Source: Pontivivens ytuae (GTDB taxonomy: Bacteria; Pseudomonadota; Alphaproteobacteria; Rhodobacterales; Rhodobacteraceae). From it: a stretch of 64,000 nt of DNA. The DNA lies in contig NZ_CP064942.1 of assembly GCF_015679265.1 (NCBI RefSeq), positions 2,770,001 through 2,834,000 on the forward strand. Reading direction: 5' to 3'. Positions 1 through 64,000 of the stretch are shown here, one piece after another. Both the position numbers and the translations under genes were made by a program. Every line of letters begins with the position of its first letter. Within the stretch, counting starts at the first letter, position 1. Under the pieces are notes generated by a model. The model did no database searches. It was given only the letters and a program-made list of their open reading frames with translations, and had not been told where the DNA came from.

Positions 1-2618
<2,618 letters not shown>

Positions 2619-3101
2619 GAGGGCGACTCCGGGTCGGGTGCGGGCAAATTGGCGGTGGTTTACGGGGGCGGCGGGTGTGGCGCAAGCGTTGCGCGCGGGC
2701 TTTTTGGGATCGGGGCTTTTGGGTTCGGGTGCTTCCCTCGATCCGGCGGCGCGTGAGCACGGTTGCCACGGGGACGAACCGCCCGGAATCAAGCCGAAGG
2801 CGCCGGGCGAGCGCCTGCCCGTTCCGGCGGGCTGGCGCTTTGCGGCAGCGTGCTCGGTTCGCAGGTAGCAACGACCTTGCAGGCATAAAGTGCGTCGTCC
2901 GCAGGGCGGGGGCGCCATCCCACGGGCACGCGCTCGCCCGGCTTTGGTTGGGCGTGTATGGGCAACGGGCAGGGCAAGCCCGGAGGCCGAGACGCCCGAA
3001 CCGCCTCACCCGCATCTACCTGACGGGAAGCTGCAAATCCGTCCTTGAGCCGCCGCGCGCCCGTTCACATCTCTGACGCGTTGTTCGTGCAAGGAGAGGA
3101 C
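2619..3101. other. Divergent intergenic region between carB and exoD
   Basis: This 483-base gap separates divergent genes and must hold the carB promoter. I see no convincing protein gene: short frames open on both strands lack ribosome binding sites and have improbable composition. Its most striking content is the long imperfect hairpin at 2802-2942, listed separately. A good ribosome binding site (AAGGAGAGGA) at 3091-3100 belongs to exoD. Confidence 0.6.
2802..2942. ncRNA. Candidate structured RNA or long hairpin upstream of carB
   Basis: Bases 2802-2821 and 2923-2942 are inverted complements at 19 of 20 positions. Inside them, GGCGC (2834-2838) pairs with GCGCC (2912-2916) and TGCGG (2841-2845) with CCGCA (2899-2903), all nested in the right order. 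A small inner stem GCAA/TTGC sits at the tip. The result is one rod of about 141 bases with internal loops. This shape recalls 6S RNA, but I do not recognise a conserved 6S sequence, and the strand is undetermined. It could equally be a DNA palindrome or the carB leader. No SRP RNA, RNase P or tmRNA signature is present. Confidence 0.35.
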
Positions 3102-3686
3102 ATGCCCGATCGAACCCGACCGCTGGAAGATGTCCTCGACGATTTCGGAGAGACCGTGGATCAGGAGGGCACCACGGTCGGCGCGCTGGTCCACGCCTTC
3201 GAGGATCGCCCGCTCGGTGTGCTGCTCACCCTCCTGTCGGGCGTCTTGCTGATCCCCTTCGTCGGCGGGATCCCGGGCCTTCCCGATGTGGCCGCCACGC
3301 TGATGCTGATCTTCATCGTGCAGAGCTGGGTGGGGCAGAAGGGGATCTGGCTGCCGAAGTTCATCGCCAACCGCGATGTCGGGTATGACCGGCTGAAGGG
3401 CGCGCTGAGTTGGGCGCGGCCCTATGCGCGCCGGGTGGACAGCCTGCTGAAGCAGCGCCTCGTCTTTCTGGTGCGAAGCTGGCCCGCGCGCATCGTGATC
3501 TCGCTGATCTGCGCGGCGCTCGCCTTCTCGATCTACTTCCTGGGCTTCATTCCCTTCGCCATGCTGCCCGCGGCCGCGGCGATCTTCGCCTTCGGGCTCG
3601 CGCTGATCGGGCGGGACGGGCTTCTGGCGCTGGCGGGCTATCTCTTCACCGGGGGCACGGTCTGGCTTCTGTTCCGGGTGATCTGA
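3102..3686 (+). CDS. ExoD family membrane protein
   Basis: This 194-residue protein belongs to the ExoD family, named for a rhizobial exopolysaccharide gene; its molecular role is not established. The conserved core is visible at residues 45-100, with RPLGVLLTLLSGVLLIPFVG and then GIPGLPDV, followed by a hydrophobic stretch and VGQKGIWLP. Further membrane segments lie near residues 130-160 and 165-190. An ATG at 3102 was chosen because AAGGAGAGGA lies just upstream; an earlier in-frame ATG at 3045 has no such site. The next gene starts 2 bases after the stop, so the two are probably co-transcribed. Confidence 0.85.
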   Translation: MPDRTRPLEDVLDDFGETVDQEGTTVGALVHAFEDRPLGVLLTLLSGVLLIPFVGGIPGLPDVAATLMLIFIVQSWVGQKGIWLPKFIANRDVGYDRLKGALSWARPYARRVDSLLKQRLVFLVRSWPARIVISLICAALAFSIYFLGFIPFAMLPAAAAIFAFGLALIGRDGLLALAGYLFTGGTVWLLFRVI

Positions 3687-3688
3687 CG

Positions 3689-4516
3689 ATGTGGAAATGG
3701 CTGTGTGTGGTGCTGGCGCTGGCCGGGTGCTCGCCCATCGACTTCGTGAACGCGCGGGCGGGGGTCGAGGGCGTGGTGGAGACGCGGGACGTGGCCTACG
3801 GGCCGGAGCTGCGGCAGCGCTACGACCTCTACGATCCGGGCGGGGAGGGGCCGGTGGTCGTCTTCGTGCAGGGCGGCGCGTGGTCGGCGGGGGACAAGCG
3901 CTTCTACCGCTTTATCGGCACGGCGCTGGCGGCGGAGGGCTGGCGGGTCGCAGTGCCGAACTACCGCCTCGCGCCGCGGGTGGTGTTCCCGACCTTCGTG
4001 GAGGACGTGGCTGCCGTGGTCGAAGCGGTGCGCCGCGACGTGGCGGGCGGCGCGCCGGTCTGGCTGGTGGGGCATTCCGCGGGCGCGCATATCGGGGCGC
4101 TGATCGTGCATGACCCCCACTATCTGGCAGCTTTGGGGAGCGATCCGTGCGGGTCCGTGGCAGGCTTCGTCGGGATTGCGGGAGCGTATGACTTCCTGCC
4201 GATCGAGGGGCCGCGGTTCGGTGCGATCTTCCCGGAGGCGACGCGGGACGCCAGCCAGCCGGTGAACTTCGGTGCGGGTGAGGCGCCGCCCACGCTGCTG
4301 TTGCACGGTGCGCGGGACAACATCGTGGACGTCGAGCAGGCGGAGAGCTTCGCGAAGGCCCTGCGCAAGGGCGGCAACCGTGTGCGGCTGGAGATCTATC
4401 GCGGCGTCGGCCACCTGAGCATCCTCGGCGCGCTGGGCGAACCGTTCCGAGGGCAGGCCCCGACGCTGGACAGCGTGCGGACATTTATCGAAGGGGCAGC
4501 GCCGGGGTGCCGATAG
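3689..4516 (+). CDS. Alpha/beta hydrolase, esterase-type lipoprotein
   Basis: The 275-residue product is a predicted carboxylesterase anchored as a lipoprotein. The N-terminus MWKWLCVVLALAGC has a lipobox with Cys14. The hydrolase core shows the oxyanion motif QGGAW at 61-65, the nucleophile elbow GHSAG at 128-132 (Ser130), a likely acid at Asp210 (HGARDNIVD) and the base at His242 (GVGHLS). This matches the hormone-sensitive-lipase/BD-FAE-like group. It starts 2 bases after the ExoD stop and probably shares its transcript. The substrate is unknown; a periplasmic ester or acyl group is an inference from the lipobox. Confidence 0.82.
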   Translation: MWKWLCVVLALAGCSPIDFVNARAGVEGVVETRDVAYGPELRQRYDLYDPGGEGPVVVFVQGGAWSAGDKRFYRFIGTALAAEGWRVAVPNYRLAPRVVFPTFVEDVAAVVEAVRRDVAGGAPVWLVGHSAGAHIGALIVHDPHYLAALGSDPCGSVAGFVGIAGAYDFLPIEGPRFGAIFPEATRDASQPVNFGAGEAPPTLLLHGARDNIVDVEQAESFAKALRKGGNRVRLEIYRGVGHLSILGALGEPFRGQAPTLDSVRTFIEGAAPGCR

Positions 4517-4555
4517 TTCTTGGGGCCGCCGGGCGGTAGGGTTCTTCTGCATCTT

Positions 4556-4581
4556 ACCGCCCCGGACCTGATCCGGGGCCT
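4556..4581. repeat. REP-like palindrome, first copy
   Basis: CCCCGGA and TCCGGGG form a hairpin around a short loop. The 26-base unit recurs with one base difference at 56316-56341. It lies between the stops of the convergent esterase and thioesterase genes. Confidence 0.75.
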
Positions 4582-4605
4582 GTCGTGGATTGGGGCGGCG
4601 ATCCC

Positions 4606-5106
4606 CTACCGTCGCAATCCGAGAGGCGCGCCGATGCGGGGCGGGTGGGGCACGGCGGCGTGGTCGGCCTTCATCCGCTCCAGCCGCTTCAGCGCCCAGT
4701 CGGGGAACGGCGCGCCACGGCGGGCGTCCAGATCGACGTTCATCACCATGAGCTCGGAGGTCGCGCGGACCTCGCCCTCGCTCACCAGTTCGGCCCAGAT
4801 GTGCATCCGCTTCGTGTCGTGGTCGAGCAGGAGGAACCGGCCGTGAAAGGTCGCGCCCTCCAGCATCTCGCCCAGATAGTGCATGTGGGTCTGCAGCACG
4901 TAGGGCCCCATGCGGTCGGCCTTCGCATGCGCTTCGCCGAGGCCGAGGACGTCCTGCAGCTCGTCCTGCGCCCGGTCGATCGCCATCGTGTAGTAGGCGA
5001 CATTCATGTGGCCGTTATAGTCGATCCACTCGGGCGGCACGGTCTGCTCGGAGGTCTCGAAGGGGGCGGCGTAGGGGCCGTCATGGCCGGTGAGCGGACG
5101 AGACAT
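4606..5106 (-). CDS. Acyl-CoA thioesterase, hotdog fold
   Basis: This 166-residue protein is a 4HBT-type thioesterase that should hydrolyse an acyl-CoA. The catalytic region is PPEWIDYNGHMNVAYY at residues 24-39, with the family's Asp and the NGHMN motif; the rest forms a single hotdog domain. Its sequence style resembles thioesterases of carnitine and betaine catabolism, but no other carnitine gene is nearby, so the substrate is open. The ATG at 5106 faces the divergent FAD-oxidase gene with 60 bases between them, which must contain both promoters. Confidence 0.82.
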   Translation of the reverse strand: MSRPLTGHDGPYAAPFETSEQTVPPEWIDYNGHMNVAYYTMAIDRAQDELQDVLGLGEAHAKADRMGPYVLQTHMHYLGEMLEGATFHGRFLLLDHDTKRMHIWAELVSEGEVRATSELMVMNVDLDARRGAPFPDWALKRLERMKADHAAVPHPPRIGAPLGLRR

Positions 5107-5166
5107 CGGGAGCCTTTGACTTGGGGCCGCGGTCTTCGCAGGATCGCGGAAAACCGGGGGAGTGAC

Positions 5167-6540
5167 ATGAGCATAGAAACGGCGATCGTGGCCCTGGGCA
5201 AGACCCTCGGCGACCGGGTGCAGACCGGGGAGAGCGTGCGCGCGCTGCATGGCGCCAACGAGAGCTACTATGACGAGGTGCTGCCCGACGCCGTGGTCTT
5301 CCCCCGCTCGACGGAGGAGGTGGCGCTGATCGCGCGGACCTGCGCGGAGCATGGCTGCCCGATCGTGCCCTGGGGGACCGGAACGTCGCTGGAGGGGCAT
5401 GCATTGGCGGTGAAGGGGGGCATCAGCCTCGACATGAGCGAGATGGCCGCGTTGCTGGAGGTGAACGCCGAGGACATGGATTGCCGCGTGCAGCCCGGCT
5501 GCACCCGCGAGGCGCTGAACGAGGAACTGCGCGCGACGGGGCTGTTCTTCCCGGTCGATCCCGGCGCCAATGCCTCGCTGGGCGGGATGGCGGCGACGCG
5601 CGCCTCGGGCACCACCGCCGTGCGCTACGGCACGATGCGGGAGAACGTGCTGGGGCTGCAGGTGGTGCTGGCCGACGGGCGGGTGATTCATACCGGCAGC
5701 CGGGCGCGGAAATCCTCCGCCGGGTATGACCTGACGAAGCTGATCGTCGGCTCCGAAGGGACGCTGGGGATCATCACGGAGCTGACGCTGCGGCTGCAGG
5801 GCCAGCCGGAGGCGGCGGCGAGCGCGGTCTGCGCCTTTCCCGATATCGACAGTGCCGTGGCGGCGGTGCAGGCGACCATGCAGATGGGCGTGCCGATGGC
5901 GCGGATCGAGTTCCTCGATGCCGAGTGCGTGCGGGCGGTCAATGCCTGGGACAGGCGGGACATGCCGGAGACCCCGCACCTCTTCATGGAGTTCCACGGC
6001 TCCGAGGCCGGGGTGGCCGAGCAGGCGGAGACGGTGCGCGAGATCGTCTCCGAGTTCGGCGGCGGCGATTTCGGCTGGTCGACGGCTCAGGAGGAGCGAA
6101 ACCGCCTCTGGCACGCGCGGCACAACGCATATTACGCGGTGAAGGCGCTGCGCCCCGGCTGCCGGGCGGTGACGACCGATGTCTGCGTACCGATCTCCCG
6201 CCTCGCGGAGGCGGTGACGGAGACGGCGGCGGAGATCGCGCAGAGCGCCATTCCCGGGCCAATCCTTGGCCATGTGGGCGACGGGAACTTCCATGCCGCC
6301 CTGCTGATCGAGCCGGGCCATGAGGGTGAACTGGCGGAAGCGAAGCGGCTCGCGCACGCCATGGCCGAGCGGGCGCTGCGGATGGGCGGGACCGTGACCG
6401 GAGAGCATGGCGTTGGCATCGGCAAGAAGCGCTACATGGAGGCCGAGCACGGCGCGGGCTGGCAGGTGATGGCCGAGATCAAGCGCGCGCTCGACCCGGG
6501 CAACATCCTCAACCCCGGCAAGGTGGTGGAGGTGAACTGA
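5167..6540 (+). CDS. FAD-linked oxidase, D-lactate dehydrogenase/glycolate oxidase GlcD family
   Basis: The 457-residue protein oxidises a D-2-hydroxy acid, probably D-lactate, passing electrons to a respiratory acceptor. The FAD-binding half has the phosphate-binding PWGTGTSLEGH at 68-78, PGANASLGGM near 131-141 and GSEGTLGIITELTLR near 196-210. The C-terminal half has the substrate/metal site HVGDGNFHAAL at 369-379 and GTVTGEHGVGIGKK near 410. It is a stand-alone oxidase: no glcE or glcF follows, which favours the DLD type. ATG at 5167 (MSIETAI) is preceded by GGGGGAGTGAC. The gene is divergent from the thioesterase. Confidence 0.88.
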   Translation: MSIETAIVALGKTLGDRVQTGESVRALHGANESYYDEVLPDAVVFPRSTEEVALIARTCAEHGCPIVPWGTGTSLEGHALAVKGGISLDMSEMAALLEVNAEDMDCRVQPGCTREALNEELRATGLFFPVDPGANASLGGMAATRASGTTAVRYGTMRENVLGLQVVLADGRVIHTGSRARKSSAGYDLTKLIVGSEGTLGIITELTLRLQGQPEAAASAVCAFPDIDSAVAAVQATMQMGVPMARIEFLDAECVRAVNAWDRRDMPETPHLFMEFHGSEAGVAEQAETVREIVSEFGGGDFGWSTAQEERNRLWHARHNAYYAVKALRPGCRAVTTDVCVPISRLAEAVTETAAEIAQSAIPGPILGHVGDGNFHAALLIEPGHEGELAEAKRLAHAMAERALRMGGTVTGEHGVGIGKKRYMEAEHGAGWQVMAEIKRALDPGNILNPGKVVEVN

Positions 6541-6560
6541 GACGCGGTTTCGCGCTGCCG

Positions 6561-6592
6561 CGCGAGGATATTTTCGTTCAAGGTGGAAGATG
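6561..6592 (+). repeat. Degenerate family B element
   Basis: The string GCGAGGATATTTTCG followed by CAAGGTGGAAGATGATGG resembles family B (GGCGGGGATATTTGAAG...AGAGTGATG). It lies just after the oxidase stop and its 3' end supplies the start codon context of the next gene. This is the weakest member of the family. Confidence 0.4.
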
Positions 6593-7042
6593 ATGGAGCT
6601 GCCCCAGACCCCAGAGGACATTCCCGCGGCCTTTGCCGAGGCGTGGATGGCGCGGGATGCGGCGGCGCTGGCCGGGCTGATGGCCGAGGATGCGGACTTC
6701 GTGAACGTCGTGGGGATCTGGTGGCATGACCGCGCGGCGATCGAAAAGGCGCATCACTACGGGCTGACGACTTTCTTTCGGGACAGCGTGCTACGCTTTG
6801 GCCGGGTGAAGGTGCGGATGCTGGGTGATGTGGCCGTGGTGCATGGGCGGGCGCGGCTGTCGGGGCAGTATGCGCCGGATGGCTCGGTCGCCGGGGATCG
6901 GCAGAACATCCTGATTTTCGTCGCGCGGAAGGTCGCCGCTGGCTGGCAGGTGGTGGCGGTGCAGAACACCGATATCGTGCCGGGGGCCGAGACCTATGTG
7001 AGCGGCGGCGACGGGTTTCGGGCGGAGGATTATCGGGGGTAG
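6590..7042 (+). CDS. SgcJ/EcaC-type, NTF2-like protein
   Basis: This 150-residue protein has a SnoaL/DUF4440-type cone fold, a family containing isomerases, ketosteroid-binding proteins and many of unknown role. Visible family features are AFAEAWMARDAAALAGLMAED near residues 14-34, VGIWWHDRAAIEKAH near 40-55, and a C-terminal strand region ending QVVAVQNTDIVPG. No signal peptide is present. Two ATGs (6590 and 6593) are possible starts; AAGGTGG upstream fits both. A stem-loop with a T-run follows the stop, so this ends a transcript. The substrate is unknown. Confidence 0.75.
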   Translation: MMELPQTPEDIPAAFAEAWMARDAAALAGLMAEDADFVNVVGIWWHDRAAIEKAHHYGLTTFFRDSVLRFGRVKVRMLGDVAVVHGRARLSGQYAPDGSVAGDRQNILIFVARKVAAGWQVVAVQNTDIVPGAETYVSGGDGFRAEDYRG

Positions 7043-7054
7043 ATCGGGTGACTG

Positions 7055-7096
7055 CCCCCTCCCTAACCCTCCCCCTTGGAGGTGGAGGGGACTTTT
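7055..7096 (+). terminator. Family C stem-loop terminator
   Basis: CCCTCC (7068-7073) can pair with GGAGGG (7084-7089), and CTTTT follows on the plus strand. The surrounding CCCCTCCCTAACCCTCCCCC phrase is related to palindromes at 45732 and 47427. The minus-strand glpX ends just after it, so it may act in both directions. Confidence 0.55.
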
Positions 7097-7102
7097 CCCG
7101 GG

Positions 7103-8080
7103 TTACTGGTTTTTCTGGCGGTAGAAGAGGCGGCGGACGGAGCCGGTCTTCGACCGCATCAGGATCGTCTCCGTCTCCAGATACTCGCCGTCGCGCCGGG
7201 CGCCGCGCACGACGGAGCCGTCCGTGACGCCCGTGGCCGAGAAGATCACGTGCTCGGTCACCATGTCATCGCGCTCGTAGATTCGGTCGAGATCGGTGAT
7301 CCCGGCCTTCTCCGCCCGGCCTCGTTCATCGTCGTTGCGGAAGAGGAGACGGCCCTGCATCTGGCCGCCCATGCACTTGAGTGCTGCGGCCGCGAGCACG
7401 CCCTCCGGTGCGCCGCCGGAGCCCATATACATGTCGATCCCGGTCTTTTCGGCCTCCGCGCAGTGGATGACGCCGGCCACGTCGCCGTCGGTGATGAGGC
7501 GGATCCGGGCGCCGGTCGAGCGGATCTCGGCGATCAGGTCCTGGTGGCGGGGGCGTTCGAGGACGCAGACCATCACGCCTTCGGTCGTCGTGCCTTTCGC
7601 CGCCGCCATGACCTGGATGCGCTGGGTGGGGCTCATGTCGAGGGTGACGAGGCCGTCGGGATAGCCCGGGCCGATCGCCAGCTTGTCCATGTAGACGTCG
7701 GGCGCGTGCAGCATCGAACCGCGCGGACCCATGGCGATGACGGCGAGCGCGTTGGGCATGTCTTTGGCCGTGAGGGTCGTGCCCTCCAGCGGATCGAGGG
7801 CGATGTCCACGCCGGGGCCGTTTCCGGAGCCGACCTCCTCGCCGATATAGAGCATGGGCGCCTCGTCCCGCTCCCCCTCGCCGATCACCACGACGCCCTT
7901 GATGTCGAGCATGTTAAGCTGGGTGCGCATCGCGTCCACGGCGGCCTGGTCGGCGGCCTTTTCGTCGCCCGAGCCGATGAGCTTGGCCGCCGCGATGGCC
8001 GCGGCCTCCGACACCCGTGCGAGGCCGAGGCTCAGCATGCGGTCGGAGAAGATGTTGTCTTTCGCGGTCTTGGTGGCCAT
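7103..8080 (-). CDS. glpX: Class II fructose-1,6-bisphosphatase
   Basis: GlpX hydrolyses fructose-1,6-bisphosphate in gluconeogenesis, and in some autotrophs also sedoheptulose bisphosphate. The 325-residue protein has the metal- and phosphate-binding motifs GEGERDEAPML at 67-77 and DIALDPLEGTT at 92-102, then YMGSGGAPEGVLAAAALKC further on, all diagnostic. Length matches the family. The start MATKTAKDN at 8080 was preferred over one 13 codons upstream because GGGAGA sits about 10 bases before it. The gene is divergent from a BASS transporter across about 210 bases. Confidence 0.95.
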   Translation of the reverse strand: MATKTAKDNIFSDRMLSLGLARVSEAAAIAAAKLIGSGDEKAADQAAVDAMRTQLNMLDIKGVVVIGEGERDEAPMLYIGEEVGSGNGPGVDIALDPLEGTTLTAKDMPNALAVIAMGPRGSMLHAPDVYMDKLAIGPGYPDGLVTLDMSPTQRIQVMAAAKGTTTEGVMVCVLERPRHQDLIAEIRSTGARIRLITDGDVAGVIHCAEAEKTGIDMYMGSGGAPEGVLAAAALKCMGGQMQGRLLFRNDDERGRAEKAGITDLDRIYERDDMVTEHVIFSATGVTDGSVVRGARRDGEYLETETILMRSKTGSVRRLFYRQKNQ

Positions 8081-8291
8081 GGGGGCGTCTCCCGAGGGTC
8101 GTTGCTGCGATCGCGTCATTCCTGCGGGACGGGCTGCTTCGTTTCAAGGGAAAGGCTTGCCGCGGTGCAACTTAAAGCGGTTTCGGGACCGGAGCGCATC
8201 GCCCTTCCCCAACGTCATGCGGTTTTCGGTTGGTGCGGCGGGCCGTCGCGCCGCACTCTCTGCCGACAAAAAGAAAAGGGGAGGGACGGAC

Positions 8292-9143
8292 ATGCTCATC
8301 GAGGTGTTTCTGCCGCTGTCGCTGGCGTTCATCATGTTCTCGTTGGGGTTGGGACTGATGCCGGCGGACTTCGCGCGGGTTGCGCGGATGCCCAAGGCGT
8401 TCCTGATCGGCGCGGTCGCGCAGGTGGCCTTGCTGCCGCTGATCGCGTTCCTGTTGTTACAAGTGTTTGAGCTGCCGCCGGAGCTTGCGGTGGGCGTGAT
8501 GATCCTCGCCTACGCGCCGGGGGGCGTGACCTCGAACATCATCACGAAGCTGGCGGGCGGGGCGGTGGCGCTGTCGGTGTCGCTCACGGCGGTGGTGAGC
8601 CTGCTGTCTGTCGTCACCGTGCCGCTGCTGGTCGCCTTCGCGGTGGACTGGTTCCTGGGCGAGGCCGCGCCGGAGGTGAATGTCACCTCGCTGGCGCTCT
8701 CGATGTTCGCGCTGACGGCGGTGCCGGTGAGCCTCGGCGTCGGGCTCCGGGCGCTGGCGCCGGGCTTCGGCGTGCGGTTCGAGCGGGTGGCCTCGCGCAT
8801 CGCCACGGTGCTCTTCGTCATCATCATCGTGGGCGCGCTGGCGGCGAACTGGGGTGTGTTCGTGGAGAACCTGCCGGTGCTCGGGCCGCTCCTGATCGTG
8901 CTCAACGCGGTGATGCTGGCGGTGGGCTACGCGCTGGCCCGCGGTGGCGGGCTGGAGACGAAGGAGCGGATCGCGATCGCCATCGAGGCGGGGGTTCAGA
9001 ACGGCACGCTCGGCATCACGGTGGGGGCGCTGATCGGCGGTGGCTCGGTGATCGGGCCGTTCTCGCTCGCCTCCGGCGTCTACGGGATCACGATGTATTT
9101 CGTCGCTCTACCCTTCGTGCTGTGGGTCCGGCGGCGGGGCTGA
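8292..9143 (+). CDS. Bile acid:sodium symporter (BASS) family transporter
   Basis: The 283-residue inner-membrane protein has nine or so hydrophobic segments and the BASS signature APGGVTSNIITKLAGGAVAL near residues 76-95, which forms the first crossover of sodium and substrate sites; the second, EAGVQNGTLGITVGAL, lies near 235-250. BASS members import organic anions with sodium; bacterial substrates include pantoate and other carboxylates, so the cargo is undefined. ATG at 8292 has a GGGAGGGACGG site directly upstream. Transcription probably ends at the hairpin overlapping its stop codon. Confidence 0.88.
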   Translation: MLIEVFLPLSLAFIMFSLGLGLMPADFARVARMPKAFLIGAVAQVALLPLIAFLLLQVFELPPELAVGVMILAYAPGGVTSNIITKLAGGAVALSVSLTAVVSLLSVVTVPLLVAFAVDWFLGEAAPEVNVTSLALSMFALTAVPVSLGVGLRALAPGFGVRFERVASRIATVLFVIIIVGALAANWGVFVENLPVLGPLLIVLNAVMLAVGYALARGGGLETKERIAIAIEAGVQNGTLGITVGALIGGGSVIGPFSLASGVYGITMYFVALPFVLWVRRRG

Positions 9144-9153
9144 CGCCCCGCCG
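9132..9153 (+). terminator. GC-rich hairpin over the BASS stop codon
   Basis: CGGCGGGG (9132-9139) and CCCCGCCG (9146-9153) pair perfectly around a 6-base loop that contains part of the TGA stop. There is no T-run, so termination is an inference. Confidence 0.45.
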
Positions 9154-9155
9154 GT

Positions 9156-9190
9156 CCGCCTCCGGCGGGCGTATTGGACGAGAGTGATGG
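9156..9190 (+). repeat. Family B element
   Basis: CCGCCTCCGGCGG forms a tiny hairpin and is followed by GCGTATTGGACGAGAGTGATGG. It begins 12 bases after the BASS stop codon and ends at the stop of the convergent MFS gene. Close relatives lie at 53307 and 63880. Confidence 0.75.
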
Positions 9191-9191
9191 A

Positions 9192-10427
9192 TCAGGCGGC
9201 GAGCGGCCTCGGCTCGTTCTCCCGAATGGGCAGGTGGACAAGGGCGGAGAAGGCGCCGACGCCGACGCCCACCCACCACACCGCATCATAGGTGCCGTAG
9301 ATGTCGTAGAGCGCGCCGCCCAGCCAGACGCCAGTGAAGCTGCCGAGCTGGTGGGAGAAGAAGACGATCCCGTAGAGCGTGCCCATGTAGCGCAGCCCGT
9401 AGAGATGCGCGATCAGCCCCGAGGTCAGCGGCACCGTGGCGAGCCAGAGCGAGCCCATGGTGATCGAGAACACGATGACGGTCAGCGGCGTCATCGGCAG
9501 CGCGATGAAGAGCGCCGCGATCACCGTCCGGCCCGCATAGATGCCTGCCAGCAGGTACTTCTTGGGCAGCGTCGCGCCGAGCTTGCCCGCGTAGATCGTG
9601 CCAGCGATGTTGGCCAAACCGATCAGCGCGATGGACCAGGCGCCGAGCGCCGCGGTGTCGGAGATGCCAACGCTGTCGAGCACTCCTCCGGGCGAGATCG
9701 GGCCACAGACCTCAGTCACGAAGGCCGGGAAGTGCGCGGTGATGAAGCCGAGCTGATAGCCGCAGGAAAAGAAGCCGACGAAGATCAGGATGTAGGACGG
9801 GTCGCGGAAGGCGCGGCCGAGCATCTGGCCCATGGTCTCCTCCACTGCCGAGCGCGGCGCGGGCTGCGGCACGCGCATCAGCGGCAGGAAGGCGAGGGAG
9901 GCAAGAATGAGGACGGTGAAGACGAGGAACACGCCGGACCAGTCCATGAAGGTGAGGAGCGCCGCGGCGACCGGCGGGCCGACGACCTGACCGGCGGAGC
10001 CTGCGGCGGTCGCGATGCCGAGCGCCATCGACCGGTGCTCGTCCGCCGTCGCCCGGCCGACCACGGCGAGGATCACGCCGAAGCCGGTGCCCGCGATGCC
10101 GAAGCCGACAAGGATTTCAAGGAGCTGCATCTGCGCGGGGTTCACCGCATAGGCCGAGAGCGCAAGGCCGATGGCATAGACCACGGCGCCAAGGATAATC
10201 GCCTTGCGATCGCCGAACCGCTCCGCAATCGCGGCGAAGATCGGCTGGCCGACGCCCCAGGCGAGGTTCTGGATGGCGATGGCGAGCGAGAATTCGGCGC
10301 GCAGCCAGCCAAACTCCTCAGCGATCGGGATCTGGAAGACGCCGAAGCTCGCACGGATGCCGAAGCTCACCAGCATGATGAGCGAGCCCGCGATCAGGAC
10401 GGGGGTGAACAGGCGGGACTGGGTCAT
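9192..10427 (-). CDS. MFS transporter
   Basis: A 411-residue major facilitator with twelve predicted membrane helices. The N-terminus SFGIRASFGVFQIPIAEEFGW (near 21-40) resembles the oxalate/formate and monocarboxylate antiporter branch. The loop 2-3 motif appears as AERFGDRKAII near 68-78, and a central hydrophilic linker (RVPQPAPRSAVEE) separates the halves. It exports or imports a small organic solute; the substrate cannot be read from sequence. The ATG at 10427 is preceded by GGAGGAAGCCGCC, a good site. It may be co-transcribed with the GNAT gene 75 bases upstream. Confidence 0.85.
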   Translation of the reverse strand: MTQSRLFTPVLIAGSLIMLVSFGIRASFGVFQIPIAEEFGWLRAEFSLAIAIQNLAWGVGQPIFAAIAERFGDRKAIILGAVVYAIGLALSAYAVNPAQMQLLEILVGFGIAGTGFGVILAVVGRATADEHRSMALGIATAAGSAGQVVGPPVAAALLTFMDWSGVFLVFTVLILASLAFLPLMRVPQPAPRSAVEETMGQMLGRAFRDPSYILIFVGFFSCGYQLGFITAHFPAFVTEVCGPISPGGVLDSVGISDTAALGAWSIALIGLANIAGTIYAGKLGATLPKKYLLAGIYAGRTVIAALFIALPMTPLTVIVFSITMGSLWLATVPLTSGLIAHLYGLRYMGTLYGIVFFSHQLGSFTGVWLGGALYDIYGTYDAVWWVGVGVGAFSALVHLPIRENEPRPLAA

Positions 10428-10502
10428 GGCGGCTTCCTCCGGGTGCGCGAGGGTAGGCGCGAGGCCGGGGGCGGCTCAAACGAATTATTGTATGGGTTCG
10501 GT

Positions 10503-11015
10503 TCAGGATTCCTGATGTGACGATGCCCAGCGGTAAGCGAGCTCGGTCCGCGTGGCCTCACCGAAGGGCACGTCCTTGTCGGCGCCGGGGATCCTGGCAG
10601 CGCCGATCGCGGTGTAGAAGCGGCGGGCGGCATGGTTGTCCTCCAGCACCCAGAGGCCGGTGTCGCCGTCGAGACCCTCGAGGGCCGTGGTGAACAGGGC
10701 CGTGCCGAGGCCCCGTCGCTGGCCGCTTTTGAGGATGTAGAGGGCGTAGAGCTCGTGCAGGCAGCCGGCAGCGCGCAGGCCATCGTCGCGCATCGGACCG
10801 GCATTGGCGAAGGCGACTTCACCGGCGATCAGGATGCGGCTGGCGCCGGGCGCTGCGATCTGCTTCGTCCAGAAGGCCGTGCTGCGCGCCACGTCCAGTT
10901 GGTCGAGAAAGGCGTTCGGGATCAGGCCGGTATAGGTCTCATGCCAGCTTTCGACATGGATGCGCGCGATGGTGGCGGCGTCCTCGGGGCTGGCAGGGCG
11001 GATCGGCGGGGTCAT
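10503..11015 (-). CDS. GNAT family N-acetyltransferase
   Basis: A 170-residue acetyltransferase with one GNAT domain. It begins IRPASPEDAATIARIHVESW, typical of the family, and has the acetyl-CoA pyrophosphate loop GQRRGLGTALF near residues 97-107 and a C-terminal LWVLEDNHAARRFYTAIGA strand-helix (near 122-140) characteristic of the fold. The acceptor substrate is unknown. It lies upstream of an MFS gene on the same strand. Repeat-rich DNA at 11041-11165 precedes it. Confidence 0.85.
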   Translation of the reverse strand: MTPPIRPASPEDAATIARIHVESWHETYTGLIPNAFLDQLDVARSTAFWTKQIAAPGASRILIAGEVAFANAGPMRDDGLRAAGCLHELYALYILKSGQRRGLGTALFTTALEGLDGDTGLWVLEDNHAARRFYTAIGAARIPGADKDVPFGEATRTELAYRWASSHQES

Positions 11016-11046
11016 GCTCGGACTTTAGCGCTGCCGCGGGCCGGAC

Positions 11047-11074
11047 GTCATCCTCGGGCTTATCCCGGGGATCC
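11047..11074. repeat. REP-like palindrome
   Basis: GTCATCCTCGGGCTTATCCC followed by GGGGATCC forms an imperfect hairpin. This resembles dispersed palindromes seen in many alphaproteobacterial intergenic regions and is related in design to those at 4556 and 56316. Confidence 0.55.
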
Positions 11075-11132
11075 TCCGCGGCGGGAGATGGTCGGGTCGC
11101 GCCCGAGCACAACGAGTACATTCGCCCGCCTT

Positions 11133-11162
11133 CCTCCTTGTCCAAATATCTCCGCCGGAAGC
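11133..11162 (-). repeat. Family B element, minus orientation
   Basis: Read on the minus strand this is CTTCCGGCGGAGATATTTGG followed by ACAAGGAGG. It is one of only two clear copies not placed directly after a plus-strand stop codon; it lies between divergent genes. Confidence 0.65.
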
Positions 11163-11235
11163 CCCGCGCCCGATCGGGCGCGCCCCGGAGCACCGCGGGC
11201 TGGTCAGCGCGGCGCGGTGCCGCTAATCGGGACAC

Positions 11236-12324
11236 ATGACCGACGGACCTCTTCCCCGATACCGCGCGCTGGTCTCCGACGGTGCGCTCAACGCCGATCC
11301 GGCGCAGCGGCTCGCGGCGGAGAAGCTGCAACTGCTCCACGGCCGGCTGAAGGGCTACGACCCGAAGGCGGGCAAGAAGGTGCGGCTCGGCCTCTTCGGC
11401 TGGGGGCGCGAGCGGGTGCGGGAGGCCGATATTCCGGGCCTCTACATCTACGGCGGGGTCGGGCGCGGCAAGTCGATGCTGATGGACCTGTTCTTCGAGA
11501 CCGCACCGGTGGAGCCGAAGCGCCGCGTCCACTTCCACGCCTTCATGCAGGACGTGCACGAGCGGATCGGCACGGCGCGCGCGCGGGGGCAGGAGGATCC
11601 GGTGGAGCCCGTGGCCGAGGCGATTGCCGAGGGTGCGACGCTGCTCTGCTTCGACGAGATGCAGATCACCGACATCACGGATGCGATGCTGGTCGGGCGT
11701 CTCTTCGAGAAGCTGTTCGCGCGCGGTGTGATCGTGGTCGCGACCTCCAATCGCCATCCGGATGCGCTCTACGAGAACGGGCTGAACCGCCAGCTTTTCC
11801 TGCCGTTCATCGCGCTGATCAAGGAGCGGATGGAGGTGCATGAGCTCTCGGACGGCACAGACCACCGGACCGGGCGGCTAGAGGGGGCGAAGCGCTGGTT
11901 CGCGGCGGGCGATCCGGGTTTCGATGCGCTCTGGGGCGAGATTGCGGGCGGAGACTGCGCGCCGCTGGTGCTGCACCGCAAGGGGCGCGAGGTCGTGGTG
12001 CCGCGTTTCCGCAACGGGGCGGGGCGGGGCGATTTCGCGGCTTTGTGCGGCCAGCCGCTGGGGCCTGGCGACTACCTCGCCATCGCGGACGCGGTCCGGG
12101 TCCTCTTCATCGAGGACGTGCCGACGCTGAGCCGGGCGCGGGCCAATGAAGCCAAGCGCTTCGTCACGCTGATCGACGCGCTCTACGAGGCAAAGGCGGG
12201 GCTGGTGGCGAGCGCGGCGGCGGAGCCCGAGGCGCTCTATCCCGAAGGCGACGGGGCGTTCGAGTTCCAGCGGACCGTGAGCCGGCTGCACGAGATGCGC
12301 AGTGCGGGGTGGGGTGAGGATTGA
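11236..12324 (+). CDS. zapE: Cell division ATPase ZapE (AFG1 family)
   Basis: ZapE is an AFG1-like AAA ATPase; in E. coli it associates with the Z-ring late in division, and eukaryotic AFG1 acts in mitochondrial protein quality control. The 362-residue protein has Walker A GGVGRGKS at 73-80 and Walker B LLCFDEMQITD at 137-146, followed by the sensor region VVATSNRHPDALYENGLNR, a family hallmark. The length is normal. ATG at 11236 follows AATCGGGACAC, a modest site. It lies on the plus strand just outside the sdh/mdh region. Confidence 0.92.
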   Translation: MTDGPLPRYRALVSDGALNADPAQRLAAEKLQLLHGRLKGYDPKAGKKVRLGLFGWGRERVREADIPGLYIYGGVGRGKSMLMDLFFETAPVEPKRRVHFHAFMQDVHERIGTARARGQEDPVEPVAEAIAEGATLLCFDEMQITDITDAMLVGRLFEKLFARGVIVVATSNRHPDALYENGLNRQLFLPFIALIKERMEVHELSDGTDHRTGRLEGAKRWFAAGDPGFDALWGEIAGGDCAPLVLHRKGREVVVPRFRNGAGRGDFAALCGQPLGPGDYLAIADAVRVLFIEDVPTLSRARANEAKRFVTLIDALYEAKAGLVASAAAEPEALYPEGDGAFEFQRTVSRLHEMRSAGWGED

Positions 12325-12325
12325 T

Positions 12326-12366
12326 CTCCGGCGGCTTTCAGCCACCGAGGATACTTCTGCAAGGCA
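12326..12366 (+). repeat. Diverged family B element
   Basis: After the zapE stop the sequence reads CTCCGGCGG, an unrelated insert, then CGAGGATACTTCTGCAAGGC. It keeps the order of the family B blocks but not their spacing. Confidence 0.4.
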
Positions 12367-12372
12367 GCGGGG

Positions 12373-13641
12373 TCAGTCCTGCACTTCCTCCAGCGTCAGG
12401 GCGAGGAGGGCGCCGCCCGCGCTCATCGCCGCCATGATGGCGATGACCGTCGCCGCGCCGGCGAACTGGGCGAGGATGCCGAAGCCCGCGCCGGCGATCA
12501 GGATGACGCCGATCACGGTGTTGGAGAGCGCGGTGTAGAGCGTCCGCTGCTCTTCGGGTGCCAGGTCGACGAGATAAGTCGAGCGGCCGACGCGGACGCC
12601 TTGGTAGGCGAGCATGAGACCGAAGAGGAGCGCAGGCAGCGTGACCATGCCGAGCGGTCCGGACAGCGCGAGGGCCGTCGTCAGGCCCAGCGTCACGGCG
12701 GCAGCGAGGCCCGCATAGATCAGCACCTTGCGGCTCGATCGGTCCGACAAGCGACCCCAGACCCAGCCGGAGACCAGTGCCGCGCCCGCCGACGCGAGGA
12801 CGAGGAGGCCGAGGGCGCCGAAGCTCTCGCCCGCGCCGGACGTGCCGAGGGTGACCATGAACGGCGGCGCGAGAGCGGTGGCGGTCAGCAGGCCGCGAAC
12901 GAGGATGAAGCGGCCGAGCGCGCGCTCCTGCCAGATGAGGGGGAGCTTCGCGAGGGTCTCGCGTGGCGTGCCACCTTCGCCCGGGTTCGCCTCTTCCGCC
13001 AGCGTGGTGAAGAGCGCTCCGGCGAGCAACCACAGTCCCGCGGCCAGCGCGATACCGCAGATGACGAGCACCTGCTTGTCGAAGATCCCGGCACTCAGAA
13101 GGAGGCCATAGAGGATCGTGCCGCCCGCCGCCACGGACCCGGCGAGCCCGGTGGCGGTGCCTCGCGCGTGTTGCGGGGCGGTTTTGCCCAGCACGTCCTT
13201 ATAGGCGACCGAGCAGATCGAGCGGCTGAGGGCGAGGGCCGCGAGCAGGGCGACGATGGTGGCTCCGGCGGCGGCTCCACTCAGGGTGAGGGCGGCCACG
13301 ACCATGCCGCCTGCACAGATCCCTTGGCCCGCAGCCCCCGCGGCCCACACCCATTTGCGGCGGGCGCGGCTCGCGATCGGGCCGGCGGTGAAAATCTGCG
13401 GCAGCAGCGCCCCGGCCTCCCGCACCGGGACCAGCAGCCCGGCATAGAGCGTGGGTGCGCCGAGGCTGGTGAGCAGCCAGCTCAGGACCAGTTTCGGGTC
13501 GATCAGTCCGTCGGCGACCTTGCTGGAGGAGAGGCTGAGCAGATGCGTGACGAAGTTGCGCGGCGCACTCTCGGGCACCGCATCGTCCTGCGCGCGTGCA
13601 TCCGTGAGGGCTTCGTAGACGGTCTCCGTCGTGTCGGTCAT
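12373..13641 (-). CDS. MFS transporter
   Basis: A 422-residue multi-spanning protein with a 55-residue cytoplasmic N-terminus and about twelve hydrophobic segments. Recognisable MFS features are GLLVPVREAGALLPQIF near residues 64-80 and the loop GRLSDRSSRKVLIYAG near 310-325. The substrate is not identifiable. It is convergent with zapE. ATG at 13641 (MTDTTET) has only a weak upstream purine stretch, so a later start is possible but would remove conserved hydrophilic sequence. Two lipoprotein-type genes lie upstream on the same strand. Confidence 0.78.
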   Translation of the reverse strand: MTDTTETVYEALTDARAQDDAVPESAPRNFVTHLLSLSSSKVADGLIDPKLVLSWLLTSLGAPTLYAGLLVPVREAGALLPQIFTAGPIASRARRKWVWAAGAAGQGICAGGMVVAALTLSGAAAGATIVALLAALALSRSICSVAYKDVLGKTAPQHARGTATGLAGSVAAGGTILYGLLLSAGIFDKQVLVICGIALAAGLWLLAGALFTTLAEEANPGEGGTPRETLAKLPLIWQERALGRFILVRGLLTATALAPPFMVTLGTSGAGESFGALGLLVLASAGAALVSGWVWGRLSDRSSRKVLIYAGLAAAVTLGLTTALALSGPLGMVTLPALLFGLMLAYQGVRVGRSTYLVDLAPEEQRTLYTALSNTVIGVILIAGAGFGILAQFAGAATVIAIMAAMSAGGALLALTLEEVQD

Positions 13642-13769
13642 CCCGCGTCCTGTGTCGTTGCGTTCATCGCGCGAGATGGAGCGCGGGGACGGGAAAGCGA
13701 GCCGACGAGGCGGGGAACAAGGTCGCAGGGCAAGGCGGGCGGGGCCTGTGCCCGCCCGCCCGCATCGGG

Positions 13770-14228
13770 TCAGACGCCCGGGTAGGTCGCGAGATCGCCG
13801 CCCGCCACCAGGTAGTCGAGGAGGGCCGTGCGGTTCGGATCGGTCCGCGCATCGAGCGCGTCGAGCTCGGCCTGCGTCAGGATGCGGCGGGAATAGCCGC
13901 TGCGGCTCAGGCAGGCGTCCATGCCGTTGGCCTCCGCCCGCGCGCGCAGGTCGGAATCGTCGCTGGCGGTCGCGGCCAGACCCACGAGGCCGCCGGCCAG
14001 CGCCATGCCGATAGAGGTGCCGACCATGGCGGTGTCGGCGGACTGGTTCGCCTCGGTGCTGCACGCGCGGATGTCGGTGCGCGCCTGCTGCATCGTGGTG
14101 TCCGGACGGGTCGGAATCGACGCCTGGGGCGGCTTGGCGCAGCCCTACAGCGCCAAGGCAGCCGAAAGAACGGCCGCACCGAGGTTGTCTTCGAAATCAG
14201 GGTTTCCGCTGCGTCGCGATATGCGCAT
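13770..14228 (-). pseudogene. Small lipoprotein-type gene with an in-frame TAG in the lipobox
   Basis: Reading from ATG at 14228 gives a signal-peptide-like segment ending GAAVLSAALAL, then TAG (14147-14145), then GCAKPPQAS in the same frame. A serine codon TCG in place of TAG would give a textbook LSGC lipobox. Downstream the frame continues without a break to the stop at 13770, with a glycine-rich hydrophobic stretch (SIGMALAGGLVGLAATAS) and a soluble tail. Translation could restart at ATG 14093, giving 107 residues with no signal peptide. I do not recognise the family. Either the gene is newly broken, the base is an error, or the stop is read through. Confidence 0.5.
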
Positions 14229-14247
14229 CCAACGCGGCTGCCGAACC

Positions 14248-14745
14248 TCAGTCGGTGGCGAGCGACGAGCGGATGGTCGAGCCGCTTTCGAGGAACAGGA
14301 GTGCGCGCCGCTGCTGTGCGTTGGTCAGCGACGCCCAGAGCTCCGCATCGCCGGCCTGCAGGACGTATTGCGTCGGTAGCGGAAGGCTACCGGCGGCGGT
14401 CTCGACCGGCGCAGGGGTAGGGGCAGGGGCCGGAGTTGGAGCGGGTACCGTGGGCTCCGGCGTTGCGATGGTCACGGGGGCGGGTGCGGTGGAGGCGACC
14501 TGCGGTCCACCCGCAGCGATGCAGGCATTGATCCGGTCGGCCTGCTGCTGCGTCACGTTCGGACCGGTCTGGATGCGGTACTGCTCCCCATCGGCGCCGA
14601 GCTCATAGGACATCACGAAGGTGCCGACGATGTCCTCGGACGAGCGGCATGCAGCCGCCACATCTCGCAGGCCCGCCCCGAAGGACGCGCTTCCGCACGC
14701 TGCAAGCACTGTAGTCGCCACGGCGACGATGGATATCCGGACCAT
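14248..14745 (-). CDS. Lipoprotein of unknown function
   Basis: The 165-residue product starts MVRISIVAVATTVLAACGSA, a clear lipoprotein signal with the lipidated cysteine at 17. A conserved-looking domain with two more cysteines (VAAACRSSEDIVG and RINACIAAGG) is followed by a proline/alanine-rich linker (repeats of PAPTPAP) and a C-terminal segment LTNAQQRRALLFLESGSTI. GGGGGGAGGAATT precedes the ATG at 14745; a frame extending upstream is ignored because it crosses the sdh terminator. The next gene downstream is the broken lipoprotein-type gene. Function unknown. Confidence 0.8.
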   Translation of the reverse strand: MVRISIVAVATTVLAACGSASFGAGLRDVAAACRSSEDIVGTFVMSYELGADGEQYRIQTGPNVTQQQADRINACIAAGGPQVASTAPAPVTIATPEPTVPAPTPAPAPTPAPVETAAGSLPLPTQYVLQAGDAELWASLTNAQQRRALLFLESGSTIRSSLATD

Positions 14746-14762
14746 AATTCCTCCCCCCGAAT

Positions 14763-14799
14763 GAAAAATGGCCCACCGATCTTGCGCGATCGGCGGGCC
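14763..14799 (-). terminator. Rho-independent terminator of the sdh operon
   Basis: On the minus strand GGCCCGCCGATC pairs with GATCGGTGGGCC (one G-T pair) around a 6-base loop, followed by ATTTTTC. It lies just after the sdhB stop, so sdhC to sdhB is one transcription unit ending here. Confidence 0.85.
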
Positions 14800-14827
14800 T
14801 TTGCAACGGGGTGGCGCAAACAAAGCG

Positions 14828-15607
14828 TCACACGCGGCGTTCAACCATCATTTTCTTGATCTCGGCGATGGATTTCGCCGGGTTCAGACCCTTCGGACAG
14901 GTCTTGGTGCAGTTCATGATCGTGTGGCAGCGGTAGAGCTTGAACGGATCCTCAAGCTGGTCGAGCCGCTCGCCCGTCGCCTCGTCCCGGCTGTCGATGA
15001 TCCAGCGGTAGGCGTGCAGCAGGGCCGCCGGGCCGAGATACCGATCGCCGTTCCACCAGTAGGACGGGCAGGCGGTCGAACAGCTCGCGCACATCACGCA
15101 TTCATAGAGACCGTCGAGCTTCTTGCGATCCTCGATCGACTGGCGCCACTCGGTCGCCGGGCGGTTCGTCTTGGTCTCCAGCCACGGCATTATGGAGGCA
15201 TGCTGGGCGTAGAAGTGGGTGAGGTCGGGGATCAGGTCCTTGACCACCGGCATGTGAGGCAGCGGATAGATCGCGATGTCGCCCTTCACCTCGTCCAGGC
15301 CATAGATGCATGCGAGCGTGTTGATCCCGCCGATATTCATCGCGCAGGAGCCACAGATTCCCTCCCGGCAGGAGCGGCGGAAGGTCAGCGTCGGATCGAT
15401 CTCGTTCTTGATCTTGATGAGGGCGTCCAGAACCATCGGGCCACACGTATCGAGATCCACGAAATAGGTGTCGACCCGCGGGTTCTCGCCGCTGTCGGGA
15501 TCGAAGCGGTAGATCTTGAATGTCCGCAGGTTCGTGGCCCCGGCAGGCTTCGGCCAGGTCTTGCCCACGGTGACGCGGGAGTTCTTGGGAAGTGCGAGTT
15601 CAACCAT
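14828..15607 (-). CDS. sdhB: Succinate dehydrogenase iron-sulfur subunit
   Basis: SdhB carries electrons from the FAD of SdhA to ubiquinone at the membrane. The 259-residue protein has the [2Fe-2S] ligands Cys80, 85, 88 and 100 ([10 protein letters not shown]), then the 4Fe-4S/3Fe-4S cysteines in [11 protein letters not shown] (170-180) and [14 protein letters not shown] (227-239). ATG at 15607 follows GGAGAGGATCCGC; an extended start upstream is less likely. Unusually, sdhB is separated from sdhA by two genes of surface-polysaccharide type. A strong terminator follows. Confidence 0.96.
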
Positions 15608-15643
15608 TTGCGGATCCTCTCCAGTCTTGGGGGCGTGCAACCG

Positions 15644-16369
15644 TCACTGCGACAGCAGCGGAGCGGCGCGGCCCACATCCTTTCCTTTGTGAGCGAAGGT
15701 CATGATTTCGCTCACAACGTGTTCGTGTTGCTTGATCGTGAAGTCGCGGTAGATCGTTTCATCGAATTCGATGTCGTTCAGGTAGCCTTCGGGCCGGGCC
15801 AGGCAGAGCATCGGAATCTTCTTCTCATGGCACCACCGGGCGAAGCGGATGTCCACGAAGCGCTTCGCGTCTTTCATGTAGTCAAAGGGCGGCAGCATGG
15901 AGGGCCGTGCGATCAAGTGACCCGTGCCGAGTTGCGAGACGCGGGTCGTGCGTTCCAGCGCCTTCTTGAAGAAGAAGACCTGCCGGCGGCGCAGGATCGG
16001 CTTGAAGAGCGTCTTCAGCCGTCGCCGCTTGTAGATCGTGCCGTGGAAGCCGGCGACGAAGCGATTGAGATCGATCTTCTCGACCGACCTCCTGGCGTAG
16101 TCGACGTAGTCTGGTGGGTAGATCTGATCATCGTCGATCAGGAACACGAGGTCTGCGTCCTCGACATCGGGCATGAACTTGCCGGTGTCGCGGGTGTTGT
16201 CGGCCGGGATGATGGGATTGAGATTTGGGACGCCCGCCAACTCGTCCGGCACCTCATTGTACTCATTGAGCACGAGGTTGATCCGGTCGACCTGCGGGGC
16301 CATGGCCTCGATCACGGGCAGGAGATGGGAGCGCCGGGCCGGATATGTCGCGAGGTTCGCTACGATCAT
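15644..16369 (-). CDS. Glycosyltransferase, family 2-like
   Basis: A 241-residue cytoplasmic protein with a GT-A type start (NLATYPARRSHLLPVIEAM) and an acidic metal-binding motif LVFLIDDDQIYPPDY near 75-89, where nucleotide-sugar glycosyltransferases bind metal. Later features include GTGHLIARPSMLPPFDYM and IRFARWCHEKKIPM. The acceptor is unknown. It overlaps the upstream FkbM methyltransferase gene by 4 bases (ATGA), so the two are translationally coupled, and it sits 36 bases before sdhB inside the sdh operon. One 60-base line in it has 47% GC by my count and another 57%, below the flanking sdh genes. Confidence 0.78.
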   Translation of the reverse strand: MIVANLATYPARRSHLLPVIEAMAPQVDRINLVLNEYNEVPDELAGVPNLNPIIPADNTRDTGKFMPDVEDADLVFLIDDDQIYPPDYVDYARRSVEKIDLNRFVAGFHGTIYKRRRLKTLFKPILRRRQVFFFKKALERTTRVSQLGTGHLIARPSMLPPFDYMKDAKRFVDIRFARWCHEKKIPMLCLARPEGYLNDIEFDETIYRDFTIKQHEHVVSEIMTFAHKGKDVGRAAPLLSQ

Positions 16370-17097
16370 CGGACGCCGTGCTTCTTTTCGAACCGCGCGA
16401 TCTCGCGCCGGATGGAGCGGCCGTTTTCACGGCCTTCGGGCGCGAAGACGACGGTGGGTGTCGCGTTGTGCACTTCGGCCGCGACATAGCGGTGCTGTTC
16501 AAGCTCCTCGCGGAAGCGGTCGTACTCGGTCAGGTTGGCAAGCTCCGCAACAATCACCGGGCGGTCGCGGGAAATGACGCCAGCCGCGCCGCGCAGCACG
16601 TTGGTCTCGTAACCCTCCACGTCGATCTTGAGGAGGCGGATGGGCGTCCGGTCGGCGGGCAGGGCGTCATCCAGACGCACGATGGCCGCCCGTTCGCCTG
16701 CGTCGATACCCTCGACGATGCGGAACATGCCGGCATTGCCTTCGTTCGGTGTGGTCAGGACGACCTCGCCCGGAGCATCGCCGACCGCCTCGGGGCGAAC
16801 CTCGATCTGATCGATCAGATCGTTTGCCTCGATCAGCCGCTCGAGGATGAGGCGGTTGCGCGCCACAGGTTCGAACGCGATGCAACGCAATCCGATGACG
16901 CCCGCAAAGAACAGCGCGTGGTTCCCGATATTCGAGCCGCAGTCGATCGCCCAGCCGTCCGCCGGAACCCGGCGGGCGAGTGCTGTGAGCATGTCGACTT
17001 CGTAGAACGTCCGCTTCTTCTCGATCTGCCGCGCGATGTGGTCGCCGGGCGGCAGATCGGGGAAGGCAAAAGTCTTGTCCTCGAAGCGGATCTCCAT
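16366..17097 (-). CDS. FkbM family methyltransferase
   Basis: This 243-residue enzyme is a SAM-dependent O-methyltransferase of the FkbM family, often found with glycosyltransferases modifying surface glycans or secondary metabolites. The SAM-binding motif is WAIDCGSNIGNHALFF at 49-64; the FkbM block LLKIDVEGYETNVLRGA lies at 155-171. It starts 11 bases after the sdhA stop and overlaps the glycosyltransferase gene by 4 bases. Its place inside the sdh operon implies co-expression with the TCA enzyme; a shared biochemical role is not implied. Confidence 0.88.
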   Translation of the reverse strand: MEIRFEDKTFAFPDLPPGDHIARQIEKKRTFYEVDMLTALARRVPADGWAIDCGSNIGNHALFFAGVIGLRCIAFEPVARNRLILERLIEANDLIDQIEVRPEAVGDAPGEVVLTTPNEGNAGMFRIVEGIDAGERAAIVRLDDALPADRTPIRLLKIDVEGYETNVLRGAAGVISRDRPVIVAELANLTEYDRFREELEQHRYVAAEVHNATPTVVFAPEGRENGRSIRREIARFEKKHGVR

Positions 17098-17108
17098 GCG
17101 GTTGGGCC

Positions 17109-18914
17109 TCAGTACACCCGGGCCTTCGGGGCGATCTTGGCGAGGTCGATGCCGCCCTCGTTGTGGCCCGTCAGCGGCGAGAGGTGGACGGGGCGGTAGC
17201 CTAGCGTCGTGCCCTTGCCGTTGACATAGGCCAGCGAGTGGACGCGCCAGTTCTCGTCATCGCGGTCGGGGTAGTCCTCGTGCGCGTGGGCGCCGCGGCT
17301 CTCCTTCCGGGCTTCGGCCGAGACAACCGTGGCGAGGGCGTTGGGCATCAGGTTGGTGAGCTCCAGCGTCTCCATCAGGTCGGAGTTCCAGACGAGGCTG
17401 CGATCGGTCACGCTGACATCGCTCATCCGGCCGGCGATGGCGGTCATCTTCTCGACCCCCTCGGCCAGCGTTTTGTCGGTGCGGAAGACGGCGGCGTCGG
17501 CCTGCATGGCCTTCTGCATGTCGAGGCGCAGCTCGGCGGTCGGGGTCGAGCCCTCGGCATGGCGCAGCTTGTCGAAGCGATCCATCGCGCTTTCGACGCT
17601 CTTCGCGTTGAGGTCGGCGTTCTTCGCCTCGGGATCGACGACCTTGCCCGCCTTGATCGCGGCGGCGCGGCCGAAGACCACGAGGTCGATCAGGGAGTTG
17701 GAGCCGAGGCGATTGGCGCCGTGCACGGAGGCACAGCCCGCCTCGCCCACGGCCATCAGGCCGGGCACGATGCGGTCGGGATCGTCCTCGGTTGGGTCGA
17801 GAACCTCGCCCCAGTAGTTCGTCGGGATGCCGCCCATGTTGTAGTGGACCGTCGGCAGCACCGGGATCGGCTCCTTGGTCACGTCGACACCGGCGAAGAT
17901 GCGCGCGCTTTCGGAGATGCCGGGCAGCCGCTCGGCCAGCGCCTCGGCCGGCAGGTGGTCGAGGTGGAGGTGGATGTGATCCCCGTCCTTGCCGACGCCG
18001 CGGCCCTCGCGGATCTCCATCGTCATGCAGCGCGAGACCACGTCGCGGGAGGCGAGGTCCTTGTAGGTGGGCGCGTAGCGCTCCATGAACCGCTCGCCCT
18101 CGGAGTTGGTGAGGTAGCCGCCCTCGCCGCGTGCGCCTTCGGTGATGAGGCAGCCTGCGCCGTAGATGCCGGTGGGGTGGAACTGGACGAACTCCATGTC
18201 CTGGAGTGGCAGGCCCTGGCGCGCGACCATGCCGCCGCCGTCGCCGGTGCAGGTGTGGGCGGAGGTCGCCGAGAAGTAGGCACGGCCGTAGCCACCCGTT
18301 GCCAGAACCACCATCTTCGCGTTGAAGCGGTGCAGCGTGCCGTCGTCGAGCTTCCACGCGATCACGCCCTGGCACTCGCCATCCTCGGACATGATGAGGT
18401 CGGTCGCGAAGTACTCGATGTAGAACTCGGCCTGCTGCTTGAGCGACTGGCCGTAGAGCGTGTGCAGGATCGCGTGGCCGGTCCGGTCGGCGGCCGCACA
18501 GGTGCGCTGCACGGGCGGGCCCTCACCGAACTCTGTCGTGTGGCCGCCAAAGGGGCGCTGGTAGATCTTGCCTTCCTCGGTGCGCGAGAACGGGACGCCG
18601 TAATGCTCCAGCTCGTAAACCGCCTTCGGTGCCTCACGGGCGAGGTACTCCATCGCGTCGGTGTCACCCAACCAGTCGGAGCCCTTCACCGTGTCGTACA
18701 TGTGCCATTGCCACGAATCCGGGCCCATGTTGCCGAGGCTCGCGGCGATGCCGCCCTGGGCTGCGACCGTGTGGGAACGGGTCGGGAAGACCTTGGTCAC
18801 ACAAGCGGTGCGCAGGCCCTGCTCGGCCATGCCCAGCGTCGCGCGCAGGCCGGACCCGCCGGCCCCCACCACGACGACGTCATAGGTGTGATCGATGAAT
18901 TCGTAAGCGGACAT
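17109..18914 (-). CDS. sdhA: Succinate dehydrogenase flavoprotein subunit
   Basis: SdhA oxidises succinate to fumarate using covalently bound FAD. The 601-residue protein has the Rossmann motif [20 protein letters not shown] near 14-33 and the FAD-attachment [10 protein letters not shown], with His48. Further family blocks are [20 protein letters not shown] near 240-260 and [19 protein letters not shown] in the C-terminal half. Length is standard. MSAYEF at 18914 was chosen; a longer frame upstream overlaps sdhD. SdhD ends 13 bases upstream. Confidence 0.97.
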
Positions 18915-18927
18915 GTGGGTAATCTCC

Positions 18928-19299
18928 TCAGAGCGCGATGCGGGCCACGGCAAAGATGCCGGCGGCCGCCGCGGCATAGCTCAGGCAGGTCGTGGCGACG
19001 ATCAGGGCGGTGCGCGTGGCGCCGCCTGTGTAGTCCTCGATCAGGACCTGCACGCCTTGCTTGAAGTGCATCCAGCCCACGACGAGCGTCAGGGCCGCGA
19101 CGATGGCCGGGAAGGGCTGGGAGTAGACGGCGAGCGCCGTCTCGTAGTCGCTGCCCAGCGTGCGACCGAAGGTGAAGATGAAGAGCGGGATCAGGATGGC
19201 CAGCGCGATCGAGCTGAGCTTGACCTGCCAGAAATGCTCGGTCCCGTCCTTGGCCGAGCCCAGACCCATCACGCGCTTGTAGTCGGTGCGATAATCCAT
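18928..19299 (-). CDS. sdhD: Succinate dehydrogenase membrane anchor subunit
   Basis: SdhD is the second membrane anchor of complex II and helps bind heme b and ubiquinone. The 123-residue protein starts [20 protein letters not shown] and contains three hydrophobic segments, with the typical [17 protein letters not shown] near 22-38 and [15 protein letters not shown] near 80-94. Start at 19299 is 11 bases after the sdhC stop and follows GGGAGGCTCAC. Position between sdhC and sdhA confirms the assignment. Confidence 0.94.
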
Positions 19300-19310
19300 G
19301 TGAGCCTCCC

Positions 19311-19694
19311 TCAGACCGCGATGATGGTCAGGATGGTGAGCACGCCGGATCCGATGACGACGCCCCAGCCGAGCTTGTAAGCCGTCTCGAGGTCCAGGCC
19401 GCGGCCCGTGTCCCAGTAGAGGTGCCGCAAACCGGCGAGGAAGTGGTACCAGAGCGCCCAGACCGAGCCGAGCATCACCAGATCGCCGAGGATGGAGGTG
19501 ATGAGACCGTTCGCGGTTGCGAAGGCTTCGGGACCGCTGGCCAGCGCGAGGAACCACCACACGATCAGCAGCGACGCGACAAGCAGGGCGTTTCCGGTGA
19601 TCCGCGTCAGGATCGACGTGACGGAGGTCAGCTGCGGCTTGTAGATCGTCAGATGCGGCGAAAGCGGGCGGTTGCCCCGATTGACGTCGGCCAT
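19311..19694 (-). CDS. sdhC: Succinate dehydrogenase cytochrome b556 subunit
   Basis: SdhC anchors complex II and supplies a heme b ligand. The 127-residue protein has the signature RPLSPHLTIYKPQLTSVTSI near 8-27 and the heme-ligand region ALWYHFLAGLRHLYWD near 79-94 with two histidines, plus three membrane helices. It is the first gene of the operon; ATCAGGAGACCGC precedes the start at 19694. A plausible promoter lies 45-72 bases upstream. Confidence 0.96.
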   Translation of the reverse strand: MADVNRGNRPLSPHLTIYKPQLTSVTSILTRITGNALLVASLLIVWWFLALASGPEAFATANGLITSILGDLVMLGSVWALWYHFLAGLRHLYWDTGRGLDLETAYKLGWGVVIGSGVLTILTIIAV

Positions 19695-19738
19695 GCGGTC
19701 TCCTGATCAGTTGCGACCCGAAACGGGCGTTAGCAGCT

Positions 19739-19766
19739 AAACTAGACCAGTTGAGAGCGCGGCCAA
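19739..19766 (-). promoter_or_regulatory. Candidate sdh operon promoter
   Basis: On the minus strand TTGGCC (-35) is followed after 16 bases by TAGTTT (-10), about 45 bases before the sdhC start codon. The match is moderate and based on sequence only. Confidence 0.4.
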
Positions 19767-19823
19767 ACCCCGGAATGCCCCGGTATGCCGAGCGAAAACG
19801 TGAAAACTTGACGCAGGGGTGTC

Positions 19824-19859
19824 GAGCGTGATCACAAAATTTTTGCTGTGATCACGCTC
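19824..19859. terminator. Perfect 13-bp inverted repeat between the unknown membrane gene and sdhC
   Basis: GAGCGTGATCACA (19824-19836) and TGTGATCACGCTC (19847-19859) are exact complements around a 10-base AT-rich loop. It begins 6 bases after the stop of the upstream minus-strand gene, as a terminator would, but no T-run follows on that strand. Each arm also contains the self-complementary GTGATCAC, so it could bind a dimeric regulator. Confidence 0.6.
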
Positions 19860-19865
19860 TGAAAG

Positions 19866-20615
19866 TCAGTTGCAGCTGAGCAGGACGACCGCGAACTGTC
19901 CGGGTGCGACCCGGGTCACGCTGACATCGCAGCCCTCGGGCAGAATCTCAGTCGCACCAAGGGATTGTCCGACGCTAGCCGTGACGTATTCCTCGTTCAG
20001 GTAGCCGCCGAACATCTGCCCGTGCGACCGGGTGAAGGACAGCGGGATCGGCGTACCGCCCGGCGGCAGCAGCATCACGGCCTCGCCCATCTCGATGCGC
20101 ATCGCACCGGCGTGGAGTTGGCTGACGAAGGCCGCCCCATCCTCGCCGTTGCCATCCGCGACGACGGCGGTAGCAGCGGAGCGCAGGGTCTCGATCGACG
20201 CGTCGAGGCGCGAGAGCTGCGCCCGGTCGGAGACGACGATCTCACCGGTTGAAATGGTGCCGGCCAGCTCCTGGATCACCTCGGCTGGATCGGCCGCGAC
20301 GATCACCTTCTCCGACTTTGCGGAATAGGCCAGGCGCTCACCGGCGAGGGCGATGACGGCCCCCATGACGGTGAACATAAGAGCGGTGCGGGCACGCCGA
20401 GCAAAGCGCGGCGCGCTCGTTTTGTTGGCCGCCTGCGGCGCGTCGATCATGTCGTCGAGCGTGCGCGAACGGCGGGCCGCGCCCTTCTTGGGCTGCGACC
20501 TGGTCTGAAGCTCTGCCGCGTCGCGCCGCGCTTTCTCAAGCTGCGCGGCGTACATGGCATCGGCCTCAGCCATTTTCTCCTCGATCCAGGAGCGGGTTAC
20601 ACGCGAATCGGTCAT
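19866..20615 (-). CDS. Single-pass membrane protein of unknown function
   Basis: A 249-residue protein I do not recognise. Residues 1-60 are charged and helical (AEADAMYAAQLEKARRDAAEL), followed by a basic stretch and one membrane helix near 78-93 (TALMFTVMGAVIALAG). The remaining 150 residues should be periplasmic and are rich in beta-type sequence, with two cysteines near the end (PEGCDVSV and the penultimate residue of the protein) that could form a disulfide. The start at 20615 lies in AT-richer DNA. It is the gene immediately before sdhC, separated from it by a perfect palindrome, and is probably transcribed independently. Confidence 0.7.
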   Translation of the reverse strand: MTDSRVTRSWIEEKMAEADAMYAAQLEKARRDAAELQTRSQPKKGAARRSRTLDDMIDAPQAANKTSAPRFARRARTALMFTVMGAVIALAGERLAYSAKSEKVIVAADPAEVIQELAGTISTGEIVVSDRAQLSRLDASIETLRSAATAVVADGNGEDGAAFVSQLHAGAMRIEMGEAVMLLPPGGTPIPLSFTRSHGQMFGGYLNEEYVTASVGQSLGATEILPEGCDVSVTRVAPGQFAVVLLSCN

Positions 20616-21028
20616 GAATTGAGTGTATCGGCAAAAAATTGCTCAACCAAGAGGATAGCAGGGGGTGAAAAGGCCCCATGTTGAGAACAAACAACAGCAA
20701 AATGCCACGAGGTAGCCACATCGCCGCCCTTATTTTCATAGCTCTGGCGGCCCGATGTGCAGTTTGAAACCCGTGTTTGGAGAGGTTGAAGAAAATTCGT
20801 GCGGCCACCGTCGGGCGCCAAGTTGTTCTGCCGAAGTTGCAACAACTGTGCACAAACTGACATCAAATCCACTCAATGAGCCCCAGACGAGGGGGTGAGT
20901 CGCCTCTTCAGCCTCTATGATTCGCCGATTTGCGGGCAGTAAAGCGAAGTAAGCTTACGTAGGGTCAGCCTCTCGATAGGAATGCTCCGGGCAGGCTCCC
21001 CGCTCCAGTCAGGTCTGTCCGTGCGGTC
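20616..21028. other. 413-base AT-richer gap without a supported gene
   Basis: GC in two 60-base lines I counted is 50% and 58%, below the surrounding genes. Short frames on the minus strand (for example 20612-20872) lack ribosome binding sites and have un-protein-like composition. No hairpin with a T-run was found. It may be decayed or transferred DNA, and must contain the promoter of the upstream-facing membrane gene. Confidence 0.5.
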
Positions 21029-22060
21029 TCACACAGGCAGCAACGCCCAGTAGTCGAGGTCGAGCAGGATGCCGGGTCGGTACTTCCCGTCCTCCCCGCG
21101 CAGCTCGCCCAGTGCATGGTCGGCGCCGGTCGCCACCAGCCGCAGCCGCAGCGCGCCGACGCCCGGCGCCGTCGTTTCGGCCTTGTCGAGCACCTCGGAC
21201 CATGCGCGCACGGTGGTTCCGGCGAAGCACGGGTTGGCGTGGGCGCCCGCATTGATGCCCGCGATCATCTGCGCATTCGCGAGCCCGTTGAAGCTGAGCG
21301 CTCGGGCGAGGCTGATGACATGCCCGCCATAGATCAGTCGGCGGCCATCCTCCCGGTTGGTCGCGTCGAAATGCACCTTGGCCGTGTTCTGCCAGAGGCG
21401 CGTGGCCATCATGTGCTCCGCCTCCTCGACCGTCACGCCGTCCACGTGGTCGATTATCTCGCCCACCGCGTAGTCGCCCCCGCGGTGAGGCTCACCCGCC
21501 GCCGTGAAGTCGTAGGTGGAGAAGTCGAGGCCCGCGGGCACCACCAGATCCTCCGCTGCCAGGGCCGGTTTCAGCTCGGGCACCACGGTCTCCGGCGCCG
21601 GGGCGTCCGCGTCGCGCTTACGCACCATCACCCACCGGATGTAGTCGAGCACCGCCTGGCCGCGCTGGTTCTCACCCCGCGTGCGGACCCAGACCACGCC
21701 CGTCTTGCCGTTGGAGTTCTGCTTGAGCCCAATCACTTCGGACGTCGAACGCAGCGTGTCGCCAGGCCAGACCGGCTGCAGGAAGCGCCCCTCCGCATAG
21801 CCGAGATTGGCCACCGCGTTCAGCGAGATGTCCGGTACCGTCTTGCCGAAGACGGTATGGAACGCGATCAGGTCGTCGAGGGGGCTCGCCGCCAACCCGC
21901 AGCCCTGCGCGAACGTGTCCGCCGAATAGAGCGCATGCCGCGCGGGGTAGAGCGCGTGATAGAGCGCCCGCTCCCCCGCGCCGACGGTGCGCGGCACGGC
22001 GTGCGCGATCACCTGCCCGACGGCATAATCCTCGAAGAAGCGGCCCTCGTTGGTCTTCAT
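21029..22060 (-). CDS. mch: Mesaconyl-C1-CoA hydratase (beta-methylmalyl-CoA dehydratase)
   Basis: Mch interconverts mesaconyl-CoA and beta-methylmalyl-CoA in the ethylmalonyl-CoA pathway, which lets cells without isocitrate lyase assimilate acetyl-CoA. The 343-residue length equals the Rhodobacter enzyme. It contains two MaoC-like hotdog halves: the first with FFEDYAVGQVIAHAVPRTVG and FGKTVPDISLNAVANLGYAEG, the second with YAVGEIIDHVDGVTVEEAEH and NREDGRRLIYGGHVISLARAL. From memory, the Rhodobacter sphaeroides gene order is mch, DUF1737, NnrU, mcl2, as here. The start overlaps the preceding DUF1737 stop by 4 bases. Confidence 0.9.
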   Translation of the reverse strand: MKTNEGRFFEDYAVGQVIAHAVPRTVGAGERALYHALYPARHALYSADTFAQGCGLAASPLDDLIAFHTVFGKTVPDISLNAVANLGYAEGRFLQPVWPGDTLRSTSEVIGLKQNSNGKTGVVWVRTRGENQRGQAVLDYIRWVMVRKRDADAPAPETVVPELKPALAAEDLVVPAGLDFSTYDFTAAGEPHRGGDYAVGEIIDHVDGVTVEEAEHMMATRLWQNTAKVHFDATNREDGRRLIYGGHVISLARALSFNGLANAQMIAGINAGAHANPCFAGTTVRAWSEVLDKAETTAPGVGALRLRLVATGADHALGELRGEDGKYRPGILLDLDYWALLPV

Positions 22061-22260
22061 AGCTCACCCAGTTTCATGGAGGGGTCGTAGGTGCCCGGCA
22101 CGTCCTTGGTGACGGCCTGCGCGCACATCATCTTCCCCGTCTCCGCGTGATATGCGTAGGAGGGGTTGCCGTAGAGCTGCCAGCCCTTGGCGAGCGCGTC
22201 CGTCACCTTGTGGCAGAAGGCCGACGTGTCCTCGTGGGTCAGAAGGCGGTAGGCGATCAT
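22057..22260 (-). CDS. DUF1737 small protein
   Basis: A 67-residue protein of the DUF1737 family, whose function is unknown. The family pattern is visible: YRLLTHEDTSAFCHKVTDAL near 4-23, then KGWQLYGNPSYAYH near 26-39 and MMCAQAVTKDVPG near 45-57. It overlaps mch by 4 bases and is 4 bases from NnrU, so it is part of a tightly coupled unit. Its steady association with ethylmalonyl-CoA-pathway genes suggests, but does not prove, a supporting role. Confidence 0.82.
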   Translation of the reverse strand: MIAYRLLTHEDTSAFCHKVTDALAKGWQLYGNPSYAYHAETGKMMCAQAVTKDVPGTYDPSMKLGEL

Positions 22261-22264
22261 GGCG

Positions 22265-22828
22265 TTACCCCGGAAATGGCCAGACGAAATAGGCGTGGAT
22301 GCCGGTGATCACGGCGTAGGCGACCAGCGTGATCACGACGAGACGGATGTCGCCCGCGATCGGGCCGGGCTCCGGCCGCTCCCATTCGGGCACGGCGCGG
22401 TTGATGGCCCGGATCTGGACGATGGACCAGAGGCCGAGGCCGCCGAAGAGGATCAGGGACTTCACGTCGCCATTGACCAGCAGGTGGGCGACCGCCCAGA
22501 CACCGACGGCGGTCGTCATCGGATGGCGCATCCAGGCGCGGGCCTTCCCCTTCGAATGGCCTGCGCCGAGCAGGAAGACCGCGACCAGCATCAGCGTGTT
22601 GTTCACATGGGTCATCCAGGGCGGTGCGACCCAGAGCAGGGTGATGTCCGCACCGCGCCAGCCGACGATCATCAGGATGATGGAGAGCAGAAGCGCACCC
22701 GCGACCACCCCCTTCGAGGCATCGCCCATCCGCTCCTGCAGGTTTGCGCGGGCGGCGGGGGCCACGCGCTTGAAGAGATGCGCGCCCCACCAGAGGGCGA
22801 CGCCGAGGATCAGGATGACGAGGGACAT
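22265..22828 (-). CDS. NnrU family membrane protein
   Basis: A 187-residue integral membrane protein of the NnrU family, named for a gene in a nitric-oxide/nitrite reductase region of Rhodobacter; biochemical role unknown. Visible hallmarks are LGVALWWGAHLFKRVAPAAR near 8-27, HVNNTLMLVAVFLLGAGHSKG near 74-94 and IRHPMTTAVGVWAVAHL-like sequence (RHPMTTAVGVWAVAHLLVNG) near 100-120, with five or so helices. No denitrification gene is nearby; here it sits between mcl2 and mch. Start at 22828 was set by the hydrophobic N-terminus MSLVILILGV. Confidence 0.87.
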   Translation of the reverse strand: MSLVILILGVALWWGAHLFKRVAPAARANLQERMGDASKGVVAGALLLSIILMIVGWRGADITLLWVAPPWMTHVNNTLMLVAVFLLGAGHSKGKARAWMRHPMTTAVGVWAVAHLLVNGDVKSLILFGGLGLWSIVQIRAINRAVPEWERPEPGPIAGDIRLVVITLVAYAVITGIHAYFVWPFPG

Positions 22829-22868
22829 TGGGAGGCTCCGTGGCAAGTGGCTGCGGGCGGAGGGTAAA

Positions 22869-23726
22869 TCAGGCCGCCGCTGCCTCCAAAGTGGCAATGG
22901 CCTCGGCTTCCGCCAACAGGCGGCGCGCGTTCTCCACGTGCAGGTTCTCCACGATGCGGCCGTTGACGACGGCGACACCGCCGCCCGTGCGCTCGACCTC
23001 CTCGAAGGCGGCAATCTGGGCGCGCGCTTCCTCGAGCGCCTCCTCGGACGGGGCGAAGACCGCGTTGGTGATGGCGAGCTGCGCCGGATGGATCAGCGTC
23101 TTGCCGTCGAAGCCCATGTCGCGGCCCTGCTCGCAGGCGGCGCGCAGGCCGTCCTCATCCTTGAAGGCGTTGTAGACCCCGTCGATGATGGCGAGCCCGT
23201 GGGCGCGGGCGGCTAGCAGGCAGAGGCCGAGGCCGGTGACGAGCGGCAGGCGCTCCGGCGTATGGGCGGCGTGGAGCTCCTTCACCAGATCGTTGGTGCC
23301 CATGACCATGCAGGTGAGGCCGGGCGCGGCGCCAATCTCGGCGGCGTTCAGCATGCCGAGCGGCGTTTCCATCATGGCCCAGAGCGGGATGTCGCCCGCG
23401 ATCTTCCGCGCGGCGGCGAGGTCCTCGGCGCTGTTCACCTTGGGCAGCAGGATCGCGTCGGGTTGGGCCGCGGTGGCCGCCTCCAGATCCGCGGCGCCCC
23501 ACGGCGTGTCGGCGCCGTTCACGCGAATTATGACCTCGCGCGGGCCGAAGGGTTTCGCCTTCACCCGGTCGCAGACGAGGTCGCGGGCCGCGTCCTTCTC
23601 CGCCGGGGCCACGGCGTCTTCCAGATCGAGGATCAGGGCGTCGGCGGGCAGCGACTGCGCCTTTTCCAGCGCCCGTTCCTTGGAGCCCGGCATGTAGAGG
23701 ACGGAGCGGCGGGGGCGATGGGTCAT
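22869..23726 (-). CDS. mcl2: HpcH/HpaI (CitE-like) enzyme, probable (3S)-malyl-CoA thioesterase
   Basis: The 285-residue protein belongs to the CitE/malyl-CoA lyase superfamily: RRSVLYMPGSKERALEKAQ near 5-23, DALILDLEDAVAPAEK near 28-43, REVIIRVNGADTPWG near 62-76, PLWAMMETPLGMLNAAEI near 113-130 and GFDGKTLIHPAQL near 218-230. In Rhodobacter sphaeroides two paralogs exist: Mcl1 (lyase, about 318 residues) and Mcl2, a malyl-CoA thioesterase about 285 residues long. Length and the mch neighbourhood favour Mcl2. Sequence alone does not prove thioesterase over lyase activity. MTHRPRR was chosen as start, preceded by GAGGAGACCCGCC. Confidence 0.85.
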   Translation of the reverse strand: MTHRPRRSVLYMPGSKERALEKAQSLPADALILDLEDAVAPAEKDAARDLVCDRVKAKPFGPREVIIRVNGADTPWGAADLEAATAAQPDAILLPKVNSAEDLAAARKIAGDIPLWAMMETPLGMLNAAEIGAAPGLTCMVMGTNDLVKELHAAHTPERLPLVTGLGLCLLAARAHGLAIIDGVYNAFKDEDGLRAACEQGRDMGFDGKTLIHPAQLAITNAVFAPSEEALEEARAQIAAFEEVERTGGGVAVVNGRIVENLHVENARRLLAEAEAIATLEAAAA

Positions 23727-23940
23727 GGCGGGTCTCCTCGTCGTGTCGCGGTGCAACATACACGGCGCGTGCGTGCGCGCAAGATTGTTTCGCGCATGGG
23801 GCGCCCGCGGCAGGCATCTGTCTCAACCTTTCGTTAACCATCCGCGCGCAGGATGAGGCGGCGCGGGGCTGCCCCTGCCGATTTTCCCAGAGCCTTTTTC
23901 GTTCACACCGCCCGCATTCCGGGCGCGCAAAGGATTTGTC

Positions 23941-24255
23941 ATGACCGGATTTCAGAAGCACATCGCCGCCTCCCTCGCCTTTTTCGGGGCCGCGATCGCA
24001 GCGCTCGACGCACGGGCCGAGGGGGCGCCCTGTGGCCCCCGTGAGCAGGTGATCGAGCGACTGACGGGCCATTTCGGGGAGACGCGGCGGGCGATGGCCC
24101 TCGACCCGCGCGGGATCCTGGAGATCTTCGCCTCGGAGGAGACCGGCTCCTGGACCGTGACGATCACAACGCCGGAGGGCCTGACCTGCCTGATCGCGGC
24201 GGGCGAGCACTGGACAGATGCGCCGGGCGCGCCCGTGACAGGGCCGGGGGTCTAG
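23941..24255 (+). CDS. Small secreted protein of unknown function
   Basis: A 104-residue product with an N-terminal signal sequence (HIAASLAFFGAAIAALDARA) ending at an Ala-X-Ala type site near residue 26. The mature part carries two cysteines (GAPCGPREQVIERLTGHFGE and LTCLIAAGEHW), which probably form a disulfide. I recognise it only as a small conserved type seen near mcl2 in related genomes; function unknown. CAAAGGATTTGTC precedes the ATG. Family A repeat begins 15 bases after the stop. Confidence 0.7.
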   Translation: MTGFQKHIAASLAFFGAAIAALDARAEGAPCGPREQVIERLTGHFGETRRAMALDPRGILEIFASEETGSWTVTITTPEGLTCLIAAGEHWTDAPGAPVTGPGV

Positions 24256-24269
24256 TTTGAAACCCTATT

Positions 24270-24446
24270 GCCCGGCTGACAGGCCGGGCAGCGCCCGACC
24301 CTCCCGTCGTGCGAGGTGCACGCTTGCAGCGTGACGGGAGGGCGCTTTTGCGACGGATCGAGTATCGGCAGGCTGCTTGCTCATTTAAGCGGCTCAAGCA
24401 GGTCCGATGTTTCGCAGCGCCCACCCAGGCTCGGGCGCTGCCCTCA
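24270..24446. repeat. Family A composite inverted-terminator element, copy 1
   Basis: Starts with a GCCCGGCtgacaGGCCGGGC-type hairpin, then GCAGCGCCCGACCCTCCCG, an inner hairpin closing with CGGGAGGGCGCTTTT, a middle segment with nested stems ATCGG/CCGAT and CTGCTTG/CAAGCAG, and finally AGGCTCGGGCGCTGCCCT. The outer arms pair with one mismatch. It lies between a plus-strand gene and the convergent tauE-type gene and should terminate both. Confidence 0.8.
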
Positions 24447-24451
24447 TCTCA

Positions 24452-25204
24452 TCAAACCAGCGCGTCCCAGATCAGCTTTGCCCCTGTGATCGTCAGCAGC
24501 ACGTAGGTGATGCGGAAGAACAGGACCTCCGGCACCACCCTGTGCGCCCAGACGCCGATGAAGGTGCCGGCCAGCGCCACCGGGGCGAGGATCAGGTTGG
24601 CGACCGCCGTCTCTCGCGTGAAGAGCCCGAGGGCGAGGTAGGGAAAGAACTTCAGCACGTTCACCCACCAGAAGATGATGACCGTCGTGCCCTGATAGGC
24701 CTCCTTGGACAGCTGCTGGCCGAGGAGATGCACCGCCGCCGGTGGCCCGCCCGCGTGGCTGACGAAGGAGGTGAAGCCCGACACCGCGCCCCAGCCCATC
24801 GCCCGGTTGGCGGAGAAAGGCCGCGGCGGCACCGTGATCCAGCCTTGCCCCCGCCCGATCTGGAAGGCGACAAAGCCGAGGGCGATCGCCCCGATCGCCA
24901 ACCGCACCGCGTCGTCGCTGGTGTAGCGGAAGAGGATCACGCCGAGCACGACGCCCGGCACCATCCCGATCATCAGCGCTCGCGCGTCCGGCCACGACCA
25001 CTTGCGCCAGTAGGGTCGCAGGTTCGCGATATCCATCAGCATCAGGAGCGGCAGCATCACCCCGACGGCAAGCTGCGGCGGCACGACCAGCGCCAGCAGA
25101 GGCGCGGCGGCAAATGCCGCGCCCGAGCCGAAGCCGCCCTTCGAGATCCCGGCGAAGATCACCGCCGGCACCGCGAGTGCGAAGAAGGTCGCGTCGAGCT
25201 CCAC
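24452..25204 (-). CDS. TauE/SafE family sulfite or organosulfonate exporter
   Basis: The 250-residue protein is a TauE/SafE permease with about eight membrane helices; family members export sulfite, sulfoacetate or related anions. The motif AVIFAGISKGGFGSGAAFA near 16-34 and its second-half counterpart MGWGAVSGFTSFVSHAGGPP near 137-156 are characteristic. A GTG at 25204 is taken as start; it lies 5 bases after the stop of the response regulator gene, indicating one operon with the two-component genes. No sulfonate-degradation gene is visible, so the cargo is open. Confidence 0.85.
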   Translation of the reverse strand: MELDATFFALAVPAVIFAGISKGGFGSGAAFAAAPLLALVVPPQLAVGVMLPLLMLMDIANLRPYWRKWSWPDARALMIGMVPGVVLGVILFRYTSDDAVRLAIGAIALGFVAFQIGRGQGWITVPPRPFSANRAMGWGAVSGFTSFVSHAGGPPAAVHLLGQQLSKEAYQGTTVIIFWWVNVLKFFPYLALGLFTRETAVANLILAPVALAGTFIGVWAHRVVPEVLFFRITYVLLTITGAKLIWDALV

Positions 25205-25209
25205 TCGGG

Positions 25210-25653
25210 TCAGTCCGTGGCGTCGACCAGTGCGGCGAGCAGCGCCTGCATGTCGGCGGGTTTGGCGAAGATCGCCGCGGCATCGAACCGGGCGGCGATG
25301 GCCGCGGGGCTGGCATGGCCGGTGTGAAAGACCAGCGGCACGCCCCGTTCGGCCAGCCATTCGGCGAGCGGATAGACCTCCTCGCCGCAGAGGTTCACGT
25401 CGAGGAGTGCGGCGGAGGGCAGGTTGTCCTGCGCTTTGGCCAGCGACAGCCCCTCGCCGACCTGCGCGACGGGGCCGAGGATCAGGGCGCCGGCTTCGGC
25501 GAGCGTGATCTCCAGATCGAGCGCCATCAGCGCCTCGTCCTCGGCGATGAGGATGGTGCGGCCTGCGAGCGGGCTGTCGGGCTGTTCGGGCGGCGCGGGT
25601 GCCGGAGTGGCTCGCCCCCCGGTCTCCGAAGGGGCGCATTGAATGGTCGGCAT
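25210..25653 (-). CDS. Single-domain response regulator
   Basis: A 147-residue protein with a proline-rich N-terminal tail of about 30 residues and one receiver domain. The acidic pocket is EDE at 38-40, the phosphoacceptor is Asp85 (ALLDVNL), with Thr111 (FHTGHA) and Lys131 (IFAKP) completing the site. No output domain follows, as is common for partners of HWE/HisKA_2 kinases. AAGGAGTGCCC precedes the start at 25653. It lies between its likely kinase, 32 bases upstream, and a TauE-family exporter. Confidence 0.88.
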   Translation of the reverse strand: MPTIQCAPSETGGRATPAPAPPEQPDSPLAGRTILIAEDEALMALDLEITLAEAGALILGPVAQVGEGLSLAKAQDNLPSAALLDVNLCGEEVYPLAEWLAERGVPLVFHTGHASPAAIAARFDAAAIFAKPADMQALLAALVDATD

Positions 25654-25685
25654 GGGCACTCCTTCGCGCGGCGGGGCCGCATTGC

Positions 25686-28087
<2,402 letters not shown>

Positions 28088-28110
28088 TCGGGTCGTAACT
28101 CTGACGACGG

Positions 28111-28134
28111 ACGGGGCCTGCGGGCCCCGTTTTG
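28111..28134 (+). terminator. mdh terminator
   Basis: ACGGGGCC, a short loop and GGGCCCCGT form a GC-rich hairpin followed by TTTTGCTTT. Confidence 0.8.
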
Positions 28135-28165
28135 CTTTCGGCGTGGTTCGTTATTCATCTGTCAC

Positions 28166-28310
28166 GCCCGGCGGCCACGCCGGGCCGCGCCCGACCTCCC
28201 CCAGAGGGCGCGTTGGCGATGCCATTCATTGAAGTAGTGACGAGGGTGCTTGAGGGGGCGGGCCTCTCAAATCTGTTTCACAAGCGCCCTCCAGGTCGGG
28301 CGCGGCCCTT
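28166..28310. repeat. Family A composite inverted-terminator element, copy 2
   Basis: Begins GCCCGGCGGCCACGCCGGGC, then CGCGCCCGACCTCCCCCAGA and GGGCGCG, and ends with the outer arm AGGTCGGGCGCGGCCC. The outer arms (GGGCCGCGCCCGACCT and its complement) pair perfectly over 16 bases. Relative to copy 3 one A-T pair in the arm has become C-G on both sides, a compensatory change. It lies between mdh and the convergent quinone oxidoreductase gene. Confidence 0.8.
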
Positions 28311-28322
28311 GTCGCTTCGTGC

Positions 28323-29309
28323 TCAGGGCACCAACACGATCTTGCCGATGTGGCCGGAGCTCTCCATGCGGGCGTGCGCCTCGGCCGCCTTCTCCAGCGG
28401 GAAGGTCGAATCCATGACCGGGGCGATGCGGCCCGCGGCGAGTAGCGGCCAGACCTCGCGCTCCAGCACCTCGGCCACCGCCGCCTTGTCCTGCACCGAG
28501 CGGGGCCGCAGGGTGGAGCCGGTCAGCGTCAGCCGCTTCGTCATGACTTGGGCGAAGTTCACCTCCGCCTTAGGTCCGCCGAGGAAGGCGATCATCGACA
28601 GCCGCCCGTCCATGGCGAGCGCCCGCACGTTGCGCGGGACATAGTCGCCGCCGACCATGTCGAGGATCACGTCGACGCCGCGCCCGCCCGTCGCCCCCTT
28701 CACCACCTCCACGAAGTCCTCGTCGCGGTAGTTGATGGCCCGCTCCGCGCCGAGCCGCTCGCACGCCGCGCATTTCTCCGCTGAGCCTGCTGTGGCGAAG
28801 ACGCGCGCACCGCGGGCTTTCGCGAGCTGGATTGACGTGGTGCCGATGCCCGAGGAGCCGCCATGGACGAGGAACGTCTCGCCCGCCTTCAGCGCCGCCC
28901 GCTCGAAGACGTTGATCCACACGGTGAAGAAGGTCTCGCAGAGCGCCGCGGCCTCCTCCCACCCGATGCCTTCGGGCACGGGTAGGGCGTGGTCGGCGGG
29001 TGTGACGACATATTCCGCGTAGCCGCCGCCGGGCAGCAGGGCTGTGACCGCGTTGCCCTCTTTCCAGCGCGACGCGCCGGGGCCGACGGCGGCGACCTCG
29101 CCCGCGGCCTCCAGCCCCGGCAGGTCGGAGGCGCCCGGCGGCGGGTCGTAGGCGCCCGCGCGTTGCAGGGCGTCGGGGCGGTTCACGCCCGCGGCCTTCA
29201 CCCGGATCAGGATCTCGCCCGCCGCGGGCTCCGGCACCGGGCGCATGGCAGCCACCAGCACCTCCGGCCCGCCGGGTTTCGAGATCTCGATGCAGCGCAT
29301 GTCGGCCAT
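28323..29309 (-). CDS. NAD(P)H:quinone oxidoreductase, zinc-less MDR family
   Basis: A 328-residue quinone-oxidoreductase-like protein of the PIG3/QOR type, expected to reduce quinones or alkenals with NADPH. The GroES-like half has GEILIRVKAAGVNRPDALQR near 28-47 and GLEAAGEVAAVGPGA near 63-77; the Rossmann half has FLVHGGSSGIGTTSIQLAKA near 144-163 and GVDVILDMVGGDYV near 213-226. Structural zinc cysteines are absent, as in this subfamily. Start MADMRC at 29309 sits 10 bases after the stop of the b561 gene, so they are likely co-transcribed. Confidence 0.87.
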   Translation of the reverse strand: MADMRCIEISKPGGPEVLVAAMRPVPEPAAGEILIRVKAAGVNRPDALQRAGAYDPPPGASDLPGLEAAGEVAAVGPGASRWKEGNAVTALLPGGGYAEYVVTPADHALPVPEGIGWEEAAALCETFFTVWINVFERAALKAGETFLVHGGSSGIGTTSIQLAKARGARVFATAGSAEKCAACERLGAERAINYRDEDFVEVVKGATGGRGVDVILDMVGGDYVPRNVRALAMDGRLSMIAFLGGPKAEVNFAQVMTKRLTLTGSTLRPRSVQDKAAVAEVLEREVWPLLAAGRIAPVMDSTFPLEKAAEAHARMESSGHIGKIVLVP

Positions 29310-29319
29310 GGGTCCCTCG

Positions 29320-29802
29320 TCAGAGCAGGTGGTGGATTGCGCGCGGCGTGATCTTGCGCAGCGCGCCGTCATTCAACGCCGTGTGCCGCCACAGATGGTA
29401 GATCGCGTGAAGGATGACGGCGAAGAGCATCACCTTCACCACCAGATCCTGAGCTGTGACCGCCCAGTCCGGCACCCCGCCGAGCCCTGCTGCGGGCGTA
29501 ACCACTACTGCCCCCGCCAGCAGCGGCAGCGAGAGGTAAAGCGCATGGTGCGCGGGCCGGTGGACGCGCCGCGCCAGCCCCTCCAGCTTCGGCCCCGGTT
29601 TGAAGAGCAGGCCGCGCAGGGCGTAGAGCGCGAACCAGATCGCGGCGACCCCGGCCACGAGCAGGGCGGCGATCACGTGGGGCAGGGGTGCGGCGGGCGG
29701 CTTCCACTCGAAGGGCACGGAGACGAACCACAGGATCCCGGCGAAGCTGAGCCAATGCAGCCAGAGGATCGCGATGCGCCGCGTGTCACGCCCCATGGGC
29801 AT
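29320..29802 (-). CDS. Cytochrome b561 family protein
   Basis: A 160-residue membrane protein with four hydrophobic helices. Paired histidines suited to heme b binding occur in helix 1 (AILWLHWLSFAG, His16), the loop before helix 3 (RVHRPAHHALYLSLPLL) and helix 4 (FAVILHAIYHLWRHTAL), the layout of bacterial cytochrome b561. The protein would shuttle electrons across or within the inner membrane. It overlaps the end of the upstream aminotransferase gene by 17 bases; a second ATG at 29796 would also overlap. It precedes a quinone oxidoreductase gene, an intriguing redox pair. Confidence 0.82.
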   Translation of the reverse strand: MPMGRDTRRIAILWLHWLSFAGILWFVSVPFEWKPPAAPLPHVIAALLVAGVAAIWFALYALRGLLFKPGPKLEGLARRVHRPAHHALYLSLPLLAGAVVVTPAAGLGGVPDWAVTAQDLVVKVMLFAVILHAIYHLWRHTALNDGALRKITPRAIHHLL

Positions 29803-30643
29803 AGGACCAGTAGAGCTCCCGCGCGCGCCGAGTGACGGGGCCGAGCTGCATCTCCCGCTCCTCGAACCGCTTCACGCCCATGACTTTGGCGGCATTGCCG
29901 GTCAGGAAGATCTCGTCGGCCGCCGCGAAGTCCTCCACGCGCAGCGAGGCCTCCTCCACTTCAGTGCCGTCCTCGCGCAGCAGCGCGATGACCCGCTGCC
30001 GGGTGATCCCGTCGAGGAAGGTGCCGTTGGGCACCGGCGTGCGCACCACGCCGTCCTTCACCAGAAAGGCGTTGGTCGTCGCCGTCTCCGCCACGTTGTC
30101 CTCGAAATCGAGGCTCAACGCATTGTCGAAGCCGCGGGACTTCGCCTCGGTCAGCATCCGGCCGTTGTTGGGATAGAGGCAGGCGGCCTTCGCCTCGGTC
30201 AGCGCCATGTCGGGGCGGGGGCGGCGGAAGGGGGAGACCGTCAGCGAGATCGCACCTAGCGGCGGCACCGGGAAATCCTCGATCGTCAGCGCGAAGACGC
30301 AGGAGCCGGGATCGGGCGCGATCAGGTTCGCGGCACCCTCCGCACTCCACATCATCGGGCGGATGTAGAGCTCGGCATCATCGGGATACATCGCGATCCC
30401 CTCGCGGGCGATCCGCTCGATCTCGTCCGCCTCGACCGGCGGCTCCATCCCCATCGCGCGGGCGGAGCGGACGACGCGGGCGCAGTGCAGGTCGAGATCG
30501 GGGGAGACGCCCTCGAAGGTCCGCGCGCCGTCGAAGACCAGCGTGCCGAGCCATGTCGCGTGGTCCGCGGCCCCCAGGATCGCGGGGTTCCCCTCGTGCC
30601 AGCGCCCCTTGAACCAGGTCCGGATCTGCGTGCCGAGCGCCAT
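29786..30643 (-). CDS. ilvE: Branched-chain amino acid aminotransferase (class IV)
   Basis: A 285-residue fold-type IV PLP enzyme that transfers the amino group of leucine, isoleucine or valine. Features: HATWLGTLVFDGARTFEGV near 29-47, LYIRPMMWSAEG near 94-105, the PLP lysine in NNGRMLTEAKSRGFDNAL near 147-164, and ETATTNAFLVKDGVVRTP followed by NGTFLDGITRQRVI. D-amino acid aminotransferase is a close relative, so substrate is inferred. Start MALGTQ at 30643 follows GGGAGGACGGC and is divergent from accD with 118 bases between. Confidence 0.85.
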   Translation of the reverse strand: MALGTQIRTWFKGRWHEGNPAILGAADHATWLGTLVFDGARTFEGVSPDLDLHCARVVRSARAMGMEPPVEADEIERIAREGIAMYPDDAELYIRPMMWSAEGAANLIAPDPGSCVFALTIEDFPVPPLGAISLTVSPFRRPRPDMALTEAKAACLYPNNGRMLTEAKSRGFDNALSLDFEDNVAETATTNAFLVKDGVVRTPVPNGTFLDGITRQRVIALLREDGTEVEEASLRVEDFAAADEIFLTGNAAKVMGVKRFEEREMQLGPVTRRARELYWSYAHGA

Positions 30644-30761
30644 GCCGTCCTCCCCCCTTATTGTGTCAGTTGTCCTGACCCTAGGCACCGCCTGCCGTCG
30701 TTGCAATCGCCTGCATCGGGCTTTATCTGACGGCCAACCGAGAAAAGGACCGCCCGCGCCC

Positions 30762-31703
30762 ATGAGCTGGATTTCCAACTTCACCCGTCCGATGATCAAC
30801 TCGCTGTTCTCGCGGCGCGAGGTGCCGGAGAACCTCTGGTCCAAGTGCGACAATTGCGGGACGATGCTGTTTCACCGGGAGCTCAAGGACGCGCTCTATA
30901 CCTGCCAGAACTGCAACCACCACATGGTGATCGGCGCGCGGGAGCGGCTGGAATCGCTCTTCGACGGCAGCGTCTATACCGAGATCCAGGTGAAGGATCC
31001 GGTCGCAGATCCGCTGCATTTCCGCGATCAGAAGCCCTACACCAAGCGCATGGCCGATGCGCGCAAGACCACCGGCGAGCATGAGGCGATGGTCGTCGCC
31101 GAAGGCCGGATCGGGGATCTGCGAAGCGTCGTGGCGGTGCAGGACTTCTCCTTCATGGCCGGATCCATGGGCATGTATGTCGGCAATGCGATCATCGCGG
31201 CGGCCGAGCGCGCGGTGAAGATCAAGGCGCCGCTGGTCCTCTTCTCCGCCGCCGGCGGCGCGCGGATGCAGGAGGGGATTCTCAGCCTCATGCAGATGCC
31301 GCGCACCACCGTCGCGGTGAACATGGTGAAGGAAGCGGGGCTGCCCTACATCGTCGTCCTCACCCATCCCACCACCGGCGGCGTGACCGCGAGCTATGCG
31401 ATGCTGGGCGACGTGCAGATCGCGGAGCCCAACGCGCTGATCTGCTTCGCCGGGCCGCGGGTTATCGAACAGACGATCCGGGAGAAGTTGCCGGAGGGCT
31501 TTCAGCGGGCCGAGTACCTGCTCGACCACGGGATGCTCGACCGCGTGGTGGACCGCAAGGCGATGCGCAACGAACTCGCGACGCTGCTGCGCCTGCTGAT
31601 GAACGAGCGGCCGCGCAGCCATGGCGACCTGCCAGCGCCTGCGAAGGAGGTCATGCCCGCGCCGGCCGCCGCAACCGTCCCGCCGATGTCCCAGCAGGAA
31701 TGA
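30762..31703 (+). CDS. accD: Acetyl-CoA carboxylase carboxyltransferase subunit beta
   Basis: AccD with AccA transfers a carboxyl group from biotin to acetyl-CoA, the first step of fatty acid synthesis. The 313-residue protein has the zinc ribbon CDNCGTMLF...LYTCQNC with Cys29, 32, 48 and 51, then the carboxyltransferase core SAAGGARMQEGILSLMQM near 164-181 and HPTTGGVTASYAMLGD near 205-220. The C-terminus has a proline/alanine tail. Start at 30762 (MSWISNF). It overlaps folC by 4 bases, a common alphaproteobacterial pair. Confidence 0.96.
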   Translation: MSWISNFTRPMINSLFSRREVPENLWSKCDNCGTMLFHRELKDALYTCQNCNHHMVIGARERLESLFDGSVYTEIQVKDPVADPLHFRDQKPYTKRMADARKTTGEHEAMVVAEGRIGDLRSVVAVQDFSFMAGSMGMYVGNAIIAAAERAVKIKAPLVLFSAAGGARMQEGILSLMQMPRTTVAVNMVKEAGLPYIVVLTHPTTGGVTASYAMLGDVQIAEPNALICFAGPRVIEQTIREKLPEGFQRAEYLLDHGMLDRVVDRKAMRNELATLLRLLMNERPRSHGDLPAPAKEVMPAPAAATVPPMSQQE

Positions 31704-32965
31704 GCGCACCCACATCGGACGCGGTGTTGCAGCGGCTGATGTCGCTGCACCCCAAGGTGATCGACCTGACGCTGGACCGGATGGAGCGCCTGCTTGCCGC
31801 GCTCGGCCATCCCGAGCGCGACCTGCCCCCCGTGGTGCATGTGGCAGGCACCAACGGCAAGGGCTCCACCATCGCGATGATGCGCGCGGGGCTGGAGTCT
31901 GCGGGCCAGCGCGTCTCCGTCTACACCTCCCCCCATCTGGCGCGGTTTCACGAGCGCATTCGCCTGCCGGACGGCCTGATCGGCGAGGCGGATCTGATGG
32001 CACTGCTTGAGGAGTGCGAGGCGGTGAACGGCGGCGCGCCGATCACCTATTTCGAGATCACGACCTGCGCGGCGTTTCTGGCCTTCGCCCGGACGCCCGC
32101 CGACTACCTGCTGCTGGAGGTGGGGCTCGGCGGCCGGCTCGACGCGACCAACGTGGTGGACCGCCCGGCGCTCAGCATCATCACGCCGGTCTCCCTCGAC
32201 CACCAGCAGTTTCTTGGCGAGCGGGTGGAGCAGATCGCGGGTGAGAAGGCCGGGATCCTGAAGCGCGGCGTGCCTGCCGTGATCGCCCGCCAGTCCGACG
32301 CCGCCCGCGCGGTGATCGAGGCACGGGCGGAGGCGGTCGGTGCGCCGCTCACCATCGGCGGGCAGGACTGGGATGTCTACGAGGATCAGGGTCGGCTCGC
32401 GTTCTTCGACCAGGACGGCCTGCTGGACCTGCCGATGCCGAACCTGATCGGCGCGCATCAGGTGCAGAACGCTGGGACGGCGCTGGCCGGGCTGCGGATG
32501 CTGGGCTTCGATGAGGCCGCTTGCGAGGCGGCGGTGACGCGCGCCGAGTGGCCCGCCCGGATGCAGCGCCTGCGCCACGGTCCGCTGGTTGAGGCCGCGG
32601 GCGACCGCGACCTCTGGCTCGACGGGGGGCACAACGTGGCGGCGGGCGAGGCATTGGCCGAGGCGCTGGGCCGCCTGCCGGCCCGTCCGCTCCACGTGAT
32701 CTGCGGGATGATGAACACGAAGGACGCGAAGGGCTTCCTGACCCCGCTCGCGCGGATCGCCGGTAGCCTGCAGGCGGTCGCAGTACCCGGGGAGGCGAAC
32801 GCCGCCGATCCCGAAGCACTGGCCGCGGCGGCGTCGGAGCAGGGCATGGAAGCGGCGGTTGCGCCGGGCGTTGCCAGCGCCGTGGATGCCGCGCCGCCGG
32901 ATGCCCGCTTGCTGATCTGTGGTTCGCTTTATCTGGCTGGATACGTCCTGCGCGAGAACGGCTAA
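31700..32965 (+). CDS. folC: Bifunctional folylpolyglutamate/dihydrofolate synthase
   Basis: FolC adds glutamate to dihydropteroate and extends folate polyglutamate tails. The 421-residue protein has the P-loop VVHVAGTNGKGSTIAMM at 45-61, the omega-loop region YTSPHLARFHERIRL near 75-89, DYLLLEVGLGGRLDATNV near 134-151 and WLDGGHNVAAGEALAEAL near 306-323. It overlaps the accD stop by 4 bases (ATGA) and is translationally coupled. A family A repeat begins 15 bases after its stop and is the probable terminator. Confidence 0.95.
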   Translation: MSAPTSDAVLQRLMSLHPKVIDLTLDRMERLLAALGHPERDLPPVVHVAGTNGKGSTIAMMRAGLESAGQRVSVYTSPHLARFHERIRLPDGLIGEADLMALLEECEAVNGGAPITYFEITTCAAFLAFARTPADYLLLEVGLGGRLDATNVVDRPALSIITPVSLDHQQFLGERVEQIAGEKAGILKRGVPAVIARQSDAARAVIEARAEAVGAPLTIGGQDWDVYEDQGRLAFFDQDGLLDLPMPNLIGAHQVQNAGTALAGLRMLGFDEAACEAAVTRAEWPARMQRLRHGPLVEAAGDRDLWLDGGHNVAAGEALAEALGRLPARPLHVICGMMNTKDAKGFLTPLARIAGSLQAVAVPGEANAADPEALAAAASEQGMEAAVAPGVASAVDAAPPDARLLICGSLYLAGYVLRENG

Positions 32966-32980
32966 AGCAGAAGAGACACC

Positions 32981-33130
32981 GCCCGGCGGCACCGCCGGGC
33001 AGCGCCCGACCCTCCCCACGGGAGGGCGCTTTTACAGCTGATCACGAAGCGGTGCCCACTGAGTATGTTGTGATGGCGCAAGCCGTAAGTATGTCGTGCA
33101 GCGCCCACCCAGGGTCGGGCGCTGCCCTCA
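32981..33130. repeat. Family A composite inverted-terminator element, copy 3
   Basis: The clearest copy. GCCCGGCGGcaCCGCCGGGC hairpin, then AGCGCCCGACCCTCCC-cac-GGGAGGGCGCTTTT, which by itself is a terminator for folC, then about 60 variable bases, then a GCAGCGCCC...GGGCGCTGC hairpin facing the minus-strand SDR gene. The outer arms GGGCAGCGCCCGACCCT and AGGGTCGGGCGCTGCCC are perfect 17-base complements, so local and long-range pairings compete. Confidence 0.85.
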
Positions 33131-33139
33131 GCGCCAAGC

Positions 33140-33943
33140 TCAGCCCGAAGGCGCGTCTAACGGGTCGAGGTTGGTCCGACCGCCGTCCACGCCGAGGATC
33201 TGACCCGTGATGAAGCTCGCCTTGTCCGACGCGAGGAAGAGGGCCGCCTCCGCCGCTTCCTCCGCATCGCCGATCCGGCCGAGCGGCGTGACGGCGGTGA
33301 GCTCGTCGCGCAGCTCCTCCCGCTCCTTCAGCGCTTCCTTCAGGTGGCCGGTCATGACGCCGCCCAAGGCAATCGCGTTCACCCGCACGCCCTTCGGCGC
33401 CAGCGCCACCGCAAGGCTGCGCGTCATCTGGTCGAGTGCCGCACAGCTCACCGAATAGGCGAGCAGCTCCGGCAGCGTCCGCTGCGAGGCGATGGAGGTC
33501 ACGTTCACGATCGCACCGACAGCCCGGCCGCCTTCCTCCGCCTCACCTTGCGTGATCATCTTGCGCGCAACCATCTGGCTGAGCCGCAGCGCGTTCTTCA
33601 CGTTCTGCTGCATGAGCTGGTCGAAGACCTCGCCCGACGGGTCCAGCGGGTCGGAGGAGATCACCTGCCGCGCCGCGTTCACCAGGATGTCCACCCGGTC
33701 GAAGCTGTCGATGGTCGTCGCCATCAGGTTCGCGATCGACAGCTTCTCGCGCAGGTCGCAGGAGAAGCTCTGCAGCCGGTCGCTGTCCTTCTTGATGTTG
33801 CGGACCTCTTCCTCGAGCTTTTCGTCGTCGATGTCGGCCATCATGACCTTGGCGCCTTCCGCGCAGAATTTCCGCGCGATGGCGAGGCCCACGCCGCTCG
33901 CCGCCCCCGTCACGATGACGGATTTGCCCGCTACCGATCCCAT
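33140..33943 (-). CDS. SDR family protein lacking the catalytic lysine
   Basis: A 267-residue short-chain dehydrogenase/reductase. The cofactor motif is TGAASGVG at 12-19, with an acidic MADIDD near 35-40 suggesting NAD. Asn114 (QQNVKNAL), Ser150 (VTSIASQ) and Tyr163 keep the usual spacing, but the YxxxK motif reads Y163-S-V-S-C167, so the proton-relay lysine is cysteine, and the NNAG motif reads VNAAR. The fold is intact, which argues for a functional but atypical or non-catalytic protein. Start at 33943 follows GGGTGAGAG. Divergent from an acyl-CoA ligase gene across 115 bases. Confidence 0.85.
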   Translation of the reverse strand: MGSVAGKSVIVTGAASGVGLAIARKFCAEGAKVMMADIDDEKLEEEVRNIKKDSDRLQSFSCDLREKLSIANLMATTIDSFDRVDILVNAARQVISSDPLDPSGEVFDQLMQQNVKNALRLSQMVARKMITQGEAEEGGRAVGAIVNVTSIASQRTLPELLAYSVSCAALDQMTRSLAVALAPKGVRVNAIALGGVMTGHLKEALKEREELRDELTAVTPLGRIGDAEEAAEAALFLASDKASFITGQILGVDGGRTNLDPLDAPSG

Positions 33944-34058
33944 CTCTCACCCGTTCGATGCCAGCCGTCCCCGCGGCAGAGCGGTCATATAGGCGGTTTC
34001 TCGCGGAGTTGCGAGGGGGTCCCGCTCTGCTATCAAGGAGGAAAACAGGGAGGGCGCG

Positions 34059-35672
34059 ATGCCGACGGAAGCCGACTACAACGAGGCGTTGCCGCGGTGC
34101 GCCGCGAACCACCAGCCGCTGACCCCGCTGACGCTGCTCGCACGCGCCGCACTGGTGCACCCGCGCCACGTCGCTGTGATCCACGGGGAACAGCGGTTCA
34201 GCTATCAGGAGCTTTACGCGCGGGCGCGTCGGCTGGCCTCCGCCCTCGCCGCGTCGGGAATCGGGCGGGGGGATACGGTGGCGGCACTCCTTCTCAACAC
34301 CCCGCCGATGATCGAGGCGCATTACGGCGTGCCGATGTGCGGTGCGGTGCTCAACGCGATCAATACGCGGCTCGACGCGGACGGGATCGGCTTCATCCTG
34401 CGGCATGGCGAGGCGAAAGCGCTGCTGGTCGATGCGGAGCTGCGCGCATTGGCCGAGGATGCCCGTGCGGGCATGGACGCCCCGCCGCGGCTGATCGAGT
34501 ACGCCGATCCAACGGTGAGCGCAGTTGATTGCGCCTACGAGGCGTTCCTCGCCACCGGTGCGGCGGACTACGACTGGCAGATGCCGCGGGACGAGTGGGA
34601 CGCGATCAGCCTCAACTACACCTCTGGCACGACTGGCAATCCGAAGGGGGTCGTATATCACCACCGCGGCGCGATGCTGCTGGCCACCGGCAACGTGCTG
34701 CACGCGGCGATGGGGCAGCATCCGGTCTACCTGTGGACCCTGCCGATGTTCCACTGCAATGGCTGGTGCTTCCCCTGGTCGCTGAGTGCGGTGGCCGGGA
34801 CCCATGTGTGCCTGCGGCAGGTGCGGGCGAAGGCGATGTTCGACGCGATCGCGGATCACGGCGTGACCCATATGTGCGGCGCGCCGATCGTGATGAGCAC
34901 GCTGCTGGATGCGCCCGACGATCAGCGCCGTGACCTGCCGCACCGGGTTTCTTTCTTCACCGCCGCGGCTCCGCCGCCGGAGAGCGTGCTGGCGGCCATG
35001 GGTGCCGCGGGCTTCGACGTAACCCATCTTTACGGGCTGACGGAGGTCTACGGGCCGTCGGTCATCAACGAATGGCACTTGGACTGGGACGGGCTCGACG
35101 GAGCGGAGCAGGCGCGGCTCAAGGCGCGGCAAGGCGTACGCTATGCGGCGCTGGAGGAACTCGAGGTGCTGGGCGAGGACGACGCGCCGGTGCCCGCCGA
35201 TGGCGAGACGCTGGGCGAGGTTGTGATGCGCGGCAACGTCGTGATGAAGGGATACTTCCGCAATTCGGACGCGACAGAGCAGGCCTTCAAGGGCGGGTGG
35301 TTCCGGACCGGTGACCTCGGCGTGAAGCATCCAGACGGCTACATCCAGCTCCGCGACCGCGCGAAGGACATCATTATCTCGGGAGGCGAGAACATCTCCT
35401 CCATCGAGGTGGAGGAGGAGCTCTATCGCCACCCTGCCGTCGCGTTCTGCGCGGTCGTCGCGAAACCGGACGAGAAGTGGGGCGAAACGCCCTGCGCCTT
35501 CATCGAGCTGCGGCCGGGCGCGGAGGTGACGGCGGAGGAGATCATCGCCCATTGCCGCGCCGGCCTCGCGCATTTCAAGGCGCCGCGGCACGTGGTGTTC
35601 GGTGAGCTGCCCAAGACTTCCACCGGCAAGATCCAGAAGTTCGAGCTGCGCGACCGGGCCCGTGGGATGTAG
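34059..35672 (+). CDS. AMP-binding acyl-CoA ligase
   Basis: A 537-residue member of the ANL superfamily that activates a carboxylic acid to its CoA thioester using ATP. The P-loop is LNYTSGTTGNPKGVVYHHRG at 185-204, followed by PMFHCNGWCFPW, the adenine-binding HLYGLTEVYGPS, the hinge GDLGVKHPDGYIQLRDRAKD and the catalytic-lysine region PKTSTGKIQKFELR near the end. It resembles medium-chain and methylmercaptopropionate (DmdB-like) ligases of marine Rhodobacterales; the true substrate is not readable. GGGAGGGCGCG precedes the ATG. Confidence 0.88.
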   Translation: MPTEADYNEALPRCAANHQPLTPLTLLARAALVHPRHVAVIHGEQRFSYQELYARARRLASALAASGIGRGDTVAALLLNTPPMIEAHYGVPMCGAVLNAINTRLDADGIGFILRHGEAKALLVDAELRALAEDARAGMDAPPRLIEYADPTVSAVDCAYEAFLATGAADYDWQMPRDEWDAISLNYTSGTTGNPKGVVYHHRGAMLLATGNVLHAAMGQHPVYLWTLPMFHCNGWCFPWSLSAVAGTHVCLRQVRAKAMFDAIADHGVTHMCGAPIVMSTLLDAPDDQRRDLPHRVSFFTAAAPPPESVLAAMGAAGFDVTHLYGLTEVYGPSVINEWHLDWDGLDGAEQARLKARQGVRYAALEELEVLGEDDAPVPADGETLGEVVMRGNVVMKGYFRNSDATEQAFKGGWFRTGDLGVKHPDGYIQLRDRAKDIIISGGENISSIEVEEELYRHPAVAFCAVVAKPDEKWGETPCAFIELRPGAEVTAEEIIAHCRAGLAHFKAPRHVVFGELPKTSTGKIQKFELRDRARGM

Positions 35673-35679
35673 AGGGCGG

Positions 35680-35717
35680 GACCGCCTCCGGCGGGCGTGT
35701 TTCGGGAAAGATGAAGG
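35680..35717 (+). repeat. Family B element
   Basis: GACCGCCTCCGGCGGGCGTG followed by TTTCGGGAAAGATGAAGG, starting 8 bases after the acyl-CoA ligase stop and ending just before the stop of the convergent nuclease gene. Confidence 0.75.
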
Positions 35718-35724
35718 GGCGGCG

Positions 35725-36375
35725 TCAGCTCGTCGGGGCGCCGGGCGCGCGCCAGCCCGCGGCCTCGGCTTCTGCCACGGAGCAGAACCAGCGCTCGCCG
35801 CGGGAGAGGTCGATTCGCGTGGCGCCGTAGCTGCGGGACTCGCCCGGCACGTGGTAGATGCGGCCGTTGGCGGAGATGTTGCCCTTGATGGCGCACTCCG
35901 CCGGATTGATGTCCGCCGTGTCGACGGCGCCGATCCGCCACGCCCTGCCGGAGGCGAGGCCGTGGGGCCAGAGGCCCTTATCCGCCGCCCGTGCCGCCGC
36001 GGTCTGCGGGGCGTAGTTCGGAGCGTAGCGCGCGTCGTCGACGGCGTAGCCTTCGCTCACCATCCAGTCGCCGAGTGTCTGCCCGTCCGGGGTGTGGCAG
36101 GTGGCGATGATCCGGTTTCCGTGGCGCGTGCCGTCGGGAACGCAGGTGATGGGTTGGTCGGCGACGTGTTTCCGGAGTTCTTCGGCGGCGACCGCCCCGC
36201 AGGCCGTTGTGCCACAATGCTGGTCCCGCTCCGGCGCGTCGAAGCCGGAGAGGCGGATGCGGTGCTCGCCCATGCGGATCGTGTCGCCGTCGATGACGGT
36301 TGCCGGGCCGGTGAAGGTGTCGGCTGCTGCGGGTGACACGGTGAGGAGGGCGAGGAGGATCAGGCGTGTTAACAT
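35725..36375 (-). CDS. Secreted thermonuclease-family protein (ExoI-like)
   Basis: A 216-residue exported protein. Residues 1-18 are a signal peptide ending SPAAADT. Residues 20-130 form a staphylococcal-nuclease-like domain: ATVIDGDTIRMGEHRIRLSG, DAPERDQHC, and the later SEGYAVDDARYAP, with acidic and arginine active-site positions retained. The C-terminal 60 residues (CAIKGNIS...GRIYHVPG...GERWFCSVAEAEAAGWR) match the tail found in rhizobial ExoI-type proteins. The start codon overlaps the first of four GTTAAC sites. RsmC-like gene ends 60 bases upstream. Confidence 0.83.
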   Translation of the reverse strand: MLTRLILLALLTVSPAAADTFTGPATVIDGDTIRMGEHRIRLSGFDAPERDQHCGTTACGAVAAEELRKHVADQPITCVPDGTRHGNRIIATCHTPDGQTLGDWMVSEGYAVDDARYAPNYAPQTAAARAADKGLWPHGLASGRAWRIGAVDTADINPAECAIKGNISANGRIYHVPGESRSYGATRIDLSRGERWFCSVAEAEAAGWRAPGAPTS

Positions 36376-36420
36376 TCGTTAACACTTGGTCGCCGCGGAT
36401 GGCGTTAACAAGTGTTAACG
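36368..36420. promoter_or_regulatory. Symmetric array of four GTTAAC sites
   Basis: GTTAAC occurs at 36368, 36378, 36404 and 36414: two pairs, each with a 10-base period. CGTTAACACTTG (36377-36388) and CAAGTGTTAACG (36409-36420) are perfect 12-base inverted complements around a 20-base spacer. Within each pair the spacing is TTAA-N6-TTAA, one base short of the usual CtrA site. It overlaps the nuclease start codon. Confidence 0.6.
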
Positions 36421-36435
36421 ACTTTAAAGGGTTAA

Positions 36436-37425
36436 TCAGCTCTTCGGGCGGCGCGCGCGGAAGAGCTTGTAGACGCCGCTGCCCGGTAGCTCCTCCCAAT
36501 CGCGGAAGGCGGCGTTCAGCGCGGCCTCGTAAGGAAGCTGGCGGTTGGCCACGATCAGCGCGTTGCCCGAGGGCGCGAGTACCCGCGCCGCCGCCGCGAT
36601 GAAGGCCTGGCCGAGGCCGGGCTCCGCCGCGCGGCCCGAGTGAAACGGGGGATTCGTGATCACCCAGTCGAAGCTGTCGCCGGGCAGCGCGGTCACGTCG
36701 GCCCAGTGGAACCGGGCGCGAGCGTCCGTCACGTTGCGCTGGGCGGCGTCGAGCGCCAGCCCCTCGGCCTCGTAGAGCGCGACCTCGGTGACCTCGGGTG
36801 CGGCCTCCAGCAGTTGCGCCGAGAGCCAGCCCCAGCCTGCGCCGAGATCGGCGACGCGGCCCGCGATCTCCGGCCCGAATCGGGCGGCGAGAAGCTCTGA
36901 ACCCGGATCGACCCGGTCGGGGCTGAACATGCCCGGTGCGGTGTGGAAGCCATCGGCGTTCTGGCGCAGCGCAGCATCCGCGGCCCAGTCGGGCGGCGGC
37001 GGGCTGGCGGGATCCTTCAGGGTCCAGAAGAGCTTGCCATGCGCCTTCGCCACGACCTCCGCTACGGGCATCACCTTGCGGACCTGTTTCAGCACGCTGT
37101 CGATACCGTCGGTTTTTGCGCCTGTGACGATCAGAGACGCGCCGTCGGGCAGCACGTCCCAGGCGCGGGCGATGTTCCCGAGGTTCTCCGCCCGGGCGCG
37201 GGTCAGACAAACGAGCGCGGCTTCCGCCGGCTCGAGCGCCTCGAACCGCGTCAGCCCTAGACGCCCCAGCGTGTCGTGATCGGGACGAAAACTCTGGAGG
37301 CAGCGCAGCCGGTCGCGATGCTCGGACCAGCCCGGCTCCGGCCGGGGCCGCAGGCACAGCACCGGCCCCTCGGGCCAGGGCAGCCCCGCCGCGAGGGCGT
37401 GATCGAGACGGTCCGCGTCGCTCAT
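36436..37425 (-). CDS. rsmC: RsmC-like 16S rRNA guanine-N2 methyltransferase
   Basis: The 329-residue protein resembles RsmC/RlmG: an N-terminal degenerate methyltransferase-like half and a C-terminal SAM-binding half with VADLGAGWGWLSAQLL at 191-206 and the catalytic NPPFHSG at 258-264. E. coli RsmC methylates G1207 of 16S rRNA. The family assignment is firm, the exact target (16S or 23S) less so. It starts at 37425, 13 bases after the clpS stop, so the two share a transcript. It ends before the GTTAAC array. Confidence 0.85.
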   Translation of the reverse strand: MSDADRLDHALAAGLPWPEGPVLCLRPRPEPGWSEHRDRLRCLQSFRPDHDTLGRLGLTRFEALEPAEAALVCLTRARAENLGNIARAWDVLPDGASLIVTGAKTDGIDSVLKQVRKVMPVAEVVAKAHGKLFWTLKDPASPPPPDWAADAALRQNADGFHTAPGMFSPDRVDPGSELLAARFGPEIAGRVADLGAGWGWLSAQLLEAAPEVTEVALYEAEGLALDAAQRNVTDARARFHWADVTALPGDSFDWVITNPPFHSGRAAEPGLGQAFIAAAARVLAPSGNALIVANRQLPYEAALNAAFRDWEELPGSGVYKLFRARRPKS

Positions 37426-37438
37426 GCGGCCGGCCGTC

Positions 37439-37756
37439 TCATTCCTTTTCCATGGTGCATTGCAGGGGGTGCTGGTTGCGCTGGGCGTAGTCCATCACCT
37501 GCGTCACCTTCGTCTCCGCGATCTCGCGGGAGAAGACGCCGACCACCGCCACGCCCTTCTTGTGGACGGTGAGCATGATCTCGACCGCCTGGGCATGGGA
37601 TATGCCGAAGAACCGCTGGAGCACGTGAACCACGAACTCCATCGGCGTGTAATCATCGTTGAGAAGCAACACCTTGTAGAGCGGTGGCTTCTTCGTTTTC
37701 GGGCGGGTCTTGGTGACGACGGCGGCATCGCCGTCCTCATCCTCGTTGTCCGCCAT
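37439..37756 (-). CDS. clpS: ATP-dependent Clp protease adaptor ClpS
   Basis: ClpS delivers N-end-rule substrates to ClpAP. The 105-residue protein has an acidic, flexible N-terminus ([14 protein letters not shown]), then the core [20 protein letters not shown] near 28-47 with the substrate-binding NDD, and [20 protein letters not shown] near 67-86. An ATG at 37783 would add nine residues (MISRHAITL); neither start has a strong ribosome site. clpA is not in the window. It is followed by the RsmC-like gene 13 bases on. Confidence 0.93.
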
Positions 37757-37832
37757 GAGGGTAATTGCGTGTCTGGAAATCATTGATCCGACCCATAGTC
37801 AGACCGACAATATATCGGCGGAGCGCCGACAG

Positions 37833-37856
37833 AAAAGGGGGCCGGAGCCCCCTTTT
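37833..37856. terminator. Bidirectional-looking terminator after phasin
   Basis: AAAAGGGGGC, loop CGGA, GCCCCCTTTT: a perfect stem with a T-run on either strand. On the minus strand it follows the phasin stop by about 25 bases. Confidence 0.88.
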
Positions 37857-37881
37857 CCACATCGTGTGACAGATTGCCCGA

Positions 37882-38331
37882 TCAGGCGGTCATGGATTTC
37901 ATGGCCGAGGTCGCGGCGGTCATGCGCTCACCCATCGGGGCGGACACGTCCTTGGCGGCGGCCATCATCATCTCGTTCATCTTCGTGGTCTGCTTCATCC
38001 AGCCGTCGAACATGGACTGGGCGAAGGCGGACTGCTTCTCGAAGAGCTCGGTCATGGTCTTGGCGGAGGCCATGTCCTTCGCCGCGGCCACGCTCTCCTC
38101 GAAGGAGCGCTTGGTGAAAGAGGACACTTCGTTGCCGAAGCCCTCGGCGGCCTTCGCGGCGATCTCGCCGGACTTGACCATCGCGTCCAGGTTCTCCTGA
38201 CCGAAGGAGGAAGCCTCTTCGAAGCCCTTGGTCATCTTCTCGACCGTGTCGGTCATGGTCTTCTGAGCGTCAGCTGCGAAGCTCTCCATCTGAGCGGCAG
38301 CGTCTTTTGCAGTCGTCTTGGTCGTCGCCAT
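37882..38331 (-). CDS. phaP: Phasin
   Basis: Phasins coat polyhydroxyalkanoate granules and control their number and size. The 149-residue protein is alanine-, methionine- and lysine-rich, entirely helical, and has the phasin pattern AKAAEGFGNEVSSFTKRSFE near 59-78 and a heptad-like C-terminal half (LFEKQSAFAQSMFDGWMKQT). ACGAGGAGTTTCAAA precedes the start at 38331. Upstream lie a strong promoter, a TGC-rich palindrome of the kind bound by the repressor PhaR, and an FNR box, which fits regulation by carbon storage and oxygen. No pha synthase gene is in view. Confidence 0.9.
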   Translation of the reverse strand: MATTKTTAKDAAAQMESFAADAQKTMTDTVEKMTKGFEEASSFGQENLDAMVKSGEIAAKAAEGFGNEVSSFTKRSFEESVAAAKDMASAKTMTELFEKQSAFAQSMFDGWMKQTTKMNEMMMAAAKDVSAPMGERMTAATSAMKSMTA

Positions 38332-38383
38332 TTTGAAACTCCTCGTTTACTCGGCGGAAGGGGTGGTGTCCGCTTCTGGAGGA

Positions 38384-38412
38384 AACATAGAGATTATGTT
38401 GCGCTGCGTCAA
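38384..38412 (-). promoter_or_regulatory. Predicted sigma-70 promoter of phasin
   Basis: On the minus strand TTGACG (38412-38407) and TATGTT (38389-38384) are separated by exactly 17 bases, about 50 bases before the phasin start codon. The -35 is a near-consensus match. Confidence 0.65.
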
Positions 38413-38433
38413 GGATTTTGTGCTGCAGTGCAC
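38400..38433. promoter_or_regulatory. TGC-rich palindrome, probable PhaR operator
   Basis: TGCGCTGCG at 38400-38408 and GTGCTGCAGTGCAC at 38420-38433 overlap and flank the phasin -35 box. In Paracoccus denitrificans PhaR represses phaP by binding TGC-rich sequence. The assignment here is by analogy. Confidence 0.55.
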
Positions 38434-38445
38434 AAAATATGATTA

Positions 38446-38459
38446 TTGATATAAATCAA
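38446..38459. promoter_or_regulatory. FNR/FnrL-type box
   Basis: TTGATATAAATCAA is an exact TTGAT-N4-ATCAA match. It lies about 34 bases upstream of the phasin -35 box and about 200 bases upstream of the divergent carboxypeptidase start. It therefore most likely acts on the phasin promoter in response to low oxygen. The rest of 38460-38658 shows no further clear site. Confidence 0.7.
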
Positions 38460-38658
38460 CTTCTTGAGGCGGAATTGCATACAACCTTAGCGGGATTGAC
38501 GTCCGGGCGGTTACCCTTTGGCGGAAATTCACACAGTGCTCGGACAAAAGACAAGATAATCGTTGATTGTCAGAGGGGTGCGCTGCAATATGTACATCGG
38601 AAGTTAACAAATCCGTGGCAAGCGGTAACCCGTGGACAGGCATACGTCGGAGAAACCG

Positions 38659-39999
38659 ATGCTCAGAGTTGTGTTTAGCGCGGTCGTGCTGACCGTGGGC
38701 GCCCTGTTCGGCGCAGCCCCCGCCGTGCAGGCCGCCCCCTATGCGGCCATAGTCATCGACGCGCGGGACGGCGACGTCCTGCATTCGCGGAATGCGGACA
38801 CCCGTCTGCATCCGGCGTCGCTCACCAAGATGATGACGCTCTACCTCGCCTTCGAGGCGGTGGAGAATGGAACCCTGGATCTGGATCAGCAGATCCGGAT
38901 CTCGCGCAATGCGGCCTCCGAGCCGCCGTCAAAGCTCGGCCTGCGGGCGGGGCAACGCATCTCGCTGCGCTATCTCATCCGGGCCGCCGCCATCCGGTCT
39001 GCCAACGACGCCGCGACCGCGATCGGCGAGGCCGTCGCCGGGTCCGAGACGGCGTTCTCCCAGCTGATGACCGAGACGGCGCGCTCGCTGAACATGAACT
39101 CCACGACGTTCCGCAACGCGCACGGCCTGACCGCGAGCGGGCACATGTCGACGGCGCGCGACATGGCGCAGCTCTCGCGGCACCTCTTCTACGACTACCC
39201 GCAGTACTACAACATCTTCGGCCGGACGAGCGCGAGCGCGGGCATCGCGAACGTACGCAACACCAACCGGCGGCTCCTCAACAACTACCGCGGGGCAGAC
39301 GGGATCAAGACCGGCTACACGCGGGCGGCGGGCTACAACCTCGCGGCCTCCGCCGAGCGCGGGCAGGAGCGGGTAATCGCCGTGATCTTCGGCGGCCGCA
39401 GCTCCGACTGGCGCTATCACCGCATGGTGGAGCTCCTGAACATGGGCTTCGAGCGCGCGCCCGCGCGCGTCGCCACCATCCGCCCGCAGCGGGCTGAGAC
39501 CGGCGCCATCATGGCGTCCGTGCGCCCGATGCCGCGCGGCACCAGCGAGGTGACGCAGCTCATGGCAGCGGCGAGCGTGGTGGGCAACGCCATCGTGCCG
39601 CAGGCGCAGGCCGCCACCACCGCATCCGCCTTCGCCCCGTCGCCCACGGCGATGCGCCTGCGCTCCGACAGCGCGAGCCTCGCGGCCCTGGCCGAGCGCA
39701 GCGTGACCGGCGTGGCGCCCATGGCGGCCCCGCGGCCGGAGCCACGCACGGGCGACTGGGCGGTGCAGCTCGGCGCCTACCGCAACCCGGACTACGCGGA
39801 ATCGGTGCTGACAAACGCGCTCGCCAGCGAGGTCGCCGCGCTCAACAGCGCCCGGCGCCAGGTGTCCGAGACGGTGGTCAACGGCGTCAACCTGCATGAG
39901 GCGCAGTTCATCGGGATGAGCCAGGAGGAAGCGACCGCCGTCTGCTCCAGCCTTCGCGCGCAGAACCGAATCTGCCGGCTGGTCGAGCCCAGCAGCTAG
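38659..39999 (+). CDS. D-alanyl-D-alanine carboxypeptidase with SPOR domain
   Basis: A 446-residue exported penicillin-binding protein of the S11/DacF type that trims peptidoglycan stem peptides. Residues 1-26 are a signal peptide (ending VQAA). The catalytic motifs are SLTK at 54-57, SAN at 114-116 and KTG at 217-219. A low-complexity linker leads to a C-terminal SPOR domain (GDWAVQLGAYRNPDYAESVL), which binds glycan at the septum. ATG at 38659 follows GTCGGAGAAACCG; a GTG nine codons upstream is less likely. A convergent terminator follows. Confidence 0.93.
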   Translation: MLRVVFSAVVLTVGALFGAAPAVQAAPYAAIVIDARDGDVLHSRNADTRLHPASLTKMMTLYLAFEAVENGTLDLDQQIRISRNAASEPPSKLGLRAGQRISLRYLIRAAAIRSANDAATAIGEAVAGSETAFSQLMTETARSLNMNSTTFRNAHGLTASGHMSTARDMAQLSRHLFYDYPQYYNIFGRTSASAGIANVRNTNRRLLNNYRGADGIKTGYTRAAGYNLAASAERGQERVIAVIFGGRSSDWRYHRMVELLNMGFERAPARVATIRPQRAETGAIMASVRPMPRGTSEVTQLMAAASVVGNAIVPQAQAATTASAFAPSPTAMRLRSDSASLAALAERSVTGVAPMAAPRPEPRTGDWAVQLGAYRNPDYAESVLTNALASEVAALNSARRQVSETVVNGVNLHEAQFIGMSQEEATAVCSSLRAQNRICRLVEPSS

Positions 40000-40026
40000 C
40001 TGGCGGACAGGACCACGAGCAACGTC

Positions 40027-40057
40027 GAAGGCGCCGCCCCTCGGGTCTGGCGCCTTC
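40027..40057. terminator. Terminator between dac-type gene and mipZ
   Basis: GAAGGCGCC and GGCGCCTTC pair perfectly around a 13-base loop, followed by TTC. It lies between convergent genes and may serve both. Confidence 0.75.
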
Positions 40058-40073
40058 TTCATGGCCGGACGGC

Positions 40074-40883
40074 TCAGAACTTCAGCTTCACGTCCGGAAG
40101 CTGAAGCGCCTTGACCACGTCGCGCACCTCCTGCCGGGCGGCAAGGTTGGAGATGTTGAGGCTGATCTCTCCGGTGTCCTTCAGATCGAGCAGGGTGAGC
40201 CCCGACAGGAACATCTCGCGAAAGATCACCCGCTCGCCGAAACCGGGGATCACGCGGAAGCCGATGCGCTTCGACAACTCCTGCAGCGCCGAGCCCACGC
40301 GCCGCTTGTTGCGCGCGTTCAGCGTCGAGATCCGGTTGCGCAGCACCACCCAGTCCACCGGCTTCAGACCGGCGGAGGCGCGGAGCTGGCGCGCCTTCCA
40401 CACCATCTCCGAATAAACGCTGGGGCCCTTCACCTTCCCGGTCTCCGGGTCCAGCCGCGCCAGAAGGTCGAAGTCGATCAGGCTGTCGTTCATCGGCGTG
40501 ATCAGTGTGTCCGCCGCCGCATGGGCCATCTGGGCATAGCGCGTGTGCGAGCCCGGGCAGTCGATCAGGATGAAGGAGCAGGTCTCGTCCAGCCGGTTCA
40601 GCGCGTCGGCAAAGCGCGTCTCCTCCTCCGCCTGTGCGGCGCTGACGCTGTCCAGCGTGGAGTAGTCGAGCACCTCGCGCACCGGCATGGGCAGCTTGGT
40701 GCCCGTCCGCTTCACGAACGCCTCGCGGTTCTCCAGGTAGCGAAAGAAGCTCTTCTGCCGCAGGTCGAGGTCGATGACGCCGACCTGGTGGCCGCAGCGG
40801 GACAGGGCGGCGAAGAGGTGCATGGAGGTGGTCGACTTGCCCGAACCGCCCTTCTCGTTTCCGAGCACCACGATATGCGCCAA
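40074..40883 (-). CDS. mipZ: Division-plane positioning ATPase MipZ
   Basis: MipZ is a ParA-like ATPase that forms a gradient from ParB at the poles and blocks FtsZ assembly away from midcell, mainly in alphaproteobacteria. The 269-residue protein has the deviant Walker A VLGNEKGGSGKSTTSMHL at 6-23, DLDLRQKSFFRYLENR near 38-53 and the switch region FILIDCPGSHTRYAQMAH near 103-120. The sequence agrees with MipZ rather than ParA in YSEMVWKARQLRAS and RNRISTLNARNK. Start at 40883 follows GGGAGGGGTCATTGGCG. Downstream of rpmE but separated by a terminator. Confidence 0.94.
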   Translation of the reverse strand: MAHIVVLGNEKGGSGKSTTSMHLFAALSRCGHQVGVIDLDLRQKSFFRYLENREAFVKRTGTKLPMPVREVLDYSTLDSVSAAQAEEETRFADALNRLDETCSFILIDCPGSHTRYAQMAHAAADTLITPMNDSLIDFDLLARLDPETGKVKGPSVYSEMVWKARQLRASAGLKPVDWVVLRNRISTLNARNKRRVGSALQELSKRIGFRVIPGFGERVIFREMFLSGLTLLDLKDTGEISLNISNLAARQEVRDVVKALQLPDVKLKF

Positions 40884-40902
40884 TGACCCCTCCCGGATTC
40901 AA

Positions 40903-40930
40903 GAAAGCGCGCCCGACCGGACGCGCTTTC
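40903..40930 (-). terminator. rpmE terminator
   Basis: GAAAGCGCG and CGCGCTTTC pair around an 10-base spacer; on the minus strand TTTCTTGAATCC follows. It separates rpmE from mipZ. Confidence 0.75.
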
Positions 40931-40964
40931 CCTTGAATATCGCAGCCCCCGGATGGGGGAAAGA

Positions 40965-41186
40965 TCAGAAGCCGAGACCGTCGTACTTCGCCTTGAACTT
41001 CGACACGCGGCCGCCGGTATCCATCAGGCGGGTGCCGCCGCCGGTCCACGCCGGGTGGGCGGAGGGGTCGATGTCGAGGTTGAGCTGTGCGCCTTCCGAC
41101 CCGTAGGTGGAGCGCATCTGCACGATGGTGCCGTCGGTCATCTTCACGTCGATGACGTGGTAGTCGGGGTGAATGTCTTTTTTCAT
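40965..41186 (-). CDS. rpmE: 50S ribosomal protein L31 (bL31)
   Basis: A 73-residue ribosomal protein. It starts [20 protein letters not shown] and ends [10 protein letters not shown], the standard bL31 ends; the middle has [24 protein letters not shown] with the usual HPAWTG. The zinc-binding cysteines of the C+ form are absent, so this is a C- (zinc-independent) L31. GGAACCAGGACC precedes the start at 41186. The upstream gene encodes a membrane protein transcribed in the same direction. Confidence 0.96.
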
Positions 41187-41297
41187 GGTCCTGGTTCCTT
41201 CGCGCCCGACTGATCGGAGGGGACGGGCCGCTCCCCGTCGCCGGGCTGGATTGCAAGCCCGTCCGTTACTCCGGATGGGCCTGTTGTGCAAGGGGTC

Positions 41298-42179
41298 TCA
41301 GTGCTGGCGGGAGTGGCGGAGCGCCCGCAGATCCTCCGCCGAGGTCTGCGGCCCGGCCACCTGCTGCTGCACGTATTCCCGGATCGCCGCGTCGCGATCG
41401 AGCAGCGCGCCGTAGGACAGGGCGGCCGCCGTCGCGGTGGTGGCGAAGTGCAGGCTGAGATATACGGTCGCCGCAATCGGCAGCACGTAGGGCCAGTTCT
41501 CCAGCCCGGACAGGCCGAGCGCCGCCACGCCGAGCAGAGCGATCAGCGCCACGAGGATCCCGTTGATGGTCTGCGCGCAGAAATAGACGATGGTCAGCTT
41601 CCAGAAGTTGAAGGTGAGCCCGTATGTGATGTCGTGGCGGGGCGACTTCTCCGCCGCGTTGGCCGCCGTCGCCGCCATCGCCGTGCCCATCACGCCGAAG
41701 CCCGCGGCGGCGATCAGGGCGAAGAGCCAGCCCGCCGCCCCGATGAAGCGGCCAAGGTTCTGCTCCAGCTCCAGCGGCACCTCCATCGTTTGGCCCAGGG
41801 CCGCGGCCTCGACCACCACCATGAAGTCCGCACGCAACTCCGCCACGATGAGCGCACTGACCGCGGTGAAGATAACCACCTGCACGAAGTTGATCGGCAG
41901 CAGGTTCGCGTAGGCGATGCGCACCTGGGCCCGCACGAGGTTCTGGAAGGTCGGCGGCTTGGTCCGTCCCGTGGTGATCAGGGCCGAGCGCAGCGCCGCC
42001 AGCCGCACGATCGCGATGCAGGGCGTCGTCAGCAGGAGGATCAGGACGACCCGCCACAGCGGATCGTTCACATTGGTGATCAGTCCGAAATAGATGAAGG
42101 CCACCACCGTCGTCAGCGGCAGCGTCCTCAGGAACACCCGCGGTGCCCCGATCAGGCTCAGGCCCAGCATTTCCAGCAT
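41298..42179 (-). CDS. Multi-spanning membrane protein of unknown function
   Basis: A 293-residue protein with about six membrane helices (near 18-36, 43-60, 92-112, 146-170, 200-223 and 230-255). A conserved-looking tail of 40 residues (DRDAAIREYVQQQVAGPQTS) is cytoplasmic. I recognise no transporter or enzyme motif. Its position between rplS and rpmE suggests it is a stable lineage-specific companion of these ribosomal genes rather than a functional partner. MLEMLGLSLIG at 42179 was chosen because hydrophobic sequence begins there; a frame extends 20 codons further. Confidence 0.75.
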   Translation of the reverse strand: MLEMLGLSLIGAPRVFLRTLPLTTVVAFIYFGLITNVNDPLWRVVLILLLTTPCIAIVRLAALRSALITTGRTKPPTFQNLVRAQVRIAYANLLPINFVQVVIFTAVSALIVAELRADFMVVVEAAALGQTMEVPLELEQNLGRFIGAAGWLFALIAAAGFGVMGTAMAATAANAAEKSPRHDITYGLTFNFWKLTIVYFCAQTINGILVALIALLGVAALGLSGLENWPYVLPIAATVYLSLHFATTATAAALSYGALLDRDAAIREYVQQQVAGPQTSAEDLRALRHSRQH

Positions 42180-42249
42180 TGTCGGCTCCCCACGCCCCAC
42201 GCGCTTTTGCCCAGAATATCCAGCCGGTTCGGGAGGCACAAAACGAAAC

Positions 42250-42269
42250 AGGCGCCCGTGGGGGCGCCT
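42250..42269 (-). terminator. rplS terminator
   Basis: AGGCGCCC, loop, GGGCGCCT form a hairpin; on the minus strand TGTTTCGTTTTG follows, 27 bases after the rplS stop. Confidence 0.78.
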
Positions 42270-42295
42270 GCATGACTTTGCGAAGAGGTGTGACC

Positions 42296-42670
42296 TCAGC
42301 CCTTCTTCGGGCGGTAGTTGGTCTTCTCCGCGATCCGGGCGGATTTCCCGCGGCGCGCGCGCAGGTAGTAGAGCTTCGCGCGGCGCACCTTGCCGCGGCG
42401 GACCACGGTGATGCTGTCGATGTTCGGCGAGTGGAGCGGGAACACACGCTCGACACCTTCGCCGAAGGAGATCTTGCGGACGGTGAAGGAGGCGCCGATG
42501 CCCTCGCCACCATTACGGGCGATCACGACGCCCTCGTAGTTCTGGACGCGGGAGCGGGTGCCCTCGGTCACCTTGTAGCCGACGCGCACGGTGTCACCGG
42601 CGGCGAAATCGGGGATATCCTTGCCGAGCTCGGCAATCTGCTCGGCTTCGAGCGTCTGAAGCAGGTTCAT
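42296..42670 (-). CDS. rplS: 50S ribosomal protein L19 (bL19)
   Basis: A 124-residue ribosomal protein at the 30S-50S interface. It shows the family blocks [20 protein letters not shown] near 22-41, [20 protein letters not shown] near 45-64 and [20 protein letters not shown] near 74-93, followed by [28 protein letters not shown] precedes the start. It follows trmD on the same strand after a 216-base leader with two perfect hairpins. Confidence 0.97.
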
Positions 42671-42837
42671 GTCAATCTTCCTTGTGATCGCCTTTGCGGC
42701 GAATGTCTGCGCGTCCGAGAGCTTTGGGCACTGCTCGGGTCCATCCTTGGCCCGCCAGAGATCGGATCGACTTTCCTTTTGGTCATGGGCTCGACCGGTT
42801 CGAGCAGGCAGGCACCCGCTGCGCCGAATCCATCAAG

Positions 42838-42877
42838 CCGGGACGTATCCCGGTTGGCGCCCGCATACAGCGCGGGC
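42838..42877 (-). promoter_or_regulatory. Two adjacent hairpins between trmD and rplS
   Basis: CCGGGA-cgta-TCCCGG (42838-42853) and GCCCGC-atacagc-GCGGGC (42859-42877) are both perfect stems in the 216-base trmD-rplS gap. Without T-runs they look more like a transcript leader or processing signal for rplS than a terminator. The remainder of the gap shows nothing else clear. Confidence 0.5.
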
Positions 42878-42886
42878 GGCGCGGGA

Positions 42887-43663
42887 TCAACCCTTGGCGT
42901 CCTTGCGGGCCTGGTAGTCGGCCCAGAGGTCGGGGCGCCGCGCGCGGGTGATCTCCTCGGCTTGCTCCCGTCGCCACGCCTCGATCGCGGCGTGATGGCC
43001 GGACAGGAGGATGTCGGGCACCTTGCGCCCCTCCCAGTCGTTGGGGCGGGTGTATTGCGGATGCTCCAGCAGGCCGTGGGAGAAGCTCTCCTCCTCCGTC
43101 GAGGCGGCGTTGCCGAGCACGTTGGGCAGTAGGCGCACCGTGGCGTCGATCAGGGCCATGGCCGGGATCTCGCCCCCGGTCAGCACGAAATCACCGAGCG
43201 AGACCTCGATGATGCCGTGCGCCTCGATCACCCGCTCGTCCACCCCCTCGAACCGGCCGCAGAGCAGCGTGACGCCCGGGCCCGCAGCGAGCTCCCGCGC
43301 CATCGCCTGATCGAAGCGCTGCCCGCGAGGGGAGAGGTAGAGGAGCGGGCCGGTGACGGGTGCAGCGCGGATCGCGGCGTCGAGCACGTCCGGGCGCAGC
43401 ACCATGCCAGCACCGCCGCCGGTGGGGGTATCATCGACCGCGCGGTGCTTGCCGAGCCCGTGCTCACGGATATTGGTGAGCGCGAGCTGCCAGAGCCCGT
43501 CCTTCAGCGCGCGGCCTGTCAGCGATTGGCCGAGGGGGCCCGGAAACATCTCCGGATAGAGCGTCAGGACGCGCGCGGTCCAGACATTGGCCAGCACCTT
43601 CTCCTCCATCAGCGCGCGGGGCGTGGCGCTGGCGGAGATCGACTTGCGCCCAACGGAGCGCAT
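42887..43663 (-). CDS. trmD: tRNA (guanine-N1)-methyltransferase
   Basis: TrmD makes m1G37 in tRNAs reading CNN and GGG codons, preventing frameshifts. The protein (258 residues from ATG 43663) has the SPOUT trefoil-knot features: [60 protein letters not shown] and [15 protein letters not shown]. The start is uncertain: ATG 43663, an in-frame ATG at 43609 or a TTG at 43666 are possible and none has a strong ribosome site. The family B element lies between it and rimM. Confidence 0.94.
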
Positions 43664-43682
43664 CAAGTACGGCCCCTGCCAT

Positions 43683-43720
43683 GCCGGCCTCCGGCGGGGA
43701 TATTTGAAGAAGAGAGAGCG
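43683..43720 (+). repeat. Family B element between rimM and trmD
   Basis: CCGGCCTCCGGCGGGGATAT followed by TTGAAGAAGAGAGAGCG. It runs on the plus strand although both neighbouring genes are on the minus strand, so it is an exception to the post-stop placement. Confidence 0.7.
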
Positions 43721-43724
43721 CAGG

Positions 43725-44222
43725 TCATTCCGCGTCCTCCGCGATGTCGGCGACGATGCGGCCCGCGGTCAGGTCCACCGTCGGCACCGCCTCGCGCGTG
43801 AAGGGGACGAGGGTTTCACCCCTCGGCCCCATCACCTCCAGGATGTCGCCCGCGCCGTGGTCGTGGATCGCGCGGACACGGCCGAGCTCCGTCCCGCCGG
43901 TGTCGAGTACGGTGAGGCCGATCAGGTCGGTATGGTAGAACTCGTCGTCGGGTAGGGCGGGCAGCCGCTCCCGCGGCGCGTAGAGGCGCGTGCCCTTGAG
44001 CGCATCCGCCTGCTCCTTGGTCGCGATGCCGGAGAGGCGGGCGGCGAGGCCGTTCTTGATGGGGCGCGTTATGGTCACGTCGAAGGATTTGTCGGCCTTC
44101 TCGGTCACCAGCGGCGCATAGTCGGCGATCGCACCGGGGTCGGAGGTGAAGCTTTTCAGCCGCACCTCCCCCCGGACACCGAAGGCGCCTGCGATGGCGC
44201 CGACGCAGACGAGATCGCTCAT
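43725..44222 (-). CDS. rimM: Ribosome maturation factor RimM
   Basis: RimM assists maturation of the 30S head by binding S19 and the rRNA. The 165-residue protein has the N-terminal barrel [20 protein letters not shown] near 5-24 and the PRC-barrel C-terminal half with [15 protein letters not shown] near 96-110, [18 protein letters not shown] and [17 protein letters not shown]. It overlaps the bluB stop by 4 bases, so translation is coupled. Order rpsP-bluB-rimM-trmD-rplS. Confidence 0.95.
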
Positions 44223-44848
44223 CGGACCAGGACCTCCGGCGGGCCGGCGGGGCTCTCCCATCCGGCGGTGACAAGCTCGGGCGTCTCGCTCTCCGCCTCG
44301 GGCCAGCCGAGGCAGAGATAGCCGACGAGACGCCAATGGGCGGGCACCGCGAGGTCGCGGGCCAGCCGTTCGGGATCGAGGATCGACACCCAGCCGAGGC
44401 CCAGCCCGCGGGCGCGGGCCGCGAGCCACAGATAGGTGATCGCGCCAACCACCGAGTAGGCGCGCGCCTCGGGCATTGTGCGGGCGCCGAGGCCCGCGCC
44501 CTTCGGCGTTTCGTCGTCGCAGAAGACGGCGAACTGCACCGGCGCCTCCCGCATCCCGGCAAGTTTCAGCGTGGCATAGCGCGCCGCCTGCTCGCCGGAA
44601 TAGCCGGCGAGGGCGTCGGCGTTCGCCGCCTCGAAGTTGGCGCGCGCGGCCTCCAATGCCTGCTCCGAGCTCACCCGGACGAAGCGCCAGGGGGCGCTGA
44701 GACCGACCGAGGGCGCGCGTTCCACCGCCGTCAGGCACGCCTCCAGCACCGCGTCGGGCACCGGATCCGTACGGAACCGACGGACGTCGCGGCGCCAGCG
44801 GAGGAGCTCATCGAGCTCGGCGGCGAAGGCGGGGGAGAAGGTGCGCAT
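44219..44848 (-). CDS. bluB: 5,6-dimethylbenzimidazole synthase
   Basis: BluB destroys reduced FMN with oxygen to make DMB, the lower ligand of cobalamin. The 209-residue protein is a nitroreductase-fold enzyme with the BluB-specific blocks [18 protein letters not shown] near 13-30, [17 protein letters not shown] near 43-59 and [18 protein letters not shown] near 152-169. Ordinary nitroreductases differ at these sites. It is inserted between rpsP and rimM and overlaps rimM by 4 bases, an unusual place for a vitamin gene. No other cobalamin gene is nearby. Confidence 0.92.
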
Positions 44849-44866
44849 CGGCGGGCGCGGGGAGGA

Positions 44867-45268
44867 TCACTCCTCCGCCGCGGCTTCCTCTGCGGGCTCC
44901 TCGGCCGGTGCGGCTGCGGCCTCGGCGGCCTCCGCTTCCTTGGCGGCGCGCTCTTCTGCGCGGTCCTTCGCCTTCTGGCCCGGCTCTGCCTTCTTCATGT
45001 TGGCGCGCTCTTTTTTCTCAACGATGCCAGCGGCTTCGAGGAAGCGGGACACGCGGTCGGTGGGCTTTGCACCCTTGGACATCCAGTCCTGAACGCGCTC
45101 GAGGTCCATCTTGACGCGCTCCTCGGAGTCCTTGGGCAGGAGCGGGTTGTAGGTGCCCAGCTTCTCGATGTAGCGGCCGTCGCGAGCAAAGCGCGAGTCG
45201 GCGGCGACGATACGGTAGAACGGGCGCTTCTTGGAGCCCCCGCGGGCGAGACGGATGGTGACGGCCAT
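44867..45268 (-). CDS. rpsP: 30S ribosomal protein S16 (bS16) with an acidic/alanine tail
   Basis: The 133-residue S16 has the conserved start [20 protein letters not shown], then [20 protein letters not shown] and [19 protein letters not shown]. After about residue 90 it carries a tail of roughly 40 residues made mostly of alanine, glutamate and lysine ([20 protein letters not shown]), longer than in E. coli but common in alphaproteobacteria. AAGGAGAAACATC precedes the start. It follows the chorismate mutase gene by 42 bases. Confidence 0.96.
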
Positions 45269-45310
45269 GATGTTTCTCCTTGATCTGGTCGTTCGTAACG
45301 GCTTGATCCC

Positions 45311-45613
45311 TCAAGCCTTTTCCTGAAACTGCTCGTGATGGCGGATCACTTCCTGAATGATGAAATTCAGGAATTTCCGCATGAAATCCGGGTCGAGATC
45401 GGCGTCGGCGGCGAGCCGTTCCAGCCGGTCGATCTGTTCCGATTCCCGGGTCGGGTCGGAAGGCGGCAGCGCGTGCTCCGCCTTCAACTGGCCCACCGCC
45501 TGGGTGCGCTTGAAGCGCTCGGCGAGGGTGTAGACGAGGATGGCGTCGAGGTTGTCGATGGCCGCGCGGTGCTCGGCCAGCACTTCGCGCGCGTGCTGAA
45601 TTGCATCAGTCAT
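45311..45613 (-). CDS. aroQ: Chorismate mutase, AroQ type
   Basis: A 100-residue all-helical chorismate mutase converting chorismate to prephenate for phenylalanine and tyrosine. The AroQ active-site residues are visible: helix 1 HRAAIDNLDAILVYTLAERF, Arg and Lys in FKRTQAVGQLKAEH near 34-47, and FMRKFLNFIIQEVIRHHEQF at the C-terminal helix. CCGGAGGGCAACG precedes the ATG. It is the first gene of the rpsP-bluB-rimM-trmD-rplS run, and three direct repeats lie directly upstream, so it probably carries the operon promoter. Confidence 0.93.
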   Translation of the reverse strand: MTDAIQHAREVLAEHRAAIDNLDAILVYTLAERFKRTQAVGQLKAEHALPPSDPTRESEQIDRLERLAADADLDPDFMRKFLNFIIQEVIRHHEQFQEKA

Positions 45614-45640
45614 CGTTGCCCTCCGGCCACGTATTTTTCG

Positions 45641-45669
45641 CGTATGACATGCGTATGATTTGCGTATGA
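45641..45669. promoter_or_regulatory. Three CGTATGA iterons with 11-base period
   Basis: CGTATGA starts at 45641, 45652 and 45663, exactly 11 bases apart, and ends 28-56 bases upstream of the chorismate mutase start codon. Spacing of one helical turn on one face of the DNA suggests a regulator-binding array overlapping the promoter. The regulator is unknown. Confidence 0.6.
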
Positions 45670-45731
45670 CACCTGTGCACCGGCGACGCGGATGTCACAG
45701 GTGGGGGATGCGGGGGTCACCCCCTCCCCGG

Positions 45732-45753
45732 CCCTCCCCCTCGAGGGGGAGGG
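45732..45753. repeat. Family C perfect palindrome
   Basis: CCCTCCCCCTC and GAGGGGGAGGG form a perfect 22-base palindrome, centred on CTCGAG, 23 bases after the stop of the minus-strand acetyltransferase gene. Related to the hairpins at 7055 and 47427. Confidence 0.75.
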
Positions 45754-45776
45754 GGCGATATGTGCGAGCGGTCCGA

Positions 45777-46349
45777 TCATGGGCGAACCTCCGGCACGTG
45801 GCGGTAGACATGGGTGCCGGGCACGGCTGCCTCGGCCACCGGGTCGCGGCGGGCGCCGAGGCGGTTTGCGAGGGCCGCCGAGCGGGTGTTGCCCGGGTCG
45901 ATGTAGCTGACGACCGTGGACCAGCCGAGCGTGTCGAAGGCGTAGGTCCGCGCGGCCATTGCCGCCTCCGCCGCGATGCCGCGGCCCTGCGCCTCGGGCA
46001 GCAGGAGGAAGCCAAGCTCGGGCTCCTCGTCCTCCCACTCCATGCCGAGGGTGACGAAGCCGAGGGTCGCGCCGCTCTCGCGATCCGCGACAGTCCAGAG
46101 GCCGGAGCCGCGCAGCAGCCAGCCCGCGCTCATCTGGCAGAAGTCGAGCCAGGCCTCCTCGGCACTCATCGGGCCGCCGATGAAGGCTGCGTCGGGGCCG
46201 GAGGCGATGCGGGCATAGGCGGCGTAGTCGGCGAGCTCCGGCGCGCGCAGCACGAGGCGCGCGGTTTCGATCCGCGGCAGCGTGGCGGCGATCCGGTCGC
46301 GCTGTGCCGCGGTGGCACCGGTGGGGGCGGTGAGGCAGGGGCGGTTCAT
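45777..46349 (-). CDS. GNAT family N-acetyltransferase (RimJ-like), third of three
   Basis: A 190-residue acetyltransferase with the RimJ/RimL-type start LPRIETARLVLRAPELADYA near 24-43, MEWEDEEPELGFLLLPEAQG near 105-124 and the acetyl-CoA loop EAQGRGIAAEAAMAARTYAF, followed by VSYIDPGNTRSAALANRLGA. Members acetylate ribosomal protein N-termini or small amines; the target here is unknown. Its start overlaps the preceding acetyltransferase by 4 bases (ATGA). Confidence 0.87.
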   Translation of the reverse strand: MNRPCLTAPTGATAAQRDRIAATLPRIETARLVLRAPELADYAAYARIASGPDAAFIGGPMSAEEAWLDFCQMSAGWLLRGSGLWTVADRESGATLGFVTLGMEWEDEEPELGFLLLPEAQGRGIAAEAAMAARTYAFDTLGWSTVVSYIDPGNTRSAALANRLGARRDPVAEAAVPGTHVYRHVPEVRP

Positions 46350-46909
46350 GCGGCGCGCTCCGGATGGAGCCACGTGCCGCAGGCTTCGTCGTGCGCGGCC
46401 GTGCCGATGTCGGAGGCGCCCATGCGCTCGGCCAGCGCGATGGAGCGGGTGTTGGCCCGGTCGATATAGCTCACGAGGCGCTGGCCTGGCAGGTGGGCGC
46501 GGGCCCACTCGCGAGAGGCCTCGGCGGCCTCGCGCGCGATACCCTTGCCTTCGGAGCCCGCGTAGAGGTTCCAGCCGAGCTCCAGCTCGGCATGGTGCGG
46601 CGGGTGATGCAGGCCCACCTGGCCGACGAGCTGCCCCTCATGCTCAACCATCCAGAAGCCGAAGCCGAAGGTGGCCCAGGTGCCGACATCGGTAAGGAAA
46701 AGGTTCCAGGCGCTGCGCAGGTCCAGCGGGCCGCCGATATGCTCCGCCCGGTCGGAGGCGTAGAAGGCCGCGTATGTCTCGAAATCGGCGAGCTGGGGCG
46801 GGCGCATCGTCAGGCGCTCGGTGGTCAGCACCGGGAACAGATCCTGCTGGCCGCCGGGAAAAGGGCCGATCCGCTCGGCGCGCGCGTGCATGTAGGGGGC
46901 GACGGTCAT
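46346..46909 (-). CDS. GNAT family N-acetyltransferase (RimJ-like), second of three
   Basis: A 187-residue relative of its two neighbours, with PVLTTERLTMRPPQLADFET near 27-46, HHAELELGWNLYAGSEGKGI near 106-125 and VSYIDRANTRSIALAERMGA near 147-166, the same framework as the other two. The tail ACGTWLHPERAA is typical of the group. It overlaps both neighbours by 4 bases, so the three are translated as a chain. Start MTVAPYMHA at 46909 was set by that overlap. Confidence 0.87.
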   Translation of the reverse strand: MTVAPYMHARAERIGPFPGGQQDLFPVLTTERLTMRPPQLADFETYAAFYASDRAEHIGGPLDLRSAWNLFLTDVGTWATFGFGFWMVEHEGQLVGQVGLHHPPHHAELELGWNLYAGSEGKGIAREAAEASREWARAHLPGQRLVSYIDRANTRSIALAERMGASDIGTAAHDEACGTWLHPERAA

Positions 46910-47400
46910 ACGGCGCCTCCAAAGCGGTAGGTGACGGCGTTCGGCATCCATGCGGGCGCCTGGGCTGCATCATCGCGTGTGCCGCCGAGGCGCAGGGCGA
47001 CGGCGTGGGAGGCCGCGTTGTCCGGCTCGATCCGCGCGACGATGCTGGGCCAGCCAAGATCATCGAGGAGGTGGGCGAGGACGCGGGCGGCAGCCTCGGT
47101 CGCGTAGCCATGGCCGGTCTGGGCATCGTCCCAGAGCGTCCACGTCATCTCCGCCGGTTGGGTAGTGTCGTAGTGCAGCGGTCCGACATGGCCGATGGCG
47201 GGTGCATCCGGATCGAGGCAGATCGCGTAGCGGCCGTAGCCCATCAGCGTCCACTGGCCGATCATCGCCGCAAACTTCTCGACCGCGCGGAACGGCTTCG
47301 ACGGGCCGCCGGTGAAGGCGGTGCGGGGACCGGTGGAATAGGCGAGGAACGCGTCGCGGTCGCGCGCGTCGAGGCGGCGCAGCGTCAGCCGCTCCGTCAT
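46906..47400 (-). CDS. GNAT family N-acetyltransferase (RimJ-like), first of three
   Basis: A 164-residue acetyltransferase starting MTERLTLRRLDARDRDAFLA and containing TTQPAEMTWTLWDDAQTGHG near 78-97 and VARIEPDNAASHAVALRLGG. The start is uncertain: a GTG at 47421 would add APLL, matching the neighbours' N-termini, and would place the start beside the family C repeat; ATG 47400 has no ribosome site of its own. It lies downstream of ffh and leads the run of three acetyltransferases. Confidence 0.82.
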   Translation of the reverse strand: MTERLTLRRLDARDRDAFLAYSTGPRTAFTGGPSKPFRAVEKFAAMIGQWTLMGYGRYAICLDPDAPAIGHVGPLHYDTTQPAEMTWTLWDDAQTGHGYATEAAARVLAHLLDDLGWPSIVARIEPDNAASHAVALRLGGTRDDAAQAPAWMPNAVTYRFGGAV

Positions 47401-47426
47401 GAGGAGGGGGGCAGCCCACACCCCAT

Positions 47427-47450
47427 CCCTTCCCCGGGCGCGGGGGAGGG
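47427..47450. repeat. Family C hairpin
   Basis: CCCTTCCCC, loop GGGCGC, GGGGGAGGG, pairing at all but one position (G-T allowed). Lies between the ffh stop and the first acetyltransferase gene. Confidence 0.6.
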
Positions 47451-47495
47451 GGCCATCCTGGGTCGGACGGTCCGCGTCATATGCCGGTTTGGCGC

Positions 47496-48986
47496 TCACT
47501 TCTTCTTGCCGAAGCCCGAGAGGTCCGGGGGCAGGGCCGCACCGCCGAGGCCCGGAAGACCGCCTGCGGGCGGGCTCGCTGCAGGGCCGCCGAGACCCGC
47601 GGGGGGCGTCGCCCCCGGTGGCATCCCACCGCCCTTGCCCATCAGCGAGCCGAGGCCGCCGCGCATCAGGCCCTTCTTGCCCATCTTCCCCATCTTCTTC
47701 ATCACGTCGGCCATCTGGCGGTGCATCTTGATGAGGCGGTTGAGTTCCTGCACCTCCAGCCCGGCACCGGCCGCGATCCGCTTCTTGCGGGAGGCCTGCA
47801 GCAGGGCGGGGTTGCGGCGCTCGGCCTTGGTCATGGAGTTGATGAGGGCGATCTGGCGGCGCAGCACCTTGTCGTCGATGCCGGCACCTTCCATCTGCTT
47901 GGCCATCTTGCCCATGCCCGGAAGCATGCCCATGACGCCCTGCATGCCGCCCATCTTCATCATCTGCTCGAGCTGGTTCTTCAGGTCGTTCATGTTGAAC
48001 TGACCCTTCTGGAACCGCTTCATCATCTTCTCGGCCTGCTCGGCCTCGATCTGCTCTTGTGCCTTTTCGACGAGGGAGACGATGTCGCCCATGCCGAGGA
48101 TGCGGCCGGCGATGCGCTGGGGGTGGAACTCCTCGAGCGCGTCCATCTTCTCGCCCAGACCGACGAACTTGATGGGCTTGCCGGTGACCGCGCGCATGGA
48201 GAGCGCGGCGCCGCCGCGGCCGTCGCCGTCCATCCGGGTCAGCACGACGCCGGTGATGCCGATGCGCTGGTCGAAGTTCTCGGCCGTGTTGACCGCGTCC
48301 TGGCCGGTGAGGCCGTCGACCACGAGGATGGTCTCGTGCGGCTTTGCCTCGTCGCGCACCGCCTCGACCTCGGCCATCAGCGCGTCGTCGATGGAGAGGC
48401 GGCCCGCCGTATCCAGCATGTAGATGTCGTAGCCGCCGAGAGACGCCTGCTGCTTGGCGCGCTTGGCGATCTGCACCGGGGATTGCCCGGGCACGATCGG
48501 CAGCGTGTCGACGCCGATCTGGGTGCCGAGCACCGCGAGCTGCTCCATCGCCGCCGGGCGGGAGGTGTCGAGGGAGGCCATCAGCACCCGCTTCTTGCCC
48601 CTGTCGGTGAGGCGCAGGGCAAGCTTGGCGGTGGTGGTGGTCTTGCCCGAGCCCTGGAGGCCCACCATCAGGATTGGTGCAGGGGGGCTGTCGACACGGA
48701 GCTCGCCCGCGTTCTCGTCATCGCCGGCGAGGGTGGCGACAAGCTCGTCATGGACGATCTTGATGACCTGCTGGCCGGGGGTGACGGACTTGGTGACGGC
48801 CTGGCCGGTGGCCTTTTCCTGCACCCGCTTGATGAAGTCGCGGGCGACGGGGAGGGAGACGTCGGCTTCGAGAAGGGCGACCCGAACCTCGCGGAGTGCT
48901 GTGGACACGTCCTCCTCGCTCAGCGCGCCTTGACGCGTGAGCTTGTCGAGCACGCCGGAGAGGCGGTCTGACAGGTTCTCGAACAT
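47496..48986 (-). CDS. ffh: Signal recognition particle protein Ffh (SRP54)
   Basis: Ffh binds signal sequences on nascent membrane proteins and docks at FtsY. The 496-residue protein has an N-domain (1-90), the GTPase P-loop MVGLQGSGKTTTTAKLALRL near 107-126, DTAGRLSIDDALM near 190-202, TRMDGDGRGGAALS near 251-264, and a methionine-rich M domain with MGMLPGMGKMAKQMEG and ALINSMTKAERRNPALL. The C-terminus adds a glycine/proline-rich tail (PPGATPPAGLGGPAASPPAG). GGAGACGG precedes the start at 48986. The longer than usual tail is common in this group. Confidence 0.96.
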   Translation of the reverse strand: MFENLSDRLSGVLDKLTRQGALSEEDVSTALREVRVALLEADVSLPVARDFIKRVQEKATGQAVTKSVTPGQQVIKIVHDELVATLAGDDENAGELRVDSPPAPILMVGLQGSGKTTTTAKLALRLTDRGKKRVLMASLDTSRPAAMEQLAVLGTQIGVDTLPIVPGQSPVQIAKRAKQQASLGGYDIYMLDTAGRLSIDDALMAEVEAVRDEAKPHETILVVDGLTGQDAVNTAENFDQRIGITGVVLTRMDGDGRGGAALSMRAVTGKPIKFVGLGEKMDALEEFHPQRIAGRILGMGDIVSLVEKAQEQIEAEQAEKMMKRFQKGQFNMNDLKNQLEQMMKMGGMQGVMGMLPGMGKMAKQMEGAGIDDKVLRRQIALINSMTKAERRNPALLQASRKKRIAAGAGLEVQELNRLIKMHRQMADVMKKMGKMGKKGLMRGGLGSLMGKGGGMPPGATPPAGLGGPAASPPAGGLPGLGGAALPPDLSGFGKKK

Positions 48987-49081
48987 GGTCCGTCTCCTTC
49001 AATCCCATGTGCCAAACGGCGAACGCACCGGCGGGCGCAACGCGCTGACCGGTGGCGATCCCCGGCGCACGGGCCGTGGGA

Positions 49082-49101
49082 CCGGAAGCTTTCACTTCCG
49101 G
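49082..49101. repeat. Short perfect hairpin upstream of ffh
   Basis: CCGGAAG-ctttca-CTTCCGG, about 95 bases before the ffh start. Could be part of the ffh leader. The surrounding 48987-49190 shows no gene. Confidence 0.45.
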
Positions 49102-49190
49102 GAATATGAGTGGCAGATACGGGAGGATCGGCCCCGGGTCAAGGGAAGAGCGGTGTGCGCTGCGACGGTGCCGGGCTGTTGCGGCTCCAC

Positions 49191-49217
49191 AAAAGAAAAG
49201 GCCCGCCGAAGCGGGCC
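49191..49217 (-). terminator. Terminator of the TadG-like gene
   Basis: On the minus strand GGCCCGC, loop TTCG, GCGGGCC followed by TTTTCTTTT. It lies 30 bases after the gene's stop. Confidence 0.88.
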
Positions 49218-49246
49218 CTCCCCAGGGGTGTGAAACCTTGAATGCC

Positions 49247-52132
49247 TTAGTGGACGAGAACCGCGTAGGAGCGGAAATCCTCGGAGTTCTCTTCCAGCGG
49301 ATCCGAGATACCCACGAACTCGGCATAGATGTGAGCCACATCGATATCCTCGTTCCAGCAGTCGCCCGCTGCATTGGGGTCGTCGAGAGTGCCAACGCTG
49401 TCTAATGCGGGTTGCCAGACCTCTGCAAGCCACTCGGCCTGTTTGTCTGCGTCCCATACGTTACCGGCGGCTTCCCAAGCGTCGCGTGCAGATGCCATGG
49501 TGATATCGCGAGAGAGCGTAACTTGGTCACTCGTCGTACCCGGCTCGCACTCCGCAACTTCAACAGGACGCGTGTAGAAGACGTCGATCACCGCTTCGAG
49601 TTCAGACACATAGGATCCCGCATATGTGTTCAGATCATCGGATGCAGCCGGCACCGAGTCCATCACGGAGCAGTTGATCACTGCAACGCGCTGCCGGCGT
49701 CGCTCCTGCGGTTGCTCTGCGCGGACGTTGTTGCTCGCGAACTGATAGTGCATAGGCAGTGTATTCGTGAGCGAACTATTGGAGGCCGGACCGCTCGACA
49801 AGCTTGAGTCGAGGAAGTCTTCATACTGACGCTCTACAAGCGCATAGCCTTCATACATCGTCTGAGCCAACGCGATGTCCCACTCCAGCGTCGTAGACGG
49901 GTTCGAGAGATCTGTGCTCAGTGAGTTCAGGATCGGCTGGTAGTAGCCTTGAGCGTACTCGGCAAAAGACACGATGTACGTGAGATCCACGACCTCGGGA
50001 TCGCCACCAATGGTCGCCCAAGCAACCGTGTTGTCCACCGAGCCAGGAACCGTCGTGCCGTTCCGCCAGCGCACCGTGATCGCCTGCGATGGATCGGGGT
50101 CGGCGGAGCTGCTTTCGACAGCCGGCATCTCGACTTCGCGAATGCTCCGCGGCTCCACGCGGAAATCGAAGTCACGACCGGTCGCAGACTGGATCAGCAC
50201 GCCGTCCTGATAGGAGTCGGTGTTGTTCACCAGTGTCCAGCCAATGCGATCCTCATCTGGGCTGTTCCCGCGCGACATCACCGTAACGCCGTCAGACCAG
50301 AACTCTGAATACGGCACTGCGTTAATCAACGGATTCCCATCGTTATCGAATTGCTGCTCACCTTCTTCGTTAAGCACGGGAACCGGGATCGGATCGAAAT
50401 AGCCGTCTACCGATACATTTTCGCCAAGCAGCGTCGGTCCGTTGATAGGCTCACCGTAAGATGACAACACCTCCGGCATCGCGATGTTAGGATTGTTGAC
50501 CGAGCAGTTGGCCCCATTGGCTGCCGTCAAGCAACTCGGCGTCAGCATAGGCCCCCATGTCTTGTGGGTACCATCTCGTCTGGCAAGGTAGTTGCGCCGG
50601 CTTGCTGAGTTGGCGATCTGGTCCGGGTAAACACCTTCCTGCAGAAGAAATGCCGTTTGATTGGCATAGGCGCCGTCCAGAAGTTCTATAGCACCAGCTC
50701 GTGTGGATGTACCGTAAAGACGGTCACGCCAACGGTCGGCCCGCGCCTCGTTTCCTGCTGCTTCCTCGGCCTCCATCGAGGCGATGTAGTGATTCACACG
50801 TGCGAGGGCGTCGTCGACTTCGGCCTGCAATTCGGCGGCTGCCGTAGCGCTAACAAACTCGGTTTCGTATTCCACGCGGGTCAGCATGCCGTGCGGTGCT
50901 ACGTAATCTGGGGCGAAGTCGCGGTCCGACGTGACCGGAAGCGCAAGAACGCGGTCCATCGGGGCGTCCCAAAGGTCAAAGAGCGTGTTGAGACTCGTCG
51001 TGATCGTCTCGGGCTCGGCGGCCTTCACAATCACATCGCCGCTGAGGCACTGAAGCTGGGGCTCGATTGTCGCAAGCAGGCACATGTCGCGCAGCCGCTC
51101 CAGATCAGCGTCGGAGTTGGAGCCCGGGTACTGCCAACTGCTGGCGATTGAGCCAGCGCCACCATTGTCGGTGTTCGCCGGATTCAGACCGAATACACGC
51201 TCTAGATTGCCGTCGCTGCACACTCCTTCCGGATCTCCGCCGATCTCGTCGATCGGGTTTTTCAAAAGGCCGACGCGGATTGCATCGTCGTTCGGGTTGG
51301 AGGAGCTGGTGCTCAGCGGCATCGGATTGTTCTGACCGTCACGATCGCTGGTCAGGCGGAATACCGCGCCTTCCTGACCATCCATGATGTCCGCAAAACT
51401 ACGGGCGTCGTTTTCGAACGGGTTGCACATCACCATCGTTGAGATCTCGCCGCAATACGACACCTGCATACGGGCGACGGCGAACGCGGAGAGCTGCATT
51501 TCGGTCGGCATGTTCAACTCGCCGGTGCCATCCGTGGCATCGGACAGGCTTTGCCGGACATCATCATCGATCTGGTTGATCGGGTTCCCGTCGCTATCGA
51601 AGAACTGTGTACCTTCTTCAATAAGCTGACGGCGCACCTGATCGGTACGGCCGTCTGTCTGGGTCACACCGCTCAGGCCAATGCTGAGAAAGGCGAGCTT
51701 GATCGTCCGAGCATCGGCTTGGACGAAAACGTGCGTGGCTTCTTCTGCGGACTGTGTGGCAAATGCGCGGAGAGCGTCTTCGGAGAAGGCGCCCGTTGCA
51801 TCACTCGGGTTGGCGCTCAGAAATGTCAGCGGCTGCTGGACCGAAAACTCCGACTCACCGAAAGTGAAGCTCGAAGACTGTGAAACGGCGAGCGCAGCAT
51901 TCGTCGCTCGTGTCATGGCATCCGGCTGCCCGTCGAGCTCGTTGGCTGCGGCAAGGGCCGCTTTGTCCACGAAGCTCTGCATCTGGGAATGCGCGGAATA
52001 GGCGCGTCCGAAATCAATAACCAGTCCGGTCGAGGTCAAAAGCATGACCGAGAAAATGACGACCTGGATGGCAACGACAGCGTCGTCCTCCTGCCGGAAT
52101 CGGCGCAGGACGTTCTTGGCAGTCTTGAGCAT
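49247..52132 (-). CDS. Large TadG-like (TadE/TadG) pilus-assembly-type protein
   Basis: A 961-residue protein, far larger than typical TadE/TadG pseudopilin-like proteins. Residues 1-60 have the classic layout: basic start (MLKTAKNVLRRFRQEDDAVV), one membrane helix (AIQVVIFSVMLLTSTGLVID) and DFGRAYSAHSQMQSFVDKAAL. The rest is extracytoplasmic and repeats acidic GNP-type motifs (FDSDGNPIN near 230, FDNDGNPLIN near 660). Near the end, ERRRQRVAVINCSV resembles TadG family tails. Six pairs of cysteines suggest disulfides. Base composition is lower (three 60-base lines I counted are 52-53% GC). No tad/cpa cluster is in view. GGGGAGAACACGCC precedes the start. Confidence 0.78.
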   Translation of the reverse strand: MLKTAKNVLRRFRQEDDAVVAIQVVIFSVMLLTSTGLVIDFGRAYSAHSQMQSFVDKAALAAANELDGQPDAMTRATNAALAVSQSSSFTFGESEFSVQQPLTFLSANPSDATGAFSEDALRAFATQSAEEATHVFVQADARTIKLAFLSIGLSGVTQTDGRTDQVRRQLIEEGTQFFDSDGNPINQIDDDVRQSLSDATDGTGELNMPTEMQLSAFAVARMQVSYCGEISTMVMCNPFENDARSFADIMDGQEGAVFRLTSDRDGQNNPMPLSTSSSNPNDDAIRVGLLKNPIDEIGGDPEGVCSDGNLERVFGLNPANTDNGGAGSIASSWQYPGSNSDADLERLRDMCLLATIEPQLQCLSGDVIVKAAEPETITTSLNTLFDLWDAPMDRVLALPVTSDRDFAPDYVAPHGMLTRVEYETEFVSATAAAELQAEVDDALARVNHYIASMEAEEAAGNEARADRWRDRLYGTSTRAGAIELLDGAYANQTAFLLQEGVYPDQIANSASRRNYLARRDGTHKTWGPMLTPSCLTAANGANCSVNNPNIAMPEVLSSYGEPINGPTLLGENVSVDGYFDPIPVPVLNEEGEQQFDNDGNPLINAVPYSEFWSDGVTVMSRGNSPDEDRIGWTLVNNTDSYQDGVLIQSATGRDFDFRVEPRSIREVEMPAVESSSADPDPSQAITVRWRNGTTVPGSVDNTVAWATIGGDPEVVDLTYIVSFAEYAQGYYQPILNSLSTDLSNPSTTLEWDIALAQTMYEGYALVERQYEDFLDSSLSSGPASNSSLTNTLPMHYQFASNNVRAEQPQERRRQRVAVINCSVMDSVPAASDDLNTYAGSYVSELEAVIDVFYTRPVEVAECEPGTTSDQVTLSRDITMASARDAWEAAGNVWDADKQAEWLAEVWQPALDSVGTLDDPNAAGDCWNEDIDVAHIYAEFVGISDPLEENSEDFRSYAVLVH

Positions 52133-52362
52133 TGGCGTGTTCTCCCCACCTTCATGTCGAACCGGACCGGATCGAAGCCCCCACATCGATCCCGAACGGC
52201 GGCTTCCCCAAAACCCACCGGGAAAAACCTGACCTGAGCGGAAACATGCCAAAGCGCCCTCACCAAAGCAACGCGCAAGGCTGGCCATTTCCCGCCGGGC
52301 CGGGCAGATAGTGGCGAAAACGCAGCTATATTGTGTCCAATGACTTTAAGTTGAGTGCGGAA

Positions 52363-53286
52363 ATGGACGATTCTCAGCGGTTCCGGGTGGCCGCCCTCTA
52401 CGTTTTCACCCGAATCACCTCGCCCGAAACGCTTGTCGAGACGCTGTCGGCCGAGCTCAGGTCATTGTGTGTTCGCGGAATTCTGCTGGTGGCCCCTGAG
52501 GGTATAAACGGAACACTCGCCGGCACCCCCGATGCGATCCGTGGCGCTCTGCAACGTCTGCGCGCAATTCCCGGTTGTGAAAGGATCGAGCCCAAGTTCA
52601 GCTCCGCCATCGAAATGCCGTTTCGCAAGCTGCGCGTCCGGCTGAAATCGGAGATTGTGACGTTGGGTGCCGGGCCTGTCGACCCGACCGCCGCGGTGGG
52701 TCGCTACGTGAAGCCCGAGGACTGGAACGACCTGATCTCGGACCCGGAGGTCGTGGTGATCGACACCCGCAACGACTACGAGGTGGCCATCGGCTCCTTC
52801 GAGGGGGCGGTGGACCCGAAAACCGAGAGTTTCCGGGACTTTCCGGCCTGGTGGCGGGAGAACGCCGCGCGGTTCCACAACAAGAAAGTCGCGATGTTCT
52901 GCACCGGCGGCATCCGCTGCGAGAAGTCGACGAGTTGGCTATTGGGCGAGGGGGTCAAGGACGTCTTCCACCTCGAAGGCGGCATCCTGAAGTACCTGGA
53001 GGAGGTGCCGGAGGAGGAGAGCCTCTGGCGCGGCGAGTGCTTCGTCTTCGACGAGCGGGTCTCGGTCGGGCATGGGCTTGAGGAGGGGCCGCACGTGCTC
53101 TGCGGTGGGTGCCGGCGGCCGCTGGCGCCTGCGGACCTGAAGCACCCGGCCTATGAGCGCGGGGTGAGCTGCCACCACTGTATCGACGAGCGCACGGCGG
53201 AGGATCGTGCGCGGTTCCGCGAGCGTCAGCGCCAGATCGACCTCGCCGCGGCGCGGGGCGAGCGGCATCTCGGCGAGACCGGGTAG
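52363..53286 (+). CDS. trhO: tRNA uridine hydroxylase, rhodanese-like
   Basis: TrhO (YceA) catalyses oxygen-dependent hydroxylation of U34 in tRNAs (ho5U). The 307-residue protein has the acylphosphatase-like N-terminal domain (GILLVAPEGINGTLAGTPDA near 39-58), the rhodanese domain with VVVIDTRNDYEVAIGSFEGA near 130-149 and the active-site loop MFCTGGIRCEKSTS with Cys180 and Cys186, and a C-terminal zinc-ribbon-like CGGCRRPL...SCHHC. ATG at 52363 is likeliest; a GTG ten codons upstream is also possible. The gene is divergent from the TadG-like gene. Confidence 0.92.
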   Translation: MDDSQRFRVAALYVFTRITSPETLVETLSAELRSLCVRGILLVAPEGINGTLAGTPDAIRGALQRLRAIPGCERIEPKFSSAIEMPFRKLRVRLKSEIVTLGAGPVDPTAAVGRYVKPEDWNDLISDPEVVVIDTRNDYEVAIGSFEGAVDPKTESFRDFPAWWRENAARFHNKKVAMFCTGGIRCEKSTSWLLGEGVKDVFHLEGGILKYLEEVPEEESLWRGECFVFDERVSVGHGLEEGPHVLCGGCRRPLAPADLKHPAYERGVSCHHCIDERTAEDRARFRERQRQIDLAAARGERHLGETG

Positions 53287-53306
53287 CGCAGGCTTGCCGA
53301 TTGCGG

Positions 53307-53342
53307 GACCGCCTCCGGCGGGCGTATTTGAAGAGAGTGATA
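53307..53342 (+). repeat. Family B element
   Basis: GACCGCCTCCGGCGGGCGTA followed by TTTGAAGAGAGTGATA, starting 21 bases after the trhO stop and ending 16 bases before the next start codon. This is the best-preserved copy. Confidence 0.8.
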
Positions 53343-53357
53343 CGCGGGCGGGAGACC

Positions 53358-54023
53358 ATGGCGGAGAGCGTGCGGCGCGGATGGGGCGGACTGGCAGGGC
53401 TCGGGCTGATCGTACTGCTCGCGCTGCCCTTCGTGATCTATGCCGCGGTCTTCGGCTGGCGGGGGCTGACGTCGGACATCACGGCGGAGACGCATTTCCA
53501 GGTCGCGGGCGGGACCGCGGTGAATGCGGGGCTGTTCCTGCACATGTTGACGGGTGCCATGATCACCGCGCTGGCGCCGGTGCAGTTGGTCGGTGCGCTG
53601 CGGCGGCGCTGGCCGCTTGTGCATCGGACGACTGGCTATCTGCTGGCGGCGTGTGCGGTGCCTGCCGCGGTGGGCGGGCTGCTCTACATCGGCGCGCGCG
53701 GCACGCAGGGCGGGGCGCTGATGAGTGCGGGGTTCACGGTCTACGGGTTGCTCTTGCTGGTGAGCGCGGTGCAGGCGGTGCGGATGGCGCGCGCCAGGCG
53801 GTTCGAGGCGCACCGGGCCTGGGCGCTGCGGTTCTTCGTGCTGGCGATCGGGTCCTGGCTCTACCGGCTGCACTACACGCTCTGGTACCTGGCAACCGGC
53901 GGGCTGTGGTCGGAGGAGGACTTCTCCGGCGGGTTCGACATCGTGCAGAACGTGGCGTTCTGGCTGCCGTATCTGGTGCTGGTGGAGCTGTGGCTGCGGC
54001 GCGCTGGACCGGTGGAGCGGTAG
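53358..54023 (+). CDS. DUF2306 membrane protein
   Basis: A 221-residue protein with six or so membrane helices of the DUF2306 family, whose function is unknown. The family pattern FLHMLTGAMITALAPVQLVG near 58-77, VHRTTGYLLAACAVPAAVGG near 87-106 and RRFEAHRAWALRFFVLAIGS near 150-169 is visible, including histidines that could bind heme. MAESVRRG at 53358 was chosen over an ATG 19 codons upstream because that region is the family B repeat. GCGGGAGACC precedes it. Confidence 0.78.
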   Translation: MAESVRRGWGGLAGLGLIVLLALPFVIYAAVFGWRGLTSDITAETHFQVAGGTAVNAGLFLHMLTGAMITALAPVQLVGALRRRWPLVHRTTGYLLAACAVPAAVGGLLYIGARGTQGGALMSAGFTVYGLLLLVSAVQAVRMARARRFEAHRAWALRFFVLAIGSWLYRLHYTLWYLATGGLWSEEDFSGGFDIVQNVAFWLPYLVLVELWLRRAGPVER

Positions 54024-54064
54024 TTTCGGGCGCTGCGGGTCCGGTGCGGGGAGTCGTTGGAGCC

Positions 54065-54100
54065 GCCCCGGCCGGAGGAGGGCCGGGGGCGTTGGGTTTT
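54065..54100 (+). terminator. Candidate terminator of the DUF2306 gene
   Basis: GCCCCGGCC (54065-54073), loop, GGCCGGGGGC (54081-54090), then GTTGGGTTTT on the plus strand. Confidence 0.6.
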
Positions 54101-54132
54101 GCGCGATGTGCGATGTCGACGCGGGTCCCGAG

Positions 54133-54164
54133 CGGTCCCGGCGCTTCGGCCGGGACGGTGGCGC
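54133..54164. repeat. REP-like hairpin, first copy of a 32-base repeat
   Basis: GTCCCGGC-gcttcg-GCCGGGAC followed by GGTGGCGC. An identical 32-base string is at 56368-56399. Between the convergent DUF2306 and hom genes. Confidence 0.8.
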
Positions 54165-54165
54165 T

Positions 54166-55452
54166 TCAGACCTCTTCGATGCGCAGGGCCACGGGCGCGG
54201 CGAGGCTGGCGGGGCTCCCCGCGATCTCGGCCAGGGCGGCGTCGAGATCGGTGCGGGCGCAGTTGTGGGTGACGATGAGCACCGGCGCGATCTCGCCCTC
54301 GTGGTCGTTCTGGCGCATCCGGTTGATGGAGATGCCGTGTTTCGCCAGCGCCTGGGCCACCTGCGCCAGCGTGCCGGGTGCATCCGTGAGGGTCAGGCGG
54401 AGGTAGTGGCTCGCCGGGCCCGCGGTCGCCGCACGATTGGCAGCGATCAGGGTGCCCGCCGGTTGGCCGAAGGCCGGAACCGTCAGGCCGCGCGCGATGT
54501 CGATCACGTCACCAAGGATGGCGGAGGCGGTCGGCCCCTCGCCCGCGCCAGGCCCGGTGAAGACGGTGCGGCCGACGAAATCACCCTCCACGATCACCAT
54601 GTTCGTCACGCCGTCGAGCCGCCCGACCGATGAGCTGGCGGGCACGAGCACAGGCTGCATGCGTTGCTCCAGTCCGTCCTCGCCCATGCGGGCGATGCCG
54701 AGGAGCTTCACGCGGTAGCCCATCTCGCGCGCCTGCTCGATATCGGCGAGCGAGACCTGCTCGATCCCCTCGATCTGCACGCCGTCGAAATCCACCCGGG
54801 TGCCGAAGGAGGTGGCGGCGAGCAGGGCGAGTTTGTGGGCCGCATCGATGCCGCCGACGTCGAAGGCGGGGTCGGCCTCGGCATAGCCGAGCTGCTGGGC
54901 CTTCATGAGCACGTCGGCGTAGTCCGCGCCTGTCTGCTCCATCTGCGTCAGGATGTAGTTGCAGGTGCCGTTCATCACGCCCATCACCCGCTCGATCCCG
55001 TTGCCGGCGAGGCCCTCGGTCAGTGCCTTCATGATGGGGATGCCCCCGGCGACCGCGGCCTCGTAGCGCAGGACGGCGCCGTTGGCCTCAGCGAGTTCGG
55101 CGAGGGCCTGACCGTGGCGGGCCATCATGGCCTTGTTGGCGGTGACGACGTGTTTGCCGGAGCCGAGCGCCGTCTCGGTCAGCACCTTCGCGGGGCCGTC
55201 CTCACCGCCCATGACCTCGACGATCAGGTCCACGTCATCGCGGCGGGCGAGGGCGACGGGATCGTCTTCCCACCCGTAGGGCGAGAGGTCCACGCCGCGG
55301 TCCTTGGTGCGGGAGCGGGCGGAGACGGCGGTGATCTCGATGGCGCGGCCCGCGCGGGCGGCCATACGATCGCCATGTGCGGTGACCATCCTGACAACGC
55401 CCACCCCCACGGTGCCGAGGCCTGCAATGGCGATGCGGAGGGGCTGTGTCAT
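54166..55452 (-). CDS. hom: Homoserine dehydrogenase
   Basis: Hom reduces aspartate semialdehyde to homoserine for methionine and threonine. The 428-residue monofunctional form has the Rossmann motif IAIAGLGTVGVGVVRM at 7-22, LIVEVMGGEDGPAK near 75-88, VTANKAMMARHG near 100-111, the catalytic VAGGIPIMKALTEGLAGN near 130-147 and QLGYAEADPAFDVGGIDAAHK near 185-205. A C-terminal ACT domain (TLTDAPGTLAQVAQALAKHG) indicates feedback by threonine. Start MTQPLR at 55452. The gene converges with DUF2306. Confidence 0.96.
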   Translation of the reverse strand: MTQPLRIAIAGLGTVGVGVVRMVTAHGDRMAARAGRAIEITAVSARSRTKDRGVDLSPYGWEDDPVALARRDDVDLIVEVMGGEDGPAKVLTETALGSGKHVVTANKAMMARHGQALAELAEANGAVLRYEAAVAGGIPIMKALTEGLAGNGIERVMGVMNGTCNYILTQMEQTGADYADVLMKAQQLGYAEADPAFDVGGIDAAHKLALLAATSFGTRVDFDGVQIEGIEQVSLADIEQAREMGYRVKLLGIARMGEDGLEQRMQPVLVPASSSVGRLDGVTNMVIVEGDFVGRTVFTGPGAGEGPTASAILGDVIDIARGLTVPAFGQPAGTLIAANRAATAGPASHYLRLTLTDAPGTLAQVAQALAKHGISINRMRQNDHEGEIAPVLIVTHNCARTDLDAALAEIAGSPASLAAPVALRIEEV

Positions 55453-55552
55453 GGTCGCGTCCTTCTTGCGGGGTCGCGCGTGGTGATAGGGGAGGGGGCG
55501 GGGTCGTGCAACAGGGGCCGCAGATCGACGCACGGGTGAGGGACCGTTTCTG

Positions 55553-56203
55553 ATGGATCGGACGGATTTGGTAGAGGGCCGCGTCTGGCTGCGCGGGCTG
55601 GTAGGGCCGGGCGACCTCGCCCGTTTCGATGCGCTGACCGAAGGGGACGGACGACCTGGGATGCGGCAGGCGGATCCGGCGCTGGTCGCGCTTCTGGGCG
55701 AAGGGTCGGTGGTCGGGCAGGCCGTGGGGCGCCTGCTGCCGGGCGCGCGGCCGGTGCGCATCGTGTCCTTCGACAAGCGGGTGGGGCGGAACTGGGCGCT
55801 GCCCTGGCACCAGGACCGGGTGATCGCGGTGCGTGAGCGGCGCGACGTGCCGGGCTTCGGCCGCTGGTCGCGCAAGGGCGACATGTGGCACTGCGAGCCG
55901 CCCGTGGAGGTGCTGGCGCGGATGCTGTTCGTCCGGCTGCATCTCGACGATCAGGACGCGGAGACCGGGGCGATGGAGATCGCGCTGGGTGAGCCCGGCC
56001 CGGTCCCGGTGGCCGAGGCCGCCGCGCGGGCGGAAGCGCTGCCGCGGGAAGTGTGCGTCGCGGCGCGGGGCGACGTGCTGGTGCTGCCGATGCTGACGCT
56101 GCACCGCTCGGGCCCGTCGGACCGCGAGACGCCGCGGCGGGTGCTGCGGGTGGATTATGCGGCCGAGGGGCTGCCGGGCGGGTTGGAGTGGGCGCTGGGG
56201 TAG
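55553..56203 (+). CDS. Phytanoyl-CoA dioxygenase (PhyH) family protein
   Basis: A 216-residue Fe(II)/2-oxoglutarate-dependent oxygenase-like protein. The iron-binding motif HxD is His86/Asp88 in LPWHQDRVIAV, and the distal His184 lies in LTLHRSGPSD, with an arginine (RRVLRVDY) near 195 that could bind 2-oxoglutarate. The cytoplasmic substrate is unknown. It overlaps no other gene and sits between hom, divergent, and the intergenic repeat block before recJ. Start at 55553 follows TGATGG context with weak ribosome binding sequence. Confidence 0.8.
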   Translation: MDRTDLVEGRVWLRGLVGPGDLARFDALTEGDGRPGMRQADPALVALLGEGSVVGQAVGRLLPGARPVRIVSFDKRVGRNWALPWHQDRVIAVRERRDVPGFGRWSRKGDMWHCEPPVEVLARMLFVRLHLDDQDAETGAMEIALGEPGPVPVAEAAARAEALPREVCVAARGDVLVLPMLTLHRSGPSDRETPRRVLRVDYAAEGLPGGLEWALG

Positions 56204-56518
56204 GTGCGGAGTGAGCGGGGTGAATGCCGCGTCTCGCAAACGCTTCGGTGGAGCATTTGAGGCGTGAACGGGCGAAGCCGTCGCGGGCGTGGACCGGTGG
56301 TGCCGCCTCATCGCAACCGCCCCGGACTTGATCCGGGGCCTTTGGCTGTGGGGTGCGTTGGTGGCAACGGTCCCGGCGCTTCGGCCGGGACGGTGGCGCC
56401 TTGCTCCACGGGCCTCGTGGCGGTCACATCGCCGATCCACGCCCAAACAACGCTTTCAGCTCAAGCGTCCTCGCGATATGGTAGTGTGCAAATCAGTGCA
56501 CACCAGATGATGTAGTCC
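56204..56518. repeat. 315-base gap with two REP-like repeats before recJ
   Basis: It holds a copy of the CCCCGGA...TCCGGGG hairpin (56316-56341, matching 4556-4581 but for one base) and the 32-base GTCCCGGC hairpin (56368-56399, identical to 54133-54164), then the inverted repeat next to recJ. No protein gene is supported. Confidence 0.75.
56484..56503. promoter_or_regulatory. Inverted repeat just upstream of recJ
   Basis: GTGTGCA-aatcag-TGCACAC is a perfect 7-base inverted repeat ending 15 bases before the recJ start codon. It would form a hairpin beside the ribosome binding site or serve as an operator. No known box is recognised. Confidence 0.5.
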
Positions 56519-58279
<1,761 letters not shown>

Positions 58280-58331
58280 CGTGATTCATGTCTAAAATGC
58301 GGCGAGATCACCACATTTGCCGTATTCGCGC

Positions 58332-58407
58332 CCAATTGCCGCCAGATACGCCAATTGCCGCTACGTCAGCTTTCGCTAGGTAAATTTTCCATCCGCTATG
58401 TGGAAAA
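58332..58407. repeat. Tandem and inverted repeats upstream of a secreted-protein gene
   Basis: CCAATTGCCGC occurs at 58332 and 58351, a 19-base tandem period. Further on, TTTTCCA (58385-58391) and TGGAAAA (58401-58407) are inverted. The 58280-58508 gap is AT-richer than its surroundings and probably holds promoter and operators for the next gene. Confidence 0.6.
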
Positions 58408-58508
58408 ATCCGTAACGTCGGAATCGAGGGTTTTTGCGTCGTCCCAAAGCTGGCGGTACCGTTTTGGACAAGGCCCTGCGAGAGGCCGAGCACCAGTTGG
58501 AGTGGACA

Positions 58509-59072
58509 GTGTACGATTATGTTTACAAGGGCGTTTGCCGCGCCCTCTGCCTTTTCGCAGTGGCCGGGAGCCTCTTCGCAGCGAGCGCAGATGCCCGGTC
58601 GTTCCCGTCCGATCCCGGCCTTGCCGAGGGAGTCCGCCTCGCGCTCTGGAACGTGCCGGACGACGTGATGCGCGCGGTGGAGCGCGCCAATCTCGACGGC
58701 GGCATCGACAGCTCGTTCCGGTCGCAGGCGATCGGGGACTTCGACGTCTTCGTGGCTTTCGCCGATGATATCGAGAACCTGTCGGTCGTGCCGTTCGCGG
58801 ACACGCTGGGCTTCGACGCTGCACTGCTGACGCGCCGCGATGGCGGGGCGTCATTCCGCGCGGGGTATGTCTTCGCACCTGGGTCCGACCGGCTGCTGCG
58901 GGTCGTGGTCTTCGACGGGCCGAGCTCGCTGGAGCGGGTCACCGCCACCTGCATCGGGTCGCTGATCCATGAGCTGGCTGCCGTACCGGGCGCGCTGGAG
59001 TTCGGCCCGGGCTTCACGCTGGAGCCGTTCGGGCGCTGCGCGGTGGACGGCGGGCCGGTCGCGCTCGACTGA
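58509..59072 (+). CDS. Secreted protein of unknown function
   Basis: A 187-residue protein with an N-terminal signal segment (GVCRALCLFAVAGSLFAASA, cleavage near residue 31). The mature part has LAEGVRLALWNVPDDVMRAV and GFDAALLTRRDGGASFRAGY with two late cysteines (ATCIGSLIHELAAVPG and GRCAVDGG), probably a disulfide. I do not recognise the family. GTG at 58509 follows TTGGAGTGGACA; a TTG further upstream would add 25 residues with no signal character. It precedes a terminator. Confidence 0.65.
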   Translation: MYDYVYKGVCRALCLFAVAGSLFAASADARSFPSDPGLAEGVRLALWNVPDDVMRAVERANLDGGIDSSFRSQAIGDFDVFVAFADDIENLSVVPFADTLGFDAALLTRRDGGASFRAGYVFAPGSDRLLRVVVFDGPSSLERVTATCIGSLIHELAAVPGALEFGPGFTLEPFGRCAVDGGPVALD

Positions 59073-59095
59073 CCTTCTTTCGTGATGGACGCGTC

Positions 59096-59114
59096 GGCCC
59101 CGCTCTGCGGGGCC
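59096..59114 (+). terminator. Terminator before nadK
   Basis: GGCCCCGC-tct-GCGGGGCC perfect hairpin followed by GTGTCGTTT. Confidence 0.7.
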
Positions 59115-59188
59115 GTGTCGTTTGGGGCGACCTCTATCCGGCTTGATCGGGGGGCGGCGGCGGGCCATGCTCGCGCTCCCTGACCGTG

Positions 59189-59974
59189 ATGCGGGACGCG
59201 CCGATGCTCCGAGACCTGCCCAAGCTCTGCTTCGTCGCTTCGCACGCGCCGGTGGCCGAGGCGGCGCGCGAGGTGCTGGCGGAGCGGCACGGGGACCACG
59301 ATGCCCATGATGCGGACGTGATCGTGGCGCTGGGCGGGGACGGCTTCATGCTGTCCACGCTGCACGCGACCGAGGCGCTGGACGTGCCGGTCTACGGCAT
59401 GAACCGTGGCACCGTGGGTTTCCTGATGAACGCATATGCGGAGGACGACCTGCAGGACCGGATCGCCGCGGCGGAGGAGGCGGTGATCCATCCCCTGCGG
59501 ATGGAGGTCACCGACGAGGCGGGCGAGGTGCACACCGCGCTCGCCATCAACGAGATCTCCCTGCTGCGCATGGGGCCGCAGGCGGCAAAGCTCAGGATCA
59601 GCGTGGATGGGCGGGAGCGCATGGCCGAGCTCGTTTGCGACGGGGCGCTAGTGTGCACGCCAGCGGGTTCCACCGCTTACAACTACTCGGCGCACGGGCC
59701 GATCCTACCGATCGGCACGGATATCTTGGCGCTCACAGCAATCTCCGCCTACCGGCCGCGGCGCTGGCGGGGCGCGCTGGTGCCGTCGAGCTCGGAAGTG
59801 GTGTTCGACGTGCTGGAGCATGAGAAGCGCGGCGTGGCGGCCACGGCGGACTCCGAGGAGGTGCGCGACGTGGTGCGCGCCGTGATCCGGTCGGAACCCG
59901 CGGTGGCGCACCGGCTGCTCTTCGACCCCGGACATGGGCTGGAGGAGCGGCTGATCCGCGAGCAGTTCGTGTGA
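59189..59974 (+). CDS. nadK: NAD kinase
   Basis: NadK phosphorylates NAD to NADP. The 261-residue protein has the diagnostic VIVALGGDGFMLSTLHATE (GGDG at 49-52), YGMNRGTVGFLMNAY near 70-84, LAINEISLLR near 115-124 and the second motif VCTPAGSTAYNYSAHGPILP near 155-174. Length is normal for alphaproteobacteria. Starts at GTG 59186, ATG 59189 and ATG 59204 are all possible; none has a clear ribosome site. A family B element follows the stop. Confidence 0.94.
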   Translation: MRDAPMLRDLPKLCFVASHAPVAEAAREVLAERHGDHDAHDADVIVALGGDGFMLSTLHATEALDVPVYGMNRGTVGFLMNAYAEDDLQDRIAAAEEAVIHPLRMEVTDEAGEVHTALAINEISLLRMGPQAAKLRISVDGRERMAELVCDGALVCTPAGSTAYNYSAHGPILPIGTDILALTAISAYRPRRWRGALVPSSSEVVFDVLEHEKRGVAATADSEEVRDVVRAVIRSEPAVAHRLLFDPGHGLEERLIREQFV

Positions 59975-59979
59975 GGGCC

Positions 59980-60016
59980 GTGCGCCTCCGGCGGGGATAC
60001 TTCGGGACAGATGAGG
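59980..60016 (+). repeat. Family B element
   Basis: GTGCGCCTCCGGCGGGGATA followed by CTTCGGGACAGATGAGG, starting 5 bases after the nadK stop. Confidence 0.7.
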
Positions 60017-60171
60017 GGGGGGCGGGGTGTGGCATTGCCGCGTCAGCGGGGCCTCTTGGTGTTGCCATGGTCGGTGTCCCGCGGGGGCAGCGGACTGGAC
60101 CGAGGGCCGGGGCGGCGGTAGGATGAGCGGGGTAAACGGGGCGCCATGATCCCGGATCGATGAGGCCTGAC

Positions 60172-61362
60172 ATGCAGTTTCCCCAGCGCTTTTCCGGCCT
60201 GCCGGAATACGCCTTTCCACGCCTGCGGGCGCTTCTCGCCCCCCACTCGCCGGGCGGGCCTGAGGTGCCGATGTCGATTGGTGAGCCGATGCATCCGGTG
60301 CCGCCGATGCTGGCAGACGTGCTGGCGGGTGCCATCGCGGGCTACGCGAAGTATCCGCCCAACGAGGGCCTGCTGGAGCTGCGCGCCGCACAGTCGGCCT
60401 GGCTGAAGCGGCGTTATGGCGTCGAGAAGGATCCGGAGACGGAGATCCTGCCGCTCAACGGCACGCGCGAGGGGCTGTTCGCGGCCTGCGTGGCCTTGGT
60501 CGCCGAGGAGAAGAACGGCGCGCAGCCCGTCGTGCTGCTGCCGAACCCGTTCTACCAGTGCTATGCCGTGGCCGCGCTGACGGCGGGGGCGGAGCCGGTC
60601 TACGTGCCCGCGACGGCGGAGACCGGGTTCCTGCCGGATTTCGCCTCGGTGCCCGAGGATCTGCTGAAGCGCACGGCGGCGGTCTACATGTGTTCGCCCG
60701 CCAATCCACAAGGTGCGGTGGCGGATCTGGCGTACTGGCAGGGGCTGCTGGCGCTGGCCGAGGCCCACGATTTCCGCGTCTTCGCCGACGAGTGCTATTC
60801 GGAGATCTGGCGCGACGCGCCACCGACCGGGGCGCTGGAGGCGCTGGGCGACGCCGATCCCGAGCGGCTGATGGTGTTCCACTCGCTGTCAAAACGCTCG
60901 AACCTGCCGGGGCTGCGCTCTGGCTTTTGCGCCGGCGGGCCGAAGAGTATCGCGGCGATGCGCCAGCTCCGCTCCTATGCCGGGGCGCCGCTGCCCATTC
61001 CGGCGCAGAAGGCGGCGGCCGCGATCTGGGCGGACGAGGCGCATGTGGAGGCGAACCGGGCGCTTTATGCCGAGAAGTTCTCGCTGGCCGACGAGGTTTT
61101 GGGCAACGTGCCGGGCTATTCCTCGCCCGAGGCCGGGTTCTTCCTGTGGATCGGGGTGGAGGATGACGAGGCGACATGCATCCGCCTGTGGTCCGAGCAT
61201 GGGGTGAAGGTGCTGCCGGGCAGCTACCTGAGCCGCGAGAGTGATACGCGGCTGGGCGGTGGCAATCCGGGGGCAGGCTATATTCGCGCGGCGCTGGTAG
61301 CGCCGGCCGCGGAGGTGCGCACCGGGCTCGAGGCGATCCGCGAGACGTTGGGAAGGGGTTGA
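60172..61362 (+). CDS. dapC: Aminotransferase class I, probable succinyldiaminopimelate aminotransferase (DapC-like)
   Basis: A 396-residue fold-type I PLP enzyme. [15 protein letters not shown] and [12 protein letters not shown] open the protein, [16 protein letters not shown] near 59-74 binds substrate, LPNPFYQCY near 123-131 and [10 protein letters not shown] near 174-183 follow, and the PLP lysine is Lys241 in [17 protein letters not shown], the pattern of proteobacterial DapC. Its role would be in lysine and peptidoglycan precursor synthesis. The DapC label is by motif, not activity. ATG at 60172 was chosen for the GAGG site 8 bases upstream. It ends 4 bases before ftsK. Confidence 0.82.
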
Positions 61363-61366
61363 GGCG

Positions 61367-63865
61367 ATGGCGTTCTTCACCGCACGCGCGGGTCGCGACC
61401 CGCTGAAGGGCGAGACCGGGCGGGTCTGGAGCCAGTGGACCGGCCGCGGGATCGGTGCGGCGCTGTTGGTGCTGTCGCTGCCGCTGGTCGCGATGCTGTG
61501 GACGTGGAGCCCGGAGGACCCCTCGCTCTTCAACTCCGTGGACCGGGTGCCGGTGAACGCCCTGGGCTATGCTGGGGCGACGTTGTCCGAGGTGTTCCTG
61601 CGCGCGATCGGCTGGGCGGCCTGGGGCCTGCCGCTGGCGCTCGCCGTCTGGGGGCTGCGGCTGGTGGCGAAGCGCGACGGGGGCCGGGCGGTGACGCGGA
61701 TCCTCTTCGTGCCGCCGGCGCTGGTGCTCGCGGCTGCTTTTGCCGCGGTGCACGTGCCACCGGTGAGCTGGCTGCCGGATTTCGGGATCGGCGGCCTGCT
61801 CGGCGATCAGGTGGCGGCGGCGCTGCTGGGCCTGATCCCGCTGGAGACGACGCTGGCGCTGCCCCTGCTCGGGGTAGCACTCGGGCTGGGGCTGCTGATC
61901 GTGGGCGCGTTCGCGCTGGGCGTGGACCGGGCCGAGGCGCGCTGGGGCTGGCGCGGGCTGCGGGCGGGCTGGGCGCGGTCCTGGCATGTCGTGGCTGCGG
62001 CCCTTGCCTGGCTCTGGGTGCGCAAGACCCATCTGCGGCCGCGCCCGCGGGAGGTCGAGGAGGAGCCGGTGACTGCAGGCCGCGTCCGGCGCGAGCCCGG
62101 TTTCGATGCTTCCGAGGTCGAGGAGCCGTCGGGCCGCGAGCGTCTGATGGCCCGGATCAATGCGGCCGTCGCCCGGCGTGAGGAGCCGGAAGTGGAGGAG
62201 GTCGTGGAGCCTGCTCCCGCCCCCGCGGCGCCGGCCCGCGATGAGCCGGTCTTCCGCCCCGTCGTGCAGCACAAGGCGCCGAAGCCGCAGGTCAAGAGCC
62301 GGGCCGCGCAGGCCGAGGAGCAGCCGCAGCTCGATTTCGACAGCGAGCGGCCGCGGGCCTATGACCGGCCCGCGCTATCGCTCTTGGAGAACCCGATCGG
62401 GATCGTGCGGCAGAACCTCAGCGACGAGGCGCTGGAGCAGAATGCACGGATGCTGGAAAGCGTGCTCGACGATTACGGCATCCGGGGGGAAATCGTCTCC
62501 GTCCGGCCCGGTCCGGTCGTCACGATGTACGAGCTGGAGCCGGCGCCGGGGCTGAAGGCGTCGCGCGTGATCGGGCTGGCGGACGACATCGCGCGGTCCA
62601 TGTCGGCGCTCGCCGCCCGCGTCTCAACCGTGCCGGGGCGCTCGATCATCGGGATCGAACTGCCCAACGAGGTGCGGGAGAAGGTACTGCTGCGCGAGAT
62701 CCTGTCGGCACCCTCCTATGGCGACAGCAAGCACAAGCTGCCGCTGGCGCTGGGCAAGGATATCGGCGGGGAGCCCGTGGTGGCGAACCTCGCGCGGATG
62801 CCGCACCTGCTGATCGCGGGGACCACGGGCTCGGGTAAATCCGTGGCGATCAACACGATGATCCTCAGCCTGCTCTACCATCTGGGGCCGGAGGATTGCC
62901 GTCTCATCATGATCGACCCGAAGATGCTGGAACTCAGCGTCTATGACGGGATCCCGCACCTCCTGTCCCCCGTCGTGACCGATCCGAAGAAGGCCGTGGT
63001 GGCGCTGAAATGGACGGTGGCGGAGATGGAGGAACGCTACCGCAAGATGTCGAAGATGGGCGTACGCAACATCGACGGCTACAACGCGCGGGTCGAGGCG
63101 GCGCTGGAGGCGGGCGAGGCGTTCACCCGCACCGTGCAGACCGGCTTTGACGACGAGACGGGGGAGCCGATCTTCGAGACCGAGGAGTTCGCGCCCGAAA
63201 AAATGCCCTTCATCGTCGTCATCGTCGACGAGATGGCCGATCTGATGATGGTCGCGGGCAAGGAGATCGAGGCCTGCATCCAGCGGCTCGCCCAGATGGC
63301 GCGAGCCTCGGGCATCCACCTCATCATGGCGACGCAGCGCCCCTCGGTCGACGTGATCACCGGGACGATCAAGGCGAACTTCCCCACGCGGATCTCGTTC
63401 CAGGTGACCTCGAAGATCGACAGCCGGACGATCCTGGGCGAGATGGGGGCCGAACAGCTTCTGGGCATGGGCGACATGCTCTACATGGCCGGGGGCGGAC
63501 GGATCACGCGCGTGCACGGGCCGTTCGTGTCGGACGAGGAAGTGGAGGACGTGGTCAACCATCTCAAGACGCTGGGCGCGCCCGAATACGTCTCGGGCGT
63601 GCAGGACGGCCCGGACGAGGAAGCGGAGAGCGATATCGACCTCGTGCTCGGCCTCGGCGGGAACACGGGCTCGGAAGATGCGCTCTACGATCAGGCGGTG
63701 GCGATCGTCGCGCGGGACCGCAAGTGCTCGACCTCCTATATCCAGCGCAAGCTCGCCATTGGCTACAACAAGGCCGCGCGCCTGGTGGAGCAGATGGAGG
63801 AGAACGGTGTCGTCACGCCCGCCAACAAGGTGGGCAAGCGGGAGATCCTGGTCCCCGAGGCCTGA
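61367..63865 (+). CDS. ftsK: DNA translocase FtsK
   Basis: FtsK anchors at the septum and pumps DNA to resolve chromosome dimers. The 832-residue protein has four membrane helices in residues 20-200, a charged proline-rich linker to about 340, then the motor: [20 protein letters not shown] near 481-500 (Walker A), [14 protein letters not shown] (Walker B) near 620-633 and [20 protein letters not shown] near 660-680. The C-terminal gamma winged helix ([20 protein letters not shown]) reads KOPS. It follows the aminotransferase gene by 4 bases. A family B element follows. Confidence 0.96.
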
Positions 63866-63879
63866 TGCCGGCTGCGCCG

Positions 63880-63919
63880 GGCGCCTCCGGCGAGGGCGTA
63901 TTGGGCGAGAGTGATGCGG
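63880..63919 (+). repeat. Family B element
   Basis: GGCGCCTCCGGCGAGGGCGT followed by ATTGGGCGAGAGTGATGCGG, starting 15 bases after the ftsK stop. Confidence 0.7.
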
Positions 63920-63940
63920 GGCCGGGGCAAGGAAGAGCTC

Positions 63941-64000
63941 ATGTCGATCAAGGCTGTGGTGCCGCCGGATTTCGCGGCCGGGGCGAAGGCGCTGGGCGTC
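63941..64000 (+). CDS. Start of an unidentified gene, cut by the window end
   Basis: ATG at 63941 follows CAAGGAAGAGCTC, a strong ribosome binding site, and opens a frame of 20 codons (MSIKAVVPPDFAAGAKALGV) that continues beyond the window. Too short to assign. It probably begins the gene after ftsK. Confidence 0.6.
   Translation, partial: MSIKAVVPPDFAAGAKALGV

Follow-up and report, generated by a model that had tools for sequence, protein, structure and literature searches.

The 64,000-nucleotide stretch of the Pontivivens ytuae genome analyzed here (contig NZ_CP064942.1, positions 2,770,001 to 2,834,000; the window) carries three related palindromic elements in the gaps between genes, and the question that they raise is whether these are bidirectional transcription terminators, as an earlier note on this DNA had proposed, or members of a dispersed repeat family with another role. 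Each of the three copies was confirmed to lie between two convergent predicted genes. Their parts and neighbors are as follows (window coordinates).

23941..24255, plus strand: predicted gene left of copy 1, no Pfam hit
24270..24446, plus strand: copy 1, type A, whose left unit contains an additional hairpin (covariance model, 34.5 bits)
24270..24289, plus strand: hairpin 1 of copy 1, whose 3' GGGC is shared with the left arm (its first four bases)
24286..24300, plus strand: left arm of copy 1, exact
24429..24443, minus strand: right arm of copy 1, one mismatch
24452..25204, minus strand: predicted gene right of copy 1, TauE/SafE family
27125..28087, plus strand: predicted gene left of copy 2, lactate/malate dehydrogenase
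28111..28138, plus strand: hairpin with a T tract, resembling a canonical terminator, located after the malate dehydrogenase stop codon and before copy 2
28166..28310, plus strand: copy 2, type B (covariance model, 149.8 bits)
28166..28185, plus strand: hairpin 1 of copy 2
28182..28196, plus strand: left arm of copy 2, exact
28294..28308, minus strand: right arm of copy 2, exact
28323..29309, minus strand: predicted gene right of copy 2, zinc-binding dehydrogenase
31739..32965, plus strand: predicted gene left of copy 3, Mur ligase family (presumably folC-like)
32981..33130, plus strand: copy 3, type A (covariance model, 57.6 bits)
32981..33000, plus strand: hairpin 1 of copy 3
32997..33011, plus strand: left arm of copy 3, exact
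33020..33033, plus strand: GGGAGGGCGC followed by TTTT in copy 3, left unit, inner half, which the earlier note had regarded as terminator-like
33113..33127, minus strand: right arm of copy 3, exact
33140..33943, minus strand: predicted gene right of copy 3, short-chain dehydrogenase

The view of each copy as a composite of two inverted units whose far arms can pair is supported. The arms are exact reverse complements of each other in copies 2 and 3, but copy 1 has one mismatch (GAGC versus GACC), and the A-T to C-G exchange that distinguishes copy 3 from copy 2 is indeed present in both arms. A plus-side GGGCGCTTTT had been ascribed to the element in general; it is found in copies 1 and 3, but copy 2 reads GGGCGCGTTGG at this place and is without the TTTT. 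Two subfamilies with common ends and different middles are represented, type A by copies 1 and 3 and type B by copy 2. Thirteen arm sites with up to two mismatches are present in the window, against 6.3 expected from shuffles (13 was reached in one of 100); six of them are the arms of the three copies, while the other seven stand singly.

The three copies belong to a family that is dispersed through the genome. The arm GGGCNGCGCCCGACC occurs 179 times when one mismatch is allowed, against 33 occurrences of the reversed pattern. A covariance model made from 12 type-B copies and used with a cut-off of E up to 0.01 yielded 82 hits in the 4.2-Mb genome, from which 78 copies remained after four opposite-strand duplicates had been dropped: 46 of type B (score above 70), 24 of type A, and eight short ones (type C), a division that rests on score and length only and in which at least one 'A' copy (406624) resembles a decayed B. 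An exact two-part pattern was found in 71 of 295 sampled genomes of the family Rhodobacteraceae (reversed control: none) and was without a match in the other 224; it is present in 36 copies here, in 62 copies in genome G281, and in one to seven copies in each of the remaining carriers. In public genomes, at least 120 stretches matched, and the 80 loci listed (90 matches) derive, by their titles, nearly all from Thioclava, Shimia, Leisingera, Phaeobacter, Ruegeria, Pararhodobacter, Oceanicella, and others, genera that we take to belong to the Rhodobacterales. Two records titled Opitutaceae and Nocardioides marinus (loci L258 and L298) also carry the element; because nearly all other carriers are Rhodobacterales, these assemblies are perhaps mislabeled or contaminated. 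Copies can be clustered, as in G281 (C92:127136-127928), where four of them follow each other in tandem about 200 bases apart, and in Pararhodobacter oceanensis, where paired copies are spaced by about 180-380 bases. A single query of PLSDB with one 81-base short form gave no match at E 0.01, and Rfam 15 contained no family matching the element above gathering in the window and none at E up to 1 between 24200 and 33200. None of the papers listed in literature searches, which covered few subscription journals, describes this repeat.

The 90 named copies, whose left arms were chosen by an exact search pattern, fall into two sizes, with either 129-137 or 64-66 bases between the outer ends of the two arms; in eight of them, some at contig ends, a right arm was not recognized. 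In 80 of the 90 copies (single-base shuffles: mean 28, maximum 39), a hairpin stands before the element, its 3' strand ending in the left arm's GGGC; 43 different 5' strands occur in this hairpin.

Pairing between the arms is conserved. In 48 long forms from many genera, seven of them from the P. ytuae genome, 91.6% of the cells of the far and inner stems are paired, a value that none of the shuffles reached (90.1%), and 18 cells are changed on both sides, against a mean of 3.9 in shuffles, which ignore relatedness, and none in slid controls. The compensatory arm changes first noticed in two window copies are supported across this larger set, in which one covarying pair reads C-G in 36 forms and U-A in 12 and is never broken. 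On the two stricter measures, however, pairs with a both-side change numbered three (shuffles 1.7; reached by 36 of 500) and further pair types eight (shuffles 6.8; reached by 65 of 500); these two of the five measures of covariation were thus unremarkable, and RNAalifold, in the structures that it predicted for A3 and A2, saw no both-side change. At position 5, the compensatory base of the earlier note, the arms match in 47 of 61 copies of the P. ytuae genome and in 70 of 88 named copies. Among 31 type-B copies, 24 arm positions were altered on one side and none on both, so that individual copies do not have their pairing restored; the covariation of the arms is one between subfamilies and between genera. 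A strand-specific RNA structure was considered on account of a wobble asymmetry (46 A-C versus nine G-T cells in 87 named copies; 16 versus 10 in 63 copies of the P. ytuae genome), but we set this candidate aside because the search pattern dictates the left arm of the named set and because one variant of the right arm is common there.

Two mutually exclusive structures had been put forward as a transcription-dependent switch. Two competing folds are indeed predicted for the plus strand, one with the far stem (-83 to -99 kcal/mol) and one with local hairpins only (-74 to -88 kcal/mol), but the switch itself is unsupported; alternative folds are no proof of it because any pair of inverted palindromic units yields two. 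Two such alternative folds are already known from REPINs (PMC3116915).

The arms are far better conserved than the sequence between them. In type B, mean pairwise identity is 95% in the arms (31 copies without an insert) and about 66-67% in the spacer, and no two of the 46 spacers are more than 88% identical; in type A (22 copies, two having been dropped), the ends are 87% identical and the spacers 43% on average and 75% at most. Since neither type contains a nearly identical pair of spacers, the family is not visibly active in this genome. Copies that occupy the same place in two species allow a direct test of host use, namely the comparison of arm and spacer. Seven such copies were recognized by script between G281 (32 loci) and G313 (23 loci), two genomes of another genus, while an eighth (L397/L380) was aligned outside this count. 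In the seven pairs, 71 of 611 arm and hairpin positions differ, against 118 of 482 spacer positions (p = 3e-8); when two pairs with a degenerate G313 copy are dropped post hoc, the five others give 25 of 424 against 84 of 357 (p = 9e-13). Arms are degenerate or truncated in G313 in two of the seven, and the flanks of six of the seven are 79-93% identical. This comparison suggests that the arms are under constraint in place; gene conversion between copies that is confined to the arms could mimic such selection.

Presence of the element at orthologous sites is patchy. The gene pair that surrounds copy 3 nearly touches in G001 and G003, both of the same genus, and there is no element; likewise, the gene pair of copy 1 nearly touches in G003 and G002, again with no element, while the next gene is a different one in G001. 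Copy 2 (window 28089-28323) is located at a break in gene order: its flanking genes reside on different contigs in G001 and G003 and are separated by about 187 kb in G002. With stricter filters, the covariance model detected no, two, and no copies in G001, G002, and G003, respectively, and DNA matches revealed some further arm-like fragments in G002. Furthermore, one copy of G281 has no counterpart at the syntenic position in G313. This pattern is explained more simply by insertion; absence in the relatives could in principle reflect loss.

Placement among genes is biased as well. Gene calls from a custom gene caller, not a published tool, put 76 of the 78 copies of the genome into intergenic DNA, and by type of gap 32 are convergent, 42 tandem, and four divergent. 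When compared with unoccupied gaps drawn from the same sequence stretches, occupied gaps are enriched for convergent ones (31 of 75 versus 41 of 383; odds ratio 5.9, p = 2e-9), the concentration at convergent gene ends that the earlier note had asked about, and depleted of divergent ones (4 of 75 versus 72 of 383; odds ratio 0.24, p = 0.003). The named loci, 80 of which could be classified after 10 at contig ends had been dropped, are distributed over 30 convergent, 43 tandem, and seven divergent gaps; the convergent excess recurs there (30 of 80 versus 53 of 369, p = 9e-6), and the divergent deficit taken alone is not significant (7 of 80 versus 59 of 369; Fisher p = 0.12). Between tandem genes, the element has no preferred orientation, with 21 copies pointing with and 21 against transcription (seven and six for type A). 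Within tandem gaps, a position nearer to the upstream stop codon is not clearly favored in the P. ytuae genome (23 of 42, p = 0.26) and is slightly favored in the named loci (29 of 43, p = 0.016). Avoidance of promoters alone may account for the bias in placement, a suggestion that is based on reasoning only. A conserved location was considered and rejected: few neighboring genes recur at different loci (20 rank-1, 17 mixed, and seven rank-2 pairs among 609 proteins), but with rank-1 pairs somewhat above rank-2 pairs some shared sites are possible. A site common to copy 3 and Pararhodobacter was likewise rejected: the copies there adjoin a folC-like gene but have another partner gene. Short forms in L258 and in the P. 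ytuae genome (G000:C1:1172075-1172162) adjoin the same gene at its 3' end, presumably that of the succinyl-CoA ligase alpha subunit, with 64% identity between the proteins.

The element is embedded among other repeats, and the genome contains several interlocking palindromic repeat families. In 15 of the 46 type-B copies the left unit is altered, with a palindromic module 'D' (CCCGGGGCTCCGCCCG...) beside the altered unit in the flanks. In at least seven type-B copies, module 'D' is situated within the left arm at one position, and the arm is split rather than lost; examples of the module are provided by the type-B copies beside 1106112, 2090609, 3534045, 3728321, 4150400, and 794628 (L016) of G000. 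One copy suggests a 3-base duplication (ACC) at the junction, and similar modules adjoin copies of the element in other genera (L269, L284, L286). A second palindrome, AAGGCCCCGGATCAAGTCCGGGGCGGT, is found at a fixed distance of about 48 bases to the left of hairpin 1 in about twenty G000 copies; elsewhere a different hairpin (CCGTCCCGGCC...GCCGGGACCG) comes after AAGGCCCCGGATCAAGTCCGGGGCGGT. A further short repeat that is dispersed, GCCTCCGGCGGG(C/G)(G/A)TATT..., is present in the window at 9158, 35684, 43687, 53311, and 59984 on the plus strand and at 11145 on the minus strand, always in gaps between predicted genes and in four of the six cases no more than 30 bases behind the stop codon of a plus-strand gene; a repeat resembling GCCTCCGGCGGG follows the malate dehydrogenase gene in G001. 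The window also contains an Rfam match to the ffh sRNA (49018-49069, minus strand; 57 bits).

We consider it probable, at odds of about two in three, that the element is a dispersed, non-coding palindromic repeat of the Rhodobacterales of the REPIN/BIME kind, which is inserted into gaps between genes, whose arms are kept by selection, and which is not primarily an intrinsic terminator. The element has two inverted arms of conserved sequence and, before them, a hairpin whose sequence varies; the long form measures about 150 bp and has its arms at a nearly fixed distance around a much less conserved spacer, and the short form measures about 65 bp, both arms included. Its dispersal, patchy presence, and placement and the conservation and pairing of its arms are observed. 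Copies would have been spread by a transposase-like activity; they would enter the gaps between genes and be retained chiefly where they leave promoters intact, foremost between convergent genes. The arms would be selected in place for the very stable hairpin that they can form, as RNA of either strand or as DNA, and this hairpin might act either as a 3'-end hairpin that stabilizes transcripts or helps to end them, or as a paired binding site for a protein.

A role in supercoiling, with gyrase as a partner, has been proposed for enterobacterial BIMEs. By analogy, the arms of the present element might primarily serve at the DNA level, binding gyrase or a nucleoid protein and relieving or bounding supercoiling between convergent genes. 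Arm sequences that are conserved across genera beyond what pairing requires (the left arms having been pattern-selected), the near-fixed spacing of the arms around a loosely conserved spacer, and the orientation-neutral placement together with the convergent enrichment would all suit such a site, but the short form exists without the long spacer, and most sampled genomes of the family do without an exact match. We regard this explanation as unlikely.

A selected bidirectional intrinsic terminator between convergent genes, with its exclusive folds acting as a transcription-dependent switch, appears quite unlikely to us. The enrichment in convergent gaps, the presence of GGGCGCTTTT in copies 1 and 3, the predicted stable alternative folds, and the constraint on the arms speak for it, and like a Rho-independent terminator the element offers a GC-rich hairpin. 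At least four T within the six bases after the inner hairpin are present in 12 of 24 type-A copies (one was not located), but such a plus-side U-tract is found in one of 46 type-B copies (absent in 43, with two more not located) and in none of the eight of type C, and a minus-side U-tract was seen in just two of 74 located cases. A scan of the whole element for a hairpin plus T scored seven of 78 copies on the plus strand and four of 78 on the minus strand. In the window between 24000 and 34000, a consensus scan detected six terminator-like sites, against 2.9 in shuffles; two of them lie over copy 2 and two others over hairpin 1 of copy 3. As for the adjoining genes, 43 gene ends nearer than 40 bases to a copy are without a canonical terminator of their own, there being little room for one, but among the 63 facing ends at least 40 bases away, a simple hairpin-plus-T scan placed a canonical terminator before the element in 13, a rate close to that of control ends that have no element (29 of 154). 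Copy 2 itself is positioned beyond the malate dehydrogenase gene's own terminator, and by eye the orthologs in the three same-genus genomes G001, G002, and G003 are also followed by a comparable hairpin with a T tract. With U-tracts rare outside type A, 42 of the 78 copies between tandem genes, no bias in orientation there, and adjoining convergent genes that do without the element in relatives at the sites of copies 1 and 3, the terminator function that had been attributed to the element is unsupported, and the element is probably not primarily an intrinsic terminator. Since U-tracts and scan hits are present in some copies, termination by these may nevertheless occur. Hairpins between convergent genes in these genomes should accordingly not be annotated as terminators by position alone.

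REP and REPIN repeats are usually ascribed to RAYT transposases, and they have been argued to be either selfish or useful. Mobilization of the element by such an enzyme was considered and rejected: the Y1 transposase domain of the RAYT family (PF01797) was found neither in the P. ytuae genome (G000) nor in the carriers G006, G007, and G012, it is present in two other carriers (G010 and G018), and its presence (seven of 41 genomes) does not follow the copy number of the element. No target-site duplication (k 2-9) was detected at any fixed boundary of 58 copies of the P. ytuae genome and 14 of G281, and the boundaries of the element are therefore undefined. In 18 of 58 copies, one of the tetramers CGTC, TGTC, CCTC, or GTAG occurs no more than eight bases to the left of hairpin 1, and in one of 58 beyond the right end. 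That the element is instead a classical MITE, which would be non-autonomous, carry terminal inverted repeats, and descend from a DDE insertion sequence, is very unlikely: it resembles MITEs in its inverted ends, short length, two near-constant sizes, dispersal, and empty sites, but no target duplication was seen, no parent insertion sequence was found, and no longer element with the same ends was noticed by eye among about 100 of the 179 arms listed.

The repeat of the REPIN/BIME kind that we favor matters as an instance of REPIN anatomy in genomes without PF01797. As a tentative extension of this reading, which we would call doubtful, the element could represent a Rhodobacterales-wide REPIN-like class that is moved by a non-RAYT enzyme and has been selected, once inserted, as a paired site, nearly fixed in its spacing and with an almost unconstrained spacer, that insulates neighboring genes, especially convergent ones, at the level of RNA or DNA.

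Among known systems, the element has the anatomy of a REPIN, with two conserved inverted units around a spacer in extragenic DNA, and it also shares with REPINs the long hairpin or clover folds and the occurrence in clusters (PMC3116915). It differs from what is described there by the lack of PF01797 in its own genome and in three other carriers, by the variable-sequence hairpin before its left arm, and by its two sizes. The report on alphaproteobacterial REPs and BIMEs with a CGTC tag (PMC3733652) describes repeats that are likewise intergenic, reside mainly in convergent or unidirectional gaps, and form mosaics with other palindromes. Their published stems comprise 8-9 bp and nearly always start with AT, and hairpin 1 of the present element is unlike them. 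The preference for convergent and unidirectional over divergent gaps that characterizes REPs and BIMEs is found for the element as well. Its closest kind is the REPIN/BIME one, within which it stands apart from the RAYT-linked family.
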